Source of the DNA: Peptococcaceae bacterium CEB3
GTDB lineage: Bacteria; Bacillota; Desulfitobacteriia; Desulfitobacteriales; Desulfitobacteriaceae
Length of the DNA: 64,000 nucleotides
Direction of reading: 5' to 3'
Assembly: GCA_001029295.1 (NCBI GenBank)
Contig: LDXJ01000061.1
Location: 186,001-250,000, forward strand
Part shown: piece after piece, positions 1 through 64,000 of the stretch
Position numbering within the stretch: position 1 is the first letter of the stretch
How the letters are laid out: the number at the start of each line of letters is the position of its first letter
Notes under the pieces: model-generated
The model's database searches: none
What the model was told of the DNA's origin: nothing
The model's input: the letters and a program-made list of their open reading frames with translations, nothing else
Program-made: the position numbers and the translations under genes

Positions 1-116
1 TCCACTACCTCAGCCCCGATCTCAAGCACGAGTTCACGCAGCGCGGCCCCCGACAAATCTTCCCTCTCCCCACGCGAACCTTTGTCCGACGCGGTAATGA
101 TTCCGACTCTGAACAT
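1..116 (-). CDS. mog: Molybdopterin adenylyltransferase, N-terminal fragment (runs off window)
   Basis: Only the first 38 codons are inside the window. The protein begins MFRVGIITASDKGSRGERED, the opening of the MogA/MoaB family: a beta strand, then the SDKG-S-GEREDxSG stretch. The family adenylylates molybdopterin before metal insertion. The ATG (116..114) overlaps the TGA of the MOSC gene as TGATG, so the two are translationally coupled and this is the distal gene of the moaA-moaC-MOSC-mog operon. MogA and MoaB cannot be separated from this fragment. Confidence 0.85.
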   Translation of the reverse strand, partial: MFRVGIITASDKGSRGEREDLSGAALRELVLEIGAEVV

Positions 117-553
117 CAGGGCATCACCTCGATTTCATCACCGACAGAGATCGGCCCGCCCGCAAGAACCCGGACGAAAATACCCTCTTTCGGCATGACA
201 CAGTCCCCGGCTTGATAGTAGATCGCGCACTTACTGTGGCACTCTTTCCCAATCTGAGTCACCTCCGCCAGGCCTTGGGCACCCAGACGGAGCTTCGTGC
301 CGATCGGCAGGCTGACCAAGTCGATCCCCTCCGTGGTCAGATTCTCGGCAAAATCCCCCGGCCCGACTTTCAAACCCAAATCCTGCATTTTGCGAATGCT
401 TTCCAAAGCCAAGAGGCTCACTTGCCGATGCCAGGCGCCGGCATGGGCATCCCCTTCCAGACCGTAATTCGCCTTCAGCATGGCGGTGCCAACGTTTTTT
501 TTACGCATTCCTTTCCGTTCACTGCTGCATACGGCCACAATTTTCGCCATCAT
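116..553 (-). CDS. MOSC domain protein, molybdenum cofactor-associated
   Basis: About 145 residues, starting at MMAKIVAVCSSERKGMRKKN; an upstream in-frame ATG at 616 would add 21 residues with no family resemblance, so I prefer 553, which is preceded by a G-rich ribosome site. Stand-alone MOSC proteins resemble the C-terminal domain of Moco sulfurase. They usually show GDAHAG...R.V.LL, a 'GDFaENLtTeGidl..LpiGt.L..G' core and a conserved Cys. All are visible here (GLEGDAHAGAWHRQVSLL; PGDFAENLTTEGIDLVSLPI; IGKECHSKCAIYYQAGDC). The likely role is handling sulfur or metal during cofactor maturation, but the exact reaction of these small proteins is not settled. It sits between moaC and mog and overlaps mog. 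Confidence 0.85.
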   Translation of the reverse strand: MMAKIVAVCSSERKGMRKKNVGTAMLKANYGLEGDAHAGAWHRQVSLLALESIRKMQDLGLKVGPGDFAENLTTEGIDLVSLPIGTKLRLGAQGLAEVTQIGKECHSKCAIYYQAGDCVMPKEGIFVRVLAGGPISVGDEIEVMP

Positions 554-691
554 AGATTCGCCCCCATCGTTTTTCGTCCGGCCCCATGTCTCCGGCCTGC
601 CCGGTCCGGCGCACATCAGCGTCGACGGCTTCAGAAGACTCGGGTGCCGCTCTGCCCAGCCTGAGAGCCGCGGTCCCTATTTCTGACTTCC

Positions 692-1162
692 CTAGCTGCG
701 CCGAAAATGGCCGCTCTTCCCGCCGGCTTTTTCCATCAGACAGATATCGCCCATGACCATGGTTTTGTCAATGGCTTTGCACATATCATAAATGGTCAGG
801 GCCGCGACACTCACAGCCGTCAGAGCTTCCATCTCCACCCCTGTTTTGCCGGTAACTTTGACCGTCGCTTCGATCTCGACAATGCCCGGTTCCTCCAGGG
901 CAAAATCCAGTTTGGCACTCGTTATGGCCAGTGGGTGACACATGGGAATCAAATCCGACGTGCGCTTGGCCGCCATAATCCCTGCCACCTGAGCCACTGC
1001 CAGGACATCACCTTTTTCAATCCTGCCGCTCTTAATCCTTTCCCAGGTGCCCGCCTCCATCCGCACCCGTCCTTTGGCCAGAGCGAACCGCGCCGTTTCC
1101 GCCTTCTCGCTGACATCCACCATGCGGGCCCGTCCTTCCGAATCAAAATGGGTCAAATCCAT
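692..1162 (-). CDS. moaC: Cyclic pyranopterin monophosphate synthase
   Basis: MoaC converts the MoaA product, 3',8-cyclo-7,8-dihydro-GTP, into cyclic pyranopterin monophosphate, the second step of molybdopterin synthesis. The start at 1162 ([20 protein letters not shown]) matches family N-termini and has a GGAGGA site just upstream; the longer frame to 1189 would overlap moaA. Family motifs are present: [36 protein letters not shown] and YDMCKAIDK, where the C-terminal lysines and the histidine of MCHP are active-site residues. At 156 residues it is normal length. It begins 16 bp after the moaA stop, so they are one transcription unit. Confidence 0.95.
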
Positions 1163-1178
1163 CTTTGTCCTCCAATCT

Positions 1179-2150
1179 TTATCCTCCAATCTGCGACATG
1201 TAGCGTTTATCCTGCCACGCCTGCTCGTTCATGTGGTGTTCGGCCGGTTTACTCCAGACGGCACGCGCGAAAATGTCCAACAGTTCGGCATCCGATTTGC
1301 CGGAACGCAGGGCTGACAGCAGGTCCACTTCATAACTGCTGTGCAGGCAAGGCCTCAATTTTCCATCCGCAGTCAAACGCACCCTGTTACACGTGTGGCA
1401 AAAATGCCGGCTGAGAGCGCTGATAAACCCGATGCTCCCTTGGAATCCCTCGGGCCGCAAGTATTCGGCCGGTCCACCTCCGGCAACATCCCGGGCCTGG
1501 GGCGCTGCGGCCAGTCCCAGAAGCCGGATCATCTCGTCAATGGGAACGAAGTCGTTCCGCCGCTCGGAGCCGCTCCCAATCGGCATGAGTTCGATAAAAC
1601 GCACGTTCAGCGGATAGTTTTGGGCCAGGTCCAAAAAGCGCGGCAATTCGTCCAGGTTGAGGCTGCGCACGACGACAACATTGAGCTTGACCGGCTCAAG
1701 TCCGGCTTCAAGCGAACGAAAGACTCCTTGGAGCGCTTGGCGGACATCCCCGCCGCGGGTGATTTCCTTGTAGCGCAGCGGATCCAACGTGTCCAAGCTG
1801 ATATTCACCCGGTTAACGCCGGCCGCTTTGAGGGCAAACGCCGTCTCCGGTAAAAATATTCCGTTGGTCGTGAGCATCAGATCCTCGACTCCGGGCAGAT
1901 GGGATGCCTGCTCCAGGAACTGTACGATTCCTTTGCGCACGAGGGGCTCACCCCCTGTCACCCGAAAACGCCTGAAGCCCAAACGCGTACTGACAGCCAT
2001 CAGGCGCAGGATTTCTTCAAAGGACAAGATCCTGTCATGCGGAATCCACGGTATCCCTTCTGCCGGCATACAGTATTGGCAACGCAAATTGCAGCGGTCA
2101 GTTACCGAAATACGCAGGTATTCAATTTTTCTTTGATATTGGTCCTGCAT
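1179..2150 (-). CDS. moaA: GTP 3',8-cyclase (radical SAM)
   Basis: First step of molybdopterin synthesis: GTP to 3',8-cyclo-7,8-dihydro-GTP. The 323-residue protein has the radical-SAM cluster motif at Cys20, Cys24 and Cys27 (CNLRCQYC), the VTGGEPL motif, and the second, C-terminal 4Fe-4S site ([11 protein letters not shown]...LRPCL) typical of MoaA. It ends in Gly-Gly (SQIGG), the C-terminal tail needed for activity in this family. It is the first gene of the minus-strand Moco operon, with an ATG after a GGGGAATGTGGG leader, and it lies downstream of the glnB terminator. Confidence 0.97.
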
Positions 2151-2256
2151 CCCACATTCCCCCTTGCCCCTTGCCTGACCAAGCCTGCCACGATCATTTC
2201 CCAGCTCAAGCCTGTAATCGGTTTAATTAGGACCGATTTTGGTAATCCTGAGTTGA

Positions 2257-2290
2257 CAAAAAACCCGCGGTCTGAAATACCGCGGGTTTT
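2257..2290 (-). terminator. Intrinsic terminator between glnB and moaA
   Basis: The hairpin AAAACCCGCGGT / ACCGCGGGTTTT has a 7-base loop and flanking A and T runs, so it can end transcription in both directions. It separates the PII gene from the Moco operon. Confidence 0.85.
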
Positions 2291-2434
2291 CCGCTTTGTA
2301 TACAGACTCCTTTCCCACAGGAGATAGCGCCGTTTCCAACACTACCCGAGTACCCATTGGCACTTGCCTGGTCCCCATAGTTCCCCACCGTAGGTTTCCA
2401 GTTTTGGAGTAAACTATTTGCGGTTGTCCTGATT

Positions 2435-2782
2435 TCAGAGAGCCTCCTCATCCCTCGCCCCATTTCGAATTTGAATCACTTGTTCAACCGGGCTAATGAA
2501 TATTTTTCCATCGCCTACTTCCCCGGTGCGCGCCGCCCTGAGAAAAGCTTCTACAACCTGAGCCACCTGAGCGTCCGCCACGACCGTTTCCACTTTGACC
2601 TTGGGCAGGAGACGCACCAGGATTTCTTTACCCCGGTAAACTTCGGCATAACCCTTCTGCTTGCCGTGCCCCATGACCTGTGACACCGTCAGACCGCTGA
2701 CTCCGCAGCGCTCCAACTCGTCCTGCAGGCTCCCCAGTTTAGCGGGACGGATAATTCCCTCAATTTTCTTCACGCTCGGCAC
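2435..2782 (-). CDS. glnB: PII signal-transduction protein without the uridylylation tyrosine
   Basis: A PII trimer subunit that senses ATP/ADP and 2-oxoglutarate and binds target proteins through its T-loop. Motifs: KKIEGIIRPAKL at the N-terminus, GHGKQKGYAEVYRGKEI in the T-loop, LPKVKVETVVADAQV, and the nucleotide-binding TGEVGDGKIFISPVEQVIQIRNG. If the second GTG (2773) is the start, numbering matches E. coli GlnB and residue 51 is Ile instead of the modified Tyr, so GlnD-type uridylylation is not expected. Tyr46 is kept. The start could also be GTG at 2782. It stands alone, not beside amtB, glnA or nif genes, so its partner is unknown. Confidence 0.92.
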   Translation of the reverse strand: MPSVKKIEGIIRPAKLGSLQDELERCGVSGLTVSQVMGHGKQKGYAEVYRGKEILVRLLPKVKVETVVADAQVAQVVEAFLRAARTGEVGDGKIFISPVEQVIQIRNGARDEEAL

Positions 2783-2825
2783 CCCATCTTCCGGACCCCC
2801 CGACCGCTTATCGACTGCCCGGGAT

Positions 2826-2898
2826 GTTCAGCTTCGGCTGAACGAGTTCACTATATCTGACTTTTTACTTTTATTGTGTCTGACTTTTATTGTACAAT
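2826..2898 (+). promoter_or_regulatory. fdhD leader: UUCG hairpin, direct repeat and -10
   Basis: Between the divergent glnB and fdhD starts lie a perfect hairpin GTTCAGC-ttcg-GCTGAAC (2826-2843) and a direct repeat TCTGACTTTT (2856-2865 and 2879-2888, 23 bp apart). An extended -10 TGTACAAT (2891-2898) follows about 35 bp before the fdhD ATG. The -35 is poor, and the two repeat copies sit where an activator would bind. That reading is inference. Confidence 0.5.
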
Positions 2899-2933
2899 AT
2901 AAGTTGAAAAAATACTAACATTCAGGAGGATAA

Positions 2934-3722
2934 ATGTCTGAAACTGTCATGGTCCCGATCACCAGGTCCACCGGCGCGCAAGTCGAAGAGACCGAAGATG
3001 CAGTCGTCCTGGAAACCCCTCTAACCCTTTATTTCAACGATGAGGAAATTGTGACCTTGCTCTGTTCCCCCGCCCAAATCGAGGAGCTGGCCCTGGGCTT
3101 TCTGCTCAGCGAGGGGTTTATCCGTGATCTCGCCGATTTGATTGCCATTGCCTATGACCCATGGGACAAAGCGGTCTTCGTCAAGGGAAAAAACCGCGCT
3201 CCGGACGAAGAAGTGATGAGCAAACGCTTTCTCTCCGCTTGTTGCGGCAAGAGCCGGGCCTCCTTCGCTTTCGCCAACGATGCCAGACTGGCCAAGCCTC
3301 AGGTTTCCGCAACTGTCATTTCCTTGACAGACGCTTATGCTTATGCCGCCCATCTGCAGACTCTGCCGCTCTTCCGAGCCACAGGAGGAGTCCATAGCGG
3401 CGGCTTGGCTTTCCGGGGCCAAGTCCTGTTTACAAGCTATGACATCGGCCGCCACAACGTTTTTGACAAACTGTTCGGACAAGCCTTCCGGGCCAGGGTT
3501 AACTTGGCTGACCACGTGATCTTCTTCAGCGGCCGGGTCTCCTCCGAAATTCTCCTCAAAGTGGCCAAGATGAACATTCCCATTCTCGTGGCACGTTCCG
3601 CCCCCACTGATTTGGCTCTGACTCTGGCCCGCGATTTAAACATCACGATCATCGGTTTTGCCCGCAATGATCATTTGAATATCTACACCTGTCCCCAGCG
3701 CATCATAACCACTGCCACCTAG
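2934..3722 (+). CDS. fdhD: Formate dehydrogenase sulfur carrier FdhD
   Basis: FdhD passes sulfur from a cysteine desulfurase to the bis-MGD cofactor of formate dehydrogenase and is needed for its activity. The 262-residue protein shows EELALGFLLSEGFI, the cysteine loop (SACCGKSR), FRATGGVHSGGL, the YDIGRHNVFDK motif and SGRVSSEI, in the family order. A strong CAGGAGG site lies 5 bp before the ATG. It is the only plus-strand gene in this part of the window. Its TAG overlaps the TAG of the convergent mobA in the palindrome CTAG (3719-3722). It serves the selenocysteine FdhA encoded at 6986-9667. Confidence 0.96.
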   Translation: MSETVMVPITRSTGAQVEETEDAVVLETPLTLYFNDEEIVTLLCSPAQIEELALGFLLSEGFIRDLADLIAIAYDPWDKAVFVKGKNRAPDEEVMSKRFLSACCGKSRASFAFANDARLAKPQVSATVISLTDAYAYAAHLQTLPLFRATGGVHSGGLAFRGQVLFTSYDIGRHNVFDKLFGQAFRARVNLADHVIFFSGRVSSEILLKVAKMNIPILVARSAPTDLALTLARDLNITIIGFARNDHLNIYTCPQRIITTAT

Positions 3723-4354
3723 TTTTCCATCAAGGCCGCCCATTCCTCCGGGGTGTTGACATTGGCCAGAATCTTAGCCGCGTCTCCGAACACCTTAAGC
3801 TCCTCTATGGGGACATAGCGCACCCGGCAAGAGGGATAAAAGGCGATGATCTTATGACGGCCCGCCCGCAGATTTTCCTCCATAGCCGCCAGACAACTCT
3901 TCGTGTAAAAAGCGTGCAAAGGATGGACTCCTTCGCCTGCCCGAGGTACAACGATGTCATAGCCCGGCAGACTACGCCAAAGGTAACGAATCAGCCCTTC
4001 TTGGACAAAGGGCATGTCACAGGCAGTAAAAAAAGCGGTGTCAAAACGGGCGGCCCCCAGACCTGCCACCAGGCCAGCCAAAGGACCTCTCCCCAGGACT
4101 TGATCCTGAACGACCCGGACGCCGTAAGCCTGATAAAGGGCGGGCTCATTGCTGCTGATCAGTACTTCCTCGAAGACAGAACTCAAAACGGCCAGACTCC
4201 GTTCGATCAGCGGTTTCCCAGCGAATTCCAGAAACGCTTTGTTGCGCCCCATACGCGAATTAGTTCCGCCCGCCAATAAAATCCCCGTGGCAGGCAGAGG
4301 GAGCGATTGGCTCCCTTCAAGATCCGGCCTGGTAATTCTCAAACGCCTCCTCAT
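3719..4354 (-). CDS. mobA: Molybdenum cofactor guanylyltransferase
   Basis: MobA adds GMP to molybdopterin to make the MGD form used by formate dehydrogenase. The 211-residue protein has the nucleotidyltransferase signature TGILLAGGTNSRMGRNKAFL near residue 25, the GRGPLAGLVAGL loop, the metal-binding ACDMPFV and the late HPLHAFY segment. The first ATG (4354) lies inside the end of the selenoprotein glutaredoxin frame, an overlap of 38 bp. No other usable start precedes the LAGG motif, so the pair should be translationally coupled. Confidence 0.95.
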   Translation of the reverse strand: MRRRLRITRPDLEGSQSLPLPATGILLAGGTNSRMGRNKAFLEFAGKPLIERSLAVLSSVFEEVLISSNEPALYQAYGVRVVQDQVLGRGPLAGLVAGLGAARFDTAFFTACDMPFVQEGLIRYLWRSLPGYDIVVPRAGEGVHPLHAFYTKSCLAAMEENLRAGRHKIIAFYPSCRVRYVPIEELKVFGDAAKILANVNTPEEWAALMEN

Positions 4355-4547
4355 ATTCCCGGCTGGAGAAGCCCACCAGCACCCGGTCGCCCACCCGGGT
4401 CACCGGCACTGTCAAAGCGTCCGTCAGCGCCTGCATCTCTTTCCTGACTCTAGGAAAGATAATGTTCTTTTCCGTCCATAATATTCCTCGAGACTCGAAG
4501 AACCGCCTGGCCCGCGCACAGTGCGGTCAAAGCGGCAAGACATACAT
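4317..4547 (-). CDS. Glutaredoxin-like selenoprotein with UPHC active site (TGA-interrupted)
   Basis: A reading frame of 76 residues begins MYVLPL, meets TGA at codon 7 (4529..4527) and continues as PHCARARRFFESRG through TVPVTRVGDRVLVGFSSRE to a TGA stop at 4319..4317. Read with selenocysteine at the TGA, it is a complete small glutaredoxin/NrdH-like fold. It has the redox motif U-P-H-C in place of CPYC, the cis-proline TVP, the RVGDRVLVGF strand turn and a C-terminal helix. An AGAGGG site lies 8 bp before the ATG. A hairpin starts directly after the TGA, as bacterial SECIS elements do. The same genome decodes TGA as Sec in fdhA. It overlaps mobA, which suggests a redox role in Moco or formate dehydrogenase metabolism. 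The fold and Sec reading are strong; the partner is inference. Confidence 0.82.
4502..4529 (-). promoter_or_regulatory. Putative SECIS hairpin of the glutaredoxin selenoprotein
   Basis: Starting at the A of the TGA, ACCGC (4527-4523) pairs with GCGGT (4506-4502). After a bulged A, CTG (4521-4519) pairs with CAG (4509-4507), leaving a 9-base G/C-rich loop. Position and size fit a bacterial SECIS, but the loop lacks the GGUCU seen in the fdhA element, so SelB recognition is unproven. Confidence 0.55.
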
Positions 4548-4604
4548 CGTAACACCCTCTGTTGGCTTCACCGACCTGCCCCCTTCCGGATTCGCCGTTT
4601 CGTC

Positions 4605-4652
4605 TACTATACTCTGCTCTGCTATACTCTACTCTGCTCTACTATACTCTAT
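4605..4652. repeat. Degenerate tandem repeat, CTCTGCTATA-type unit
   Basis: The segment reads as alternating ACTATACTCTGCTCTGC-like and TATACTCTACTCTGC-like units in the gap between the kinase stop and the glutaredoxin start. It is one of about a dozen locus-specific repeats in leaders and gaps of this window. Confidence 0.75.
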
Positions 4653-4768
4653 TCTTCCCTCATTCGTCTACAGCCCCGGCCGCGCGCGTCACTGCCATAG
4701 GCACCCCATGAAAGAGTATTTCCAGAAAAAATGCTGCCATGCCGCTCCTTCTCGCCTCTCAAAGGCCC

Positions 4769-6673
4769 TTATAGTAAGGTAAAACACACGCGAAATTCTG
4801 TTCCCCGCGAATCCGAATCCACCATGATCTCCGCTTGATGTCTCGCCGCGATACCGTAACACACTGCCAGTCCCAAACCCGTCCCTTGCTCTTTCGTCGT
4901 GAAGAACGGGGTGCCCAGTTTTTCCACGTGTTCCGGGCTAATCCCGCTGCCCTGGTCTGCCACCGCCAAAACGACATTTCTCTCTGTGGCGTACGTCCGA
5001 ATGGTCAGGGTTCCGCCGGCTTCCATGGCTTCCAATCCGTTGCGGGCTAAATTGAGAACGACCTGGCGAATCTCTTTTTCATTTAGGAGGAGAGCGGGAA
5101 TGTTTTCCAGATCAAGAACAACGCTTTTGTCATTGCCCACCGCGTCCGCTTGAATCAGGGGAGTCAGCGCTTCAATGATCGAATTAAGATTGTGCGTTTG
5201 ACGCTCTCCCACCTTGTTCCGGCCGATGGAGAGAAATTCGCTAATAATCGCGTTGGCACGGTCCAGTTCCTCGATCATCAGACTAAAGTATTCGCCGTAG
5301 CTTTGACAGTCCTTTTTCCCTTTGAGAATCTGCAAGAAGCCGCGGATCGTCGTCAGGGGATTGCGAACCTCATGGCTGATGCCGGCGGCCATCTCGCCTA
5401 AGAGGTTGAGCCGGTCCAGCCTGAGCATTTCCATCTCCATCTGCTTACGTTCGCTGATATCATTAATGACGACCAAAATGCAGACTTCCTGGCCGAGTTC
5501 AATCATTTCCGCGGAAACCAGGGCCGTTAAAGCCCGCTCATTTTTAGTCAGTAAAGTGGTTTCCAGGTTTCGGGTCGAACCATTGCAGATGCTCTCCTCC
5601 CGCAGTCGGGCCACATCTTCCTTATCCGCCCAGATCTTCAGCTCTTCCGCGGTCCGGCCAATGACTTCCTCCCGGCTCCAGCCGGTCATCAAAAAAAAGC
5701 TCTCATTGGCGTCTATAATCTGCCAATCAACTATGCGCACAATATTCATCATGCTGGGACTGGCGTTGAAAGCTTTGGAAAAACGTTCTTCCGATTGGCG
5801 CAACTCGGCTTCCGTCTCCTCGCGCATCGCCACCTCCTCCTGGAGCTTGGCGCAAGTCGCGAAAACCTGATCCGTGTGCTTCTTGACGATCTCCAGCACG
5901 GGAGTCAATTCAGGCCACAGGCTTTCCGGAACCTGAGCGTCGAGGGCCAGAGCCCGGGCAAAATCCTGCACCCCCCCTCTGAGACGGCTGAACAAATTCC
6001 AGGCGAGGGCCAGACTCATGATGAGGACGCCAAAGCCAATCAAGAGTATCAGGACGATTGCCCCCCGGACGTCCCGGTAAATGTCCCCAATCCCGATATT
6101 GGCCCAGGCGTGCCCGACAATTTCACCGTTCCGGTAGATGGGATAAGCCACATCGAGGACAGGCCCCCTCCGCTTAAACGGCGCGGGGTCCTGCCGGGAG
6201 AACTCCGGACGCCCGGTTTTATAGACCAGAAAACACGAATTGTCATGCGAAACCGATTTCAAATCGTCCGCGGAGAAATGCGGCCCCATGGCCAAAACCC
6301 GGTCCAAACGGATGGAGTAATAACCAAGACCCATCTGCGGGTAGTACTTTGACAAGTGATCGATGGTCGGCTGGAGCACCTTATTGAGAACGCGTGCCTG
6401 CTCATCCGGCGATGCTCCCAAGGCCTGACTGTCCGCCAGGATGTCGTGGACAGACTCCGGGAACCGGCTTTCCAACATAGAAGCCACATAATAGAGATCC
6501 TTGGACCGGTGAGCGACCCGTACCTGTATGTATTCCCAAGGGAGAAGGCAAGCCAGAAAGAGCACAAGTATCATAACAACTATGACGACGGAGGCATAGA
6601 CGCGCTTTGTAATCTGCATAGGAAAAAGATGTTCTTTCACTTTCCGAAGAAACTGCAACTTCCGCACCACCAT
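4769..6673 (-). CDS. Membrane-bound PAS sensor histidine kinase
   Basis: 634 residues. A first membrane helix lies at about 24-46, followed by an extracytoplasmic sensor region of about 160 residues and a second helix at about 205-228. Then come a short linker with coiled-coil character, a PAS domain (about 294-405, ending NDISERKQME), a HisKA domain with the phosphoacceptor His434 (GISHEVRNPLTT), and an HATPase domain with N box NLARNGLEAM, G1 DQGSGIS, F box TPFFTTKEQGTG and G2 GLGLAV. The order is that of ResE/KinB-like kinases. No response regulator is adjacent, so its target is unknown. The ATG lies in the second copy of a 28-bp duplication that carries the ribosome site and start codon. 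An alternative start is Met19 (MQITKRV). Confidence 0.93.
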   Translation of the reverse strand: MVVRKLQFLRKVKEHLFPMQITKRVYASVVIVVMILVLFLACLLPWEYIQVRVAHRSKDLYYVASMLESRFPESVHDILADSQALGASPDEQARVLNKVLQPTIDHLSKYYPQMGLGYYSIRLDRVLAMGPHFSADDLKSVSHDNSCFLVYKTGRPEFSRQDPAPFKRRGPVLDVAYPIYRNGEIVGHAWANIGIGDIYRDVRGAIVLILLIGFGVLIMSLALAWNLFSRLRGGVQDFARALALDAQVPESLWPELTPVLEIVKKHTDQVFATCAKLQEEVAMREETEAELRQSEERFSKAFNASPSMMNIVRIVDWQIIDANESFFLMTGWSREEVIGRTAEELKIWADKEDVARLREESICNGSTRNLETTLLTKNERALTALVSAEMIELGQEVCILVVINDISERKQMEMEMLRLDRLNLLGEMAAGISHEVRNPLTTIRGFLQILKGKKDCQSYGEYFSLMIEELDRANAIISEFLSIGRNKVGERQTHNLNSIIEALTPLIQADAVGNDKSVVLDLENIPALLLNEKEIRQVVLNLARNGLEAMEAGGTLTIRTYATERNVVLAVADQGSGISPEHVEKLGTPFFTTKEQGTGLGLAVCYGIAARHQAEIMVDSDSRGTEFRVCFTLL

Positions 6674-6714
6674 TCGTTGTCACCCACAACTGCACCACCA
6701 TTCGTTGTCACCCA
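6664..6714. repeat. 28-bp direct duplication of the kinase ribosome site and start codon
   Basis: The 23-bp sequence GCACCACCATTCGTTGTCACCCA occurs at 6664-6686 and 6692-6714 (period 28). On the minus strand each copy reads GGGTGACAACG-AATGG, giving two starts in different frames. Only the copy at 6673 opens the kinase frame. Confidence 0.85.
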
Positions 6715-6809
6715 TTTCATCTCGACTGAACTGCTTTACTCAAATCAAGCCCCGGCCAGCATCTCCCTTGCCGCACCCGAGGGAACAGCTCCTCAGAGAT
6801 ATAACCCGG

Positions 6810-6904
6810 ATTACTCCACTGCTTTAAGGCCCGCCAAGCGTACAAAGCGCCTGTCTCAATGACGGCCGGAAGCAATTACTCCACTGCCTTAAGGCCCGCC
6901 AAGC
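6810..6904. repeat. 30-bp direct repeat downstream of fdhA
   Basis: ATTACTCCACTGCyTTAAGGCCCGCCAAGC occurs at 6810-6839 and 6875-6904 with one mismatch, 65 bp apart, in the gap between the kinase start and the fdhA terminator. No coding or known-element explanation. Confidence 0.8.
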
Positions 6905-6937
6905 CCTTGGAACGCCCGCTCCGGCTGTCACTGAATC

Positions 6938-6971
6938 CAAGGGCACTCCTCCGGCTGGAAGAGTGCCCTTG
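6938..6971 (-). terminator. Hairpin ending the formate dehydrogenase operon
   Basis: CAAGGGCACTC (6938-6948) pairs perfectly with GAGTGCCCTTG (6961-6971) around a 12-base loop, directly downstream of the fdhA stop. A clear U-run is missing, so termination may be partial, or the hairpin may protect the 3' end. Confidence 0.65.
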
Positions 6972-6985
6972 CATTTGTGCCCGGA

Positions 6986-9667
6986 CTACAGTTTCTCGAC
7001 CTTGACCCCACACACTTTGTACTCATAAGTTTTCGTGACTTTATCGTAGGCGGCGTTGGTAAGCACGTTAACGGGTGACTCCTTGTAATGCAACGTCATC
7101 CAGAGCATACCGGGAGGAACCCTGTCCGTAACCTGAATTCTCGTCTCCAACTCGCCCCGCCTGGACGCGACCTTGATCCTTTCACCGTCTTTGATTCCCA
7201 AGCGCCGGGCGTCTTCCGGGCTCAGTTCCGCCAGTTCTTCCGGGGAGTAGCTCTCCAGAGCCGCCGAATTACGGGTCATCACGTTATAGTGAGAAAGCTT
7301 GCGCCCTGTGCCGAGAAGCAGCGGATACTCATCGTCAGGAAGTTCATCCGGAAGCTGGTACTCGATCGGCATGAAGAGCCCTTTGCCGCGGGAGAATTTT
7401 CCCTCATGCAAGAACTTCGTGCCCGGATGCTCCGCGTTGGGAACCGGCCACTGCAGACCCTGGGTACCCAGCCGTCCGAAGCTGATCCCGGCATATTGAG
7501 GTGTCAAGCGCGCAATTTCTTCCATGATCTCGGCCGGTGACTCATAATCGAAAGAATATCCGAGGCGTCCCGCCAACTCGCAGAGAATTTCCCAGTCAGT
7601 CCGCGCCCGGCCCAAAGGCTCGATGGCTTGATTGACCATCTGCACCCTCCGCTCGGTATTGGTGAAGGTCCCGCTCTTTTCCGCAAAGCTGGCTCCCGGC
7701 AGAACCACATCGGCCAGTTTCGCCGTTTCGGAGAGGAAAATGTTCTGAACCACCAGAAAATCGAGCGTTTCCAAGCCGTGGCGCACATGATTGGCATCCG
7801 CGTCGGTCAGAACCGGGTCTTCGCCCATGATATACATCGCCCTTAAATCTTTACTGATAGCGGCTTCAAACATATCCGGAATCATAAAACCGGGCTTAGG
7901 ATTGAGAGGTACATGCCAGGCTTCTTCAAACTTCGCCCGCGCAGTGGGACTTGTAACATTCTGGTAACCGGGGAATGTGTTGGGAAGCGCTCCCATATCG
8001 CAAGCCCCTTGGACATTGTTCTGCCCGCGCAAGGGATTAACCCCGGAATTCTCTTTGCCGACATTACCCGTGAGCATGGCAAGATTGGCCATAGTCATAA
8101 CATTGTCCGTGCCGCAGGTATGCTCGGTAATCCCCAAGGTGTAAAAGATCTGGGCCCGTTCGGCCGTAGCATAAATACGGGCGGCCTCCGCCATCTCCTC
8201 TACGGGTACGCCCGTGAGTTTGCTGACCACTTCGGGTGGGAATTTCTGTACTTGTTCACGGAACTTATCAAACTCTTCCGTGCGTTCGGCGATGAACTCC
8301 TTATCTTCCCAACCGTTGGCCAGAATAATGTTCATGATGCCGTTCACCAGAGCGATATCTGTGCCGGGACGCAGTCGGAGCCAGACATCCGCTATCTCCG
8401 CCAACTCGATACGCCGCGGGTCAATGACGATTAGCTTGGCCCCATTGGCCACCGCTTGTTTCATCTTGGCCCCGATGACCGGATGCGCTTCTGTGGTATT
8501 CGAGCCGATCACAAAGAGCACTTGTGAATGAGGAATCTCGTTGATGGAATTCGTCATCGCTCCCGAACCAAACGTAATGGCCAGACCGGCCACTGTGGGA
8601 GCGTGTCAGGTCCGGGCGCAGTGGTCGACATTATTGCTGCCGATCACCGCGCGCATGAATTTCTGCATCAAATAATTCTCTTCATTGGTGCAGCGAGCCG
8701 AACTGAGAGCCGCAATGGAGTCCGCTCCGTACTGGGCTTTGATCTCTCCCAGTTTTTCCGCCACCAGACTCAAAGCCTCATCCCAACTTGCCTCAACGAA
8801 CTCCCCGTCTTTCTTGATCAGCGGGGTCGTCAGGCGGTTCGGGCTGTGGATCATATCCATGCCGAAACGGCCTTTGACACAGAGCGCGCGCCCATTGACC
8901 GGGGCCTCAGGATTGGATGTCACGCCGATGACTTTCCCGTCTTTGACATTGAGATCGAAATTGCAGCCCGTCCCGCAGAAAGGGCATGTCGTCTGAACTT
9001 TTTTCACTTCCCAGGGACGTCCTTGGCCCGCCATCTGTTTTTCCGTCAAAGCCCCGACCGGGCAGACGGAAACACAAGAACCGCAGAAAACGCACTCCGA
9101 CTCCGCATAGGGCAGATCGAAAGCCGGGCCGACTTGAGTATTGAAGCCGCGATGGGAGAAGTCCAAAACACCACGACCCTGCACCTCCTCACAAGCCCGG
9201 ATACACTTGCCGCAGAGGATGCATTTATTGGGATCCCTGAGGATGAAGGGATTGCTGTCATCGATGGGCAGGTGCCGGCGCTCACCCCCCGCAAATGCCT
9301 CCCCGGTCACCTGGTATTCATAGGCATATTTGGCCAGATCACAGGATCCCATCTTCTGACAGGTCATACAGTCCAACGGGTGATTGGCGACCAGCAGTTC
9401 CAAGATAGTTTTGCGCGCATCCCGCACTTTTTCAGTCTGCGTGCGCACCACCATGCCCTGAGTGGCTTGCGTCACACAGGAGGGAGGCAGGTTGCGCATT
9501 CCCTCAATGTCCACAATACAGAGACGGCAGGATCCGGTGGCTGTCAATTCCGGATCATGACAAAGCGTGGGAATCGGGATATTGTTCATCCGACAGGCTT
9601 GCAAAACGGTGGTCCCTTTCGGAACACTCACCGTGCGTCCGTCAATCGTCAATGTGAGCCATTCCAC
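6986..9667 (-). CDS. fdhA: Formate dehydrogenase catalytic subunit, selenocysteine-containing
   Basis: 893 residues if the in-frame TGA at 8608..8606 is read as Sec354 in ...NNVDHCART-U-HAPTVAGLA, the exact active-site context of Sec formate dehydrogenases. Domains in order: an N-terminal 2Fe-2S domain (GSCRLCIVD), a His/Cys cluster (HPLDCMTCQKMGSCDL), two ferredoxin 4Fe-4S motifs (CILCGKCIRACEEV; CVFCGSCVSVCPVG), the Mo/W-bis-MGD domain with its own cluster (CPFCGTGC), and the C-terminal molybdopterin-binding barrel. The enzyme interconverts formate and CO2. The NuoE/NuoF-like partners upstream imply NAD(P)H as electron partner. The start is GTG at 9667 with AAAGGAG 9 bp upstream. Without recoding the gene would appear as two frames, but both halves align end to end. 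Confidence 0.97.
8558..8608 (-). promoter_or_regulatory. SECIS element of fdhA
   Basis: Immediately after the TGA, CGCTCCC (8603-8597) pairs with GGGAGCG (8564-8558), and inside it TGGCC pairs with GGCCA around the loop GGTCT. The same GGUCU apical loop is the SelB-binding loop of the E. coli fdhF element. This is strong evidence that the TGA is decoded as selenocysteine. Confidence 0.93.
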
Positions 9668-9701
9668 ACGATTTCACTCCTTTCTCCAAAAACCCGGGCC
9701 G

Positions 9702-11663
9702 CTAAGCGCGCACCACCGCGCCAAATTTACATTTTTCCATACAGGTCCCACACTTAATACAGGCGGAAGCATCAATCCTGTAAGGAGTATTCTTGTCCCC
9801 GGTAATACATTTGACCGGGCAGTTTTTGGCACAGAGACCGCATTTCTTACATTTTTCTTCATCGATAGTATAGGTGAGGAGAGCCGAACAAGCATGGGCC
9901 GGGCACTGTTTGTCCCTGATGTGAGCTTCGTATTCGTGCCGGAAATACTTGAGCGTAGCCAGAACCGGGTTCGGCGCCGTTTGGCCCAGCCCGCATAGAG
10001 AAGTGCTCTTCACAACACCGGCCAGTTTTTCCAGAGTCTCAATATCTTCCTCTTTTCCTTCACCATTGGTAATGCGTACTAGAATTTCCAGCATGCGCTT
10101 CGTTCCCTCGCGACAGGGGGTACATTTGCCACAAGATTCCTTCTGGGTGAAGTTCAAGAAATAACGGGCAATATCCACCATGCAAGTGGTCTCATCCAGT
10201 ACCACCAATCCGCCGGATCCGACCATAGCCCCCGCTTGTACCAGGGTATCATAGTCAACCGGAAGATCCAGCAGGCTTTCCGGCAGGCAGCCGCCGGAAG
10301 GCCCGCCGATTTGAACCGCTTTAAATTTCTTTCCGCCCAGGATCCCGCCGCCGATATCGAAAATAATCTCCCTCAGGGACATGCCCATGGGTACTTCAAC
10401 CAGCCCCGTATTGTTTACCTTACCTGTTAAGGCAAAGATCTTTGTACCCTTGCTCTTTTCCGTCCCGAACCCGGCATACCAATCGGCCCCGTGCCGGAAA
10501 ATGTGGGGGACATTAGAGTAGGTCTCAACGTTATTGTTGTTGGTCGGTTTACCCCATAATCCCTGCTGGGCCGGGAACGGCGGACGCACTTTAGGCATAC
10601 CCCGCTTACCTTCGATGGAGGCTATCAAGGCGGTTTCCTCACCGCAGACAAAAGCACCGGCGCCGGCTTTGATATAGATGCGGAAATTGAAACCTGAGGC
10701 CAGAATGTTATCACCCAGGAGCCCCACTTCCTCCGCTTGTTTAATAGCAATCTCCAGGCGTTTGATCGCCAGCGGATATTCGGCCCGGCAGTAAATATAA
10801 CCTTCATCAGCCCCAATAGCGTAGGCGGCAATCATCATACCTTCGAGTACAGAATGCGGGTCGCCCTCAAGGACGCTGCGATCCATGAAGGCCCCCGGGT
10901 CCCCTTCATCCGCATTGCAGATGATGTATTTTTTATCCCCTGCACTCTGACGGCACAAACCCCACTTGAGGCCGGTCGGGAAACCCGCACCGCCCCGACC
11001 ACGTAAACCCGATCTCTTGACTTCTTCGATAACCTCGTCGGGCTTCATGTCCTGCAGAGCATGGGCAAATCCTCTATAACCATCCTGAGCAAAATAGTCT
11101 TCGATCCGCTCAGGATTAATGTGGCCGCAGTTGTGCAGTACAATTCTATGCTGTTTGGCATAAAACGGAGCATTGGCATAAGTCGTCGCGGCCTGGCCTG
11201 TCGTGGGATCAACATAAAGCAGGTGTTCCACCCGCTCTCCACCGACGAGATCTTTGGCCACGATTTCCGGAATATCCTCTGCTTTAACCCGCGTATAAAA
11301 CGTCTTAGCCGGCTCAATAATCACGATGGGACCCTGCTCACAGAAACCGTGGCAGCCGGTTGGCCTTGTACTTACTGAAACGTCCAGGCCGGCCTTTTTT
11401 ATCTCGGCATCCATGATTTCAATCAACTTATTGGAACCGGAAGAGGCGCACCCCGTGCCGGTGCAGAAGAGAACGGCCTGTTTTTGGCTGCCCACTTCCG
11501 TCTTAAGCTCCCTTAGAAGGCGCTCGCGTTCCATCCGGCAAGCCGGATCATCATGGCAGAGCGGCCCTTCCGTCTGGCAGCGGACGTAATCTCGGCAAGG
11601 GGTCTCAGGGGTATGTGTGCAGCGCCCGCAGCAGGGATCCAACAGTGTCTTCATCGTCTTCAT
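9702..11663 (-). CDS. NADH-binding NuoF-like subunit of formate dehydrogenase
   Basis: About 653 residues from MKTMKTLLDPCCGRC (ATG 11663, just past the nuoE-like stop, with AGGGAAAGGGG upstream). In order: a Cys-rich N-terminal segment, a thioredoxin-like 2Fe-2S domain (CTGTGCASSG ... TGCHGFCEQGP), the FMN/NADH core (SGLRGRGGAGFPTGLKW; NADEGDPGAFMDR; GAGAFVCGEETAL), the SLBB region, the NuoF 4Fe-4S site (ESCGKCTPCREGTKRM ... CGLGQ), and two C-terminal ferredoxin clusters (CKKCGLCAKNCPVKC; CIKCGTCMEKCKFGA). This is the HydB/NuoF architecture of soluble NAD-linked hydrogenases and formate dehydrogenases. It moves electrons between FdhA and NAD(P). Whether it bifurcates with ferredoxin cannot be told from sequence. 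Confidence 0.94.
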   Translation of the reverse strand: MKTMKTLLDPCCGRCTHTPETPCRDYVRCQTEGPLCHDDPACRMERERLLRELKTEVGSQKQAVLFCTGTGCASSGSNKLIEIMDAEIKKAGLDVSVSTRPTGCHGFCEQGPIVIIEPAKTFYTRVKAEDIPEIVAKDLVGGERVEHLLYVDPTTGQAATTYANAPFYAKQHRIVLHNCGHINPERIEDYFAQDGYRGFAHALQDMKPDEVIEEVKRSGLRGRGGAGFPTGLKWGLCRQSAGDKKYIICNADEGDPGAFMDRSVLEGDPHSVLEGMMIAAYAIGADEGYIYCRAEYPLAIKRLEIAIKQAEEVGLLGDNILASGFNFRIYIKAGAGAFVCGEETALIASIEGKRGMPKVRPPFPAQQGLWGKPTNNNNVETYSNVPHIFRHGADWYAGFGTEKSKGTKIFALTGKVNNTGLVEVPMGMSLREIIFDIGGGILGGKKFKAVQIGGPSGGCLPESLLDLPVDYDTLVQAGAMVGSGGLVVLDETTCMVDIARYFLNFTQKESCGKCTPCREGTKRMLEILVRITNGEGKEEDIETLEKLAGVVKSTSLCGLGQTAPNPVLATLKYFRHEYEAHIRDKQCPAHACSALLTYTIDEEKCKKCGLCAKNCPVKCITGDKNTPYRIDASACIKCGTCMEKCKFGAVVRA

Positions 11664-11673
11664 CCCCTTTCCC

Positions 11674-12162
11674 TCACTCGTATTGGGCCAGAATGCCAGC
11701 CACTTTGTCCGGCGCCAAGCGCCCGTAAACCTGATCATTAATCATCATGGTGGGAGCCAAACCACAGGCTCCGATGCAAGCGACGATCTCCAGGGTAAAT
11801 CGTTGATCCTCAGTCGTGCCGCCATCCTTCACACCCAATTCCTGTTCGATCGTCTCCAGGACCTTGGCCCCACCCCTAACATGACAGGCAGTCCCCAAGC
11901 AAACTCGCAAAACATTCTGCCCCATGGGAGTGAGACGGAATTGCGCGTAAAAAGTCGCCACACCGTAAACCCGAGCCACAGGAATTTTAAGGCCCCGACC
12001 GATACGTCTCAGCACGTCGGCCGGCAGATAACCGTAAATTTCCTGAGCTTTCTGCAAGACCGGAATCAAGGCACCTTTCCGCCCCGCATAACCGGCCAAA
12101 ACCTCAGCCAATTTCGTCTCCTTCGGATCGATGAGATCCTGACACAATTCACACAAACACAA
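11674..12162 (-). CDS. NuoE-like 2Fe-2S subunit of formate dehydrogenase
   Basis: About 160 residues with the NuoE signature: helical N-terminal part (ALIPVLQKAQEIYGYLPADVL), GVATFYAQFRLTPMG, the first cysteine pair in RVCLGTACHVRG and the second in IVACIGACGLAPTMMIN, which together bind one 2Fe-2S cluster. It acts with the NuoF-like subunit next to it. The start is a TTG: at 12162 the AGGAGGG site is too close, while the TTG two codons later (12156) gives normal spacing. The stop is 11 bp before the NuoF-like start. Confidence 0.93.
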   Translation of the reverse strand: MCLCELCQDLIDPKETKLAEVLAGYAGRKGALIPVLQKAQEIYGYLPADVLRRIGRGLKIPVARVYGVATFYAQFRLTPMGQNVLRVCLGTACHVRGGAKVLETIEQELGVKDGGTTEDQRFTLEIVACIGACGLAPTMMINDQVYGRLAPDKVAGILAQYE

Positions 12163-12170
12163 TCCCTCCT

Positions 12171-12779
12171 CTACCTTTTCCGCATGGATCCCGGGGCTTC
12201 CCGGGTTTTGTGAAATCGCTCCACTCCCTCCTCAGTCACCAGAATATCTATTTTTTGATCGTGTTGGTCAACCGGCACCTCGGGCACCACTTGGATCGCA
12301 AAGCCGATGGCCACCCTTGCTGCCGTGGGACGCAAACGCGCAAAAAACCGGTCGTAATATCCGCCGCCATAGCCGAGCCGGTTGCCTTGGCGATCAAAAG
12401 CGGCACCAGGTACCAGCACGAAATCAACGGTTTTCGGATCCGCCTCCGCCAAACTGTCCTTCTTCGGTTCCCTGATTCCCCACATGCCGGGCTCGACATC
12501 CCGATCCAGATTGCCGATAAAGGCAGGAATCAAAAGGCCTCCCGGAGCGCAACGGGGAAGAACCAGACTTTTGCCCTCCGCCAGGGCCTGTACCGCTAAA
12601 CCCGTCGTTTCCGCTTCATCCCGGAAGTTGAGAAAGAGCATTACAGTCCGCGCCTGCCTGTATTCCGGCAAAGCTGTCACCAGACTTTGGATCTGCCGGC
12701 TCTTAAGTCGGCGTTCATCTTCAGGCAAAGCGGCGCGCCGGTTCAACGCCAAAGCGCGAACTTCTTTCTTGCGATCCAT
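12171..12779 (-). CDS. fau: 5-formyltetrahydrofolate cyclo-ligase
   Basis: 202 residues. The enzyme converts 5-formyl-THF plus ATP into 5,10-methenyl-THF. Visible features are the N-terminal basic helix (KKEVRALALNRRAAL), SRQIQSLV, the folate/ATP site (VLVPGAAFDRQGNRLGYGGG followed by YYDRFF) and the late VPVDQHDQKIDILVTEEG. It is the first gene of the formate dehydrogenase operon, with its TAG 8 bp before the nuoE-like start. That couples formate oxidation to one-carbon folate chemistry. Confidence 0.95.
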   Translation of the reverse strand: MDRKKEVRALALNRRAALPEDERRLKSRQIQSLVTALPEYRQARTVMLFLNFRDEAETTGLAVQALAEGKSLVLPRCAPGGLLIPAFIGNLDRDVEPGMWGIREPKKDSLAEADPKTVDFVLVPGAAFDRQGNRLGYGGGYYDRFFARLRPTAARVAIGFAIQVVPEVPVDQHDQKIDILVTEEGVERFHKTREAPGSMRKR

Positions 12780-13075
12780 AAAAACAAAATCCCCTCGACT
12801 TTTTAAGACTTCCTGTTAAAACTTCGAACATTTACGAGACATATGAAAAATTTCATACGGGAATACCGCAAAAACCTAGCTTACAGTAAAAATATTCGTT
12901 CAATAACCCCTAAATCCTGCCTCCTGAAGAAACTTTTTGACCAACAAAAATATTCGGAGCCACCCCGATGAACGCGGCTGCCAAGGCCAAAGCCGGGCAC
13001 TAGACCGGAAAAACGCCGCCACATCCCGGGCTGTTCGGGCCATACCCGCGGACTTTAGCGCTATCAGGCTGGGAC
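12780..13075. promoter_or_regulatory. AT-rich leader of the formate dehydrogenase operon with a 16-bp palindrome
   Basis: No gene is visible in this 296-bp gap. It contains the perfect inverted repeat TATGAAA-aa-TTTCATA (12842-12857), about 65 bp upstream of the cyclo-ligase start, in a locally AT-rich stretch where its promoter should lie. It is a plausible operator for a dimeric regulator, but the regulator is unknown. Confidence 0.5.
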
Positions 13076-14107
13076 TTATTTCCCTAACAGCAGCGGAACC
13101 AGGACCGGCACCAACGCTGACAAAGTAATTCCGTTAACGAGAGCTATGACGACCACGCCGGGCGGTCCGACTGCCGCAATGATGGGCAAAGTCGTATCCA
13201 TTGTCGTAGCCCCGCCGGGAGCGACCAAGGAGAGAACCCCCACCCGGCGGGCGAGAAGAGGGAGCAAGAGAATGGAGAGAAGTTCCCGGAAAACGTTGGC
13301 CAGGAAAGCAACGGTACCTAAGGCCACCGAGTCCAGCTGAGTAATAAGCACCCCGGAAAGACTGTACCAACCGAAGCCCGCTCCCACGGCCCCGCCTTCC
13401 CGCCAACTCCAACCCAAAAGTTTGCCCATCAGCATCCCGGCTCCGACGCTGGCTACCGCAACCCCCAGGGGAGCCAAGAAAACATGCCACCCCAAACTGA
13501 GGACCTGCCGCCAAAGCTCCTTGCTGCCCCCTAGATCGAGGCCGACCGAGAATAGGGTAAAATATAAGGCTCCGTCTGTCAAACCTGTCAAGTAGGGTCC
13601 CAATCCATCCAAGCCATGGGCAGCCTGGCTAAGGCCGAAGAGAATACCTGCGGCAAGAGCCGCCAGGATCAACCCGATCATGCGCAGGGGTTTCCTCCCC
13701 GCCCCGGACTCGGGCTCAGGTTCAACCCGTCCTTCCGCTCGCGGCCCAAGCCGTCCCTTCGCTCCGGGTCTGCCCCCGAGTTCTGCCCCGGGGCCAAGCT
13801 GTCCTTCATTACCTCCCGCCATTCCCGGCCGGCGCGCCGACCCGCGGGCCGCCAGGCGTTCAAACCCGCCCACTAAAACAAGACTTGCCAAGACCCCGCT
13901 GAGAGCAAAGAGGAAAGCCTGAAGACCGTAGGACCCCAGCCGCCACAGGATGGTCCTGTCGGCACCGATACGGATCCCCATAGTCAGCAACAGGGAAAAA
14001 ACCCCCAGTGTTACCATTCGCGAACTTTGGCACAAAATACGACGGGGCAGCCACGCCTTCCAGCCCGCCAATATCCCCAAGAGCAGAAAAACTAAGACCG
14101 GAACCAA
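13076..14107 (-). CDS. lysO: LysO-type lysine exporter family membrane protein
   Basis: 343 residues from a TTG at 14107 that has AGGAGG exactly 7 bp upstream; the longer frame to 14164 lacks a site. The protein is highly hydrophobic with about eight membrane segments. It carries conserved LysO/DUF340 stretches: GFGWYSLSGVLI, NVFRELLSILLLP, and PGGATTMDTTLPII near the C-terminus. In E. coli LysO exports lysine. Between the N-terminal and C-terminal membrane halves lies an unusual hydrophilic insert of about 50 residues rich in Gly, Pro, Arg and Glu (GPGAELGGRPGAKGRLGPRA and neighbours), absent from ordinary family members as I know them. The substrate is inferred from the family only. Confidence 0.85.
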   Translation of the reverse strand: MVPVLVFLLLGILAGWKAWLPRRILCQSSRMVTLGVFSLLLTMGIRIGADRTILWRLGSYGLQAFLFALSGVLASLVLVGGFERLAARGSARRPGMAGGNEGQLGPGAELGGRPGAKGRLGPRAEGRVEPEPESGAGRKPLRMIGLILAALAAGILFGLSQAAHGLDGLGPYLTGLTDGALYFTLFSVGLDLGGSKELWRQVLSLGWHVFLAPLGVAVASVGAGMLMGKLLGWSWREGGAVGAGFGWYSLSGVLITQLDSVALGTVAFLANVFRELLSILLLPLLARRVGVLSLVAPGGATTMDTTLPIIAAVGPPGVVVIALVNGITLSALVPVLVPLLLGK

Positions 14108-14356
14108 AGCGACCCCTCCTTTTTCCGCAAACAATCCCTGCCGGCAAAGTACAAACCGGCCCAAACGTGCCCACGGCTGTCGCCAAACGCAACTTCTTTT
14201 CGTCTCGCCTCCCCATCGAGTCTTCTCTTTCGAGCCCTTTCATCCGGGTTTCTTAACCTGGTGTTCCCACCCGGGCCAAGTCCTCGTTTTTTTATCCCCG
14301 CTTAAGTCACAAAATTGTCCCCAGCGTAAAGTCCGTTCTTAAGCCTTTCGGCCGAC

Positions 14357-14470
14357 TTATCCACCTTATACACAGCACCTGTGGATAAGTCAGCATTTTT
14401 TTCACCCCGGACAGAGACTTCGCAAACCCGCCCCCCGCACTTATAAACAGACTTATCCACATTGTCCACA
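14357..14470. other. Cluster of DnaA boxes
   Basis: Within 114 bp there are two perfect TTATCCACA boxes (14453-14461; reverse at 14380-14388), one TTATACACA (14366-14374) and single-mismatch boxes TTATCCACC (14357-14365), TTATAAACA (14441-14449) and TTGTCCACA (14462-14470). Two pairs abut head to tail with no spacer. Weaker copies extend to 14292 and 14486. It lies between tsaD and lysO with no dnaA or dnaN nearby. It may be a DnaA-titration or regulatory site, or a relocated or secondary origin element. No strong AT-rich unwinding region is obvious next to it. Confidence 0.8.
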
Positions 14471-14561
14471 CAAACGAATATCCACCGAACAAGCATCCCC
14501 CACTCGCACGGAAAATGCTGTCAAATCCGACAGGAATTTTTCCCAGAAACGCAGCCGACTC

Positions 14562-15602
14562 TTAGGTCAAGTTCAGCCCCGGCACGGCGTTGAGCGTCCA
14601 GGGAGCGAAATCCCGAGCCAGGTAACGATAATAACCGGCGGAAGCCACCATCGCGCCATTGTCTGTGCATAGCTGCGGAGGCGGAAAGAAAAGCCGGCCA
14701 TCCCGCTCCTTCAATTCCCGGGTCAGCGTTGTGCGTAACAATTCATTGGCCGCGACCCCTCCAGCCAGCAGGACACGCTTAACCCCGGTCTGCTCAACGG
14801 CCAGCAAAGTCTTGCGCACCAAGACATCCACAACGGCCTGCTGAAACGAAGCAGCCAAATCCGGAACACATAGGCTTAAGCCCTTCATGCGGGCCGTATT
14901 GAGAGTGTTCAAAACAGCAGACTTCATGCCGCTGAAGCTGAAATCCAGGCTTCCGGGTTCAAGCATGGCTCTGGGAAAATCAAAGGCAGCCGCATTCCCG
15001 GCCGCCGCCGCCTTCTGCACCTGCGGTCCGCCCGGATAACCCAAACCCAAAGTGCGGGCCACTTTGTCGAGGGCCTCTCCCGCCGCGTCGTCCCGCGTCC
15101 GGCCCAGTACCTCATAATCGGCCTGCCCACGGAGGAGGATGAGATGGGTATGTCCCCCGGATACCAGCAGGGCCAGGCAGGGGAACGCCAAATGCGGGTG
15201 CACAAGGAAGTTGGCACAGATATGCGCCTCCAAATGGTTGACCCCGATGAGAGGAACTCCCGCGGCATAGGCGATCGCTTTAGCCCCGGCCACACCGACC
15301 AAGAGCGAACCGACTAACCCCGGACCGTACGTCACCGCAATGGCGTCCAAATCCCCGTAATCAAGCTTTGCCTCCGTCATCGCCTTTTCCACCACCTGTT
15401 GAAAATGGAGAAGGTGTTCCCGCGAGGCGATTTCCGGCACCACCCCCCCGTACTTCTGATGGATGGTGATCTGGGAGGAGATGACATGGCTAAGCAATTC
15501 CCTCCCATTTCTCAAAACCGCGGCTGCTGTCTCATCACAGCTGGTCTCAATGCCCAATATACAGATATGCGCATCCGAACATTTTATTTTTGCGTCTGAC
15601 AC
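14562..15602 (-). CDS. tsaD: tRNA N6-threonylcarbamoyladenosine transferase
   Basis: 346 residues; catalyses transfer of the threonylcarbamoyl group to A37 of ANN-decoding tRNAs, with TsaB and TsaE encoded just upstream. Family marks: ILGIETSCDETAAAV, YGGVVPEIASREH, the metal-binding HLEAH, LALLVSGGHTHL, the nucleotide loop YPGGP, FSFSGMKSAV, and VLLAGGVAANELLR followed by CTDNGAMVA. It is normal length. A 321-bp gap with simple repeats separates it from rimI, so it may have its own promoter. Confidence 0.97.
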   Translation of the reverse strand: MSDAKIKCSDAHICILGIETSCDETAAAVLRNGRELLSHVISSQITIHQKYGGVVPEIASREHLLHFQQVVEKAMTEAKLDYGDLDAIAVTYGPGLVGSLLVGVAGAKAIAYAAGVPLIGVNHLEAHICANFLVHPHLAFPCLALLVSGGHTHLILLRGQADYEVLGRTRDDAAGEALDKVARTLGLGYPGGPQVQKAAAAGNAAAFDFPRAMLEPGSLDFSFSGMKSAVLNTLNTARMKGLSLCVPDLAASFQQAVVDVLVRKTLLAVEQTGVKRVLLAGGVAANELLRTTLTRELKERDGRLFFPPPQLCTDNGAMVASAGYYRYLARDFAPWTLNAVPGLNLT

Positions 15603-15923
15603 AACCTTGCCTCCGCTCCCACGCTGTAAACTCCCCCTCTGATCTTACGACATTTCCTATCGTGTCGACGTTTTTTTCCATTATGACGTTTTTCATCGAA
15701 CTCTCGACACGGTATATTGAGCCTCTCCATAACTCTGAATCGCGTCTTCATCTTCTGCCTCTCAAGTCCATCCGGCTATCGTATCCTCTTCGCTCTTGGC
15801 CCTCAGAGTGAGTGGCTCCTGCCGCAACTACTGTCTCCCGTCTTTTCCGACCTCCGGCCTTTGGTACAAGACTCGTGCGTGCCGGGCCCCTCTGACCTCC
15901 GACCTCCGGCTTCTGACCTCCGT
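15603..15923. repeat. Gene-free gap with GACCTCC repeats
   Basis: No gene is visible between tsaD and rimI. TCyGACCTCC occurs four times: at 15846-15855, 15891-15900, 15898-15907 and 15912-15921. The rest is T/C-rich and of low complexity. Confidence 0.7.
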
Positions 15924-16457
15924 TTAGAGCTCCAGCCACATGATGAGAGCGTCTTCCCTCGTATCGACATAATACCCCTTACGCCGACCCGCGACCTTAA
16001 AGCCCAAACGTTCATAGAGCCGGCGTGCCGGGTCATTCGAGACCCTTACTTCTAAGGTCATGCGTTCCATACCTTCCTGGGCCATCTTGCTCATCACCGA
16101 GCGCATGAGAAACTCTCCCCAATGTCTGCCTCTGTGGCCCGGCATAATCGCCACGTTCGTAATATGCCCCTCATCCAGAATAAACCACAAGCCCATATAC
16201 CCAATAACCCGGCCGTCAACCTCCAGGCAGTGATAACGGGCATATTCGTTATCGCGCAATTCCGTGGCGAAAGAATGGATGGACCAAGGCGTAGGAAAGG
16301 ACACCTGTTCAATGGCGATGACCGAGCCCAAGTCCTCTATGCACATGGGACGCACAATGCCCTTCTCGTCAGTCCCCTCCGCCTTTTCCTCACCGCTCCT
16401 GTAGGGATCCGTTCCCATAGGGTCCGTTCCTGAATTTCTCATCCTGCGTTCAGCCAT
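15924..16457 (-). CDS. rimI: Ribosomal-protein alanine N-acetyltransferase RimI family
   Basis: 177 residues from the ATG at 16457, which overlaps the end of tsaB by 8 bp and has GGAGG 8 bp upstream. The GNAT fold shows MCIEDLGSVIAIEQVSFPTPW, the acetyl-CoA loop (ITNVAIMPGHRGRHWGEFLM, where the usual R/Q-x-x-G-x-G/A reads RGRHWG) and the C-terminal VSNDPARRLYERLGFKVAGRRKGYY typical of RimI. About 36 extra N-terminal residues (GTDPMGTDPYRSGEEKAEG) are low complexity and not part of the fold. RimI genes commonly sit in tsaE-tsaB-rimI-tsaD operons, as here. Confidence 0.92.
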   Translation of the reverse strand: MAERRMRNSGTDPMGTDPYRSGEEKAEGTDEKGIVRPMCIEDLGSVIAIEQVSFPTPWSIHSFATELRDNEYARYHCLEVDGRVIGYMGLWFILDEGHITNVAIMPGHRGRHWGEFLMRSVMSKMAQEGMERMTLEVRVSNDPARRLYERLGFKVAGRRKGYYVDTREDALIMWLEL

Positions 16458-17193
16458 CCCCGCCGCCTCCATGCTTGCGCGCCCAATTCACTTCCGCTTC
16501 TGACAAACGGATATAATAAGGCGCCACCCGTTCCTCGCCTTCCCCGGAGACCCATTCCCCCCGCGTCCGTGGGTTTTCCCGCCACTTCCGCCACAAAGCT
16601 TGAGCCGCAAAAGCTCCGCGGGGCAAGCCCAAATAATCAGGCAAAAGTATCGCCTGTTCCCCCAGCTCCCGGCAGACAAAGTCACGATATTTTTCCACGG
16701 CGTCCCCGACAAAAACAAAAGGCCCGTCCATCCCTTTCAATTCGCGAACCAAAACAGCGGGGGAAACGGCCCGAGGCGGGCTGAGAGCCCTCAGCCGTCC
16801 ATCTGCCAACCAGCGGTACCTGGCGGCATACCATTCGTTCTTGCGGGCATCCAGGATGGGAACAATCTCTTCCTTCCTCCCCCAACCCGCCCAAGCCAAA
16901 GCATCCAAGGACAAGACTCCGAGCAGGGGAAGCTTGAGCACCGCGGCCAGGCCTTGGGCGGACGCGATCCCGATCCGGATACCTGTAAACGAACCCGGTC
17001 CCCTGACGACGCCGATGAAATTCAAATCTCGCAAGCCCCAGCCAGCCGCCCGCAGCAGTTGGTCCAAAAGAGGTATCAGCCGCTCCGAATGCGTCTTGGC
17101 GGTATGCAAAAAACCTTCCCCCACCAGCCGGCCGTCCTCCGCCAAAGCCAGACCGCTGACCTTGGTCGTTGTATCAATTGCCAGATACTTCAT
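16450..17193 (-). CDS. tsaB: tRNA threonylcarbamoyladenosine biosynthesis protein TsaB
   Basis: About 247 residues from MKYLAIDTTTKVSGLALAED (ATG 17193), overlapping the end of tsaE by 20 bp. TsaB is the inactive ASKHA-fold partner that dimerises with TsaD. Visible: HSERLIPLLDQLL, the family hallmark VVRGPGSFTGIRIGIASAQG, and the DARKNEWYAARY segment. The longer frame to 17235 adds 14 residues without homology. Next to rimI with overlapping ends. Confidence 0.95.
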   Translation of the reverse strand: MKYLAIDTTTKVSGLALAEDGRLVGEGFLHTAKTHSERLIPLLDQLLRAAGWGLRDLNFIGVVRGPGSFTGIRIGIASAQGLAAVLKLPLLGVLSLDALAWAGWGRKEEIVPILDARKNEWYAARYRWLADGRLRALSPPRAVSPAVLVRELKGMDGPFVFVGDAVEKYRDFVCRELGEQAILLPDYLGLPRGAFAAQALWRKWRENPRTRGEWVSGEGEERVAPYYIRLSEAEVNWARKHGGGGDG

Positions 17194-17746
17194 AGATGCC
17201 TCCGCCCAAGCCCTGCCAGCGCCTGACCCACTCATCCGAGTCAGCGCTCAAGGTAAACCGGCGCGGTTCTTCACCGTCGCCCTCAATCCGAATGTCCAGA
17301 CGCTCCGCCGGCAGGATATCTTCAATAATGTCCGGCCATTCAATCAAAACCAGTGTATCCTCCTGGAAAAAATCGCTGACCCCGATCACTTCGGCTTCCT
17401 GGGGCTGCGTTAAACGGTAAAAGTCCATGTGGACGACCTTGAAATCCTCGCTCCGGTCTTCCTTTCCTTCTTTGACCCCACGCTCGTTCTCATTTTTTTC
17501 ACCCCGGTTTTTTTCCGGCCCATCCTCAGCGATCCGACCGTGGTATTCCTGGATTAGGGTAAAGGTCGGGCTGGTCACCGGAACCCCAAGGCCCAAACCC
17601 TCGCCTATCCCCTGGGCCAGAGCGGTCTTTCCCGCCCCTAGGCCTCCGCGCAAACACACGACATCCCCGCCCGTCAAAACCCGCCCCAGGGCCAGACCCA
17701 GTTTCCGCGTATCCTCCGGGCTGTAACTCGTATAGCGCCACTGCAT
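17174..17746 (-). CDS. tsaE: tRNA threonylcarbamoyladenosine biosynthesis ATPase TsaE
   Basis: About 190 residues. The start is taken at ATG 17746 (MQWRYTSYSPEDT) with GGGGG 7 bp upstream; a TTG at 17764 is possible. It has a P-loop (LRGGLGAGKTALAQGIGEGLG), the VTSPTFTLIQEY switch region and the DFYRL motif, followed by LVLIEWPDII. It carries a hydrophilic insert of about 28 residues rich in Glu, Lys and Asn (EDGPEKNRGEKNENERG and on) between the switch strand and MDFYRL, so it is longer than the usual 150-residue protein. First gene of the tsaE-tsaB-rimI run. Confidence 0.94.
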   Translation of the reverse strand: MQWRYTSYSPEDTRKLGLALGRVLTGGDVVCLRGGLGAGKTALAQGIGEGLGLGVPVTSPTFTLIQEYHGRIAEDGPEKNRGEKNENERGVKEGKEDRSEDFKVVHMDFYRLTQPQEAEVIGVSDFFQEDTLVLIEWPDIIEDILPAERLDIRIEGDGEEPRRFTLSADSDEWVRRWQGLGGGIYEVSGN

Positions 17747-17781
17747 ATCCCAGCCCCCAAACAAGCACCTCTTTATTATTG

Positions 17782-17835
17782 TACCCGATTAGTGTACTGT
17801 ACCCAATTGTTGTACTCTACCCGATTATTGTACCC
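17782..17835. repeat. Three 18-bp tandem units upstream of tsaE
   Basis: TACCCGATTAGTGTACTG, TACCCAATTGTTGTACTC and TACCCGATTATTGTACCC follow each other without spacer at 17782-17799, 17800-17817 and 17818-17835. They lie 35 bp before the tsaE start, inside its leader. Confidence 0.88.
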
Positions 17836-17968
17836 GCTTTTCCCCCACCTGAACCTTCCCAGCCGGGGCCGGTCAAGCGTATCGGCCTTTCCCCCCGGCG
17901 GCCTAGCCACTCTTTCCCCCGGAGGGAGTGATGGAGGGTAAGCGGATGTCACCCGTCATGAGCGGATG

Positions 17969-19162
17969 TCACCGATCTTGAGCCGTCGTCTCCGGTTTAA
18001 CCATTTTCCCGTTGATAAAGACATAGTCCGGGCGGGACAAAAGTGCAAAAGGATGCCCGCTCCAGATGACCACATCCGCGTCTTTACCGGGCTCCAGAGT
18101 GCCGACCCGGCCGGACACTCCCAAGATGGCGGCGGGGTTAACGGTGATAGCCCTGAAAGCCTCCTCCTCGGGCAGACCCTCTTTCATGGCCAGAGCGGCA
18201 CAGAGGGGAAGTTCTTCGATCGGTGTAACGGAATGATCCGTCATCACAGCGACCTTAACGCCCGCCTTGGCTAAGATTCCGGCCGTCTTAAACGTTTTGT
18301 CTTTCAGTTCCACTTTCGCCCGGTTAATCAAGGAGGGCCCCACCACGGCCGGATAACCGTATTCCGCTAATTCTTCGGCGATTTTATGCCCTTCCGTACA
18401 ATGCTCGACGACCAAGTCCAAGCCGAATTCCCGCGCAATCCGGATGGCCGTCATGATGTCGTCCGCGCGATGGGCATGAGCCCTGAGCGGGATTTGCCTA
18501 TTCAGCACTTTTAACAGAGTCTCCAAACCGAGGTCGCGTTCGGGTTTTTTCTCGGCGTCACTCCTGCCCTGCTCCAGTTTCTCCCCGTAGGTCTCGGCAT
18601 CCACCAAAGCCTGTCTAAGCAAGGCAGCCGTGCCCATGCGCGTCATTGGCATCTTTTTCTGCTCGCCGTAGACTCCTTTCGGGTTTTCCCCGAAAGCCAC
18701 TTTTAACCCCGCCGGATCCCGGATTACCATTTTATCGACGACTCTGCCCGCGGTTTTCATGACGACGCCCGTCCCACCGATGACATTCCCGCTGCCCGGT
18801 CCGGTAAACACGGTGGTGACCCCGCCCAAACGGGCGTCCCGGAACCCTTCGTCCTCCGGATTGATCCCGTCGATCGCCCGCAATTCCGGTGTCAGAGGGT
18901 CTGTCATCTCATTGAGATCATCCCCTTCCACCCGGTAGACTTCCTCCCCGATCCCCACATGGCAATGGGCATCAATAAAACCGGGAAGAACCCAACGTCC
19001 ATCCGCCTCAATCACAACAGCTCCGTCCGGAACTTGCAGATTCCCGCCGAGAGCCGCAATTTTCTCTCCTTCGATTAAGAGACTCCCTGTAAATTCTTTC
19101 CCTGCCATCGTCTTGATCTTCCCGTTATGAATGAAAATTCTTTCCTTAGCCTTGGATATCAT
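17969..19162 (-). CDS. Metal-dependent amidohydrolase
   Basis: 397 residues from ATG 19162, which has GGAGG 8 bp upstream; a TTG 15 bp earlier overlaps that site. Amidohydrolase superfamily: an N-terminal beta-sandwich (IFIHNGKIKTMAGKEF), the metal-binding LPGFIDAHCHVG (HxH), later metal histidines in PLRAHAHRADD and VVEHCTEGH, the catalytic Asp in VAVMTDHSVTP, and the C-terminal GRVGTLEPGKDADVVIWSG. It resembles imidazolonepropionase-like hydrolases of cyclic amides, but the substrate cannot be named. It stands alone, with a repeat-rich AT leader upstream. Confidence 0.88.
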   Translation of the reverse strand: MISKAKERIFIHNGKIKTMAGKEFTGSLLIEGEKIAALGGNLQVPDGAVVIEADGRWVLPGFIDAHCHVGIGEEVYRVEGDDLNEMTDPLTPELRAIDGINPEDEGFRDARLGGVTTVFTGPGSGNVIGGTGVVMKTAGRVVDKMVIRDPAGLKVAFGENPKGVYGEQKKMPMTRMGTAALLRQALVDAETYGEKLEQGRSDAEKKPERDLGLETLLKVLNRQIPLRAHAHRADDIMTAIRIAREFGLDLVVEHCTEGHKIAEELAEYGYPAVVGPSLINRAKVELKDKTFKTAGILAKAGVKVAVMTDHSVTPIEELPLCAALAMKEGLPEEEAFRAITVNPAAILGVSGRVGTLEPGKDADVVIWSGHPFALLSRPDYVFINGKMVKPETTAQDR

Positions 19163-19189
19163 AGCTTTGGCCTCCAAATTGATACTTCG

Positions 19190-19255
19190 ATATTATTGAT
19201 ACTATCATACTTTTATACTTTATATTGAATGCTATTTTGATATTATATTGAATGT
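19190..19255. repeat. AT-rich leader with TATATTGAATG repeats
   Basis: TATATTGAATG is repeated (TATATTGAATGCTATTTTGA and TATATTGAATGTGG), with nearby TTGATACT copies, directly upstream of the amidohydrolase start. Another locus-specific leader repeat. Confidence 0.6.
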
Positions 19256-19266
19256 GGCGCGGGGGT

Positions 19267-20175
19267 CTATCCCTCCCTCGCCTCGCCCCGAAAGCCCCGC
19301 CAATTCAAGAGGATAATCCCCGCCAAAACGAGGAACCCGCCGCCCCACTGGCTCCAGCCCGGAACCTCTCCCAGGAAAAGTTCCGCCAAGACGAAAGTCA
19401 TGGGCAATTCAAACGTGCTCAGGATGGCAGCCTGATCAGAACCGATATGCTTGATTCCCACCAACAAGAAGTAAAAAGGAAAAATCGAGGCCACGGTTGC
19501 CAAGGCCAGCCCCACTCCGAGAATCCTGTAATCATGCCACGGTATCGCCGTCCAGCCACCTCTCAGGGCAAACACAAGCCCAAGAGAAGAAAACCATTGG
19601 GAAAAACTCATGGTTGCCAAGGGCGATATTTGCGTCAGAGCTACCTCGCCCACCAAGTTAAAGACCGTATAGGCCAGAGCGGAAGCGAACCCCAATATGA
19701 CCCCCAAAACGGAAACATGCCGCGCTCCGGCCAAGACGCCGCTGGCCAGGATCGTACCAGCCAACGTCAGCAGCAGGGCGGTCATCTCCTTGACTCCGGC
19801 TTTCTTGTTCCAGAAAAGAACCCCGGCCGCCAAGACAAAGGCGGGATAGAGATAAAGCAGCAAAGTTGCCACCGAAACCGGGAGATAAACAAGAGCATAC
19901 GTATAAAGGATACTGGTACCCAGGCTCCCGACGATCCCTTGCAAAGCCAGTACAGCCAGGGTTTTACGTCCTGACAGCCGGAAAATATCCCGCCGGAAGA
20001 TCAGGTCGTAAGCCAACAGGAGAACCGAAGCCAGCCAGGACTGGAGCGCCAGGATCGCCAGAGGAGTGAGCCCGAGATGTAAGGCAATTTTCAGCAAGAT
20101 CGAAGTCAACGCAAAACAAGTTGCGGAAAGGAGTACGGCACCTACCCCCAACCCACGCTTTCTGTTAACAGCCAT
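19267..20175 (-). CDS. EamA/DMT-family transporter
   Basis: About 302 residues from MAVNRKRGLGVGAVLLSATC (ATG 20175), five bases after the tex stop, so the two are co-transcribed. Ten hydrophobic segments form two EamA repeats; the second includes LGFASALAYTVFNLVGEVALT and ends in LGGGFLVLAGIILLNW-type sequence. Members export or import metabolites, often amino acids or nucleosides. No substrate marker is visible. Confidence 0.88.
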   Translation of the reverse strand: MAVNRKRGLGVGAVLLSATCFALTSILLKIALHLGLTPLAILALQSWLASVLLLAYDLIFRRDIFRLSGRKTLAVLALQGIVGSLGTSILYTYALVYLPVSVATLLLYLYPAFVLAAGVLFWNKKAGVKEMTALLLTLAGTILASGVLAGARHVSVLGVILGFASALAYTVFNLVGEVALTQISPLATMSFSQWFSSLGLVFALRGGWTAIPWHDYRILGVGLALATVASIFPFYFLLVGIKHIGSDQAAILSTFELPMTFVLAELFLGEVPGWSQWGGGFLVLAGIILLNWRGFRGEAREG

Positions 20176-20179
20176 CACC

Positions 20180-22342
20180 TTAAGTATCCTTGAGAGACAG
20201 ACTGATCCGACCGCGCCCGGGGTCAATACCTATGACGCGAACTTTGACAATATCACCGACAGAAAGGACTTCCATCGGGTGTTTAATATATTTTTCAGCC
20301 ATCTGCGAAATGTGGACCAAGCCATCATTTTTTACACCTATGTCCACAAAAGCCCCGAAATCGACGATGTTGCGCACCGTTCCTTCCAGAACCATCCCCT
20401 CCTGAATATCCTCCAGATGGGTGACATCGCGCCGCAAAAGCGGACGGGGCAGATCCTCGCGCGGATCGCGTCCCGGACGCTGCAGAGCCGCCACGATATC
20501 CTTAACCGTCGGCAGCCCGGCTCCGAACTCCTGTGCCAGACTTTCCGGCCGCAAAACCGACAAGGAAGTTCGCACTTCCCTGGGACGACACACTAAGTCT
20601 CCGGGCACGAACCCGGCTTTGCCCAAGATATTCTCCGCCAAATCATAAGACTCGGGGTGCACCGGGGTATTCTCCAAAGGATACTCTCCTTCCGGAAGAC
20701 GGATGAAACCGGCACATTGGACGAATGTTTGCTCGCCCAGGCGGGGGACCTTTTTTAACTCCTGCCGACGGCGAAACTTGCCGTGTTCCTCCCGCCAAGC
20801 CACGATATTTTTCGCCACAGCCGCTTTCAACCCCGCCACATACTGGAGCAGGGAAACCGAAGCGGTGTTCAGGTCCACTCCGACCGTGTTGACACAGGAC
20901 TCGACGACGCCCGCCAAAGATTCTTCCAGGCGCTTGGGCTGGACATCATGCTGATACTGCCCCACCCCGACAGCCTTCGGCTCGATCTTAACCAATTCGG
21001 CCAGCGGGTCCTGCAGTCTGCGGGCTATGGAGACCGCACTGCGCAAAGACAAGTCAAAATCCGGAAACTCCTCAGCGGCCAGTTTCGAGGCGGAATAAAC
21101 CGAAGCCCCGGCTTCACTCACCAGGATGTATTCCACCGCCAGCTCCCTTTCCCGGATCAGTTCCGCCACGACCTCCTCCGTTTCCCGTGAAGCCGTCCCG
21201 TTGCCGATGGCGGCAATCCCGACTCCGAACTCAGCAATGGCTTCAGCCAGAACTCTCTTGGCCTCTGAGCGTTTGTTGTGCGGAGGATGAGGGTAAATGA
21301 CCCCAACGCTCAACAATTTTCCCGTATCCGTGACGACAGCCCACTTACAGCCGGTCCGGAAACCGGGATCCAACCCGAGCATGGTCTTGCCCCTGACCGG
21401 AGGTTGGAGCAAAAGCTGGCGCAGATTGGCGGCGAAAATCTTAATCGCCTGTTCCTCCGCCCGTTCCGAGAGCTCATTGCGCACTTCCCTCTCGATGGAA
21501 GGCGCGATCAAGCGTCTGTAAGCATCTTCCGCCGCCCGCCCTACGTACTCGGAAGCCGGCCCCCCTTTGAGATAAGTCCCCCGCAAAACTCCCAGCATTT
21601 CCTCGATCGGCACCTCAATTTTGACACTGAGGATACCTTCCTTCTCTCCCCGATTCAAAGCCAACACCCTGTGGGGCGGGATTCGGCGCACAGGTTCCCG
21701 AAAATCGTAGTACATCTCATAGGGAGAACGTTCCTCAGTCTTCTTCCCCGCCGCCGCAATGTCGCCCAAACCCTGCGTGCGCTCCCGAATTTTCTTACGC
21801 ACCGTCGCATCGTCGGACATGATCTCCGCCAGAATGTCCATTGCGCCCTGGAGGGCATCCTCTGCCCGCTCGATACCCAACTCCGCTTTCAGGTAGTTGT
21901 CAGCCTCTTGTTCCGGCTGACCGGTGGGATTCTGGGCCAAAAGCCAGTGAGCCAGGGGTTCCAGTCCCCCCTCTTTGGCGACCGTGGCCCGGGTGCGGCG
22001 TTTTTGCCGATAAGGCCGATAAAGATCCTCGACTTCCTGCAGGGTCTTAGCCACCCGAATCTGAGCCGCCAGTTCCTCCGTGAGTTTCCCCTGCTCGGCA
22101 ATCAGGCGCAACACCTCGTTTTGGCGGCTGTCAAGATGGCGCAGATATTCCAACCGTTCCGCAATACTGCGCAGGGCATTTTCATCCAACTCCCCTGTCG
22201 CTTCTTTCCGGTAACGGGCAATGAAGGGAATGGTGTTCCCCCCATCCAGAAGATCGACTGCCCCCTGAACCTGTGCCTTCCGCAACCCCAGTTCTTGCGC
22301 TATGAGCGGTGTGAATTCCAAATTCTCTTCCCCCCTGCCCAT
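20180..22342 (-). CDS. tex: Tex-family RNA-binding transcription accessory protein
   Basis: 720 residues from MGRGEENLEF (AAGGGGAT upstream). The order is that of Tex: an N-terminal helical region (AQELGLRKAQVQGAVDLLDG, TIPFIARYRKEATG), a YqgF/RNase H-like domain (LGLDPGFRTGCKWAVVTDTG ... IGNGTASRETE), tandem HhH motifs (LNTASVSLLQYVAGL; VPRLGEQTFVQCAGFIRLP), and a C-terminal S1 domain (EGMVLEGTVRNIVDFGAFVD). Tex binds nucleic acid and acts in transcription and translation stress. Confidence 0.96.
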   Translation of the reverse strand: MGRGEENLEFTPLIAQELGLRKAQVQGAVDLLDGGNTIPFIARYRKEATGELDENALRSIAERLEYLRHLDSRQNEVLRLIAEQGKLTEELAAQIRVAKTLQEVEDLYRPYRQKRRTRATVAKEGGLEPLAHWLLAQNPTGQPEQEADNYLKAELGIERAEDALQGAMDILAEIMSDDATVRKKIRERTQGLGDIAAAGKKTEERSPYEMYYDFREPVRRIPPHRVLALNRGEKEGILSVKIEVPIEEMLGVLRGTYLKGGPASEYVGRAAEDAYRRLIAPSIEREVRNELSERAEEQAIKIFAANLRQLLLQPPVRGKTMLGLDPGFRTGCKWAVVTDTGKLLSVGVIYPHPPHNKRSEAKRVLAEAIAEFGVGIAAIGNGTASRETEEVVAELIRERELAVEYILVSEAGASVYSASKLAAEEFPDFDLSLRSAVSIARRLQDPLAELVKIEPKAVGVGQYQHDVQPKRLEESLAGVVESCVNTVGVDLNTASVSLLQYVAGLKAAVAKNIVAWREEHGKFRRRQELKKVPRLGEQTFVQCAGFIRLPEGEYPLENTPVHPESYDLAENILGKAGFVPGDLVCRPREVRTSLSVLRPESLAQEFGAGLPTVKDIVAALQRPGRDPREDLPRPLLRRDVTHLEDIQEGMVLEGTVRNIVDFGAFVDIGVKNDGLVHISQMAEKYIKHPMEVLSVGDIVKVRVIGIDPGRGRISLSLKDT

Positions 22343-22504
22343 GGTATCCCCTTGATTATACCATATCACCGGGAAGATGATAGTCGGGAACTGCGTACTC
22401 GGCGGTTCCGCTAGCGGGCCAAACCTGTGGGGGGCAGTGGGGGGCAGTGGAACCCAGCCGGAGCCGGCTTACTGTACCCCGAAGAAACCGTCAAAAGGGG
22501 CTGG

Positions 22505-22536
22505 GGAAAAAAAGAACCAGGGGCGCCGACCCTGGT
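22505..22536 (-). terminator. Rho-independent terminator after the GntR gene
   Basis: On the minus strand ACCAGGG pairs with CCCTGGT (22536-22530 with 22522-22516), followed by TCTTTTTTT. It ends the operon that runs from the BMP transporter into the GntR gene. Confidence 0.85.
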
Positions 22537-22602
22537 AAAGATGAGAAAGGTCCTCAGCGTTTGGCCGACCCCGGTAAGAATGAGTGAACCCCTCAACGTT
22601 TG
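22525..22602. repeat. 39-bp tandem duplication at the GntR 3' end
   Basis: Two adjacent 39-bp units (22525-22563 and 22564-22602) share GCCGACCC-GGTAA, ATGAG, CCTCA and CGTTTG blocks with about 10 differences. The GntR stop lies in one copy and the terminator stem in the other. The period is 13 codons, so it could have arisen in coding sequence. Confidence 0.8.
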
Positions 22603-23324
22603 CGCACGACATGAAAGACGAAATAATCCGGCCGGAAAAAGAGCCGCGAATAGAGAATAGGCAGATTGCGGTCGTCAAAATGGATTTGATCCAGAAGCAA
22701 CAACGGGCTGGCAGCCGACACCCCGAGTTTGCCCGCCAGTTCCTGCCCAGCGATCGTGGGCCGAATGTCGGTGGAGGCATAGGAGATATGAATGTTTTTC
22801 TTCTCTTCCAAATACACGAAGATCGAGGCACGCAGCTCCGACTCCACCAGGGTTCCCACGGTAGGGGAAAAGACATCTAAACAGTAGACAACCGGCACTT
22901 CGTCCGCCGTACGCACACGCCGGACACGGTTGATCACCGTCGGACTCTGTATGCGGAGCCGCTCCGCTTCCATCGGGTTGATCGGTCCGGTTTCCAGCTC
23001 GATTTCGGAAGTGCCCGGTGACATCCCCAATGCGGTGATAGCATCGGTAACCCGGAACAGCACTTCCAAGCCCGGCTTGGCGTTAGGCATGGACTCGGCC
23101 CGGACAAACGTCCCCAGCCCCTGTCTCTTTTCCACAATCCCCTGTGCCGCCATCACGCGCAAGGCCTCACGCAGAGTGTTACGGCTTACCCCCATTTCTT
23201 CGGCCAGTTTCCCCTCATTGGGCAAACGGCTGCCCACCAGGTATTTTTCCCTGCGGATCTCGTCCAGTAATTCCAGTCGGGCCAAATCGGCCAGTGATCT
23301 AACGTTTTGATGAATCTTTCCCAT
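22593..23324 (-). CDS. GntR/HutC-family transcriptional regulator
   Basis: 243 residues. The N-terminal winged helix has the GntR signature (GSRLPNEGKLAEEMGVSRNT then LREALRVMAAQGIVEKRQG) and is followed by a UTRA-type effector domain (RVRRVRTADEVPVVYCLDV, a HutC/FarR trait). The neighbouring BMP-type nucleoside importer on the same strand makes it the likely local regulator, with a nucleoside or base derivative as ligand. That is inference. Confidence 0.92.
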   Translation of the reverse strand: MGKIHQNVRSLADLARLELLDEIRREKYLVGSRLPNEGKLAEEMGVSRNTLREALRVMAAQGIVEKRQGLGTFVRAESMPNAKPGLEVLFRVTDAITALGMSPGTSEIELETGPINPMEAERLRIQSPTVINRVRRVRTADEVPVVYCLDVFSPTVGTLVESELRASIFVYLEEKKNIHISYASTDIRPTIAGQELAGKLGVSAASPLLLLDQIHFDDRNLPILYSRLFFRPDYFVFHVVRKR

Positions 23325-23335
23325 CGCGCCGAATC

Positions 23336-23445
23336 CTCCGTCAATTCCTCTGTTTATGCTCTGTCTATCCTATTACTATCCTATTTTTGTCCTATTTCTA
23401 TCCTATTTCTTGTCATTTGTCTCCGTCAATTCCTCTGTCTATGCT
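23336..23445. repeat. 25-bp direct repeats with internal TATCCTAT units
   Basis: CTCCGTCAATTCCTCTGTyTATGCT-type sequence occurs at 23336-23360 and 23421-23445. Between them TATCCTAT(TTCT) is repeated four times. The block fills the gap between the last permease gene and the GntR gene. Confidence 0.85.
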
Positions 23446-23453
23446 GTTTCTTC

Positions 23454-24383
23454 TTATTTGCGCGGGTCGTAGGGAGTCCCGTCGGCCGCCGGCATGGTGC
23501 TGCGGCCGACCAACCCTGTCAAAGCCAAAATCGTCAGGGCATAGGGTAACATTTGCACGATATTGGTGGAAACATGAGGAGTTCCCTTTAGATAGATACT
23601 CAGGGCCGTGGCAAAACCGAACAAGAGAGCGGCTCCCAGAGAACCTAAAGGAGTCCATTTGCCAAAGATCATCGCCGCCAAGGCGATATAACCCCGTCCG
23701 CTGCTCATATTGGGCTCAAAACTGTTCAATAAACCGAGAGAGAGATAGACGCCCCCCAGACTGGAAAGGATGCCGCCGATGATCACTCCCAAATAGCGCA
23801 GGTTCCAGACGTTGAGGCCCGCCGTATCGGCCGCCTGCGGGTTTTCGCCGACCGCGCGCAAACGCAGGCCCAAATTGGTGTGGAAGAGGAAATAGTGTCC
23901 GGCCAGCACCAGCAGCAACATAATATAGACTACCACATTTTGTTGGCCCAGAGCGGGGCCGACAAACGGAATCCGGCTCAAACCCGGAATGTTGAGATTA
24001 GGCAAATGCGGTATGGAAGGCGGAGTGCCCCCATAGCCGAAAATTGTGTTGAGCATAAAAGTCGTCAACCCGGCCGCGAAAATGTTGATACCCATACCGA
24101 CGACGACTTGGTTGGCTCCGATACTGACCGTGATCCAGGCAAAAATCAGTGATATTAAGGCTCCGGCAACCAAAGCTCCCACAAGACCCAACCAGGCATT
24201 GTTCGTGAGATAGGCAAAATACACCCCAAAGAAGGCTCCGATGAGCATGATTCCTTCCATGGCAATATTGGTGACCCCACTGCGCTCGGAAAAGGTCCCA
24301 CCCAGCGCCGGGAGAGCCAGGGGTGTCGCCATCGCCAGCGTAGCCGCCCACAATTCGGGTTGGGACAAAATGTGCCAAAACAT
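23454..24383 (-). CDS. BMP-type nucleoside ABC transporter, permease 2
   Basis: 309 residues with about eight membrane helices; belongs to the BPD_transp_2 permeases of the NupQ/YufQ type. Typical stretches are ERSGVTNIAMEGIMLIGAFF near the N-terminus and GLNVWNLRYLGVIIGGILSS followed by LGGVYLSLG. The ATG is one base past the stop of the partner permease. The complex should import purine or pyrimidine nucleosides into the cytoplasm. Confidence 0.93.
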   Translation of the reverse strand: MFWHILSQPELWAATLAMATPLALPALGGTFSERSGVTNIAMEGIMLIGAFFGVYFAYLTNNAWLGLVGALVAGALISLIFAWITVSIGANQVVVGMGINIFAAGLTTFMLNTIFGYGGTPPSIPHLPNLNIPGLSRIPFVGPALGQQNVVVYIMLLLVLAGHYFLFHTNLGLRLRAVGENPQAADTAGLNVWNLRYLGVIIGGILSSLGGVYLSLGLLNSFEPNMSSGRGYIALAAMIFGKWTPLGSLGAALLFGFATALSIYLKGTPHVSTNIVQMLPYALTILALTGLVGRSTMPAADGTPYDPRK

Positions 24384-24384
24384 C

Positions 24385-25464
24385 TTATTGTGCCCCCTTC
24401 TCTGAACCTAAGTTCTGATGTTTAGACCACTTCGTTTGCGCGATCTTTGTTTGCACGATCTGCATTAGCTTTTTGGCCGCAATCAGAAAAATGATAATTC
24501 CAGACACCACATCCGTCAACTGGGCGGGCACACCGGAAACCAATTGCATGGACTGCCCTCCAGTAGCCAAAGCCGAAAAGAAAATGGCAGAGAGAATCAC
24601 GCCAAACGGGTTATTGTTAGCCAGCAGTGCCACCACAATCGCCGTAAAACCGTAGCCGGAATTGAAGCTGTCATACAGGCGCTGTTGCACTCCCAGCATT
24701 TGGACCGCTCCGGCCAGCCCCGCCAACAGGCCGCTGAAAAAAAGAGCCAGCACCGTATACAAAGGAACATTGATCCCCGCGTATTTCGCGGCGCGCACAT
24801 TCAAACCGACGGCGCGCAGGCGGAATCCGACGGTGGTTTTAAACAAGAGCCAATAGACGACGAAGGCCGCCGCCACGGCAATGAGCAAGCCCCAAGACAA
24901 CTGGGTTCGCGGAATGATTTTCGGAATCATGACCGAACTCCGGATCAGCGGGGATTGGGGTGTAAAGCCTTTCTCCATCATCGGACCGTTTTCCACCATG
25001 AACTGAGTCAGGAAAATAGCAATATAACTCATCATCATAGTCGTAATGACCTCATGGGCCCCGACCAGGGCTTTAGCCAAACCGGGAATGACACCGGCCC
25101 ACAACCCTCCCGCCAACATAGCCAGGGCTATGGCCAAAGTGATATGCAACAAAGGAGGCAGTCCCGTAACCGAGTAGCCAACCCAAACAGCGACCATGCT
25201 GCCAATCCAGTACTGGCCTTCCGCACCGATATTAAACAGCCCGGCTTTAAAGCCGATCGCAACACCCAAACCGGAAAGAATCAGAGGAATGGCCCCGGCT
25301 ATGGTGTTGGAAAGAGCATAGGTAGAACCGAAAGCCCCGGAAAGCAGTGCTCCATAGGCTTGAAATGGGTTGTGCCCGGTCGCGAGCATTACCACCGTAC
25401 CGATCAGCAAAGCAACGATGACGGATACCAAAGGGGTAAGCACTCCCCGCACATATTTTCGCAT
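24385..25464 (-). CDS. BMP-type nucleoside ABC transporter, permease 1
   Basis: 359 residues, NupP/YufP-like, with about nine to ten membrane helices. It includes TIAGAIPLILSGLGVAIGFK and AGLFNIGAEGQYWIG (the coupling region with conserved FNIGAEGQ), plus RLRAVGLNVRAAKYAGINV. It lies between the ATPase and the second permease, with gaps of 1-7 bp, so all are one operon. Confidence 0.93.
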   Translation of the reverse strand: MRKYVRGVLTPLVSVIVALLIGTVVMLATGHNPFQAYGALLSGAFGSTYALSNTIAGAIPLILSGLGVAIGFKAGLFNIGAEGQYWIGSMVAVWVGYSVTGLPPLLHITLAIALAMLAGGLWAGVIPGLAKALVGAHEVITTMMMSYIAIFLTQFMVENGPMMEKGFTPQSPLIRSSVMIPKIIPRTQLSWGLLIAVAAAFVVYWLLFKTTVGFRLRAVGLNVRAAKYAGINVPLYTVLALFFSGLLAGLAGAVQMLGVQQRLYDSFNSGYGFTAIVVALLANNNPFGVILSAIFFSALATGGQSMQLVSGVPAQLTDVVSGIIIFLIAAKKLMQIVQTKIAQTKWSKHQNLGSEKGAQ

Positions 25465-25471
25465 CTTAGTA

Positions 25472-26986
25472 TTACCCCTCCTTTTCCGGATTTACTCCGG
25501 TCATGAGCAATCCTAACTGCTCGCGGGTTACGTGCCCGCCGGGCAGGATCGCCATCAGCCTGCCGTCGTGAATGACTCCGATACGATCCGATAAGGACAT
25601 AATCTCCTCCAGTTCCAAGGAAACCAACAGCACCGCTTTACCTTCCCTTCTGAGGTCCAGCAACTTATCGTGAATGAACTGAATGGCCCCGACATCCAGA
25701 CCGCGGGTAGGCTGGGCCGCGATCAACAGCTCGGGATCACGGGACACTTCCCTGGCCAGGATGACTTTTTGCTGGTTCCCTCCGGAAAGATTCCCCGCCA
25801 GGGAATGAATCCGGCGGGGGCGAACGTCAAACGACTCGGACAACCGTTCGGCGTGGTGGGTGATTGCGCCCATCTGCAACTGTCCCGCTTTGGCAAAGGG
25901 GGGGCGGGTAAAATCACGCAAAACGAAATTCTCAGCTAACTGAAAGTCTAAAATCAAGCCGTCTGCCTGGCGATCTTGGGGAATATAGGAAATACCGGCG
26001 GCCGTTCGCCGATGCACACTGGTTTTGGTGATATCCCGGCCTTTGAAAACGATCCTCCCGCTTTTGGCCGGCAAAAGACCCGTTATGGCCTCGACGAGCT
26101 CGAACTGCCCATTCCCGTCGATCCCGGCCAAACCGAATATTTCCCCCCGCCTCACTTCAAAGGTCACGCCTTTGACTCTCTCCGCGTGTCCCTGAACCAC
26201 CACCAGACCGTCAACCCGCAAAACCACCGAGCCCGGCTCTTGAGGTGGTTTCGCCACCTGAAGCACCACCTCGCGTCCCACCATGAGATTGGCCAATTCC
26301 TGCGGGGTTGTTTGATTCGTCTCCACGGTAGCCACCGTTCTGCCGGCTCTCATCACGGTGACCCTGTCAGAAACCTTTTTTACTTCATCCAGCTTGTGAC
26401 TGATAAAAATGATGGGGATGCCCTGAAGGCGCAAACGTTCCATGACACCGATTAATTCCTCAACTTCTTGCGGTGTGAGCAGGGCCGTGGGTTCGTCCAG
26501 GATAAGTACTTTGGCTTTGCGATAGAAAACCTTGAGAATTTCCACCCTTTGCTGCAGCCCAACCGTTAGATCGCTCACCTTGACACTTGGATCTATTTCC
26601 AAGTGATACTGCTTCGAAAGCTGCCTGACCATCTCCTCGTTTTCTTTGCGACGGTAATGTACTTTGCCCGGCTCACCGCCAAGGACAATGTTTTCAGCTG
26701 CCGTTAAAGCCGGAATAAGCATAAAGTGTTGGTGCACCATGCCGATCCCGGCCTGGATCGCCTGCCGGGGACTGGTGAAATGCATCTCCTGACCGTAAAG
26801 AGAGACACTCCCGGAATCCGCTTGGTACAGACCATAAATGATTTTCATTAAGGTCGACTTGCCGGCCCCATTCTCGCCGAGGATGGCATGAATCTCACCG
26901 TCACGGAGCTGCAGATTCACGTGATCATTGGCGAGCACCCCGGGAAATTCCTTAGTGACATTTCTGATTTCCAAACACGTGCGCAT
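25472..26986 (-). CDS. BMP-type nucleoside ABC transporter, double ATPase
   Basis: 504 residues from MRTCLEIRNVTKEFPG (ATG 26986, GGAGG 6 bp upstream; the longer frame to 27052 is unlikely). Two fused ABC domains of the RbsA/NupO type: the first has Walker A GENGAGKST, signature VGLQQRVEIL and Walker B VLILDEPTALL. The second has a degenerate Walker A (GIDGNGQFE), signature LAGNLSGGNQQKV and LLIAAQPTRGLDVG. Only the first site looks able to hydrolyse ATP, as usual in this group. Confidence 0.95.
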   Translation of the reverse strand: MRTCLEIRNVTKEFPGVLANDHVNLQLRDGEIHAILGENGAGKSTLMKIIYGLYQADSGSVSLYGQEMHFTSPRQAIQAGIGMVHQHFMLIPALTAAENIVLGGEPGKVHYRRKENEEMVRQLSKQYHLEIDPSVKVSDLTVGLQQRVEILKVFYRKAKVLILDEPTALLTPQEVEELIGVMERLRLQGIPIIFISHKLDEVKKVSDRVTVMRAGRTVATVETNQTTPQELANLMVGREVVLQVAKPPQEPGSVVLRVDGLVVVQGHAERVKGVTFEVRRGEIFGLAGIDGNGQFELVEAITGLLPAKSGRIVFKGRDITKTSVHRRTAAGISYIPQDRQADGLILDFQLAENFVLRDFTRPPFAKAGQLQMGAITHHAERLSESFDVRPRRIHSLAGNLSGGNQQKVILAREVSRDPELLIAAQPTRGLDVGAIQFIHDKLLDLRREGKAVLLVSLELEEIMSLSDRIGVIHDGRLMAILPGGHVTREQLGLLMTGVNPEKEG

Positions 26987-27134
26987 ACTCTCCTCCATAA
27001 AAAGTGGATTGCCCCATATTAATAAACCTATGAAGCAACCCACCCTAACCAACGCCTATGATGACTGCGGACCCTTAATCTCGCCGGAAAGACCCTTTGG
27101 CCTTGGGGACCGCGACAGGGCTGAGCAGTTAATT

Positions 27135-28208
27135 CTACTGGCCATAGCCTTTCGGCATGGTGTTCGTTACCGTAATGGCACCGCTTTTAATCTTGGCGGC
27201 GGCGTCTTTTACCAGCGTAACCACAGACTCCGGCACCGCCTTGATCGGGGGCGCATAACCCACACCGTCATTGGCTAGATCAAAGAAGACGTCACCGCTT
27301 TTGAAGTTTCCGTCTTTGGTCGCTTTGATAACGTCATAGGTAGCCGTGTCGACCCCTTTGAGGGCACTGGTGATGACCGTGGCCGGCGCTAAATAGTTTT
27401 GGTCGGCGTCAACGCCTATGGCGTAAACTTTCTTTTCCTTGGCCGCGTCGATCACGCCGTTGCCGGTCCCGCCGGCGACGGGGAAGAGGATGTCAGCACC
27501 CTGACCAATCATCGTCAAAGCCATCGTTTTGCCACCCGCCGGGTCGTCAAATTTGCCCGTATATTTGACCAAGATTTTAATGCCAGGATCGACACTCTTG
27601 GCCCCCTGAATAAAGCCGGCAATGTAATCATTCACCGGCGGAATCGCCATACCGCCGACCACGCCGACAGTGTTTTTGCCCAACATGTTCGGTATCCCCG
27701 AGGTCTTTTCCATGGAGCCTGCCATCACACCCACCAGGTAGCCGCATTGCTCGGTTTTAAACATAGCCGATGAAACGTTGTTTTTAGGTTGATCCTTAGC
27801 CGCAACTTCCGAGTCGATGATCATGAATTTGGTGTCGGGAAACTGCTTGGCAATCTTGACCACGGCATCGTGCATCAGGAAACCCACCGCAATGACCAAA
27901 TTGTACTTTTGCTGGGCGAAGTTGGTGAGGTTCATCTCATAGTCGGTCATCTGTTTCGATTGGACAACGGCCGTCTGAACCCCCAGTTCCTTTTTCGCCC
28001 TTTCCAAGCCCTTGTTCGCCAGGAAATTGAAACTGTGGTCGTTCAACCCACCGACATCCGTCACTAAACCCACTTTAAAATCCGATTGCTTAACCGGCCC
28101 GGCTGTTGAGGATGGCGCGTTGGAAGCCGTCGTGCCGCAACCGATCAGGGTTAAAGACAAGACCAAACCCGCGGCGATAATTCCGAAAAACCCAGACTTT
28201 TTCTTCAC
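27135..28208 (-). CDS. BMP-family substrate-binding lipoprotein
   Basis: 357 residues. The signal peptide (MKKKSGFFGIIAAGLVLSLT) ends in the lipobox LIGC with Cys24 as the lipidated residue. The mature protein has BMP/PnrA features: VGLVTDVGGLNDHSFNFLAN at the N-terminus and the GMAIPPVNDYIAGFIQGAK segment. These bind nucleosides outside the membrane and feed the permeases encoded downstream. A gap of about 150 bp to the ATPase start is normal for a highly expressed binding protein. Confidence 0.94.
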   Translation of the reverse strand: MKKKSGFFGIIAAGLVLSLTLIGCGTTASNAPSSTAGPVKQSDFKVGLVTDVGGLNDHSFNFLANKGLERAKKELGVQTAVVQSKQMTDYEMNLTNFAQQKYNLVIAVGFLMHDAVVKIAKQFPDTKFMIIDSEVAAKDQPKNNVSSAMFKTEQCGYLVGVMAGSMEKTSGIPNMLGKNTVGVVGGMAIPPVNDYIAGFIQGAKSVDPGIKILVKYTGKFDDPAGGKTMALTMIGQGADILFPVAGGTGNGVIDAAKEKKVYAIGVDADQNYLAPATVITSALKGVDTATYDVIKATKDGNFKSGDVFFDLANDGVGYAPPIKAVPESVVTLVKDAAAKIKSGAITVTNTMPKGYGQ

Positions 28209-28284
28209 TTGTAAGCCCTCCCACTCTCTTATATCATCTTAGGACACACCGGACACAAACCACCTCCCGTGAATCAGTTATTGC

Positions 28285-28330
28285 TCGTTGGGTTTCAGGT
28301 GGAATCGTTGGGTCGTTGGTTGTTGGACGA
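28285..28330. repeat. CGTTGGGT repeat in the lipoprotein leader
   Basis: CGTTGGGT occurs at 28285-28292 and 28305-28312, followed by CGTTGG and GTTGTTGG. It lies about 80-120 bp upstream of the BMP lipoprotein start and belongs to the leader-repeat set. Confidence 0.6.
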
Positions 28331-28411
28331 TTGAGTCCCATGGTTAGTTTACCAAACATCCTGACAGTAGGTCAATAACTTTGCGCCGTACATCTGAGAA
28401 AGATCGCCGAT

Positions 28412-29656
28412 TTACTGGCTGGCCGGGACGTCGGCCTCTTTATCCTTTGGCAGCACAAGGTTGAGAAGGATCCCGATCACAGCCGCCGGACCCACGCCGG
28501 CAAAAGAATACTGTCCGAATTTGATAAGGATCCCGCCGACCCCCAGAGTAAAGATAACCGAAACGATAAGGAGGTTGCGGTTGTTAGCGAGGTTGACTTT
28601 CGCTTCGACCAAATTACGCAGGCCCACGGACGCGATCATCCCGTAAAGGATGATGGTAATACCGCCCAGCACCGGTTCAGGAATGGTTTGCACAGCCGCC
28701 CCAAATTTCTGGACAAAGCTGAGTAAGATGGCAATGACCGCCGCCCCTTGAACAACCCGGGCACTGAAAACCCGCGTAATCGCCAGGACACCGATATTCT
28801 CGCCATAGGTCGTTTCCGGAACTCCGCCCAGAAAAGCGGCGACAATCGTGGCCAAACCGTTGCCCAAAAGCACTCGATGCAAGCCCGGATCATGCATGAG
28901 ATCCCGGTCGACCGTGTCGCCGATAACCAAGAGATGGCCAACGTCTTCGACGATAGAGGCGATGGCGATAGGCGCGATCAAACTCACTGCCCCCCAAGTG
29001 AAAACGGGCAGATGTCCGGTTAAGATGCTCAGGTTTGGCAGGGCCAGCCAGGATGCCTTGTTAATAGCCGCAAAATTAACCTGTCCCTGAGTGATGGCAA
29101 AAAGATAGCCCCCCACCGTTCCCAATAAAATCGGAATGATCTTGATAAAACCGCGGCCGAAAACACTCGCCACGATCACAATGCCCGCTGTCACAAAGGC
29201 GGTTAAGAGTCCTTTTTCCGCCTCCTGAATCGCGGTCGGGGTCAGACTCAGACCAATGATCATCACGACAGGCCCCACGACGACCGTCGGCAGCACACGG
29301 TCAATCCAGTTCAACCCGGCCACGGCAATGATGGCGAAGAAGAGTGCGTAGACTACCCCGGCCGCCATCATGCCAGTGAGCGCTCCCTGGGCCCCGTAGG
29401 CCTTGGTAGCGGCAATGATCGGCGCGATGAAGGCAAAAGATGAGCCCAGGTAAGCCGGTACTTTGCCTTTATTGACCAAGTGGAAGATTAAGGTGCCCAG
29501 GCCGGAAGTAAACAGAGTCACGGATGGGTCGAACCCGGTCAACAGCGGCACCAGGATGGTGGCTCCGAACATGGCAAAGACGTGTTGGAAGGATAGGGGA
29601 AACGCTTTTCTGAAAGGGGGTGTCTGTTCAATGTCGTAAATCTTGGTGAAAGCCAT
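28412..29656 (-). CDS. Uracil/xanthine permease (NCS2 family)
   Basis: 414 residues with about 12-14 membrane helices. UraA/PyrP-like marks: FPLSFQHVFAMFGATILVPL, AYLGSSFAFIAPI, the SIVEDVGHLLVIGDTV segment (the UraA glutamate region) and GGVPETTYGENIGVLAITRV, which contains the family NxG-type substrate motif. It imports uracil or a related base by proton symport. It precedes the nucleoside ABC operon on the same strand, giving a base/nucleoside salvage group. Confidence 0.93.
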   Translation of the reverse strand: MAFTKIYDIEQTPPFRKAFPLSFQHVFAMFGATILVPLLTGFDPSVTLFTSGLGTLIFHLVNKGKVPAYLGSSFAFIAPIIAATKAYGAQGALTGMMAAGVVYALFFAIIAVAGLNWIDRVLPTVVVGPVVMIIGLSLTPTAIQEAEKGLLTAFVTAGIVIVASVFGRGFIKIIPILLGTVGGYLFAITQGQVNFAAINKASWLALPNLSILTGHLPVFTWGAVSLIAPIAIASIVEDVGHLLVIGDTVDRDLMHDPGLHRVLLGNGLATIVAAFLGGVPETTYGENIGVLAITRVFSARVVQGAAVIAILLSFVQKFGAAVQTIPEPVLGGITIILYGMIASVGLRNLVEAKVNLANNRNLLIVSVIFTLGVGGILIKFGQYSFAGVGPAAVIGILLNLVLPKDKEADVPASQ

Positions 29657-29814
29657 CTTTGTTCCTCCTCATTTCCGAATTCGCTAATCTCAGTTAGCCG
29701 TTTAATTAGTTGAAACCACTTACCTTGAGGACACGGCTTTTTGACGTCCGTCGAGTCGTTAACCGGGCTCGGATTAGGATTTCCCTTTCCCTTGAGTTCC
29801 ATCCAACTCCTTTC

Positions 29815-29921
29815 CGACTGGGCTCTCTGCCGACCGGGACTACCTTCTGACTGGGAATACCTTTCGACCGGGAAAGCCCGACTGGGACCACCTTTTGGCC
29901 GCGAAAGCCTCCGACCGAGAA
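29815..29921. repeat. Degenerate CGACyGGGA repeat in the uracil permease leader
   Basis: CGACTGGG, CGACCGGGACTACC, TGACTGGGAATACC, CGACCGGGAAAGCC, CGACTGGGACCACC and CGACCGAGAAA follow each other about every 14-20 bp. The block lies 160-265 bp upstream of the permease start. Confidence 0.75.
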
Positions 29922-30080
29922 ATGCGATCCGCCTCGCGCGGGTATGGCAGGTCCGCCCTCCGACCAACTTGCCTATTTCGCCAAGATCTCCGTAATTCCT
30001 GCTACCTATAATAATTTTCCGTGCTTTGGGCTTCTGTATTTGGCGAGAGTCGTTCTCCCTCCATCGCAAATATTTCTCGG

Positions 30081-30114
30081 CATTATGCCCATTCTATACA
30101 TAATGAGCATAATG
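30081..30114. promoter_or_regulatory. Inverted-repeat operator of the HicA-like toxin operon
   Basis: CATTATGC (30081-30088) and GCATAATG (30107-30114) form a perfect 8-bp inverted repeat spaced by 18 bp, 24 bp before the antitoxin start. The arrangement fits autorepression by the antitoxin, as is usual for type II pairs. Confidence 0.65.
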
Positions 30115-30137
30115 TAGTATTATGGAGGTGGGAGGGG

Positions 30138-30575
30138 ATGACTATGCTACCCGAGATTCAGTTCACCGAAGCCCGTAACCAATTCTCCTCATTGTACGAT
30201 TCTGTGTTCGACGCCTTTAATCCCACAATCGTTAAACGTAAAAGGACAGAGGAAATTGCTCTGCTTAGAGTCGATCTTCTCAAGGCGGTATTATCGAGGT
30301 TTACACTAAACGTCGAAGTTTTGTCCGAAGAGGACGGTTCTTTCACTCTTGCGCTTGATCAACTCGAGCTCTATGCCAATAGTGATTCTTTGGAGCACAC
30401 CGTGTCAGATTTTATCCAAGACGTAAAAATATATGCTCAGGATTATATGGCACGGCCCCAACTATTTCTTCAGTCCCCAAACCGAAAAATGCATTTCCCC
30501 TATATCCTGCGCATTCTCCTCTGCGAAAATGACGAGGAAATTCGCGGTTTGTTGGAGTTCAACTATGCCTCCTAA
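30138..30575 (+). CDS. Putative antitoxin of a HicA-like toxin (Phd-like N-terminus)
   Basis: 145 residues from MTMLPEIQFTEARNQFSSLY; the ATG at 30138 follows GGGAGGGG, while the longer frame to 30021 would cross the operator. The N-terminal 50 residues (FTEARNQFSSLYDSVFD, then a polar turn and LLRVDLLKAVLSRF) resemble Phd/YefM-type antitoxins, which fold on DNA. The C-terminal part is acidic and could neutralise the toxin. Its stop overlaps the toxin start by 11 bp. The family name is uncertain; HicB-like sequence is not seen. Confidence 0.7.
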   Translation: MTMLPEIQFTEARNQFSSLYDSVFDAFNPTIVKRKRTEEIALLRVDLLKAVLSRFTLNVEVLSEEDGSFTLALDQLELYANSDSLEHTVSDFIQDVKIYAQDYMARPQLFLQSPNRKMHFPYILRILLCENDEEIRGLLEFNYAS

Positions 30576-30789
30576 ATTTGGAGACTTGAAACGTTACTGC
30601 GACAAAAGCGGCTGGATCATGGTCCGTAACACTGATCATTGGTATTATGAGAAAATGTTAGCCGACGGCACCGTCCTGAGAACCAAAGTCAGTCACTCCG
30701 TCGGCAGGGAGATTCCGTCCAAATTATGGGATAGAATTCTCAAGAAACAGCTTCGCATCTCCGAACAGGAATTCCGCCAAGGAATCTGA
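30565..30789 (+). CDS. HicA-like mRNA interferase toxin
   Basis: 74 residues from MPPKFGDLKRYCDKSGWIMV; the ATG at 30565 lies inside the antitoxin end. The HicA pattern is visible: a first helix, GWIMVRNTDHWYYEKML with the histidine that is catalytic in HicA, a beta hairpin (GTVLRTKVSHSVGREIP), then a helix (SKLWDRILKKQLRISEQEF). HicA toxins cleave mRNA and tmRNA. Longer frames starting upstream are artefacts of the overlap. Confidence 0.75.
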   Translation: MPPKFGDLKRYCDKSGWIMVRNTDHWYYEKMLADGTVLRTKVSHSVGREIPSKLWDRILKKQLRISEQEFRQGI

Positions 30790-30912
30790 CCAAAAAGCTT
30801 AGCCGCATGCCTCCGGCCTCAGCCGGCCTTAGACATGGTGAAATTCAGGTCCTGCGCGCGTTGAAATACAAGGATTCCCAAGTTTGTCTGCCAAACGAGC
30901 TTGCCAGACTGT

Positions 30913-30957
30913 ACGCCCGTCATCACGACCGGAGCCCTCGTGATAACGGGCGTCTTT
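30913..30957 (+). terminator. Long-stem terminator after the HicA-like operon
   Basis: ACGCCCGT-ATCACGA (30913-30928) pairs with TCGTGAT-AACGGGCGT (30938-30953) in a stem of about 15 bp, followed by CTTTATTTC. Confidence 0.85.
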
Positions 30958-31198
30958 ATTTCAGAAAAACCTTGGCCCAAGTCACGCTTTTTCTGTCTCT
31001 TGGGTGTGTACATTTTGCGGAAATGGTGTTATCTTAAAAAGTAGAAACCCTGTATTTTAAACGATTGTCCCGGATTCTCGTGTCTCCCTGTGGCGGACAT
31101 ATGTATCGTGGGGAAGTATTCCATCCTGATACATCGACCCCGCGACAAAGTCAGTTTCTTTCGGAACCGAACTGTTCTCGGCAGCTAACATTTACGTT

Positions 31199-31293
31199 TT
31201 TCCCTTGTAAGTTTCCCTTGTGAGTTTCCCTCGTAAGCTTCTCCCGTAAGTCTGTCCCTTGCAGTTTTCTCTCGTAAGTTTGTCTTCCGTAAG
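31199..31293. repeat. Seven 13-bp tandem units upstream of kbl
   Basis: TTTCCCTTGTAAG, TTTCCCTTGTGAG, TTTCCCTCGTAAG and CTTCTCCCGTAAG are followed by more diverged 13-15 bp copies up to 31293. The block ends 44 bp before the kbl start, inside its transcribed leader or promoter. It is the clearest of the leader repeats. Confidence 0.9.
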
Positions 31294-31336
31294 TCTTTCT
31301 GAACACGATACCATAAAATGTAAGGAGGATGTTCCT

Positions 31337-32527
31337 ATGTCGAGTCGCGTGTTATCGAATTTCCTCGCCACCAATCTGGAAGATCTGAAGAGCAAAGGCC
31401 TTTACAATGTGATCGATCCTTTGGAAAGTCCCAATGGCCCTCTGATCAGAATTGCGGGCAAAGAACTGATCAATCTCTCTTCCAACAACTATCTGGGCCT
31501 GGCCACCGACCGGCGACTCAAGGATGCCGCCAAGGCTGCCATTGAGGAGTTCGGGGTCGGTGCCGGGGCGGTCAGAACGATCAATGGCACTATGAAACTC
31601 CACCTTCAACTGGAAGAGAAGCTGGCCGCTTTTAAACACACAGAGGCCGCCATCGCTTATCAATCCGGCTTCAACTGCAACATGGCCGCAATCTCCGCTG
31701 TCATGGACAAAGAAGACGCCATTCTTTCCGATGAATTAAACCACGCCTCCATTATTGACGGCTGTCGCTTATCCAGAGCAAAAATCATTCCTTTCAAGCA
31801 TCTTGACATGTCTGATTTGCAGCGCAAAGCCCAAGAGGCCAAAGACTCAGGCAATTACAACAAGGTCATGGTCATCACAGACGGCGTTTTTTCCATGGAT
31901 GGGGACATTGCCAAACTCCCGGAAATGGTTGAAATTGCCGAGAAGTTTGATCTCATCACTTATGTCGACGACGCTCACGGCTCGGGCGTCCTGGGGAACG
32001 GGGCGGGCACCGTCAAGCACTTTGGCCTCTCCGACAGAATTGATTTTCAGATCGGCACTCTTTCCAAAGCTCTGGGAGTTATTGGAGGTTATGTCGCCGG
32101 CAAGAGGGAACTAATCGATTGGCTTAAGGTACGCAGCCGGCCTTTCCTTTTTTCCACCGCTTTGACCCCGGGCGACACGGCCGCTTGTCTGACCGCGGTC
32201 GATATCCTTATGAACAGCACCGAACTGCAAGAAAGACTGTGGAACAACGGCAACTATCTGAAACAGGGGCTGCAAGCGCTGGGCTTTAACATCGGTTCGA
32301 GCCAAACACCGATTACCCCCTGCATCATCGGCGAAGAGAAGCAAACCCAGAAATTCAGCCAACGGCTTTATGAAGAGGGAGTTTATGCCAAAGCCATCGT
32401 TTTCCCCACGGTACCAAAGGGCGCAGGAAGAGTGAGGAACATGCCAACCGCGGCCCATACCCGCGAGATGCTGGATCAGGCCCTTTCCATCTATGCCAAA
32501 GTCGGACGGGAGCTGGGAATACGGTAA
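31337..32527 (+). CDS. kbl: Glycine C-acetyltransferase (2-amino-3-ketobutyrate CoA ligase)
   Basis: 396 residues from [20 protein letters not shown] (AAGGAGG 9 bp upstream; the frame to 31259 runs into the tandem repeat). A PLP enzyme of the alpha-oxoamine synthase family: [35 protein letters not shown], the [11 protein letters not shown] region (here [12 protein letters not shown]), [11 protein letters not shown] and the PLP lysine in [16 protein letters not shown]. It cleaves 2-amino-3-ketobutyrate with CoA to glycine and acetyl-CoA. The next gene makes its substrate. Confidence 0.95.
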
Positions 32528-32568
32528 GGGCGATCGATCCGCCTGCGGAGAGCGGAGGTTTTTTCAAG

Positions 32569-32615
32569 CCAGATGCTTAAAAACCCAGATGTTCAAAAGC
32601 CCAGATGTTCAAAAG
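32569..32615. repeat. 16-bp tandem repeat between kbl and tdh
   Basis: CCCAGATGTTCAAAAG occurs twice in tandem (32584-32599, 32600-32615), with a diverged third copy before it from 32569. Just upstream, a short TCCGC/GCGGA hairpin followed by TTTTTT (32538-32564) may attenuate transcription between the two genes. Confidence 0.88.
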
Positions 32616-32664
32616 CCATATCGATTTGTTTCACCTATACCTTAGGAAACAGGAGGCATCTCAT

Positions 32665-33624
32665 ATGAAGAAGATACTGGTCACCGGAGCTCTGGGCCAA
32701 ATCGGTTCGGAACTGACCACGCGTTTGCGGAGCATTTACGGTGCCGAAAAAGTTATCGCCACCGACATTCGCAACGACAAGCACAATTGGTTCACTCAGT
32801 CCGGTCCTTATGAAACCCTGGACGTCACTCAGGCTAAGGACTTCTTTGACATCGCCCAAAAATACGAAGTTGATACGATCATTCACTTGGCGGCTTTGCT
32901 CTCCGCCACGGCTGAGACCAAACCTCTTTTCGCTTGGAACCTGAATATGGGCGGATTAGTCAACGCCCTGGAGGTCGCCCGCGAACTGGGCTGCCAATTC
33001 TTTACCCCCAGCTCCATCGGCGCTTTTGGCCCGGACACCCCTAAAGATCACACCCCCCAGGTTACGATCCAGCGCCCGGCCACGATCTACGGTGTGAGCA
33101 AAGTTTCCGGCGAACTGCTCTGTGACTATTACCATCATAAATTTGCCGTCGATACGCGCGGAGTCCGCTTTCCCGGCCTGATTTCCTATGTCTCCCCTCC
33201 CGGAGGCGGTACCACGGATTACGCGGTCGACATTTTCTATGAGGCGATCCTCAAAGGGCACTACACTTCTTATATTGCTGCCGGAACCTATATGGACATG
33301 ATGTATATGCCGGATGCCCTCAAAGCCGTCATCGATTTGATGGAGGCCGACCCGGCCAAACTCATTCACCGCAACGCCTACAACATTACGGCCATGAGCG
33401 TCGAACCGGAAGATTTCCACAAAGAAATCCGTAAGCACATTCCCGATTTCAAACTGGACTATGCCGTTGACCCGGCCCGCCAGGCCATAGCCGACAGCTG
33501 GCCCAACTCCCTTGACTCCTCCGAGGCCGTGCAGGAATGGGGCTTCAGCGCCGATTTCGACCTGGCAAAAATGACCGCCGATATGCTGGAAAAACTGCAG
33601 GCCAAACTGCACAAAGTGAGCTGA
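32665..33624 (+). CDS. tdh: L-threonine 3-dehydrogenase, SDR/epimerase type
   Basis: 319 residues from MKKILVTGALGQIGSELTTR (AGGAGG 8 bp upstream). An extended short-chain dehydrogenase: NAD-binding GALGQIG, the catalytic YGVSK (Tyr-x-x-x-Lys), GGGTTDYAVDIFYEA, MMYMPDALKAVIDLM and IADSWPNSLDSS, all matching the threonine dehydrogenases of this fold rather than the zinc-dependent type. It oxidises threonine to 2-amino-3-ketobutyrate, which Kbl then cleaves. Together they supply glycine, acetyl-CoA and NADH, and glycine could enter one-carbon metabolism. Confidence 0.94.
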   Translation: MKKILVTGALGQIGSELTTRLRSIYGAEKVIATDIRNDKHNWFTQSGPYETLDVTQAKDFFDIAQKYEVDTIIHLAALLSATAETKPLFAWNLNMGGLVNALEVARELGCQFFTPSSIGAFGPDTPKDHTPQVTIQRPATIYGVSKVSGELLCDYYHHKFAVDTRGVRFPGLISYVSPPGGGTTDYAVDIFYEAILKGHYTSYIAAGTYMDMMYMPDALKAVIDLMEADPAKLIHRNAYNITAMSVEPEDFHKEIRKHIPDFKLDYAVDPARQAIADSWPNSLDSSEAVQEWGFSADFDLAKMTADMLEKLQAKLHKVS

Positions 33625-33628
33625 GCCG

Positions 33629-33676
33629 CGGCAGAATCCGCTCAGCATTGTCTATGCCAGCGGACGAACCGCTCCC
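33629..33676. repeat. Dispersed repeat, copy 1
   Basis: GCTCAGC-TTGTCTATGC-followed by CGG.CGAACCGCTCC-like sequence recurs at 49041-49086 with about 70-75 percent identity. Each copy lies a few hundred bp from a copy of the Panacea antitoxin C-terminus. Confidence 0.5.
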
Positions 33677-33706
33677 TCCGTTCCACTATAGCTTTTAGCC
33701 TTTTAA

Positions 33707-33746
33707 AACACGCTCGATCACTTTAGATTGGGGCGTGTTCTTTTCT
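33707..33746 (+). terminator. Terminator after tdh
   Basis: AACACGC (33707-33713) pairs with GCGTGTT (33733-33739), followed by a T-rich tract (TTCTTTTCTT). Confidence 0.8.
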
Positions 33747-33931
33747 TCCTTAAATCAATCAGCTGGCAACAACACGTCCATTCGGATATTGCATCGAGCC
33801 TTATTTCTTGTCCCCAATGCTGCGATGTCCAATGTCTTGCGTCTAGGCAGGAATTTGGTTTTTTCGTCTCGTTCCGAGACGACCCCCCCCGCAAAGAGTG
33901 GTTTTGGGCCTTCTTCAGGCCCGGTAATGGA

Positions 33932-34258
33932 TCAGGTCAGTTTGAGCTCGCGAGCGTAATCAAAGGAAATGATCTCCTTCATCCCAGTTTTTCGGTACCC
34001 AGGTTCTTCATGTGAGAACTCTGAGATCTTTGTCGCCGTAAAATCACGGAAGTACCCGGCAACGCCCTGAATAACCTCGATCTCTTCTTCACTGAATATG
34101 GAGAGATCCGGTTCTTCAGCGGCCACAATGACTTCTCCTTCATAAGATCCCGCAAATGGTTTGGTATCAATAACATTAGCGGTCAGTAAAGCCCAATGAA
34201 CGAGATCGTGGTGCGCCGGTACCGGGTCATAGTGATGATGAATATAAACCATGCCGGT
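33932..34258 (-). pseudogene. Truncated Panacea-domain antitoxin fragment
   Basis: Encodes about 108 residues nearly identical to the C-terminal third of the intact antitoxin at 49378-50379, from TGMVYIHHHY to the end LKLT. Differences are few (for example HHHYDPV versus HHHYGPV). The match ends sharply at 34258, where an unrelated broken gene begins on the other strand. The N-terminal zinc and HTH domains are missing, so the fragment cannot act as a DNA-binding antitoxin. The apparent frame runs on into the neighbour by chance. Confidence 0.9.
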
Positions 34259-34440
34259 AAACATGATGATTGCCTGGTACTTTGCGACGGCATTGGCCAA
34301 GCAGTACAAAGCAACTTTGCCATACATTCAGGAACAGCGTTTGGAAAAGTGGACGCACAACAAAACTATCCAGAAAGCGATTGAGCTATCGGATCGGCGA
34401 CGAAGCCAAGACATACCTGCGGACGCTGAAAGTAAAATAA
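34259..34440 (+). pseudogene. DNA alkylation repair enzyme, C-terminal remnant with frameshift
   Basis: Reads MMIAWYFATALAKQYKATLP then YIQEQRLEKWTHNKTIQKAIE, the conserved C-terminus of AlkD/COG4912-type proteins. After GCGATTGAG (about 34386) the frame shifts. In the next frame the end continues as YRIGDEAKTYLRTLKVK with a TAA at 34438, exactly the family tail. Restoring two bases (AG) rejoins the frames. Only the last 60 or so residues remain, joined to the Panacea fragment. Confidence 0.82.
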
Positions 34441-34770
34441 GGCCGGGATTCCAGACAACTGCGACGGAATCCTATCTATTTGATCGAGGGAATCTGTTTG
34501 CTGACTATCGATAAGTTGCTGAACAAATTGCAGACCTCTGCCTTCAGCGCCAGTTTCATACCGTCATTAGCTGCAGAGTCATTTTATGGTTGCTGAAACC
34601 GTGACCTGGATAAAAAGAGAGTGCACGAATCGTAATGCTATCCATGTCGGGGGATGCGCGGAGTGCATTCACGGGCGACTGGTCGAAGTGCGGTTAATTT
34701 AGCAAAACGAACCCAGGCGTTCTTTGTGCCACATGGATTGATCTTATGTGGAGGAGTTGCCTAAAGATAA
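34441..34770. other. Gene-free accessory gap
   Basis: No gene or recognisable element is seen in these 330 bp between the alkylation-repair remnant and the PIN operon terminator. Confidence 0.5.
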
Positions 34771-34797
34771 AGCCCTCTTTTCGTTTGAAGGAGGGCT
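34771..34797 (-). terminator. Terminator of the PIN toxin operon
   Basis: AGCCCTC (34771-34777) pairs with GAGGGCT (34791-34797). On the minus strand it is followed by TTTATCTTT. Confidence 0.75.
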
Positions 34798-34825
34798 AAC
34801 TTCATTTCGATTTTTAAAGATATGG

Positions 34826-35002
34826 TTAATGGACACTTGCTTTTGCAACCATTTTTCTTATTTCTTCAATAAGCCTTTTGCCCTCTTCGGCTTCACGTCT
34901 GGTTTTCTCAATCAGTTCCTCGGGTTTCATATCTTTTGTGTTCTCGTAGTTCTCACATCTTATTTTATGAATGTCATCAATAGTAAACTTCTCGCTTATC
35001 AT
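34826..35002 (-). CDS. Small helical partner of the PIN toxin (putative antitoxin)
   Basis: 58 residues from MISEKFTIDDIHKIRCENYE (ATG 35002, GAAGGAG 9 bp upstream), two bases after the toxin stop. Charged and mostly helical (EELIEKTRREAEEGKRLIEE), like other small antitoxins placed after PIN genes. No DNA-binding motif is obvious. The codon and base use is much more AT-rich than the core genes, suggesting transfer. Confidence 0.7.
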   Translation of the reverse strand: MISEKFTIDDIHKIRCENYENTKDMKPEELIEKTRREAEEGKRLIEEIRKMVAKASVH

Positions 35003-35003
35003 T

Positions 35004-35483
35004 TTATTCGTCTCCTTCAAGCATCATTGGTGGTGGTAATATACTAATTTCGCTATAATCCAGCAGCTTATTTACAGCCTGCACTTTGTTAATAGTCTTG
35101 ATATTTACAAAGTGTTGAAAATTCCAGCTTACAATATACTTGCATCCAACGATAGTAGAGATAGCTATATGGCGGCAATCATCCCTGCTTTTCGGGTTTA
35201 ACACTCCGTATTTTAAATATGCGTCTGCCAAGGCAATTGTTTCCTGCGTTTCCTGTATTTCTTCGTAATTGATTTGATTTAAATATTGAAAAAGAAGTGA
35301 ACGTTTTGGTTCAGGACATTTGGTCAATTCAGCAATAGTAAGGTCTGAAATAGTCACTAGATATTTGCTCTTTCTTAATTCCTGCCAAAATTGGAGGGTA
35401 TCTTGCATTTTTTCCGGGGTATCCTCAGCTTCTAAATGGCTTATTACCGATGTGTCTAAGTATATTTTTATAATCTTATCCAT
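35004..35483 (-). CDS. PIN-domain ribonuclease toxin
   Basis: 159 residues. The PIN fold is marked by the N-terminal acidic site IYLDTSVISHLE (Asp10), TISDLTIAELTK (Glu), and the late acidic cluster SRDDCRHIAISTIVGCKYIV followed by SWNFQHF. The toxin gene comes first and the helical partner second. Such proteins cleave RNA, often tRNA. GGAGG lies 10 bp before the ATG. Confidence 0.85.
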   Translation of the reverse strand: MDKIIKIYLDTSVISHLEAEDTPEKMQDTLQFWQELRKSKYLVTISDLTIAELTKCPEPKRSLLFQYLNQINYEEIQETQETIALADAYLKYGVLNPKSRDDCRHIAISTIVGCKYIVSWNFQHFVNIKTINKVQAVNKLLDYSEISILPPPMMLEGDE

Positions 35484-35510
35484 AGTGAATCAGCCTCCAC
35501 TCTTAACTCT

Positions 35511-35539
35511 ATAATACTATTAACCCAGCTCATTATCAA
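35511..35539 (-). promoter_or_regulatory. Sigma-A promoter of the PIN toxin operon
   Basis: On the minus strand TTGATA (35539-35534) and TATTAT (35516-35511) are separated by 17 bp, about 27 bp upstream of the toxin start. Confidence 0.75.
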
Positions 35540-35555
35540 TATTTACCAGCAAGAC

Positions 35556-35897
35556 ATGGTCCGGAAACAAGCACAGAAGGCATTTGAAGAATTATCCAGG
35601 CAGATTGATGCAGTTCCGGAGTTAGGTGTGAAGGCCAAGAACTTTTTGGGAAGGTTAGGAATGACGATGAAGCAAGGGCCGCAAACAGCCATAGCGGCCC
35701 ATGAGCTCCCCCACATCTCTGTACACACAGCCTCAGGCAGGGGATTTGCTGAAGCGTTCCAGACCGTCCAGCACTTCAGAGATAGTGAAACCGCTGGCGG
35801 CAGCATTCCAAAGAGACAAATATTGAAATGCGAACCGTCTGAGACTTCTCCAGATTCTGTTGCTAAAACAAAAACAGCCATAAGATTGCTCTTATGA
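35556..35897 (+). CDS. Unrecognised open frame, possible gene remnant
   Basis: 113 codons starting MVRKQAQKAFEELSRQIDAV and including KQGPQTAIAAHELPHISVHT. The composition is protein-like (helical N-terminus, no bias artefact), but I do not recognise a family and no ribosome site precedes the ATG. The frame may be the 3' part of a lost gene. The overlapping minus-strand frame is rich in Cys and Ser and looks like its shadow. Confidence 0.35.
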   Translation: MVRKQAQKAFEELSRQIDAVPELGVKAKNFLGRLGMTMKQGPQTAIAAHELPHISVHTASGRGFAEAFQTVQHFRDSETAGGSIPKRQILKCEPSETSPDSVAKTKTAIRLLL

Positions 35898-36059
35898 CCA
35901 CGAAAACAGCATTGACTAGAAAAAACATCCATGGTAAACTTAAGTTTGAGACTCAATTGATTGAAGCCGCCAATTCCAATTTTACCTAACTATACCTTAT
36001 CACATGATACTTCCTTTGTCAATACCTTTTAGAGAAAAAATCAGGGAAGGTGTGAGAAC

Positions 36060-36566
36060 ATGGTGGATGATTTTCTGTTAATTCCCATTCCTATCATGAA
36101 CAAACTGGCCGTCAGCGAAGTTATAAAGTGCAACGAGGTGACGCTGCGTTATGGACTCATTCTTTCCGAGGACGAGGCGCGGGAGCTCATTCAAACGCGC
36201 GCTGGAGCCTTGAGCAGCCAGGGGCGTATCGAATTCGCCGGAGGCATTATCAACAAGCTGATTATGAACTTTTGTGACTCGCCTTTCCTGTCCCCATCCA
36301 ACTATGTCAGTACCTTAAGTGATTTGATCGAGACTTTTTACTATTTCAAGAACGAGACACTGGACGAAATAGGTGATGACGAGTTAATCACGTTTATGAA
36401 GAAACATTTCGACAAGAATTGCCAGGGTTCGCTTGAACTTCTGCAAAACCGGGACTTAGAAGGCCTGGCCCGGAATATCCGCTATGGCCTGGACGCTTAT
36501 CAAGAGATCGATGACATTCATGAAGACTTCAGGAAATTCTTCAGAGAGGCAAATTTTGATGAGTAA
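36060..36566 (+). CDS. DUF6323-like protein (partner of the next gene)
   Basis: 168 residues, no signal peptide or membrane segment, mostly helical. Characteristic stretches are NKLAVSEVIKCNEVTLRYGL, LSEDEARELIQTRAGAL, GRIEFAGGIINKLIMNFCDS and the central ETFYYFKNETLDEIGDDELI. From memory these belong to a clostridial family called DUF6323, found next to DUF6179. No catalytic motif is evident. It has its own ribosome site (GGGAAGG about 9 bp before the ATG). Another short open stretch of about 130 bp lies before the next gene; it holds a possible frameshifted mini-frame (NERLGWLNAVEKDFDAHLG). Confidence 0.8.
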   Translation: MVDDFLLIPIPIMNKLAVSEVIKCNEVTLRYGLILSEDEARELIQTRAGALSSQGRIEFAGGIINKLIMNFCDSPFLSPSNYVSTLSDLIETFYYFKNETLDEIGDDELITFMKKHFDKNCQGSLELLQNRDLEGLARNIRYGLDAYQEIDDIHEDFRKFFREANFDE

Positions 36567-36702
36567 GTTGGACGGAGAAGAATATCAAATAGAGGGTTTG
36601 CGTGCAGAAACCTTCGGTCGCCAAGTTCGGTAACGAAAGACTCGGATGGCTAAATGCCGTAGAAAAGGATTTTGACGCTCACTTGGGGAGAGGAGAATAT
36701 CG

Positions 36703-38073
36703 ATGAATGTTTTGAGCAGGCGCAATTTAATACAAAGGAAAAATTTGAGCGAAGCTTCCTTTTTGCCATCCCTTTTGCAGGAAAGTCATCGTCTCGGCTT
36801 GTTGAGCGCTTCGCAATTTGAGAGGATTCAGTTACAAAGCCTCCAACTCTTGTCCAAACTAACGGAGCGCTACACGGGTGGGGAAAGTAGTTCCGTCAAA
36901 GTCGAAACGGCACAAGGTCTCATGTCCTCGATCTTCTATTCTATCGGAATTTATCTAAAGAGTCTGTCGGACCCGGACCTGGCTATCGAGGCGTTGCAAG
37001 AAAAACCTCTGGCAGAACTCTACCGCGGCGGCAAGCAAATGGCGCGAGAACAGTTGAGCCGGGCCCGGGAACTGCTCAGGGCCATTCAGAATGATGGCTT
37101 TGTCACGGATCATGTTGCTTATAATGACACGGTTCAAGAGGGCCTGCCGGGTTTTTTCTCCGTCTACGACCTGGATTTCGCCGCCCACGATACCCCCGGA
37201 TCCATCGATTATCCCTTGAGCCATGATCCTATGGATTTGGTCGGCGTCGAGTATATCCACAGTTACGTGCAAAAGCTCTTCCGAGAAAATCAGTTTTGCC
37301 TTCTCTTTCCCCCTCAGGAGATCCAGCGTTTATTGCACAGCTATAGCGAACATTATCAAGACCTGCTGGTGAATATTTTCGGGCTGGTATTAACCAATGC
37401 CATAGGTTCCCTATTGGCCCGCAAAAGTCCTTTTTCCCTGAAGCTCGAGCCATCAGATAGCCTGTATTTGCGGCAAAAACTCATCAGTCATCAAACCAAA
37501 ACCCCACTGGGGGACCTGTTGGACGAGGCGGCACGCGAGCTCTGCCAACAGCTCAAGATTTCCGACCGCTTCCTGCAAGAGCACATAGCGACGACGGCCG
37601 CCGGCTTGTCACCGCGAATCCGGCTTGCTCTGGAAACCCGGCAGCTGGCATCCGTCTTTGTTCCTTTCCGGGAAGCCCCCATCCAAAATCTCGTCCAATT
37701 TGAAGACGGTGTGAAATTGAGCGATGACGCATTTCGCGGTATTCTGGATGAGATCAGGGAATGCAGAGACCTGCCCGCTAAAATCACTATCATCCAAAAT
37801 GAACTTCACAGCCTCGTTGATTTAGTGGATCTTCTGGAAGGGTATTGCATCTTTGACGATGAATTTGCCGGGATTTTTCAGGCCCTGGGGGATATGGAAC
37901 TTGCCCTCCTCGCAAAAAAACTCCCCACATACGGCACAGACCTGCACATCACGGAAAACGCCAAGGAATGGCAAAGGAGGCTGAGAGGTTTTTTAGCGGA
38001 CATGAATCTGTCTCGTAGAGAGCGGATTAGGGAGTTGGCCGGAAACATTGACTTGGGCAACGGCTATGAATAG
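36703..38073 (+). CDS. DUF6179-like protein
   Basis: 456 residues, soluble, helical, with no known active-site motif. The early part (ESHRLGLLSASQFERIQLQS; LTERYTGGESSSVKVETAQG; FYSIGIYLKSLSDPDLAIEA) and the middle (YNDTVQEGLPGFFSVYDLDF, AAHDTPGSIDYPL) are what I recall as the DUF6179 family. A strong GGAGAGGAG site precedes the ATG. The fixed pairing with the upstream DUF6323-like gene implies they act as one unit. The accessory neighbourhood suggests defence or stress, but that is only inference. Confidence 0.8.
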   Translation: MNVLSRRNLIQRKNLSEASFLPSLLQESHRLGLLSASQFERIQLQSLQLLSKLTERYTGGESSSVKVETAQGLMSSIFYSIGIYLKSLSDPDLAIEALQEKPLAELYRGGKQMAREQLSRARELLRAIQNDGFVTDHVAYNDTVQEGLPGFFSVYDLDFAAHDTPGSIDYPLSHDPMDLVGVEYIHSYVQKLFRENQFCLLFPPQEIQRLLHSYSEHYQDLLVNIFGLVLTNAIGSLLARKSPFSLKLEPSDSLYLRQKLISHQTKTPLGDLLDEAARELCQQLKISDRFLQEHIATTAAGLSPRIRLALETRQLASVFVPFREAPIQNLVQFEDGVKLSDDAFRGILDEIRECRDLPAKITIIQNELHSLVDLVDLLEGYCIFDDEFAGIFQALGDMELALLAKKLPTYGTDLHITENAKEWQRRLRGFLADMNLSRRERIRELAGNIDLGNGYE

Positions 38074-38089
38074 CCAAAAGAAAAACATC

Positions 38090-38118
38090 TTGGTATAATG
38101 ATGCCACAGTGGTATAAT
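38090..38118 (+). promoter_or_regulatory. Promoter of the HipA-like gene
   Basis: TTGGTA (38090-38095) and a perfect TATAAT (38113-38118) are spaced by 17 bp. GGTATAAT itself is repeated inside the -35 region (38092-38099), so two overlapping -10 elements are possible. Confidence 0.65.
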
Positions 38119-38186
38119 ATGGGTACAAATCGAGCGCTGAAAAAGGGAACTAGCAGTAGTGTCGAAGGATGAAGGATGAATGAATA

Positions 38187-39359
38187 ATGATATGCACCTT
38201 GATGAATAAACACACTCCTGTAGTGGAATTAAATATAGACGATGATACCGCCTCCATCCTGAAGGTCACCAAAGTGATTCATCTGGAACCCCTTCCGGTC
38301 GGCATTCCCATAATCCACGGACTTCCAGATAGAAAAGCTCTGAACGATTGGTGGCGCGGACGTTCCATTCCTGCCAGTCGTTCCGGTATCCGTGAGGCTC
38401 TCGACATCATGAATATACCTCATAGGGAGCAGCTCCTTACGAAATGTTATGGCTTGAGCCTCTCAGACCAATATTGGATCAATCCGAAAGATCAGCCCCT
38501 TGATTGGGAGAAGATTAATTTTTTCCACAACCCTTTTTCCGATGATGTGGGCAACGCACTCTTTGGTCAGGCTTCCCCCCATGAAGAGCTTGACTTGATG
38601 TCGCCCTGCAATACTTCCGATGGATGGCTCCGAAAAAAGTGGAAAATCATTGATGGAAAACGTTGCCTGATTAAATCCGGAAGCAACCCGTTCCTGCAGG
38701 AACCTCTCAATGAAGTATTGGCAACGTCTCTGCACCGACGTTTAAACCATGGTTTAAACCATGCTTCTTATGTGCCATACAGCCCCGTTTGGGAGAATGA
38801 AATCCCCTACAGCGAATGCGAAAATTTCATTACACCTGAAACCGAACTGGTCAGTGCTTACAACATTTATAAGAGTGTTAAGAAACTCAACCATCATTCT
38901 TCATATGATCATTTCCTTCTCTGCTGTGAGCACCTTGGCATCCCCGGCATGAAGGAATTCCTGAATTATCTGATGGTTTTTGACTTTCTCATTGCCAACA
39001 CAGACCGCCATTTTGGAAACTTTGGTGCTGTCCGCAATGTAGATACACTTGCATGGCTGGGGCCTGCACCTGTGTTTGATTCCGGCACAAGCCTCTGGCA
39101 TGATCAGGTTTCAAGAGTCATTCGCCCCAATGGGGATGTGCCAAGCCATCCGTTTAAACCGGCGCATGCCGAGCAGATCGTTTTGGCAGGCAGCCTTAAC
39201 TGGATTGATTTTTCTGCGCTCCGGGATATAGACGCGGAATTTCAAACGCTGCTTTCCGGTTCTCCCTATATCGATACGCCACGTACGGAAGCTTTGTGCA
39301 ACGGTTTAAAAGGGCGCGTGGAACAGCTTGAACGACTTGCTCTGGAACAGACGCAATAA
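38187..39359 (+). CDS. HipA-like kinase without an adjacent HipB
   Basis: 390 residues. The C-terminal half has the HipA/CtkA kinase core: FDFLIANTDRHFGNFGAVRN holds the catalytic Asp-Arg-His and Mg-binding Asn, and PAPVFDSGTSLW holds the DFD-like metal site. The Lys in the CLIKSGSNPFLQEP segment may be the ATP lysine. The N-terminal region (about 1-130) is not a normal HipA N1 domain. HipA phosphorylates glutamyl-tRNA synthetase; the target here is unknown. No HTH antitoxin gene is next to it. The start could be ATG 38187 or 38202; the leader GAAGGATGAAGGATGAATG is repetitive. Confidence 0.82.
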   Translation: MICTLMNKHTPVVELNIDDDTASILKVTKVIHLEPLPVGIPIIHGLPDRKALNDWWRGRSIPASRSGIREALDIMNIPHREQLLTKCYGLSLSDQYWINPKDQPLDWEKINFFHNPFSDDVGNALFGQASPHEELDLMSPCNTSDGWLRKKWKIIDGKRCLIKSGSNPFLQEPLNEVLATSLHRRLNHGLNHASYVPYSPVWENEIPYSECENFITPETELVSAYNIYKSVKKLNHHSSYDHFLLCCEHLGIPGMKEFLNYLMVFDFLIANTDRHFGNFGAVRNVDTLAWLGPAPVFDSGTSLWHDQVSRVIRPNGDVPSHPFKPAHAEQIVLAGSLNWIDFSALRDIDAEFQTLLSGSPYIDTPRTEALCNGLKGRVEQLERLALEQTQ

Positions 39360-39487
39360 GTAACCGCCATCCATCCCTAGATCCGCCAAACTCAACTCGC
39401 CTTCCACTCCGTCTTCCCGCCAAAGGGCAATAACCTCCCCTGGCCCCCTCTCGCTATGACCGTTCCCCTTGCGGGGCGGAACCAAGT

Positions 39488-39730
39488 TTAACCGCTGTTG
39501 CGCCCCCTCCCCATGACCCTCCACAATTCCTTCGTCTTACAGTCAATTGTTCTGCTGAGTTCCACGATTTGACTGATATCCTCAACGGAATAAATCTTGA
39601 GCAAAGCCCTAATGTCATCCAACGTTCCCCATTGCACGACCCGCTCGATCAGCCATTTTTTATGTTTAACAGGATCGATATCTTCTACGTGAATATCCCA
39701 AAAGAGACTTTGATTTAGGATAGGGATCAC
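39488..39730 (-). CDS. DUF6922-like small protein
   Basis: 80 residues: SLFWDIHVEDIDPVKHKKWL, IERVVQWGTLDDIRALLKIY and SVEDISQIVELSRTIDCKTK match a small family I recall as DUF6922, usually ahead of an AbiEii-type nucleotidyltransferase gene. The expected C-terminal end and the partner gene are missing: the frame runs out in an unrelated tail (MGRGRNSG). It is probably a remnant of a toxin-antitoxin-like pair. Confidence 0.65.
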   Translation of the reverse strand: MIPILNQSLFWDIHVEDIDPVKHKKWLIERVVQWGTLDDIRALLKIYSVEDISQIVELSRTIDCKTKELWRVMGRGRNSG

Positions 39731-39773
39731 TTTAAGCGCTCCAGTCTAACCAAATCTAACCTGCCTAATCCCA

Positions 39774-40082
39774 TTATACCACAAATTGGTACTGGATTTC
39801 ATTTCGCAAAATCCTTCTGTGATAAGATTTTAGAACATCAACAGTAGCCTTGCTTCTTCCTTGGTTGTATGCTTCCAAACTTTCATTCATCATCTGCTTC
39901 AGGTTCGGATGTGTTCGGAGATCTGCAGCAATAGAATCTTGATCTTCCTCCTGCAAAACGATTGTAAACTTACCTTTACCGGGTATAAATACCTGGCGAA
40001 CCGAGTTCTCTTTACTCATACTTGCAATCTGTTCCAGTAAGTCTTCAGTAGTGCGAACTTCTTCCACTCTCAACACCACCAA
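39774..40082 (-). CDS. Small hypothetical protein, antitoxin-like size
   Basis: 102 residues, soluble: VEEVRTTEDLLEQIASMSKE, a beta-rich KGKFTIVLQEEDQD middle and NESLEAYNQGRSKATVDVLK then SYHRRIL at the end. The last part is typical of C-terminal segments of Phd/RelB-size antitoxins, but I cannot name the family. No toxin gene adjoins it. Confidence 0.6.
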   Translation of the reverse strand: MVVLRVEEVRTTEDLLEQIASMSKENSVRQVFIPGKGKFTIVLQEEDQDSIAADLRTHPNLKQMMNESLEAYNQGRSKATVDVLKSYHRRILRNEIQYQFVV

Positions 40083-40155
40083 TCTAAGATTATGCTTTTA
40101 TCATATCATACTCCTGAGATCATTGCACTGAGGGCTGGCATCTCCTTTTCGCCGG

Positions 40156-40242
<87 letters not shown>

Positions 40243-43200
40243 CTACCAAACCTTCGCCGTCTTTTGCAGCACAAACCCCGGCATGGCCTCCCGCATCTTC
40301 CAGACAATGCTGATCGGGGCAGAACCGTAGTGACTTTGATAATCCGCCAGTCCGAGGCAAGTATAAGGCGAGGTGAAGGCCGTCTCTTTATTGTACTCCC
40401 TGACAAAGAATAGTACATTCCCACCCCCGGCCGATTGGTTGATATACCTCCGGCCGGTCACGGATTCCTCAGTCGTTCTGCTTTGGGACTGCCAGTGAAA
40501 TAGCTTCTCATTAATGGAATAATCCTGATACATCGTCGAAGGTGAATAGTCTTTTTCCGATTTATTCAAGGTCACGAAAAACACGTCCAGCCTTTCTTCA
40601 GGCAGATATAATACACCCTCCCGGAAATGACTCCTCTTCCTTTCCGTATGTTTCCCCAGCGCAACCAAGATCTGATAAAATGTGTAGGAACAGTGCAGAT
40701 CCAGGGGATACTCCCGCCCGAATTCAGCCAACGGTTTATCGACAAAATCTATCTTCTGGTAGCGGTATTCCAGCAGCCCCATCAGTTCATCATAAAGAAA
40801 CGGATCGTCAAGGGCCCAATAGATTGCTTCTTCCACAGAAGCAAACCGATTACCCAGATCCTCCAGCCCCTTTCCCCAAACCGTATAGTAAAACATCCTC
40901 AGCATGGTTCTTTCCACCGGTGCCAGACGCGGCATCGGAGCGCCTTTGCCAGCCTGTATGCCAGGCAATTTCGTCTGGAGAAAACGAATCCAGCGGCGGG
41001 AATCAGCCAGGGAGAGTCTTCCCAGTGCTGAGGACATCAGTCGTTCCCTTTCTGGCGACACCTCATGTCCATGGAGCAACCCGGCTTCGGCCGCCAACCC
41101 CACCACGGAAACCCTCTTACTATAGACATCCTGAGGCTTTACGTGGTAACCCTCAAAGAACTCTTGGACTTTAAGCTCGCGGTTGATTTCTCGAAAATCG
41201 CGGAGCTTGCTGATCAGATTCCGTTTGTTGTTGACGGCATTTCTGATATTCGCCAGGATATACTCCTGAGCCTGCTTTTCCAGCTGTATCGAACAGCCCC
41301 GGGGAACATGGGCAAAACCCGTCTTCACTTCCTGCTCGACAGATTTTCGGGTCCTGGCAAACAAGGCTTTAAACCGGTCCGTAAAAGAGTACTTGCTGTG
41401 TGCCTGTCCCACAAAATCTAAGACGGTAAGACTCTCTTTGCCCTCGCTAAGCCTTAGTCCACGCCCCAACTGCTGCAAAAAGACGGTCAAACTTTCTGTC
41501 GGACGCAGGAAGAGAACCGTGTTGACCTCGGGAATATCGATACCCTCATTATAAATATCTACGACAAACACAAAGTGGATTTCCTTGCTGACAAGGCGGC
41601 GTTTCACATTCTCTCTGAGTTCATGCTCTGACTCGGCGATGAGGTAATCTGCGGCGATGCCTGATTGATTGAAGATATTGCTCATGAATTCCGCGTGTTT
41701 TTTAGTGACACAAAAGCCAATGCCGATAATATCCGAACGGTCAAGCCCGTATCTGTCCAGCGCCTTTATGATATTCCCTGCGCGCCTGACAGCAACCGCC
41801 CGCTCAAAAACATAGAGTTTCTCGATTTGTCCCTCATCATATTTTCCCCCCACCCAGCGGACTTGACTGAGGTCAACATCGTCCGTCACGCCAAAATAGT
41901 GAAAGGGACTTAACAGTTTCCTTTCAATCGCTTCCCATAGCCGGATCTCGGCAGCAATCCTGCCCTCGAAGTAGGTCAAGACGCTTCGTCCATCCGCTCT
42001 CTCCGGTGTCGCCGTCAGTCCTAACAAGACCTTCGGTTTATAATAATCCAGAAGTTCTTGGTAAGATGAAGCGGCGGCATGGTGGAATTCATCAATCACG
42101 ATATAGTCATAGAACTCAGGCGTCGTTACCCCGATGAGTTCTTGGGAGTTAAATGATTGGATAGAGATAAACAAGTGGTCGAGACTGTCCGGCTTTACAC
42201 CTCCAACCAGCATGGAGCCAAAATTCAGGTCTTTCAATATTCCGCGAAAGCAGGCCAGACTCTGGCTCAGTATTTCCTTGCGATGGGCGACAAATAGCAG
42301 TCGATTCGGTTGGTTCGGGTACACCCGGCAAAAGTCCCGGTAGTCAAAGGCAGCGATGACCGTCTTGCCCGTACCCGTTGCCGCCACGATCAGGTTTTTG
42401 CAAGAATGATGGACTTCCCGTGCTGCATGCAGTTTATCCAGGATTTCCTGCTGATAATAATAAGGCTTAATGTCAAAATTAAAGGCAACTATGTCTTGTT
42501 CGTCCTGACCGCTTCTCCTCTCGGATTTTAACGCTTTGCGCAAGCGCTCGGAATCGAGTTGTGGGATGAAGGTGGTAAACTCAGGACTATTCCAGTACCC
42601 TTCAAAGGTGGCCCGGATTTTCTCCAGAATATCGCCCGAGTCATATTGGGATAGCTTAATATTCCATTCCAGCCCACTGGTCATGGCTGACTCGGATATG
42701 TTTGACGATCCGATATAGACCGTGCTGAAACCTGTATCCCGCCAAAAGACATAGGTCTTGGCATGGAGGCGGGTCCGTTCCGTATCATAGGAAATATGGA
42801 TTTCCGTATTGGCAAGTTTACCGAGCTGCTCAACCGCTTTGAAATCTGTAGCGCCCAGATAGGACGTCGTCAGCACCCTTAATTTACCGCCATTGGCTGT
42901 AAAGCGAGCAAGCTCATCGATGATCAGTCTCAGGCCGCTCCACCGGATGAAGGAAACAAGAAAATCGATCCTATGGCTGCTCAGGATCTCTTTTCTGAGT
43001 TCGGAAACCATACTCGGTTCATGAGGTGCGCCCGTAAACAGGGAGTTCTCTGAGATAGAGGTTTCCGGTCTGACAGCCCTGTCCGCGTCCATAAATGCCA
43101 CTAACCTATTAGCTTTCTTGTCAACCAGGGAAAACAACAGCTGTGCATCCTGCTCTATGAGGAAACTCTCAACTCTCTTCAAGGTCGTTTCATCTTTTTT

Positions 43201-43476
43201 GAAACCAAAGCTTCCTTGCTGGATGCATCCCCGGATATGCAGCAAGATGCTATTGCAAAGATCGACCCGATTTCTGACCGTAGCGTCCCCTACCTCGATA
43301 TAAGCAAATATTTCCCGCAGAATTCCGGCAAAGTATTCGGCCAGAATCTTAGAAGACTCCGCTGGATCCAACGGTTGAGTGTTTTCAAGAACAAGCTCCC
43401 GATCAATTTTCTTGAGATTTTCCATAATGATTCCGTTGATGATTTGCTCATAGAGCCCGTAGATGATCCCTGACAT
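40243..43476 (-). CDS. PLD-nuclease/DEAD helicase with DUF3427 domain
   Basis: 1077 residues. The N-terminal part has a phospholipase-D-like nuclease domain (RLHAKTYVFWRDTGFSTVYI, GSSNISESAMTSG: the HxK...N/S pattern). A superfamily 2 helicase core follows: LIVAATGTGKTVIAAFDY (motif I), VIDEFHHAAASSY (II), LLGLTATPER (III), GIDIPEVNTVLFLRP and FLQQLGRGLR (VI). The C-terminal 350 residues are DUF3427-like (a binding domain). Such fusions occur in mobile and defence regions and may act on foreign DNA. Start at ATG 43476 (MSGIIYGLYEQI); a second ATG at 43425 is possible. The frame continues past its TAG into a SEC-C motif. Confidence 0.92.
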   Translation of the reverse strand: MSGIIYGLYEQIINGIIMENLKKIDRELVLENTQPLDPAESSKILAEYFAGILREIFAYIEVGDATVRNRVDLCNSILLHIRGCIQQGSFGFKKDETTLKRVESFLIEQDAQLLFSLVDKKANRLVAFMDADRAVRPETSISENSLFTGAPHEPSMVSELRKEILSSHRIDFLVSFIRWSGLRLIIDELARFTANGGKLRVLTTSYLGATDFKAVEQLGKLANTEIHISYDTERTRLHAKTYVFWRDTGFSTVYIGSSNISESAMTSGLEWNIKLSQYDSGDILEKIRATFEGYWNSPEFTTFIPQLDSERLRKALKSERRSGQDEQDIVAFNFDIKPYYYQQEILDKLHAAREVHHSCKNLIVAATGTGKTVIAAFDYRDFCRVYPNQPNRLLFVAHRKEILSQSLACFRGILKDLNFGSMLVGGVKPDSLDHLFISIQSFNSQELIGVTTPEFYDYIVIDEFHHAAASSYQELLDYYKPKVLLGLTATPERADGRSVLTYFEGRIAAEIRLWEAIERKLLSPFHYFGVTDDVDLSQVRWVGGKYDEGQIEKLYVFERAVAVRRAGNIIKALDRYGLDRSDIIGIGFCVTKKHAEFMSNIFNQSGIAADYLIAESEHELRENVKRRLVSKEIHFVFVVDIYNEGIDIPEVNTVLFLRPTESLTVFLQQLGRGLRLSEGKESLTVLDFVGQAHSKYSFTDRFKALFARTRKSVEQEVKTGFAHVPRGCSIQLEKQAQEYILANIRNAVNNKRNLISKLRDFREINRELKVQEFFEGYHVKPQDVYSKRVSVVGLAAEAGLLHGHEVSPERERLMSSALGRLSLADSRRWIRFLQTKLPGIQAGKGAPMPRLAPVERTMLRMFYYTVWGKGLEDLGNRFASVEEAIYWALDDPFLYDELMGLLEYRYQKIDFVDKPLAEFGREYPLDLHCSYTFYQILVALGKHTERKRSHFREGVLYLPEERLDVFFVTLNKSEKDYSPSTMYQDYSINEKLFHWQSQSRTTEESVTGRRYINQSAGGGNVLFFVREYNKETAFTSPYTCLGLADYQSHYGSAPISIVWKMREAMPGFVLQKTAKVW

Positions 43477-43514
43477 GCTTCACCTCTACAGTTTGATGGA
43501 CGTTAATTCAACAC

Positions 43515-43570
43515 AATTGATCCTTTTCTTTATCTACGACAAAAATCCTGCTTTATTCAATAAATTTATT
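43515..43570. repeat. Degenerate sequence shared with 54872-54928
   Basis: AATTGATCyTTTTCTT-ATCTAC-CAAAAATCCT and the following 25 bp match 54872-54928 at roughly 75-80 percent. Both copies lie just upstream of a helicase start on the minus strand, so each may be the 3' remnant of the same lost gene. Confidence 0.55.
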
Positions 43571-43618
43571 CCGGCTTTCTCAATATTTGAGGTGGTTCTT
43601 CCCACTTTTGCTTTTTCC

Positions 43619-43659
43619 TTGACAAATGTGGAATCCTGGTCTACAATGTTGATTATCAA
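43619..43659 (+). promoter_or_regulatory. Sigma-A promoter and probable TetR operator
   Basis: TTGACA (43619-43624), a 17-bp spacer and TACAAT (43642-43647) form a near-perfect promoter. Directly after the -10 lies the palindrome TTGAT-T-ATCAA (43649-43659), placed where a TetR dimer would block transcription of its own operon. Confidence 0.8.
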
Positions 43660-43683
43660 TTCAATGAATCGAGGCTCAATGAT

Positions 43684-44262
43684 ATGGGTGTTCGTGAGGA
43701 ACAAAAAGAAAAACGGCGGGAAGAAATTCTGACAGCCGGGCTTAATCTGTTTATCCGCAAGGGATATGCCGCCACAAAAATCAGCGATATCGCGGAACGT
43801 GTCGGTATGAGTGTGGGGCTTCTGTTTCATTACTTTGAATCTAAAGAGAAGCTATATGAAGCGCTGATAGCACTCGGTATTTCAGGTCCAATGAGCGTCA
43901 TAGCTCCCACCGATATGGAACCCCTCGAGTTTTTTGAGAGGACCGCGGAACAAATATTTCATTATATCCAGACCGACCCGTTCGTCGCGCAAATGTTTGT
44001 GCTGATGAGTCAGGCGTTTTACAACGAAGCAGTACCTCCAAGCATCAAAGAATTATTAATGGGGTTTGACATTTACACTCCGACAACCCTGCTGATTCAA
44101 AAAGGTCAAGCCGACGGCACAATTCGGGAGGGTGATCCTTACGCACTGGCAATCGCCTATTGGTGCGCCATTCAGGGTATTGCGGAACAATTGGCACTAA
44201 ATCCTGATGTTCCCTGTCCTGAAAGCGACTGGATCGTTGATATGATAAGGAGGAAAGCTTGA
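43684..44262 (+). CDS. TetR-family transcriptional regulator
   Basis: 192 residues. N-terminal TetR HTH: EEILTAGLNLFIRKGYAATK, ISDIAERVGMSVGLLFHYFE, SKEKLYEAL. The C-terminal ligand domain is of no recognised subtype. The TGA overlaps the next ATG (TGATG), so regulator and oxidoreductase form one operon, probably autoregulated through the palindrome after the -10. Confidence 0.94.
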   Translation: MGVREEQKEKRREEILTAGLNLFIRKGYAATKISDIAERVGMSVGLLFHYFESKEKLYEALIALGISGPMSVIAPTDMEPLEFFERTAEQIFHYIQTDPFVAQMFVLMSQAFYNEAVPPSIKELLMGFDIYTPTTLLIQKGQADGTIREGDPYALAIAYWCAIQGIAEQLALNPDVPCPESDWIVDMIRRKA

Positions 44263-45746
44263 TGAAGAAAGTCATTGTCGTCGGCGCGGGAATTGCCGGG
44301 CTGACAGCAGGTATCTACGCACGCCAAAGCGGATTTGATGTTGCCATTTATGAAAGCCACACCATCCCGGGCGGTGCCTCCACAAGCTGGCGAAGAAAAG
44401 GCTATTTATTCGAAGGAGGCATGCACTGGCTGACGGGTTCAGCGCCAAAAAGCCCGCTTCACAAGCTCTGGCGTGAAGTGGGTGCTTTGGACGACTCCGT
44501 CGATATTTACAACCGCGATCCTTTTTTAGCCCTTGAAGTGAGCGGTCAGACTGTCTGTCTCTACCGTGATATTGACAAACTCCGGCAGCATTTTTTGCAG
44601 ATATCGCCGGCTGACACAAAGGAAATCATCAGATTGTGCGGAGACATAAAAAAATTCACTAAGATAACTATGCCTATTTCGGATATCAAAGGCGTAAAAG
44701 TCAAAACCAAATCATCCCTGCCCTTGTCGTCGCTTTTCGGCCTCTTACCCGTTCTGCCACGACTGTCCTCTTACGCCAATCAAACGGCAAAAGAATTTTC
44801 TGAGCGGTTCAAAAGCCCGCTCCTGCAGCTCTTGTTTCAAAATATAGTGGGCCCCGATTGGAATGCCACATCCATGATCTTTACCGCCGCAACCCTTGCC
44901 GCCGGCGACGGCGGATATCCCAAGGGCGGCTCACTTGGCATGGCCAATCGTATGGCTAAGTATTTTGAAAAGCTGGGCGGTACGATACACTACGGCAAGG
45001 CAGTACGAGAAATCCAGGTCCGGGATGGCATGGCTTACGGGGTCATCGTAGACGAGGACCTCATTCAGGCCGATGCGGTGATAGTGACTCAAGACACGCT
45101 TGTCGCCATTGACCGCTTGTTTGACTCACCCATGCGCGAGCCGTGGGCTGTAAGAATGCGCAAAAACACAAAACCTGTGCTTAATACCTTTATCGGTATA
45201 GGCGTAAAGGCAGATTTGTCCGATATGCCGGAGAACTTAACCTTCGTCACGGCCGAGCCGCTTATCTGCGGCGGGGTACCCCAATCCGCCATAAGTATCA
45301 TCAATTACGCAAGCTACGAAGGATACGCGCCTCAAGGATGCACCGCCGTCACATCCATTATCATGGGAGACACCTATGATTACTGGAAAGCCTGCCGGGA
45401 CAATGGCACCTATGAAGCCGAAAAACAAAAGCTGGCGGAGGCCTTTATTGAAATACTGGCCAAAAGATATCCAAAAACCGCCGGAAAGGCAGCCGTGTGG
45501 GACGTCGCGACGCCGCTGACCTATGAACGGTACTTAGGTTCATACAAAGGCTCATGGATGTCAACCTTGGGCAAAGGGAGCAAAATGGAAAGCTATCCCA
45601 CTAAACCCGAAAGCATAAACAATGTTTATTTTGCCGGTCAGCGCTTAAGGACTCCCGGCGGACTGCCTGTGGCCGCTGAAACGGGACGAAAGGCTGTTCA
45701 ATACTTATGCAGGGACACCAATATGGTGTTTCAGGGGAATATTTGA
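44262..45746 (+). CDS. CrtI/phytoene-dehydrogenase-like FAD oxidoreductase
   Basis: 494 residues from ATG 44262. N-terminal FAD-binding Rossmann motif VIVVGAGIAGLTAGIYARQS followed by IYESHTIPGGASTSWRRKGY; C-terminal FAD motif NNVYFAGQRLRTPGGLPVAA. It is the fold of carotenoid desaturases and related isomerases or amine oxidases. Clostridia of this type do not make carotenoids as far as I can see here, so the substrate is open. Controlled by the upstream TetR protein, which may sense its substrate. Confidence 0.88.
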   Translation: MKKVIVVGAGIAGLTAGIYARQSGFDVAIYESHTIPGGASTSWRRKGYLFEGGMHWLTGSAPKSPLHKLWREVGALDDSVDIYNRDPFLALEVSGQTVCLYRDIDKLRQHFLQISPADTKEIIRLCGDIKKFTKITMPISDIKGVKVKTKSSLPLSSLFGLLPVLPRLSSYANQTAKEFSERFKSPLLQLLFQNIVGPDWNATSMIFTAATLAAGDGGYPKGGSLGMANRMAKYFEKLGGTIHYGKAVREIQVRDGMAYGVIVDEDLIQADAVIVTQDTLVAIDRLFDSPMREPWAVRMRKNTKPVLNTFIGIGVKADLSDMPENLTFVTAEPLICGGVPQSAISIINYASYEGYAPQGCTAVTSIIMGDTYDYWKACRDNGTYEAEKQKLAEAFIEILAKRYPKTAGKAAVWDVATPLTYERYLGSYKGSWMSTLGKGSKMESYPTKPESINNVYFAGQRLRTPGGLPVAAETGRKAVQYLCRDTNMVFQGNI

Positions 45747-45887
45747 ATGTTTCCGCGAACCGGACGCAAAGGACCACCATGTCCGAAAAAATGTAGGTGA
45801 AAACTTCCTTTCTAGAACTTTATTTATACCCGCGACACTGTTATGCTAAGAAAATAAGACTTTGTTTTTCACAGACGCCCGCGTAAG

Positions 45888-45924
45888 ATCGCTTGCCCTG
45901 TCTATTAAGGACTGGGCAAGCGAT
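45888..45924 (+). terminator. Hairpin after the oxidoreductase operon
   Basis: ATCGCTTGCCC (45888-45898) pairs with GGGCAAGCGAT (45914-45924). The 11-bp stem is strong but the T-run is weak. It lies in the 246-bp gap that otherwise holds nothing recognisable. Confidence 0.65.
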
Positions 45925-45992
45925 TAGGTCTTCATAGGTTTATTTGATACTTTTGCCGTAGGTTTATCTTACAAGGGAGGATATTTGGAAAA

Positions 45993-47060
45993 ATGGCGGA
46001 GTCATTCACGCTTAGCAGTGCAGATATGGCACAACTGCGTCTTATGGAAAAAGACGAGGGCTTTCATCTAGTCCTCGCGGAACATCCTGAGATTAAAATA
46101 CTCTACGAGCGCAGAAACAACTACCCTGCTTTCCTGCAGATTCACGGAGTAAATCCGATCTTCCACGTCCTGATGGAAGGTGTGGTCGAAAACCAACTTC
46201 GGACCAACCCAGCCGTCCGGGAAATCTGGGAAAACCTGCAAAGGACCAAAAACCTTGCTCCACATGCTGCCAGGGCCTCTATGGCGGCCGTGCTCATTCA
46301 TTACTTCTTTCCGACTTTACAGGATCATGAGCCTTTTCACCAGGAAGCTTATCTACGGAGTCTGCGCCTGATCGGTATGGATGTCAGCAAAGTGGGCCGC
46401 AACGACCTCTGTCCCTGCGGGAGCGGGATCAAGTATAAACGCTGTTGCGCTCCCTGCAAGGATTATTTCGAGGTTTTCCCGCTTGCCGGAACACTGGATC
46501 TGGGCCACGGAGCCTATCCCCCCGCAGAACCTGAAGATATCCAAGATCCCCTGGATCCGATCTTCCAACTCGAAGCCCGCGTTCATATTGCCGCCTACAT
46601 GGAAGAACACCAAGACCCCGAAGGCGCCCTGGCCGTGCTTAAAGAAAACATAACCCTCGCCGAATCTTACAAAGGGGGGGCATTTCTTTCAGATGCCTGG
46701 CAGCATTATTTGCTTTTATGTCAGAACCACAAAGAGTTTCGCCACGAAGGTCTGGAAGCTATCAACCATCTAATTTCCTTAGCCAAAAACGACACAGAAA
46801 GAGGTACCCTTTTCTGTGATAAAGGGGATATTCTGTTCGACATGGGTGACGTGGAGGCCGCCGAGGCCGAATATTCCAACCTTTTTAAGACCTTTCCGGA
46901 CTTTTCTCAGGGGCATGTGCGCTATGCCTCCCTGCTCTGCAAGCAAAACCGGGAACAAGATGCCAAGAAAGTCCTCACAGACCTCCTGTCTGAAGTACAC
47001 ATCGATCAAGACACCCGCTGGGATGCCATCGATCTCCTGGAGGACCTGGGCAGATTCTGA
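45993..47060 (+). CDS. DUF1841/SEC-C/TPR protein
   Basis: 355 residues. An N-terminal part like DUF1841 (HGVNPIFHVLMEGVVENQLR), a SEC-C zinc motif near residue 140 (VGRNDLCPCGSGIKYKRCCA), then tetratricopeptide-like helices (EGALAVLKENITLAESYKGG; DKGDILFDMGDVEAAEAEYS). SEC-C zinc knuckles bind proteins (SecB with SecA) and occur in many proteins of unknown role. The start follows GGGAGG. A mutated fragment of its 3' part recurs at 56366-56449. Confidence 0.8.
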   Translation: MAESFTLSSADMAQLRLMEKDEGFHLVLAEHPEIKILYERRNNYPAFLQIHGVNPIFHVLMEGVVENQLRTNPAVREIWENLQRTKNLAPHAARASMAAVLIHYFFPTLQDHEPFHQEAYLRSLRLIGMDVSKVGRNDLCPCGSGIKYKRCCAPCKDYFEVFPLAGTLDLGHGAYPPAEPEDIQDPLDPIFQLEARVHIAAYMEEHQDPEGALAVLKENITLAESYKGGAFLSDAWQHYLLLCQNHKEFRHEGLEAINHLISLAKNDTERGTLFCDKGDILFDMGDVEAAEAEYSNLFKTFPDFSQGHVRYASLLCKQNREQDAKKVLTDLLSEVHIDQDTRWDAIDLLEDLGRF

Positions 47061-47259
47061 GCTTGGGAGCGAAAACCGCTTGATACAAGGGCTTTCCACA
47101 GTCACTGCGTGGCAGGGAGAGCCTTTTCGCTCGTTTGCAATTTGCGGACGGCGGCGTTGCCCAAGCCGTCACTATGTTAGCCATCAAGGTTTCTGAACCC
47201 CCTCTCGGTCGCTTCCGAGAAAACATTATAAGGTTTGGGTAAAATTATCTGGTTCAAAT

Positions 47260-47658
47260 TCATGTCTGCTTGAATGAACCGATTTCGACTAAGTTGGCGT
47301 CCGGGTCGCCGATTTAGCAAGTCCGCTGTCCCCATGGCTCAGTCGTTGGCGGCATTATTGGCGTAGCCCCTAACTCGACAACCCGCTCAAACTTACGGTC
47401 GACCGCCGCAAAGTTCTCTACTTCGTAGGCAAGTTCCATCGTTCCGTTTGTACCTTTGGGATAGGCGTATTTCTGCGAGGTCATCTTCTCGAAATCGTCA
47501 CGCCCATACATAATCAAGCGGAAGCCATCCGCTTTCAGTTCGGCATTCGGCTCTTTGCCGTTCCACTCGGTTTGCATACCAATTACGTCTCGGTAGAAAG
47601 AAACCATCTTCGCCATATCTGTGACGAACAACCCCACTGCGTCAAATCTCAAGTTCAT
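47260..47658 (-). pseudogene. VOC/glyoxalase-family protein with nonsense codon
   Basis: From ATG 47658 (MNLRFDAVGLFVTDMAKMVS) the frame gives a VOC fold: FYRDVIGMQTEWNGKEPNAE, FRLIMYGRDDFEKM, ELAYEVENFAAVDRKFERVV and PPTTEPWGQRTC. A TAA then stops it (47316..47314). The frame continues as IGDPDANLVEIGSFKQT to a TGA at 47260, which is the normal family ending (the tyrosine of TCYIxDPDGNLVEI has become TAA). The metal Glu in NLVEIGSF is lost from the short product. Confidence 0.8.
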
Positions 47659-47680
47659 TGCGATAACCTCCGTGCTATAT

Positions 47681-47929
47681 TCAATCTTTCCAATCCCACC
47701 AGTTCTGCTTATCTGGCGGCAGCTGCCCGTCGTGGTCGGCATAATGCACCGCCAGTCGATAGCAGTACAAGGCACAACGGTCAACCTGAACGCCTTGAGC
47801 AAAGCAGTCCTTGGCATATATCTCATCGGGGCTTTGCTCTTTGAGGGAGTCTATATTCGGGTATCCGGCTGCGGTCAAGTGCTGCGCCATGTTCTTGCCA
47901 ATGCCGGGTATCTTGGTTAGGTCGGTCAT
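47681..47929 (-). CDS. Cdd1/pathogenicity-locus helix-hairpin-helix protein
   Basis: 82 residues: LTKIPGIGKNMAQHLTAAGY is a helix-hairpin-helix motif; then SLKEQSPDEIYAKDCFAQGV, QVDRCALYCYRLAVHYADHD and the WWDWKD end, matching the small Cdd1 family. It binds DNA or acts as an HhH adaptor by analogy; no established function. GAGGGGTGAC lies upstream. Grouped with the VOC and NTF2-like genes on the same strand. Confidence 0.85.
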   Translation of the reverse strand: MTDLTKIPGIGKNMAQHLTAAGYPNIDSLKEQSPDEIYAKDCFAQGVQVDRCALYCYRLAVHYADHDGQLPPDKQNWWDWKD

Positions 47930-47938
47930 TTCAGTAAG

Positions 47939-48311
47939 TCACCCCTCACATTTTGATAAGCGTAACCTGTTTTTCATTGAGATTTTGCGGCCTGATAGCC
48001 AAACAGTGCTGTCTCCTTCGCAGCTCTTCCCATTCTGCCGTTTGATTTCCTCGTCCGACATGTCCGAGCCAACAATCACCGTGTTGCAATGCTCATGGTT
48101 CAACGCTCTCGATGCAACCTTGCCATTTACCAGGGTATTTGCAGTTTGCCCGTATGTACTCGTCGACTGTGAATATCTCGTTGGTATTCGCCCAGACAAC
48201 AGCCGCGTCTGGCTCAAAGAAACCCCGCAGTCTAACTGCATCTTGGCGGACTATGGCATCAAAGAAGTTATGTACATCAATGCTGTCAGGCATTTTATCA
48301 CTTACCGCCAT
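47939..48311 (-). pseudogene. NTF2/SnoaL-like protein, disrupted
   Basis: From ATG 48311 (MAVSDKMPDSIDVHNFFDAI) 72 residues follow a SnoaL/NTF2-like start (FFEPDAAVVWANTNEIFTVD, EYIRANCKYPGKWQGCIESV), then a stop (48093). The family needs another 50-60 residues. An overlapping frame continues down to 47939 but does not show the expected sequence. It is probably a frameshifted remnant. Confidence 0.55.
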
Positions 48312-48368
48312 TATTAATCTCCCTCGCCGCAGTTTCTGATGCGCCCGTCGCATTCTTTGACTGCGTCA

Positions 48369-48900
48369 TCAATTTTCCGCAGTTTCGTCCACTGCAAACG
48401 TGATCCCGTGAATGTCAGGCACAACGGCAAGGATAGCGCGTTCGAGGCTTTCTTTATAGCGGGACTCGGCCCAGTCTTTTTGAAAAAGGTTTTGGCAGTA
48501 TAGGCTCACCCCTCCAATTCTTTAAGGCTTCGCGCACCGACCGGGCCATCTCCGCCGAAAACTGTGCTCCCGTTTTCCGGGCATACATCCATTGACCATA
48601 GTTATGTGCCCCATCAAACCACCGTTGATAATCCGCCAAAAAGACGGCGACCAAGGGAGCCTTGGCAATGAAGGGTTGATGATCACAAGTTTCGCTCAAA
48701 ACTTGCTTTTTCGCGGGGTCCGTAATCAGAATCATGGAATAGAGCATCATATTCCCGGCGGTGGGAGCCCTCATGGCTCCTTCCACAATCCAATCCACAT
48801 CTTCGCGATTCAGTGGACGGTCAGCAAAGCGCCTCAGTGAAATGCGCTCTCTCAGGCACTTCTCGCTTGGTCGTGCACCGTTTTCTTTCATGCAAAACAC
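48369..48900 (-). pseudogene. Nitroreductase copy A with a 399-bp internal deletion
   Basis: A near-copy of the gene at 55125-56055. It keeps residues 1-96 (through RWFD) and resumes at G230 (HNYGQWMYA), so 133 codons of the FMN/dimer core are missing without breaking the frame. The frame ends after KPFSKRLGRVPL. As in copy B, a +1 shift at the CCTTTTTCAAAAAG stretch opens a tail reading FQKDWAESRYKESLERAILA to a TGA at 48369. The protein cannot fold as a nitroreductase. Confidence 0.85.
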
Positions 48901-49224
48901 TCCATCCTAAATTCCAATTCCCCATCAATCACGCGAATCCTTCTCACCCAACCCTTAATCCCCAGGAAAGTTGAAACTCCTCTGGCTTTCACCGGAAGAG
49001 CCTCGTTCTCAGCGACGTGGACTGTAACGGCAGATCCCCGCGTGGAATTCGCTCAGCTTCGTCTATGCTATCGGGCAGACCGCTCCAGCGGCTCAATGTT
49101 TTGTCTACTCCTTTACCGGCAAAGCAAAAAGATGGGATATATCCTGTCATATCTTTATAGCGACTCCAAGAATGTAACGAACGGCTGAAAGCATTGCCAA
49201 CATCTTTCTGCGATCAGCTTGTAT
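48901..49224. other. Gene-free gap with dispersed repeat copy 2
   Basis: No gene is visible. 49041-49086 carries the second copy of the dispersed repeat described at 33629. Confidence 0.5.
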
Positions 49225-49365
49225 TCAGCCCGGCTTAGGCAGAAGAAAGAACGAGGCGTGCGTAGACAGCACCTCTTGGCTTTCTTCGATTTTGTCTTCA
49301 GTCTTCAATCCCATGATTCTGGCCATTGCAGTTGAAAATTTGGTTTCCCTGACTCGAGCAGCCAT
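49225..49365 (-). CDS. 46-residue protein following the Panacea antitoxin
   Basis: MAARVRETKFSTAMARIMGL, then KTEDKIEESQEVLSTHASFF and LLPKPG. The ribosome site AGGAG overlaps the antitoxin TAG and lies 9 bp before this ATG, so it would be translated as a third gene of the toxin-antitoxin operon. No family is recognised. It could be a true third component or the start of a truncated gene. Confidence 0.45.
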   Translation of the reverse strand: MAARVRETKFSTAMARIMGLKTEDKIEESQEVLSTHASFFLLPKPG

Positions 49366-49377
49366 TTGGGAATTCTC

Positions 49378-50379
49378 CTAGGTCAGTTTGAGCTCGCGAG
49401 CGTAATCAAAGGAAATGATCTCCTTCATCCCAGTTTTTCGGTACCCAGGTTCTTCATGTGAGAACTCTGAGATCTTTGTCGCCGTAAAATCACGGAAGTA
49501 CCCCGCAACGCCCTGAATAACCTCGATCTCTTCTTCACTGAATAAGGAGAAATCCGGTTCTTCAGCGGCCACAATGACTTCTCCTTCATAAGATCCCGCA
49601 AATGGTTTGGTATCAATCACATTAGCGGTTAGTAAGGCCCAATGAACGAGATCGTGGTGCGCCGGCACCGGGCCATAGTGATGATGAATATAAACCATGC
49701 CGGTGATCGAATATCCATAGCGCTTCACGCAGAGAAAATCCGCATAGAACAAAAGCTTTTGCAGCTTGGTCTTTACCAATTCGCGGTTGACGAGCGCAAA
49801 CATTTGAACCATTGCCGCTAACTTCTCAAAATCGAAGTTGGTACTCGAAATTCCTCGCTCATAGTACTTGCGAAAGACAGTGGCTAAAGAAGCGACCGGA
49901 TCAACGTCCGGGTCATCCATTTTTCGCAGAGCCAGCAACGATTCGATCCGCTGGCGTTCACGCTCTTTGAGTTTGCTTCCACGTTGACGCAGCAGAAGTC
50001 GAATATAGTCCGGATCGTCTTTTAATCGGACAAGCTGATCGTGATGAGCCGCATCCGGAATAGCCCCGTTCTCATAACGCACCATCGTAGCCTGGCTCCA
50101 ACCCAAAAGCGCTGCTACCGTTCGACCCGAACCGAAATGTTCCCTCAGCTTCCGAATAGTACCAGGAGACAGAAGATTGTGCTTCAAGCGGTATTCTTCA
50201 TAAGCCCGATTCAGAGCTTGACCGTCAAGCTCCTCATCAAAAATGGATTCGCCACAATCAGGGCATTCCAGTACATCTGAAACCACTTCAATAGACTCCC
50301 CTTTTACCGGAAAGACCTCACGCTTTCTCACCAATTGGGCATCAACCTCTCTGTCACACGCGTCACAGTAGCGTCTCAT
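49378..50379 (-). CDS. MqsA-like/Panacea-domain antitoxin
   Basis: 333 residues. N-terminal zinc domain with CxxC pairs (MRRYCDACDREV; VLECPDCGESIF), a middle HTH of the XRE/MqsA kind (TVAALLGWSQATMVRYENGA), then a C-terminal Panacea (SocA/DUF4065) domain starting near LVKTKLQKLLFYADFLCVKR with TGMVYIHHHYGPVPAHHDLV. Panacea antitoxins neutralise diverse toxins by direct binding. The gene lies 12 bp after the MqsR-like toxin. A truncated copy of its C-terminal third sits at 33932-34258. Confidence 0.9.
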   Translation of the reverse strand: MRRYCDACDREVDAQLVRKREVFPVKGESIEVVSDVLECPDCGESIFDEELDGQALNRAYEEYRLKHNLLSPGTIRKLREHFGSGRTVAALLGWSQATMVRYENGAIPDAAHHDQLVRLKDDPDYIRLLLRQRGSKLKERERQRIESLLALRKMDDPDVDPVASLATVFRKYYERGISSTNFDFEKLAAMVQMFALVNRELVKTKLQKLLFYADFLCVKRYGYSITGMVYIHHHYGPVPAHHDLVHWALLTANVIDTKPFAGSYEGEVIVAAEEPDFSLFSEEEIEVIQGVAGYFRDFTATKISEFSHEEPGYRKTGMKEIISFDYARELKLT

Positions 50380-50391
50380 AGATATACCTCC

Positions 50392-50724
50392 CTATTTAAA
50401 TGGAAGCGTTGTAGGGCCTTGGGAACGATGAAAGCTCATACAGACGCAACCCCTGCTATCGATCTTCAACTTTATATAGACTCGGTCATTGCCTATAGGT
50501 TTAACAAACTCCCAGACATCACCGTCACGATCTCTATCGGGCAGCGGCCCTCGATCATAATGCCAATAACTTAACCCAAGCAGCTCTTTTTTAGCGCTTT
50601 GAAGCGTTAGCCCAAGGTCTGCCAAGCCTGCTAAGTTCTTTCTTCTCGGGACCATGCGCCAGTCTCCGACTGCAATCAGCTGTTTCACCTCTCTCAGAAA
50701 CACCTCGACTTGTTCTCTATCCAC
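50392..50724 (-). CDS. MqsR-like toxin
   Basis: 110 residues: EQVEVFLREVKQLIAVGDWR, LADLGLTLQSAKKELLGLSY, HYDRGPLPDRDRDGDVWEFV and VYIKLKIDSRGCVCMSFHRS. This matches the MqsR-type toxins that pair with MqsA/Panacea antitoxins; MqsR is a RelE-fold ribosome-independent mRNA interferase. Toxin first, antitoxin second is also the order of mqsRA. Confidence 0.85.
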   Translation of the reverse strand: MDREQVEVFLREVKQLIAVGDWRMVPRRKNLAGLADLGLTLQSAKKELLGLSYWHYDRGPLPDRDRDGDVWEFVKPIGNDRVYIKLKIDSRGCVCMSFHRSQGPTTLPFK

Positions 50725-50868
50725 ATATTCCCTCCTCTCTCAAATCATTATACAATAAAACGCTATTAGTTGATAGCAAATAAAATGTCAAAGTCTATGC
50801 TATCCATCTCATTGTCTGATGGAACTTTTCCCAGATGACATCTATCTCCGCATTATTGGCGATGGATT

Positions 50869-51129
50869 TTAGCGCGATATGCGGGACGCTTTGACCGTCT
50901 TTGAATTAACAAAGATCAGCGCAGGCTTCTTCCAGTGCAGTGGCATCTCCAGACAATTGTCATGAAGGGTGACATCAAACCCGTTTACATACTTGCGATT
51001 ACCCATAAGTTTTAACCTTTTTGCCAACGTAGCTGCGTAGCAGTTTTTACATCCATCAGAAACCTTCGTGCAACCGGTCACTGGATTCCACGTATTCTTC
51101 GTCCACTCGATTTTAGATTTGACACCCAT
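50869..51129 (-). pseudogene. DUF5131 (phage Gp37/Gp68-like) protein, truncated
   Basis: From ATG 51129: [68 protein letters not shown]. These are the first 80 residues of DUF5131, with the cysteine cluster [14 protein letters not shown]. The family is about 230-300 residues, but here the frame ends at once after FVNS in an unrelated tail, so two thirds are missing. The family is associated with phages and the TcmP partner. Confidence 0.8.
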
Positions 51130-51199
51130 GGTTCGCACCTTCCTTATCTGTTCTAGCGAGTGTGAGTCATCATGCCCTTCTCCACGGTCGGCCCTTCCC

Positions 51200-52609
51200 C
51201 TAACGCAACACCTCCCCGCAAACGGGACACTCAAATGCGTCTTCTGCAATCCCATCGGCTCCACATCCCAAACAGACAATACTCTGTTCCCCCTGCACCA
51301 GGGTAATATTTCCACCTGTATTGCGTAGAGCGATGGTTTTCCCACTGTCTAGTTTGGCTTCGTAAATCACTTGGCTGTTTTCCAGTCTCCAGCCCAAGAT
51401 CGTCCCTCGTTGCCCGGAACGAAGCGCAATGATGGAACCCTTGGCAATCACCGGCGCCCCTTGTTTTATCTCATCTAACGTGACTTCTCCATCCATCTTA
51501 TCAAGATCTGCCACTGACGTGAGCAATCCTTCGCGACGTCCCCGATAGGCCTCGGACACAATGGCTTTTGGTACGTAATTGGCCACGACCTCGCGAATTT
51601 TCGCCAGCAACGCTAAGGCTTCGACCTTGCTCAAGTGCTCATTGTCCTCATACCAACGCGGTACGTGAATACACGCGGGACAGCCTCGGTCGAAAGCCTC
51701 CGCTTCTGGGTCACAATGTTCGGTGATTTTGCGCGAGTGGCTAAACACGATAAAACTTTTCTCCCTGTGTACCAACTCCGCAACGAGGTGAATAACAGCC
51801 TGGTCTTCCGAAAGGTCAGGGGTTATCGTTAGAAACAAGTCGCGACCTCCTGAAGGACTGCCATTGTCTTCTTCCCCGATCACCTGAAATTGCGCGCCGG
51901 TTAACCTTTCCAAATGCCCTTGCGGATCTTTGGACGTAGCACTGGCGGCTAAAAACTGCGGTTCAGAACCGAAACGGCGACAAACCTGGCGCAATCGACG
52001 CACGAGATAGGCCATATTACTACCAAAGGCTCCTGAGTAAATGTGGCATTCATCTAAAATTACCCATTTGAGATTGGCGAAGAAAGGTGCATAGTCCTTG
52101 TCATGAGACTGCCGTAGCATGGTTGCATGGAGAACATCCGGTGTACAGAGAAGGATGCGGCCTCTTTTCAAGGCTTTCAGCCGCTGAGCATACGGTGTGT
52201 CCCCATCAAAGGGATAAACGCTTCCCGCGAGGCCAAACCTACCGGCAAGTTTCTCTAGCTTTTGGCGCTGATCGCCTGACAACGCTTTGGTCGGATAGAA
52301 AAAGATAGCTCGAGCCTGCGGATCTTTCAACAAACTTTGGAACACCGGTAGGGCAAAGACGACGGTCTTACCCGAGGCTGTTCCCGTACAGATCACGACG
52401 TTTTCGCCTCGACAAGCCAAATCGACCGCCTTCGCCTGGTGGCGATATAACCCTGTCGGGAAAATTTCCTTGACAACCTGAATTACCTCCGGTAATAGAT
52501 TATCAGAATTGCCCGACAGTGTGGAGCGGGGTTTCTGAACCTCAGTTCGGACGACCTTGAGTCCCAGTTCTGCCAACATCTGAGCCGTATTTCCACTACT
52601 CACCCTCAT
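51200..52609 (-). pseudogene. DUF1998 helicase paralog 2, internally deleted
   Basis: 469 codons. The first 285 form the N-terminal helicase lobe: GLYRHQAKAVDLACRGENVV, CTGTASGKTVVFALPVF (motif I), FFYPTKALSGDQ, WVILDECHIYSGAFGSNMAY (II), AASATSKDP (III). After SHSRKITEH the sequence jumps into the late zinc/DUF1998 part (CDPEAEAFDRGCPACIHVPR ... [20 protein letters not shown]). Motifs IV-VI are absent; compared with paralog 1, about 275 residues are lost in frame. It cannot unwind DNA as it stands. ATG at 52609 has GGAGG 5 bp upstream. Confidence 0.85.
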
Positions 52610-52644
52610 AGTTCCTCCTTCGACTTTGATACTACGAACCCCTC

Positions 52645-54809
52645 TTATAGTAAAGCCTCACAGGTTGGACACCGCTCCACGGTGCGTTCAATCCCATCCT
52701 GCCCGCATGATAAGCACCATTTTTCTACGTCTCCCTGGAGAAGGGTCAGATATCTGCCCAGATAGCGTTCGGTTTTGCCGTTGACTATGATCTCATACAG
52801 CCGCTCCTCTTCGGCACCATTGAAAGGCTGGCTCGCCACCACGAAACCTTCTTGATGCTTTCCGGTAAAAACCAAAGACCCATTGGAGATCATGGTACGG
52901 CCAAAGTGCCCCTCAACACCCTCTCGTTGGGTTTTTGTTGGCAAAGCATTCGCTGATACCTTCGGCTGCTCGGAATCCAATACCGTTCTCATCTCCTTAA
53001 CCAACTCTAACACCGCCAGACGGTCGCTTTTTACACTATTGGTATACCAGCGATTGGCGACGACACAGTGGATACACCCGTTTTCCTCTGGATGTTCGAG
53101 GCAATATTCGCAATTCGCCACGGTTTCATAGGCTAAGACCAAGAGTTCTTCAAAGCTGTCCAAAGCTGCCCACGTTAAGGCCAAGCCTCCGGAGCTATTA
53201 TCGTAAAGGTAGATCCTGGCTCCATCATTGTTCGTCCAAGCGTAGGACACAATATCTTCTTTGGCGCAGGTATAAGCCATCGGAAAGGCGTTCTCTAAAG
53301 CCGTGGCCAAGCCCACCACGGCAGCATACGAACTATGAGTCATTCCTTTGAGGGATAGGGCTATCCCATCAGTGACAAAATGGCGCATGAGCGGCTGATC
53401 ATAGATGACCTCTTGACGTTCATTCCCGGATTGAAGCCAGCCAGCCTGGCAAATTCCCCCCCGAAAACATCACCGTCCAAGTCTGGGGCTTCGAAATGTC
53501 CGCTTTCCGCCCGGGCACAAGCATAGTGCGCGATCATTAGCGGTTCATTGTCCAGGTTTAATGCCAATGGCTCCAAGGGTTTACTGAACAATCGTTCCGG
53601 ATTTCTGAAGTAGTAATTATCATAGGCACTTTCGGTACGCAAAACGATGACGTGGCCTTCCTCGCGCCGTCCGATCCTTCCGGCCTGCTGCAAAAAACTT
53701 GCTTTGGTTCCGGGCAAACCCACGAGAATACAGACCGCAAGATTGGGAAGGTCCACCCCCAGTTCCAAGGCGGAGGTGGCTATCAAGCCACTCAATTGAT
53801 TTTGGCGAAAAGCTTTCTCGATATGCAGCCGGTCCTCTGCATTTAAACCCGCCCGATAGGCCTCTACCCTTGAGCCCACCTCCGGTGTTTGTAGACGCAA
53901 TTGTTCCGTGATGCGCTCAACTTGCTGACGTGTCTGCCCAAAAACCAGAAACCTGACTCGCCTGCGAGCGAGTTCGGCAATGACCCTTAATAGGTAGGCA
54001 TCCACATATTCCTGCGGCTCCACGAGATAGAAATGGCGATCAAAGCGAGGGCTGCCGTCATTGTCCGGACCTAGGATCTTGATATTCTCCAAACCGGTTA
54101 ACTTACTGAAGTGTTCATAGGGGTTCCCTGCCGTAGCGCTCGCCATGATAAAACGCGGGTCGCTGCCGTGCCTACGACAAACTTGCCGTAACCGCCGCAC
54201 AACATAAGCCATATTGCTGCCGAAAACCCCCGAGTAAACATGGCACTCATCCAAGATGACGAGAGCGAGGTGTTGAAATAATTCACCGTAGAGGGATTGC
54301 CCATTCTCACGCAAAATCGTGGTATGGAGGACATCGGGTGTTACCACAAGCAGCCGTCCGTGTTCCAAGGCATCCTGGCGTTCTATCCCGTGGACATCTC
54401 CGTCAAATTTGCGCACGATCCCCGGATTAAGTCCGAGTGACTTTGCCAAACCCTGAAGTTTAATGATCTGGTCGTTCGCCAAGGCTTTGATCGGATAAAC
54501 AAAAAGAGCACGCGCCTTATGATTTTGCAGCAGTTCATCCATCGTCGGAAAACTAAAAGCGACCGACTTACCCGAGGCAGTGGAAGTACAAATTGCCGTG
54601 TTCTGACCTGCCAATACGGATTCAATGCACGCGGATTGATGAGCATAAAGGCCCTGCGGATACTCGAATCGGCTGTATAGCCTGATTGAAGAATGAAGTG
54701 CCGAGGGAACCGCTCGATAGATGCCCTTGCGGCCAGGCTCCAAACGCTGATAAACAATCTTACCTTGCAATGCATGCAAGAGTGCCCCTATCACCATGGA
54801 TTTTATCAC
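52645..54809 (-). pseudogene. MrfA/YprA-like DUF1998 helicase paralog 1, frameshifted
   Basis: Two overlapping frames make one protein of about 720 residues. The first (54809-53361) has GLYAHQSACIESVLAGQNTA, CTSTASGKSVAFSFPT, LVILDECHVYSGVFGSNMAY, MASATAGNP, ATSALELGVDLPNLAVCILV and FLQQAGRIGRR. The second (to 52645) has VIYDQPLMRHFVTDGIALSL, the DUF1998 cysteines (CEYCLEHPEENGCIHCVVAN) and a Cys4 end (CLSCGQDGIERTVERCPTC). Adding one A near 53423 (NPG-NERQEVIYDQP) restores a single frame. MrfA-type helicases act in DNA repair; DUF1998 helicases also occur in defence systems. Real decay or a sequencing slip are both possible. Confidence 0.85.
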
Positions 54810-54871
54810 TTCCTGCCCCTCGAGTTGCTTAGCTCCTCTCGATACCTATTAGCCTTTCCTTTCGATCCCTA

Positions 54872-54928
54872 AATTGATCTTTTTCTTCATCTACCGCAAA
54901 AATCCTTCTATATCCAACAAATTCATCC
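54872..54928. repeat. Degenerate sequence shared with 43515-43570
   Basis: Second copy, again just upstream of a helicase start. On the minus strand one frame here ends GDEFVGYRRIFAVDEEKDQF and then RDRKERLIGIERS 19 bp before the helicase, so a lost upstream gene is likely. Confidence 0.55.
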
Positions 54929-55124
54929 CCATTTCGCGAGTATCTGCTAAGATCAAAACCGTCCAGGCGCTCCCTGCTATCAGTTCCAGCATACCACCCC
55001 TCCCAGACATTTGTCTGCCGCCCATGGGTGTTATGGTTATGGCTATCGAGGATTGCACTTGAAACACAAAAACGCCCCACCGGTCTCATGTACCGAAGGA
55101 GCGGGTTCCTGCTTTGGTCACTGG

Positions 55125-56055
55125 TCACTTTCTTGCCGTCTGTTCCACTGCAAACGTAACCCCGTGAAGGTCCGGCATAACGGCAAGGATAGCGCGTTCA
55201 AGGCTTTCTTTATATCGGAACTCAGCCCAGTCTTTTTGAAAAAGGTTTTGGCAGTATGGGCTCCCCCCTCCAATTCTTTAAGGCTGCGCGCACCGACCGG
55301 GCCATCTCTGCCGAAAACTGCGCTCCCGTTTTCTGGGCATACATCCATTGACCATAGTTATGTACCCCATACGGGTTAGAGGGAGAAAAAGCAGCGGCTC
55401 GGCCGGCCAGCATCTCGTCAAGTTCTTCGGGACTTAACCGTTGGTACTGTTCGGCAAAAGCGATGTATTTCCGGTCAAAACGCGGCCTGGGAGCGGGACG
55501 CTCTCCCTCAGGATAATATCCGAAACAGAGCATCGCGAGGGGAAAGACCCAAGCAGGAAGATCCAGCAGCTCCCGGTGTCTCTCATAATTCTCCATGATA
55601 TCTCCGATGTAGCAGGAACCGATTCCCCGGCTTTCGGCCGCGATCACCGCATTTTGCGCGGCAATGAGGGCATCTGAGCAAGCCAGCAGCAGGTCTGCTT
55701 CATCCGGACCACGGAATTCCAAACCACGCTCCAGGCAGTAGGCGTCAACGCCGGAATTCCTGTAATAATCAAACCACCGTTGATAGTCCGCCAAAAAGAC
55801 AGCGACCAAGGGAGCCTTGGCAATGAAGGGTTGGTGATCACAAGTTTCGCTCAAAACTTGCTTTTTCGCGGGATCCGTAATCAGAATGATGGAATAGAGC
55901 ATCATGTTCCCGGCGGTGGGAGCCCTCATGGCTCCTTCCACAATCCAATCCACATCTTCGCGATTCAGTGGACGGTCGGCAAAGCGCCTCAGTGAAATGC
56001 GCTCTCTCAGCCATTTTTCGCTTGGTCGTGCCCCATTTTCTTTCATCCTCAGCAC
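55125..56055 (-). CDS. Nitroreductase family protein, copy B (C-terminal frameshift)
   Basis: 277 residues in the main frame (56055-55222). Nitroreductase marks: LRERISLRRFADRPLNREDV, DWIVEGAMRAPTAGNMMLYS (FMN loop), KAPLVAVFLADYQRWF, LACSDALIAAQNAVIAAESR with GIGSCYIGDI (second FMN site) and LPAWVFPLAMLCFGYYPEGE. The enzyme should reduce nitro or flavin-type substrates with NAD(P)H. The frame stops after KPFSKRLG. A +1 shift at CCTTTTTCAAAAAG opens FQKDWAEFRYKESLERAILA to a TGA at 55125, and copy A has the same. The core is intact, so the protein is probably active. Confidence 0.82.
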
Positions 56056-56365
56056 TCCTTAAATCCTCCAGTTGCGCAAACTTTTGCCCATCACAGTCCA
56101 CGAGAACCCATCTGAACTGACATGCCCTTATCGATATCTTTGCCATCCTGCCATCTCAGAAAAAATGTCCTTCACATGTCCTTCTATAGGAGGATTCGAC
56201 ACCGATCCACAAAATTCCTTTTGTCAGAAAAACATTTCTGAGAGGGTTCTGACGTTCCCTGAATGTTAAAAATAGCAGTACAATTGTTCGCCGCATTAAT
56301 GCGTCAGAGTTTATTTTGAAACCTCTAATAGTTGTGGGACCGCTCCGATAGGGTAAAGTGTCACA

Positions 56366-56449
56366 GAACAAGATGCCAAGAAAGTCCTCACGGACCCCCT
56401 GCCTGAAACACACATCGATTGAGACACCCGCTGGGATGCCATCGATCTC
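56366..56449 (+). pseudogene. Fragment of the SEC-C/TPR gene
   Basis: 84 bp match 46953-47037 with about 88 percent identity (GAACAAGATGCCAAGAAAGT ... CGCTGGGATGCCATCGATCT). In this copy the CAA codon before GAC reads TGA, and no coding context remains on either side. Confidence 0.88.
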
Positions 56450-56490
56450 CATACTCCATTTCTGAAGGACGGTATAAGGTCTCCAAAGTT

Positions 56491-56775
56491 GGTGTGTCAT
56501 AGCCATATATCTAGCATGCTAGGCTCCACGACCCCGGGGATGCCTTGCTGTTCTTGCCATTTGCGACCAGCAAGGTGTAGCCTTCTGCTCTGACCACAGC
56601 ATCGGCCTTCACCGTTTTCGGGATTTCGGTGCTCTATCGCTTCAACTTACGCTGCCGGCCTGCTAGTTTGCTGTCTACGCTTAGATACACAGGTCACCCT
56701 GTGCCTCTCAAGACTCGCTACAGAATGGCTGGCTAACCTTTTCTGGTGGGATTCCCACCCACTCTATGACACACC
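56491..56775 (-). mobile_element. 285-bp structured element with 12-bp inverted ends
   Basis: The ends are a perfect 12-bp inverted repeat: GGTGTGTCATAG at 56491-56502 and its complement at 56764-56775. Read on the minus strand, the inside folds strongly: GTGGG-aat-CCCAC, CACAGG-GTGA-CCTGTG with a GNRA loop, CACCG...CGGTG and CCTTGCTG...CAGCAAGG. It begins GTGTG, like a group II intron 5' end, and the body resembles intron domain I RNA from memory. No reverse transcriptase frame is present. Options: a 5' group II intron remnant, a MITE, or another structured RNA. No protein is encoded. Confidence 0.5.
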
Positions 56776-56903
56776 CGTTTCTTGGCGCACGGTCAGACCC
56801 GGCACAATTTCCTCTCCGGGGTATGCCAAAAGGTTCCAATTCGTTACCGCAGGAGGACATAGCCTATAAGCCCGATCCCCCTGGTCATAGGATAATCCTG
56901 TGA

Positions 56904-56920
56904 ACATAGTACCACTATGT
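56904..56920. other. Perfect 7-bp inverted repeat downstream of the surface protein
   Basis: ACATAGT-acc-ACTATGT lies 50 bp past the stop of the giant gene. It could be its 3' hairpin, but no T-run follows. Confidence 0.5.
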
Positions 56921-56969
56921 CGGTTTCTTATAGCTAACGCGTGCTTAACAAACCTAAAATGGTCTGCAG

Positions 56970-59900
56970 TTACTGAAACTCGGCTGTTACCGTTACATCC
57001 GCATCCGGCATCGTAAAGCTCGTACCATTAATATCTTGCACTGTGTTTCCGTAATAATACTTCAATGTCCCGGCCTTTAACTGCTTCCCAGAATCCGGTG
57101 TTATCGTCAGGTTGATGGGCGTACCCGCGGCCGCCGATGTTGGAGCTGCCGTAATGCTCCCGCCACTCAAATTGCCAATGCTTACACTGTAGGTTGTAAC
57201 CGGCGGTGGTGGCGGAGGCACGTCCTCAAACTCGGCTGTTACCGTTACGTTCGCGTCTGGCATCGTAAAGCTCGTGCCGCTGATATCATGATCCGCTGTT
57301 CCGTCATTATACTTCAGTGTCCCGGCCTTCAGCCGTTTCCCGCTATCCGGGGTTATCGTCAGGTTGACAGTCGTACCCGCTGCCGCCGATGTTGGTGTTA
57401 CCGTAATGCTCCCGCCACTCAAATTGCCAATACTTACACTGTAGGTCGTAACCGGCGGTGGTGGCGGAGGCACATCCTCGAAGTCGGCTGTTACCGTTAC
57501 GTTCGCGTCTGGCATCGTAAAGCTCGTGCCGCTGATATCATGATCCGCTGTTCCGTCATTATACTTCAGTGTCCCGGTCTTCAGCCGCTTCCCGCTATCC
57601 GGAGTGATAGCCAGGTTGATGGTCGTACCGGCTGCCGCCGATGTTGGTGTTGCCGTAATGCTCCCGCCACTCAAATTGCCGATACTTACACTGTAGATCG
57701 TAACCGGCCGTGGTGGCGGAGGCACATACTCGAACTCGGCTGTGACAGTTACATCCGCGTCCGGCATCGTAAAGCTCGTGCCGCTAATATCATGATCCGC
57801 CGTTCCGTCATTATACTTTAATGTCCCGGCCTTTAACTCAAATCCGCTCCATGGGGTTATCGTCAGTTGGACAGTCGTACCTGCTGCTGTCCATACCGGA
57901 GTTGCTGTGATAGTTCCACCAGGCGTATTGCCAATCCTTACGCTGTGTCTAACCGCGGGTATATCCTCAAACAAGGCTGTAACGGTTACGTTCGCGTCCG
58001 GCATTATAAAGCTCGTGCCGTTAATATAATGATCCCCTGCCGCGTCAGTATACTTCAGTGTGCCGGCTTTTAACCGCTTCCCGCTGTCCGGACTTATAGT
58101 CAGGTTGATGGTGGTACCCGCTGCGGCCGATGTCGGAGCCGCCGTAATACTCCCGCCACTCAAATTGCCATCGATGCTTACCCTGTGTGTAACCTGTGGT
58201 ATATCCTCGAACTCGGCGGTAACGGTTACGTCGGCGTCCGGCATTGTGAAGCTCGTGCCGCTAATATCATGATCCGCCGTTCCGTCATTATACTTTAAGG
58301 TACCGGCCTTCAGCCGCTTCCCGGAATCCGGGGTTATCGTCAGGTTGATAGGCGTACCGGCTGCTGCCGCTGCTGGAGTCGCTGTAATGCTTCCGCCACT
58401 CAATTGGCCGATGGTCACAGTATAACCCTGGCTGTAAACAGGCTTTATGGTCCAGTCCTGGTAAACGCCACAGTCAATCGAAGGATCCCACTGAACAAAA
58501 GCGCCACCGGACTTGGAAATCAGCCAGTATTTGAACTTCATACCCGGATAATCGGGAGGACTCTTGAGTATGTCAGGCAGACTGGCGCAGTCAACCGTTA
58601 GGTTTTGAGCAGTGTTGCCGTCTTTGTCTAACACGGTAACATTGTATGTTTTAATTTTGTAGACCGCGGTTAAGGTCATGTCTCTCGTTGCTAATGGAAG
58701 ATCATTAGTATGACTATAGTCAACGTAGTCAGGCACGCCGTCGCCGTTCTCATCCCATCCCAGCATATTGAACCAGGGGAGACTAGGGTCAAGATCGCAG
58801 CGAACCTGTTGTCCGAACTGAAATTGCTCAGTTCGTGTGGTGGATTCCAAGTTAATTTTTCCCAGACTTAGGGCAGGCATAATGAAGGTAACGTTAAAAG
58901 TCTTGTTACTCGTATATCGTGCCGTGTAAAGGTACAATGAGCACCCCGCGAATGTGCCCTTGTCAGCATACATGGCGGTATTATAGTCATTTAAGCATTC
59001 CTTATAAGTACCGGTAAAACTGTGCAGCGATTTCTCCGTATCAAGGCCGGTGTAGGCGAAATTAGGTCCATAATTCCTAACAATATTAGAGTCCACCGCT
59101 GTGACAGTATCTACGCCAGATATCATGGGATAATTCCATCCGGGTGTGCCAGACCATCCTTTAAAGTTCACATCGGGTCCCGAGGAATTGTATTTTTCGG
59201 GTATTTTCGGAATTTCCCCGATGTTTACCGGATAAACGTCTAAATGCCAGGAACTGTCGTAATAAGTTATGAAGGACACCAGCTTTTGGTACGGCGCCAG
59301 GTAAATGGTGTAAGTTGTGTCCTCCAGTATTGGCTGGTTGAAATCAGGGCTGTACGTAAATTTGCCCATATCGTAATAACCCGACATGTCGATGGAGCCC
59401 GGTACCTGACCGAAAAGCACCTGTCTTTCAGCCAGTGTTTCACTCTCTTTACCGGCAATATTTAAGACATAGGTTGCCTTGCGGGTCTTAATGTCCGGGT
59501 ATTTTGCAGGATCTATGCTCGAATCGAGCCAGGTCAGATTTGCGGTTTTTAAGGCGCCGTCATTTTCTTTTGGAATTAGCTTGCCATTGTAGTAGTAGTA
59601 GCCGCCATTTTGGGAAAAACAAAGGTTGCTGCCCGTGTAGTAGATGAAGACCGTCGTATCCAAGCGCTTAGTATTCGGCGAAATGTACGGATCGTAGGCT
59701 CCGAAAAGATCCTTCCGTACGGTAACCGTATTCTTATTATGGTCGTATTCGAAGTAGGGGGAGGAAAACTGAAGATAGAAGTCGGATGTATCCGCGTAAT
59801 TTCCCGTAACCGTTTCTCCCGTTTTAATATCCAGATATTTCGCGTCCAGCAGGCCGCCAATGTCAGTTGGCGAACAGGACTCCCCATTCATTAAGCAAGC

Positions 59901-62900
59901 CCCCCCGCTGTTTACAAATTTCAGCAGGACATACTGGTTGCCCAGCGAGAAAAGGGGAAACTTATGACTGTATACGTCATACCCGGCTATCACTTTGAAC
60001 ACGTCCGATTGTGCGTAAACATTCAAATCGACGTATATCCCGGCTTCCATATAGAGCCCGCCCTGGAGCGAAGTATCAATCAACTCGCTATTCTCATCGT
60101 ATTTGCTCAACCCGAGGTGTACAAAACCGTAAAGGTCGATATACGGGCCAGCCTCCGCGTTTACGCCCACTTTTCCTAAATCGCTGAGGCCGGTGATCGA
60201 AAAGCTGATGCCCGCTTTGAGCCCCGCCTCGACTCCTAGATATCCCGCACAGTAGAGGTCGAAGCTAAATCTATCGTCCCCCATTAGAGTGTGTTGATAA
60301 CTGGAAACGCCCTTCTCAATACTGCCCCGTACCCCGACCTGCTTTGCGCACATCAGTGTGGTTTGGGTGGAAATGCCGGCGGCAAAGTTTACTCTAACGA
60401 CGAAGTCAAGAGTGAAATCCGTCTCAAATACGGGAACTTCTGGAGGGTCATAATTAGTTTCTTTAAATAGTTTGACATCTACCAGATCTATGTAGTCACC
60501 TTTGGCACCAAGTACTTTCTTAAGCGTATCGGCTATATGGCCGCTTTGATCACTGTTGTCTTTTATCAGGTTATTGATTTCTTTGGTGATATCGAGATAA
60601 CCGCTTTTGCTGTCATCCTTGGAGCAGATTAGAACGCTTAGGGATTCATTCGTTTGCGAATACATATTCAAGGCGTAATCAAAACTTGATCCCTGCCTAT
60701 CACCCTGCGCCGAAGTCTTGATGTATTCTTTCACTGTAAAATCCGCTTGTAACTCGACCTTTTGCTTAAGTACGGTGTGATAGGTAAAGGACAGCGTAAG
60801 CACCATCCAGTCTTTTGCGCCCGCGTCAGGGAAATTTTTGTTGACCGCGGTACCTATAGAAGCGGCGACCGTCAGACCTTTCACAAGGTCTCCGGGGCTT
60901 ATATCTATAGTTGCAGCGCCGGGGTTATCATGTACGGGCTTGAACCCCTGCTCCGTGGCGAGATGATTCGATCCCGTAGCCATAGCTTTGAACGACGGGC
61001 TCTCGCTAAGCGTGTGGGCTAATATTGCTGTAAGTTCTTGGGTACCCTTACTATTTCGGGCATCCTGCGCGATCTTTTGCGTATCCACTTTGCCCAGATA
61101 TGCCGAAGCAGGGATATCCTTCTTGTAAAATACATCCACTTGCTTAAAAACGTCTGAAAACTGGCTCTCCTTGGTGTAAAGCAGGGTGCGGTCGCCCTCT
61201 CCGCTGCCGCCCTTTATATCTGAAGCCTGTACTATTTTGCAAAACTTGGTTTTGTCGTCGTACTTACCGTTCCAGAAACAGACGGTGTCGTTCGTGGCGA
61301 TGCCAAGCTTCGCGGAAACGGAATACGCCCCATGGCCGAGAGTCTGCACATCCGACCACAGTATATATTTGATATTATCCTTAAGTTTGACATTCTCAAC
61401 TTCGTCCTTATGGATTCGGAAGGCCAGCGCACGCACCGCCTGACTTTCGCCACTGAAGCTTAGCTGAGCGTTTTTGAGGGTGAACTTATAGTGCCCGCCG
61501 CTGGTATAGGGCGTTGCCGGCGTTAATTTATAGACCCCGCCGCTGTCCGTTATGTTTAATTGGGGAATATCCCCGATGTAGGCTGTGAGCTCTACGTAAT
61601 CAGAAAGGTTATCCTTTGTCAGCTGTACCGGTGAGACAATCGAAACCGTATAGTTCGGGTCACAGTTCTCGCTATATTTCTCGGGATCCTGATATTGTTT
61701 CAGCCCATTGTGCCTTTTGGAATAGGCGGCATAAAGAGTCGTATCCGCGGTGACCGGCGCTGCGGAATAAAATTCTTTGGTCAGAGATTTATCGGTAAAC
61801 CAGCCGATAAAGGCCTGATTGTCTTTCACCGGCGTCGGAACTTCCGACAGCGTTCCCCCCAGTGGAACGGTGACCGGTTGGATGTCGGAACCGCCATTTG
61901 TCTGGAAAGTGACGGTCGCCTTATTTGAAGGGGCCCCGCCTTCTCCTCTGCCACCATTTTGGCCGGAGCCGTTTGGGCTAGGTATGCTGTTCGCATTCAC
62001 CGTGATGGTGTACGTCGCTTTCGTTCCATTCTGGGCTGTAACCACCAGCGTGTTGCCGCTGACTACGGGGTCGGTCACTCCGGTCGTATCCCACGTTTGC
62101 TGACTTTCCCCTTTACGCAAATTCCCCAGGAATGCCGCTTTGGTTGTTCCAATCGGTACCTTGCTGATCATTGTTCCACTTATCATATAGGCGGACGAGG
62201 TTATGCCAGTATCACTGCTTTGCGCTTCCGACCCTGTCGTCAGTGCCGAGATCATGTTTTTGATTATCTGCAGCACATTATCCGGTATTGAAGCACTGCC
62301 GCCCAAGCCGATTACATTCTCAGAAAGATTTAGACCCGTCAGTTCCTGTGCTGTATGAGGAAATCCGCTGCCTCTGGTCAACAAGAGTAAGGAATCGCTC
62401 AGCGAAGCCATCGGCGCACCGGTCAAGGCATCCACGATGTGGCTATCCTCGCCATTTGCGACATAAGTAGACTGGGGTCTGAGTAAGTTGCTAAATTGGC
62501 GGATTACAGCCAGGTTAGTGCCATAGCGGTCTTCCCCGGCCAGCCTCACAGGATTAGGCAGTCGACGCGCCACTCCGTCGCTGATAACACCGGTTCCGCC
62601 CACAACATATGTTCTCCGGATCGAAGCCTTATTGTGAGTAAGATAATTAAGCACGGACATGGGCAGACTATTCTGGTCCGTAAAAAGTATCGGCATACCT
62701 TCGGCCGCCGCCTCTGACGCTATAGACAAGGCGTCCGCAAAACTCCAGGCCGTAGCTACCGCCACTTGAGTCGGAGAGCCTAACTGGTTGGCGATGTTCA
62801 ACGCGGTGGCAAAACGGTCGGAACCGCCTAGATTCACTACCTTAATGTTCATGGCCTTTAAACTATCCAGTACATTTTGACTGACAATACCAAGACCCGA

Positions 62901-63281
62901 GACGAGGTAAACAGTCTTAACTTTAAGGCGTGTTAACTCAATTTTCGTGAACTTATTCAAGGCATCTTCCTGGGTAAGCAAAATAGGCGCGTCCTTTAAT
63001 TTAGCCAGCGGAGCCGCCGCCAAAACATCGACAAGATGTTCGTCAGAGCCTACTGCCAGCACGGCATTATCGGAAGTGGTTTTCCAACCATATTCGGCTA
63101 TTTGCGCCGCTGTCTGATAGCGGTCACTTCCCGCTATTCGGAACGGCTGGACGTGGACCGTCCTTAACGGTACCGGCGACTTACTCGAATCAGCCAACAC
63201 AGAAAGTGGAGCTAATATAGGCGACATTACAAAACAAAGGGCTATACAAACGGACAATATTTTTTGCGTTATTTTTTTCAC
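56970..63281 (-). CDS. Giant secreted CWB2 surface protein with InlB-type repeats
   Basis: 2103 residues from a GTG with GGAGG upstream. A signal peptide (MKKITQKILSVCIALCFVMS to about residue 31, cut after VLA) leads to three CWB2 cell-wall-binding repeats (about 45-345), each starting with an RxAGxDRYxTA-type motif (RIAGSDRYQTAAQIAEYGW; NLGGSDRFATALNIANQLG; RLAGEDRYGTNLAVIRQF). These anchor the protein to wall polymers. Then come an Ig-like strand region, a Gly-rich linker, an InlB/Listeria-Bacteroides repeat (VTFQTNGGSDIQPVTVPLGG ... FIGWFTDKSLTKEF), and a long unrecognised middle of about 900 residues. Further InlB-like units follow around 1480-1610. Six near-identical C-terminal repeats end the protein. 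A role in adhesion or S-layer function is likely. Confidence 0.92.
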   Translation of the reverse strand: MKKITQKILSVCIALCFVMSPILAPLSVLADSSKSPVPLRTVHVQPFRIAGSDRYQTAAQIAEYGWKTTSDNAVLAVGSDEHLVDVLAAAPLAKLKDAPILLTQEDALNKFTKIELTRLKVKTVYLVSGLGIVSQNVLDSLKAMNIKVVNLGGSDRFATALNIANQLGSPTQVAVATAWSFADALSIASEAAAEGMPILFTDQNSLPMSVLNYLTHNKASIRRTYVVGGTGVISDGVARRLPNPVRLAGEDRYGTNLAVIRQFSNLLRPQSTYVANGEDSHIVDALTGAPMASLSDSLLLLTRGSGFPHTAQELTGLNLSENVIGLGGSASIPDNVLQIIKNMISALTTGSEAQSSDTGITSSAYMISGTMISKVPIGTTKAAFLGNLRKGESQQTWDTTGVTDPVVSGNTLVVTAQNGTKATYTITVNANSIPSPNGSGQNGGRGEGGAPSNKATVTFQTNGGSDIQPVTVPLGGTLSEVPTPVKDNQAFIGWFTDKSLTKEFYSAAPVTADTTLYAAYSKRHNGLKQYQDPEKYSENCDPNYTVSIVSPVQLTKDNLSDYVELTAYIGDIPQLNITDSGGVYKLTPATPYTSGGHYKFTLKNAQLSFSGESQAVRALAFRIHKDEVENVKLKDNIKYILWSDVQTLGHGAYSVSAKLGIATNDTVCFWNGKYDDKTKFCKIVQASDIKGGSGEGDRTLLYTKESQFSDVFKQVDVFYKKDIPASAYLGKVDTQKIAQDARNSKGTQELTAILAHTLSESPSFKAMATGSNHLATEQGFKPVHDNPGAATIDISPGDLVKGLTVAASIGTAVNKNFPDAGAKDWMVLTLSFTYHTVLKQKVELQADFTVKEYIKTSAQGDRQGSSFDYALNMYSQTNESLSVLICSKDDSKSGYLDITKEINNLIKDNSDQSGHIADTLKKVLGAKGDYIDLVDVKLFKETNYDPPEVPVFETDFTLDFVVRVNFAAGISTQTTLMCAKQVGVRGSIEKGVSSYQHTLMGDDRFSFDLYCAGYLGVEAGLKAGISFSITGLSDLGKVGVNAEAGPYIDLYGFVHLGLSKYDENSELIDTSLQGGLYMEAGIYVDLNVYAQSDVFKVIAGYDVYSHKFPLFSLGNQYVLLKFVNSGGACLMNGESCSPTDIGGLLDAKYLDIKTGETVTGNYADTSDFYLQFSSPYFEYDHNKNTVTVRKDLFGAYDPYISPNTKRLDTTVFIYYTGSNLCFSQNGGYYYYNGKLIPKENDGALKTANLTWLDSSIDPAKYPDIKTRKATYVLNIAGKESETLAERQVLFGQVPGSIDMSGYYDMGKFTYSPDFNQPILEDTTYTIYLAPYQKLVSFITYYDSSWHLDVYPVNIGEIPKIPEKYNSSGPDVNFKGWSGTPGWNYPMISGVDTVTAVDSNIVRNYGPNFAYTGLDTEKSLHSFTGTYKECLNDYNTAMYADKGTFAGCSLYLYTARYTSNKTFNVTFIMPALSLGKINLESTTRTEQFQFGQQVRCDLDPSLPWFNMLGWDENGDGVPDYVDYSHTNDLPLATRDMTLTAVYKIKTYNVTVLDKDGNTAQNLTVDCASLPDILKSPPDYPGMKFKYWLISKSGGAFVQWDPSIDCGVYQDWTIKPVYSQGYTVTIGQLSGGSITATPAAAAAGTPINLTITPDSGKRLKAGTLKYNDGTADHDISGTSFTMPDADVTVTAEFEDIPQVTHRVSIDGNLSGGSITAAPTSAAAGTTINLTISPDSGKRLKAGTLKYTDAAGDHYINGTSFIMPDANVTVTALFEDIPAVRHSVRIGNTPGGTITATPVWTAAGTTVQLTITPWSGFELKAGTLKYNDGTADHDISGTSFTMPDADVTVTAEFEYVPPPPRPVTIYSVSIGNLSGGSITATPTSAAAGTTINLAITPDSGKRLKTGTLKYNDGTADHDISGTSFTMPDANVTVTADFEDVPPPPPPVTTYSVSIGNLSGGSITVTPTSAAAGTTVNLTITPDSGKRLKAGTLKYNDGTADHDISGTSFTMPDANVTVTAEFEDVPPPPPPVTTYSVSIGNLSGGSITAAPTSAAAGTPINLTITPDSGKQLKAGTLKYYYGNTVQDINGTSFTMPDADVTVTAEFQ
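56973..58432 (-). repeat. Six 72-84-residue C-terminal repeats of the surface protein
   Basis: Each unit reads SVSIGNLSGGSITATPTSAA, AGTTINLTITPDSGKRLKAG, TLKYNDGTADHDISGTSFTM, PDANVTVTAEFED. The last units are joined by a proline linker (VPPPPPPVTTY). DNA identity between units 4, 5 and 6 is very high, so copy number should vary by recombination. The third unit is the most diverged. Confidence 0.93.
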
Positions 63282-63627
63282 ATTCTCTTCCTCCGCTCTA
63301 CTAAATATGCAGCAATAATAATAAACCCAGTAAGTCGCTGCTTTGCTTCGCTATCTTACTGTCATTACATGATTATATATGAACTCTGAAAATAGGGATT
63401 TTTTTCAGCTTAATAGGTGTTAAATCCGGTACGAAATGACCTCTATTTGGTATAAAAGCCTCAAGCGGGAACTTGCGGGATACCCACATTGGAGAAGTAG
63501 CCGCAGCGTCAAACTATATGGAATAATACGGATTAGACTGGATATACTCATTACTAGGTTTTTGCATTCTAACATCTCAAAACGGCGATACTTCTTTGAT
63601 AATTTCAAAAAGGAGCTGGCACAAGTG

Positions 63628-63723
63628 GAATGTCTTGTTGCCTTTATGGTGTTTGCCTTGATTACAATCGCCATCATCTCAAGACTCGTTGAGGACGGGG
63701 GGACTTTCCCCCAGGGCATGTAA
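63628..63723 (+). CDS. Small hydrophobic peptide, possible type I toxin-like
   Basis: 31 residues from a GTG (63628) with AAAGGAG 9 bp upstream: MECLVAFMVFALITIAIISR then LVEDGGTFPQGM. One membrane helix followed by a short polar tail is the build of small membrane toxins and of phage-like small proteins. The frame is open to 63436 upstream but lacks a ribosome site there. A strong terminator directly follows, which supports a real short transcript. No antisense RNA could be identified by eye. Confidence 0.5.
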   Translation, partial: ECLVAFMVFALITIAIISRLVEDGGTFPQGM

Positions 63724-63743
63724 GACAACAAATATAATATAAA

Positions 63744-63774
63744 GGAGCTAAATCGTCTTATCTAGCTCCTTTTT
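63744..63774 (+). terminator. Rho-independent terminator after the small peptide gene
   Basis: GGAGCTA (63744-63750) pairs with TAGCTCC (63763-63769), followed by TTTTT. Nothing further is recognisable from 63775 to the window end. Confidence 0.88.
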
Positions 63775-64000
63775 GTCGTCCCACCGAGAAATCTCCCCAT
63801 TTCTTCCTATCCCAATGCCCCTCAACGGTCACGACTCATAATTTACTTTTACGGATATGAACGCACTTGTAGGTACTCTTGGTGTCTTATGATTCGAGAT
63901 TGTTTCTGAGCGGGTGAAGATGAGTTAAAGCGGGGGCGTTTTTGTACGCCCTCGCTATGCGATAGTTTACCCAGTATGAGCTTGTTCCTGCCTATTCCGT

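Follow-up and report, generated by a model that had tools for sequence, protein, structure and literature searches.

A short open reading frame that overlaps mobA in the 64,000-nucleotide stretch of DNA analysed here (the window) raises the question of whether an in-frame TGA near its beginning is a stop codon or is read as selenocysteine (Sec), and of what its product might do. The initial annotation had described a frame at 4317-4547 with an ATG, an AGAGGG ribosome site and a TGA at codon 7. These coordinates are right; the gene lies on the minus strand, beginning at ATG 4547-4545 and ending at the TGA terminator at 4319-4317.

4317..4547, minus strand: predicted selenoglutaredoxin gene, 76 codons, UPHC active site; supported by a PF00462 match above the gathering score, by orthologues and by the reading frame
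4527..4529, minus strand: in-frame TGA, codon 7, the codon of the nucleophilic residue in the CxxC pair, predicted to be read as Sec; TGA in 21 loci, TGC/TGT in 13
4555..4560, minus strand: AGAGGG, probable ribosome-binding site of the glutaredoxin gene, recognised from the sequence

With Sec at position 7 the product would be MYVLPLUPHCARARRFFESRGILWTEKNIIFPRVRKEMQALTDALTVPVTRVGDRVLVGFSSREYEEAFENYQAGS, a protein of 76 residues. This product matches the Pfam family Glutaredoxin PF00462 (E=4.1e-9; 37 bits vs a gathering cut-off of 22.9) and displays the features of that family: the fold is of the thioredoxin type, C/UxxC stands where helix 1 begins, and the proline (VP) is conserved, P48 being invariant. 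An AlphaFold model of the product (pLDDT 93.9, pTM 0.81) begins helix 1 at residue 8, right after Sec7. Among PDB structures it is matched best by A. fulgidus Grx-1 (3ic4), cGrx1 (7c10/7c12) and NrdH.

Related genomes (101) were searched with stops read through, and the loci were then oriented. In 21 loci (17 genomes including the window's own, plus MAG HSP1.bin35) codon 7 reads TGA, and in 13 it reads TGC or TGT in the same frame; no other codon was seen at this position. Outside the window, the frame continues before and after codon 7 in 33 loci (20 TGA, 13 TGC/TGT), with N-terminal variants such as MYTVPLUPHC, MYTVPLUPYC and MYTLPLCPYC. The proposal of a continuous glutaredoxin-like protein across the TGA is borne out by these loci and by the PF00462 match, and homologues with Cys in the same place beside mobA, which had been suggested as a test, were found in the form of CPYC proteins. 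In the TGA forms, differences per codon position 1/2/3 were 0.160, 0.138 and 0.495 before the TGA and 0.294, 0.229 and 0.490 after it. This concentration of substitutions at third positions on both sides of the TGA is a mark of translated sequence.

These patterns bear on the reading in which the UGA is a true stop and the locus a pseudogene or a six-residue leader peptide. UGA is a standard stop and also terminates the glutaredoxin frame in the window, but a true stop at codon 7 is hard to reconcile with a frame kept on both sides of the UGA in 21 loci, with exchange for Cys codons only and with the third-position bias. The synonymous constraint specific to the SECIS and the presence of Sec machinery, both described below, count against it as well, and this reading is considered very improbable.

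Synonymous sites were compared between the TGA and Cys forms in windows of seven codons. In the TGA forms, identity at synonymous codons is highest at codons 16-22 (0.88, rank 1 of 57; mean elsewhere 0.505), whereas in the Cys forms the same codons reach only 0.479 (rank 47 of 57). Codons 16-22 fold as a hairpin that occupies columns 27-47 counted from the UGA, corresponding to 4503..4483.

4483..4503, minus strand: predicted core of the conserved bacterial SECIS hairpin; loop GUC at 4494-4492, 32 nt from the UGA; extended stem 4476-4510

Standard pairs fill 96.1% of the helix's pair cells in the 19 distinct TGA sequences, and nine cells are changed on both sides, the two-sided changes falling in two pairs (U-A/C-G and U-A/G-C). 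None of 500 shuffles reached the observed pairing or covariation in the TGA forms. For the Cys forms (12 distinct sequences) the pairing figure is 85.4%, which is not clearly above shuffles. The shuffles ignore the relatedness of the sequences, and since, one MAG aside, every locus belongs to a single class, they overstate independence; the difference between TGA and Cys forms at synonymous sites therefore carries more weight. The synonymous constraint is gone in the Cys forms and the hairpin is maintained only in the TGA forms, which points to 4503..4483 as the conserved SECIS.

Published limits for bacterial SECIS elements are a loop of 3-9 nt with G in the first two positions, a stem of 4-16 bp, a spacing of 16-37 nt and an MFE of at most -7.5 kcal/mol (PMC13188914). 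The hairpin in the window falls within all of them, with loop GUC, a 12 bp stem, a spacing of 32 nt and -12.2 kcal/mol. In many TGA loci the hairpin is not stable enough to reach -7.5 kcal/mol. Three TGA loci (L090, L096 and L106) fail a strict implementation of the model because the loop-closing pair is lost. The median fraction of synonymous shuffles as stable as the real hairpin was 0.06 for TGA forms and 0.30 for Cys forms, in a null that is weakened by pooling codon usage from the gene itself; the synonymous-identity test is the stronger of the two. An Rfam scan of the locus returned nothing relevant.

The initial annotation had noted a hairpin starting at the TGA and had suggested looking for a SECIS at 4490-4530. 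The former does fold in the window and in close relatives, but the TGA forms as a whole do not conserve it, and at a distance of only about 11 nt its loop is too near the UGA. A hairpin fitting the published model does exist in this region, with its placement shifted downstream to 4503..4483.

The capacity of the genome to decode Sec was assessed from its genes. A tRNA-Sec was found at 66.8 bits, for which ARAGORN also calls the anticodon UCA, together with selA (547 bits) and a selB above cut-off. The annotation had named absence of this machinery as evidence against its proposal, and the genome does decode Sec as it had assumed. The annotation had also relied on the fdhA of the same window as a gene that needs Sec, and this gene does carry a TGA within its frame and, after it, a hairpin whose loop contains GGUCU.

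6986..9667, minus strand: fdhA, formate dehydrogenase alpha, with an in-frame TGA
8606..8608, minus strand: Sec UGA of fdhA, with a hairpin downstream that has GGUCU in its loop

A UGA in the place of a Cys could in principle be misread by a suppressor as Trp or Cys, with no involvement of selenium. This is also very improbable, given that UGA ends frames here, that the SECIS hairpin is maintained only in the UGA forms, and that the genome has both a tRNA-Sec(UCA) and a Sec-type fdhA. The gene is almost certainly a selenoprotein gene for a Sec-containing glutaredoxin, in which the UGA at codon 7 would be decoded as Sec by the organism's own SelA, SelB and tRNA-Sec, directed by a SECIS within the coding sequence that spans nt 27-47 counted from the first base of the UGA. 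The Cys homologues, the SECIS hairpin and the Sec machinery together give strong support to the original proposal of a UPHC glutaredoxin with its TGA at the first Cys of the redox pair.

Sec-containing UxxC glutaredoxins (PF00462) were listed in 2006 (PMC1794560) and again in a 2026 review, with a characterised Clostridium enzyme (PMC13188914). The Clostridium oremlandii protein cGrx1 shares the common glutaredoxin fold and UxxC with the product, and its structures 7c10/7c12 are among the best profile and fold matches (TM 0.81). However, cGrx1 is only about 33% identical to the present protein, and linkage to mobA and fdh is a feature of the present subfamily. Among NCBIfam models the best for the product is YruB TIGR02196, at 43.7 bits vs a cut-off of 88.55; the NrdH redoxin is a fold match, but the present protein is far below the YruB cut-off and is predicted to contain Sec. 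The UXX-star models (NF041212, NF041114, NF041211, NF047338) likewise describe small, glutaredoxin-like proteins with Sec first, but the matches are weak and below cut-off (35.2 bits vs 66 for NF041212), and UXX-star family 1 is UxxT (PMC13188914) whereas the present protein retains the second Cys (UPHC). The same NCBIfam families are top-scoring for all 16 members of the subfamily alignment. Members of the subfamily score 100 bits or more in this class, and matches in the rest of 398 phylum genomes score 67 or less; the latter were treated as other glutaredoxins and kept out of the subfamily. No relatives were found in the phage collection. Judged by sequence, the selenoglutaredoxin represents a new subfamily within the already known UxxC selenoglutaredoxins, one that reaches no NCBIfam cut-off, and its distinctive feature is the conserved neighbourhood of molybdenum cofactor (Moco) and formate dehydrogenase genes. 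No report of a link between a selenoglutaredoxin and mobA or fdhD was found in the open-access literature.

In trees built without codon 7, whose root is not determined, the Sec/Cys label needs three changes, and most Cys forms nest within Sec forms and retain part of the hairpin. This nesting suggests loss of Sec. Nearly all Cys-form genomes of one genus (g6) still have selA, and their fdhA still carries the TGA where it lies within the fetched regions. In nine loci of a Sec-decoding genus (L093, L094, L097-L100 and L108-L110) the codon is that of Cys and the SECIS-like hairpin has decayed, and these loci are apparent cases of Sec-to-Cys replacement inside such a genus. Replacement of this kind is rare and documented mainly for FdhA and SelD (PMC13188914). 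The exception among Cys-form genomes is G052, which has a Cys glutaredoxin and an uninterrupted FdhA-like frame of 894 residues; selA was not found in it, in agreement with the Sec reading of the TGA forms. Among TGA-form genomes of the class, all have selA matches (partial in G011 and G045) except G009, where selA was not found in an incomplete assembly (90%).

The genes around the glutaredoxin gene in the window are as follows.

3719..4354, minus strand: mobA (PF12804, E=1.5e-41), overlapping the 3' end of the glutaredoxin gene
2934..3722, plus strand: fdhD of the CC-motif type, convergent with mobA; PF02634 and TIGR00129 above cut-off
4769..6673, minus strand: PAS/histidine kinase gene between fdhA and the glutaredoxin gene, in the same place in several relatives
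1179..2150, minus strand: moaA, syntenic in relatives
692..1189, minus strand: moaC, syntenic in relatives
116..616, minus strand: MOSC-domain gene, syntenic in relatives

The longest mobA reading frame starts at ATG 4354, and the next in-frame start, TTG 4342, would overlap the glutaredoxin gene too, so that the overlap reported earlier holds for either start. In relatives, the mobA frame begins within or beside the end of the glutaredoxin frame. Synteny was counted in 29 loci with long flanks. mobA is directly downstream in 21 of these, the convergent fdhD together with moaA is found in 20 of 29, and fdhA-family frames are present upstream, within 7 kb, in 16 of 29. The usual order is fdhA, often the PAS kinase, glutaredoxin, mobA, fdhD (reverse), moaA, moaC, MOSC and MoCF_biosynth (mogA-like). 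In the case of G035, mobA has moved away while fdhA and fdhD still flank the glutaredoxin gene. Two further features of the region were observed. The gap between the kinase and glutaredoxin genes holds a short tandem repeat at 4603-4655, with about 10 copies of a 5-base unit (alternatively 15 or 20 bases). A P-II regulator gene lies at 2435-2782 between moaA and fdhD and is common to the other genome of the genus; G052 has a related P-II gene after its mobA.

The remaining 8 of 29 loci, which include second copies in G029, G032 and G040, have no mobA next to the glutaredoxin gene. In G007 (L096) the glutaredoxin gene lies near DsbD/CcdA-type and AhpC/TSA redoxin genes, and the same gene clusters (29-31) are found near L088; on the other side in G007 there is a second selenoglutaredoxin with a zinc ribbon and a molybdopterin oxidoreductase. 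The UPYC relative in G007 (L096, about 7790-8138) lies just upstream of the molybdopterin oxidoreductase gene. In G032 (L106, 9198) a Sec-type selD with an in-frame TGA (AGUAAK) lies about 2.2 kb downstream of the second glutaredoxin copy, with a TauE-family gene alongside. A second selenoglutaredoxin was also seen in the window's own genome at G000:C54:69326-69502 (L118, L144), with TKTUPHC and a C-terminal zinc ribbon.

Based on the fold and the UPHC/CPYC motif, Sec7 would attack a disulfide, persulfide or mixed disulfide, and Cys10 would resolve the product. The Glu_cys_ligase family PF04262, the one family searched in this connection, was not found in the genome, which makes the usual glutathione route doubtful; the selenoglutaredoxin is probably reduced by a system of the thioredoxin-reductase type and not by glutathione. 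Its main client may lie in the maturation of formate dehydrogenase or of the bis-MGD cofactor, for example among the thiols or persulfides of the proteins of cofactor sulfuration and insertion. This assignment is suggested by the position between fdhA and mobA-fdhD-moaA-moaC, and is put forward tentatively, with somewhat less than an even chance of being correct. The FdhD of the window has the CC motif (SACCGK). A CC-motif class of FdhD has been described, and it is disputed what part the FdhD cysteines play in cofactor sulfuration (PMC6239281); the client may thus be a thiol or persulfide of cofactor maturation.

An alternative with nearly an even chance is that the protein is a general, Moco-independent selenium thiol reductant, serving for example peroxiredoxins or methionine sulfoxide reductase, and sits in the fdh/moa cluster by inheritance. 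The eight loci away from mobA, some of them near CcdA/redoxin genes or a Sec selD and TauE, agree with this, as does the known Clostridium selenoglutaredoxin, which the title of a work cited in a recent review (reference 85 of PMC13188914) describes as adapted to reduce the selenoprotein MsrA. However, the gene holds its place just upstream of mobA across protein identities of roughly 47-95%, in Sec and Cys forms alike, and G052, from another family of the same order, keeps its glutaredoxin beside mobA. The suggestion in the initial annotation that the protein supports formate dehydrogenase or Moco redox chemistry is therefore upheld in part: the neighbourhood is kept in 21 of 29 loci, but some copies lie beside CcdA/redoxin genes, selD or TauE. 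Linkage to mobA that is kept in most loci, but with eight found elsewhere, leaves involvement in the maturation of formate dehydrogenase or Moco as a reasonable proposal.

The recoded UGA could also double as a selenium gate on synthesis of the molybdenum cofactor, which is regarded as unlikely. Under low selenium, ribosomes would stop at codon 7 and would miss the mobA start, because mobA begins inside the glutaredoxin frame. If such a gate operated, MobA and the supply of MGD would fall when the Sec-containing formate dehydrogenase cannot be made, and the Cys forms would have lost the gating.

The locus adds an easily missed selenoprotein subfamily that is captured by no NCBIfam model. It also provides a natural data set in which the same gene in the same place has Sec or Cys and a SECIS that is kept or decayed, suited to tracing how Sec-decoding lineages lose the use of selenium. 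It further points to a testable redox partner in the maturation of formate dehydrogenase or of the molybdenum cofactor.
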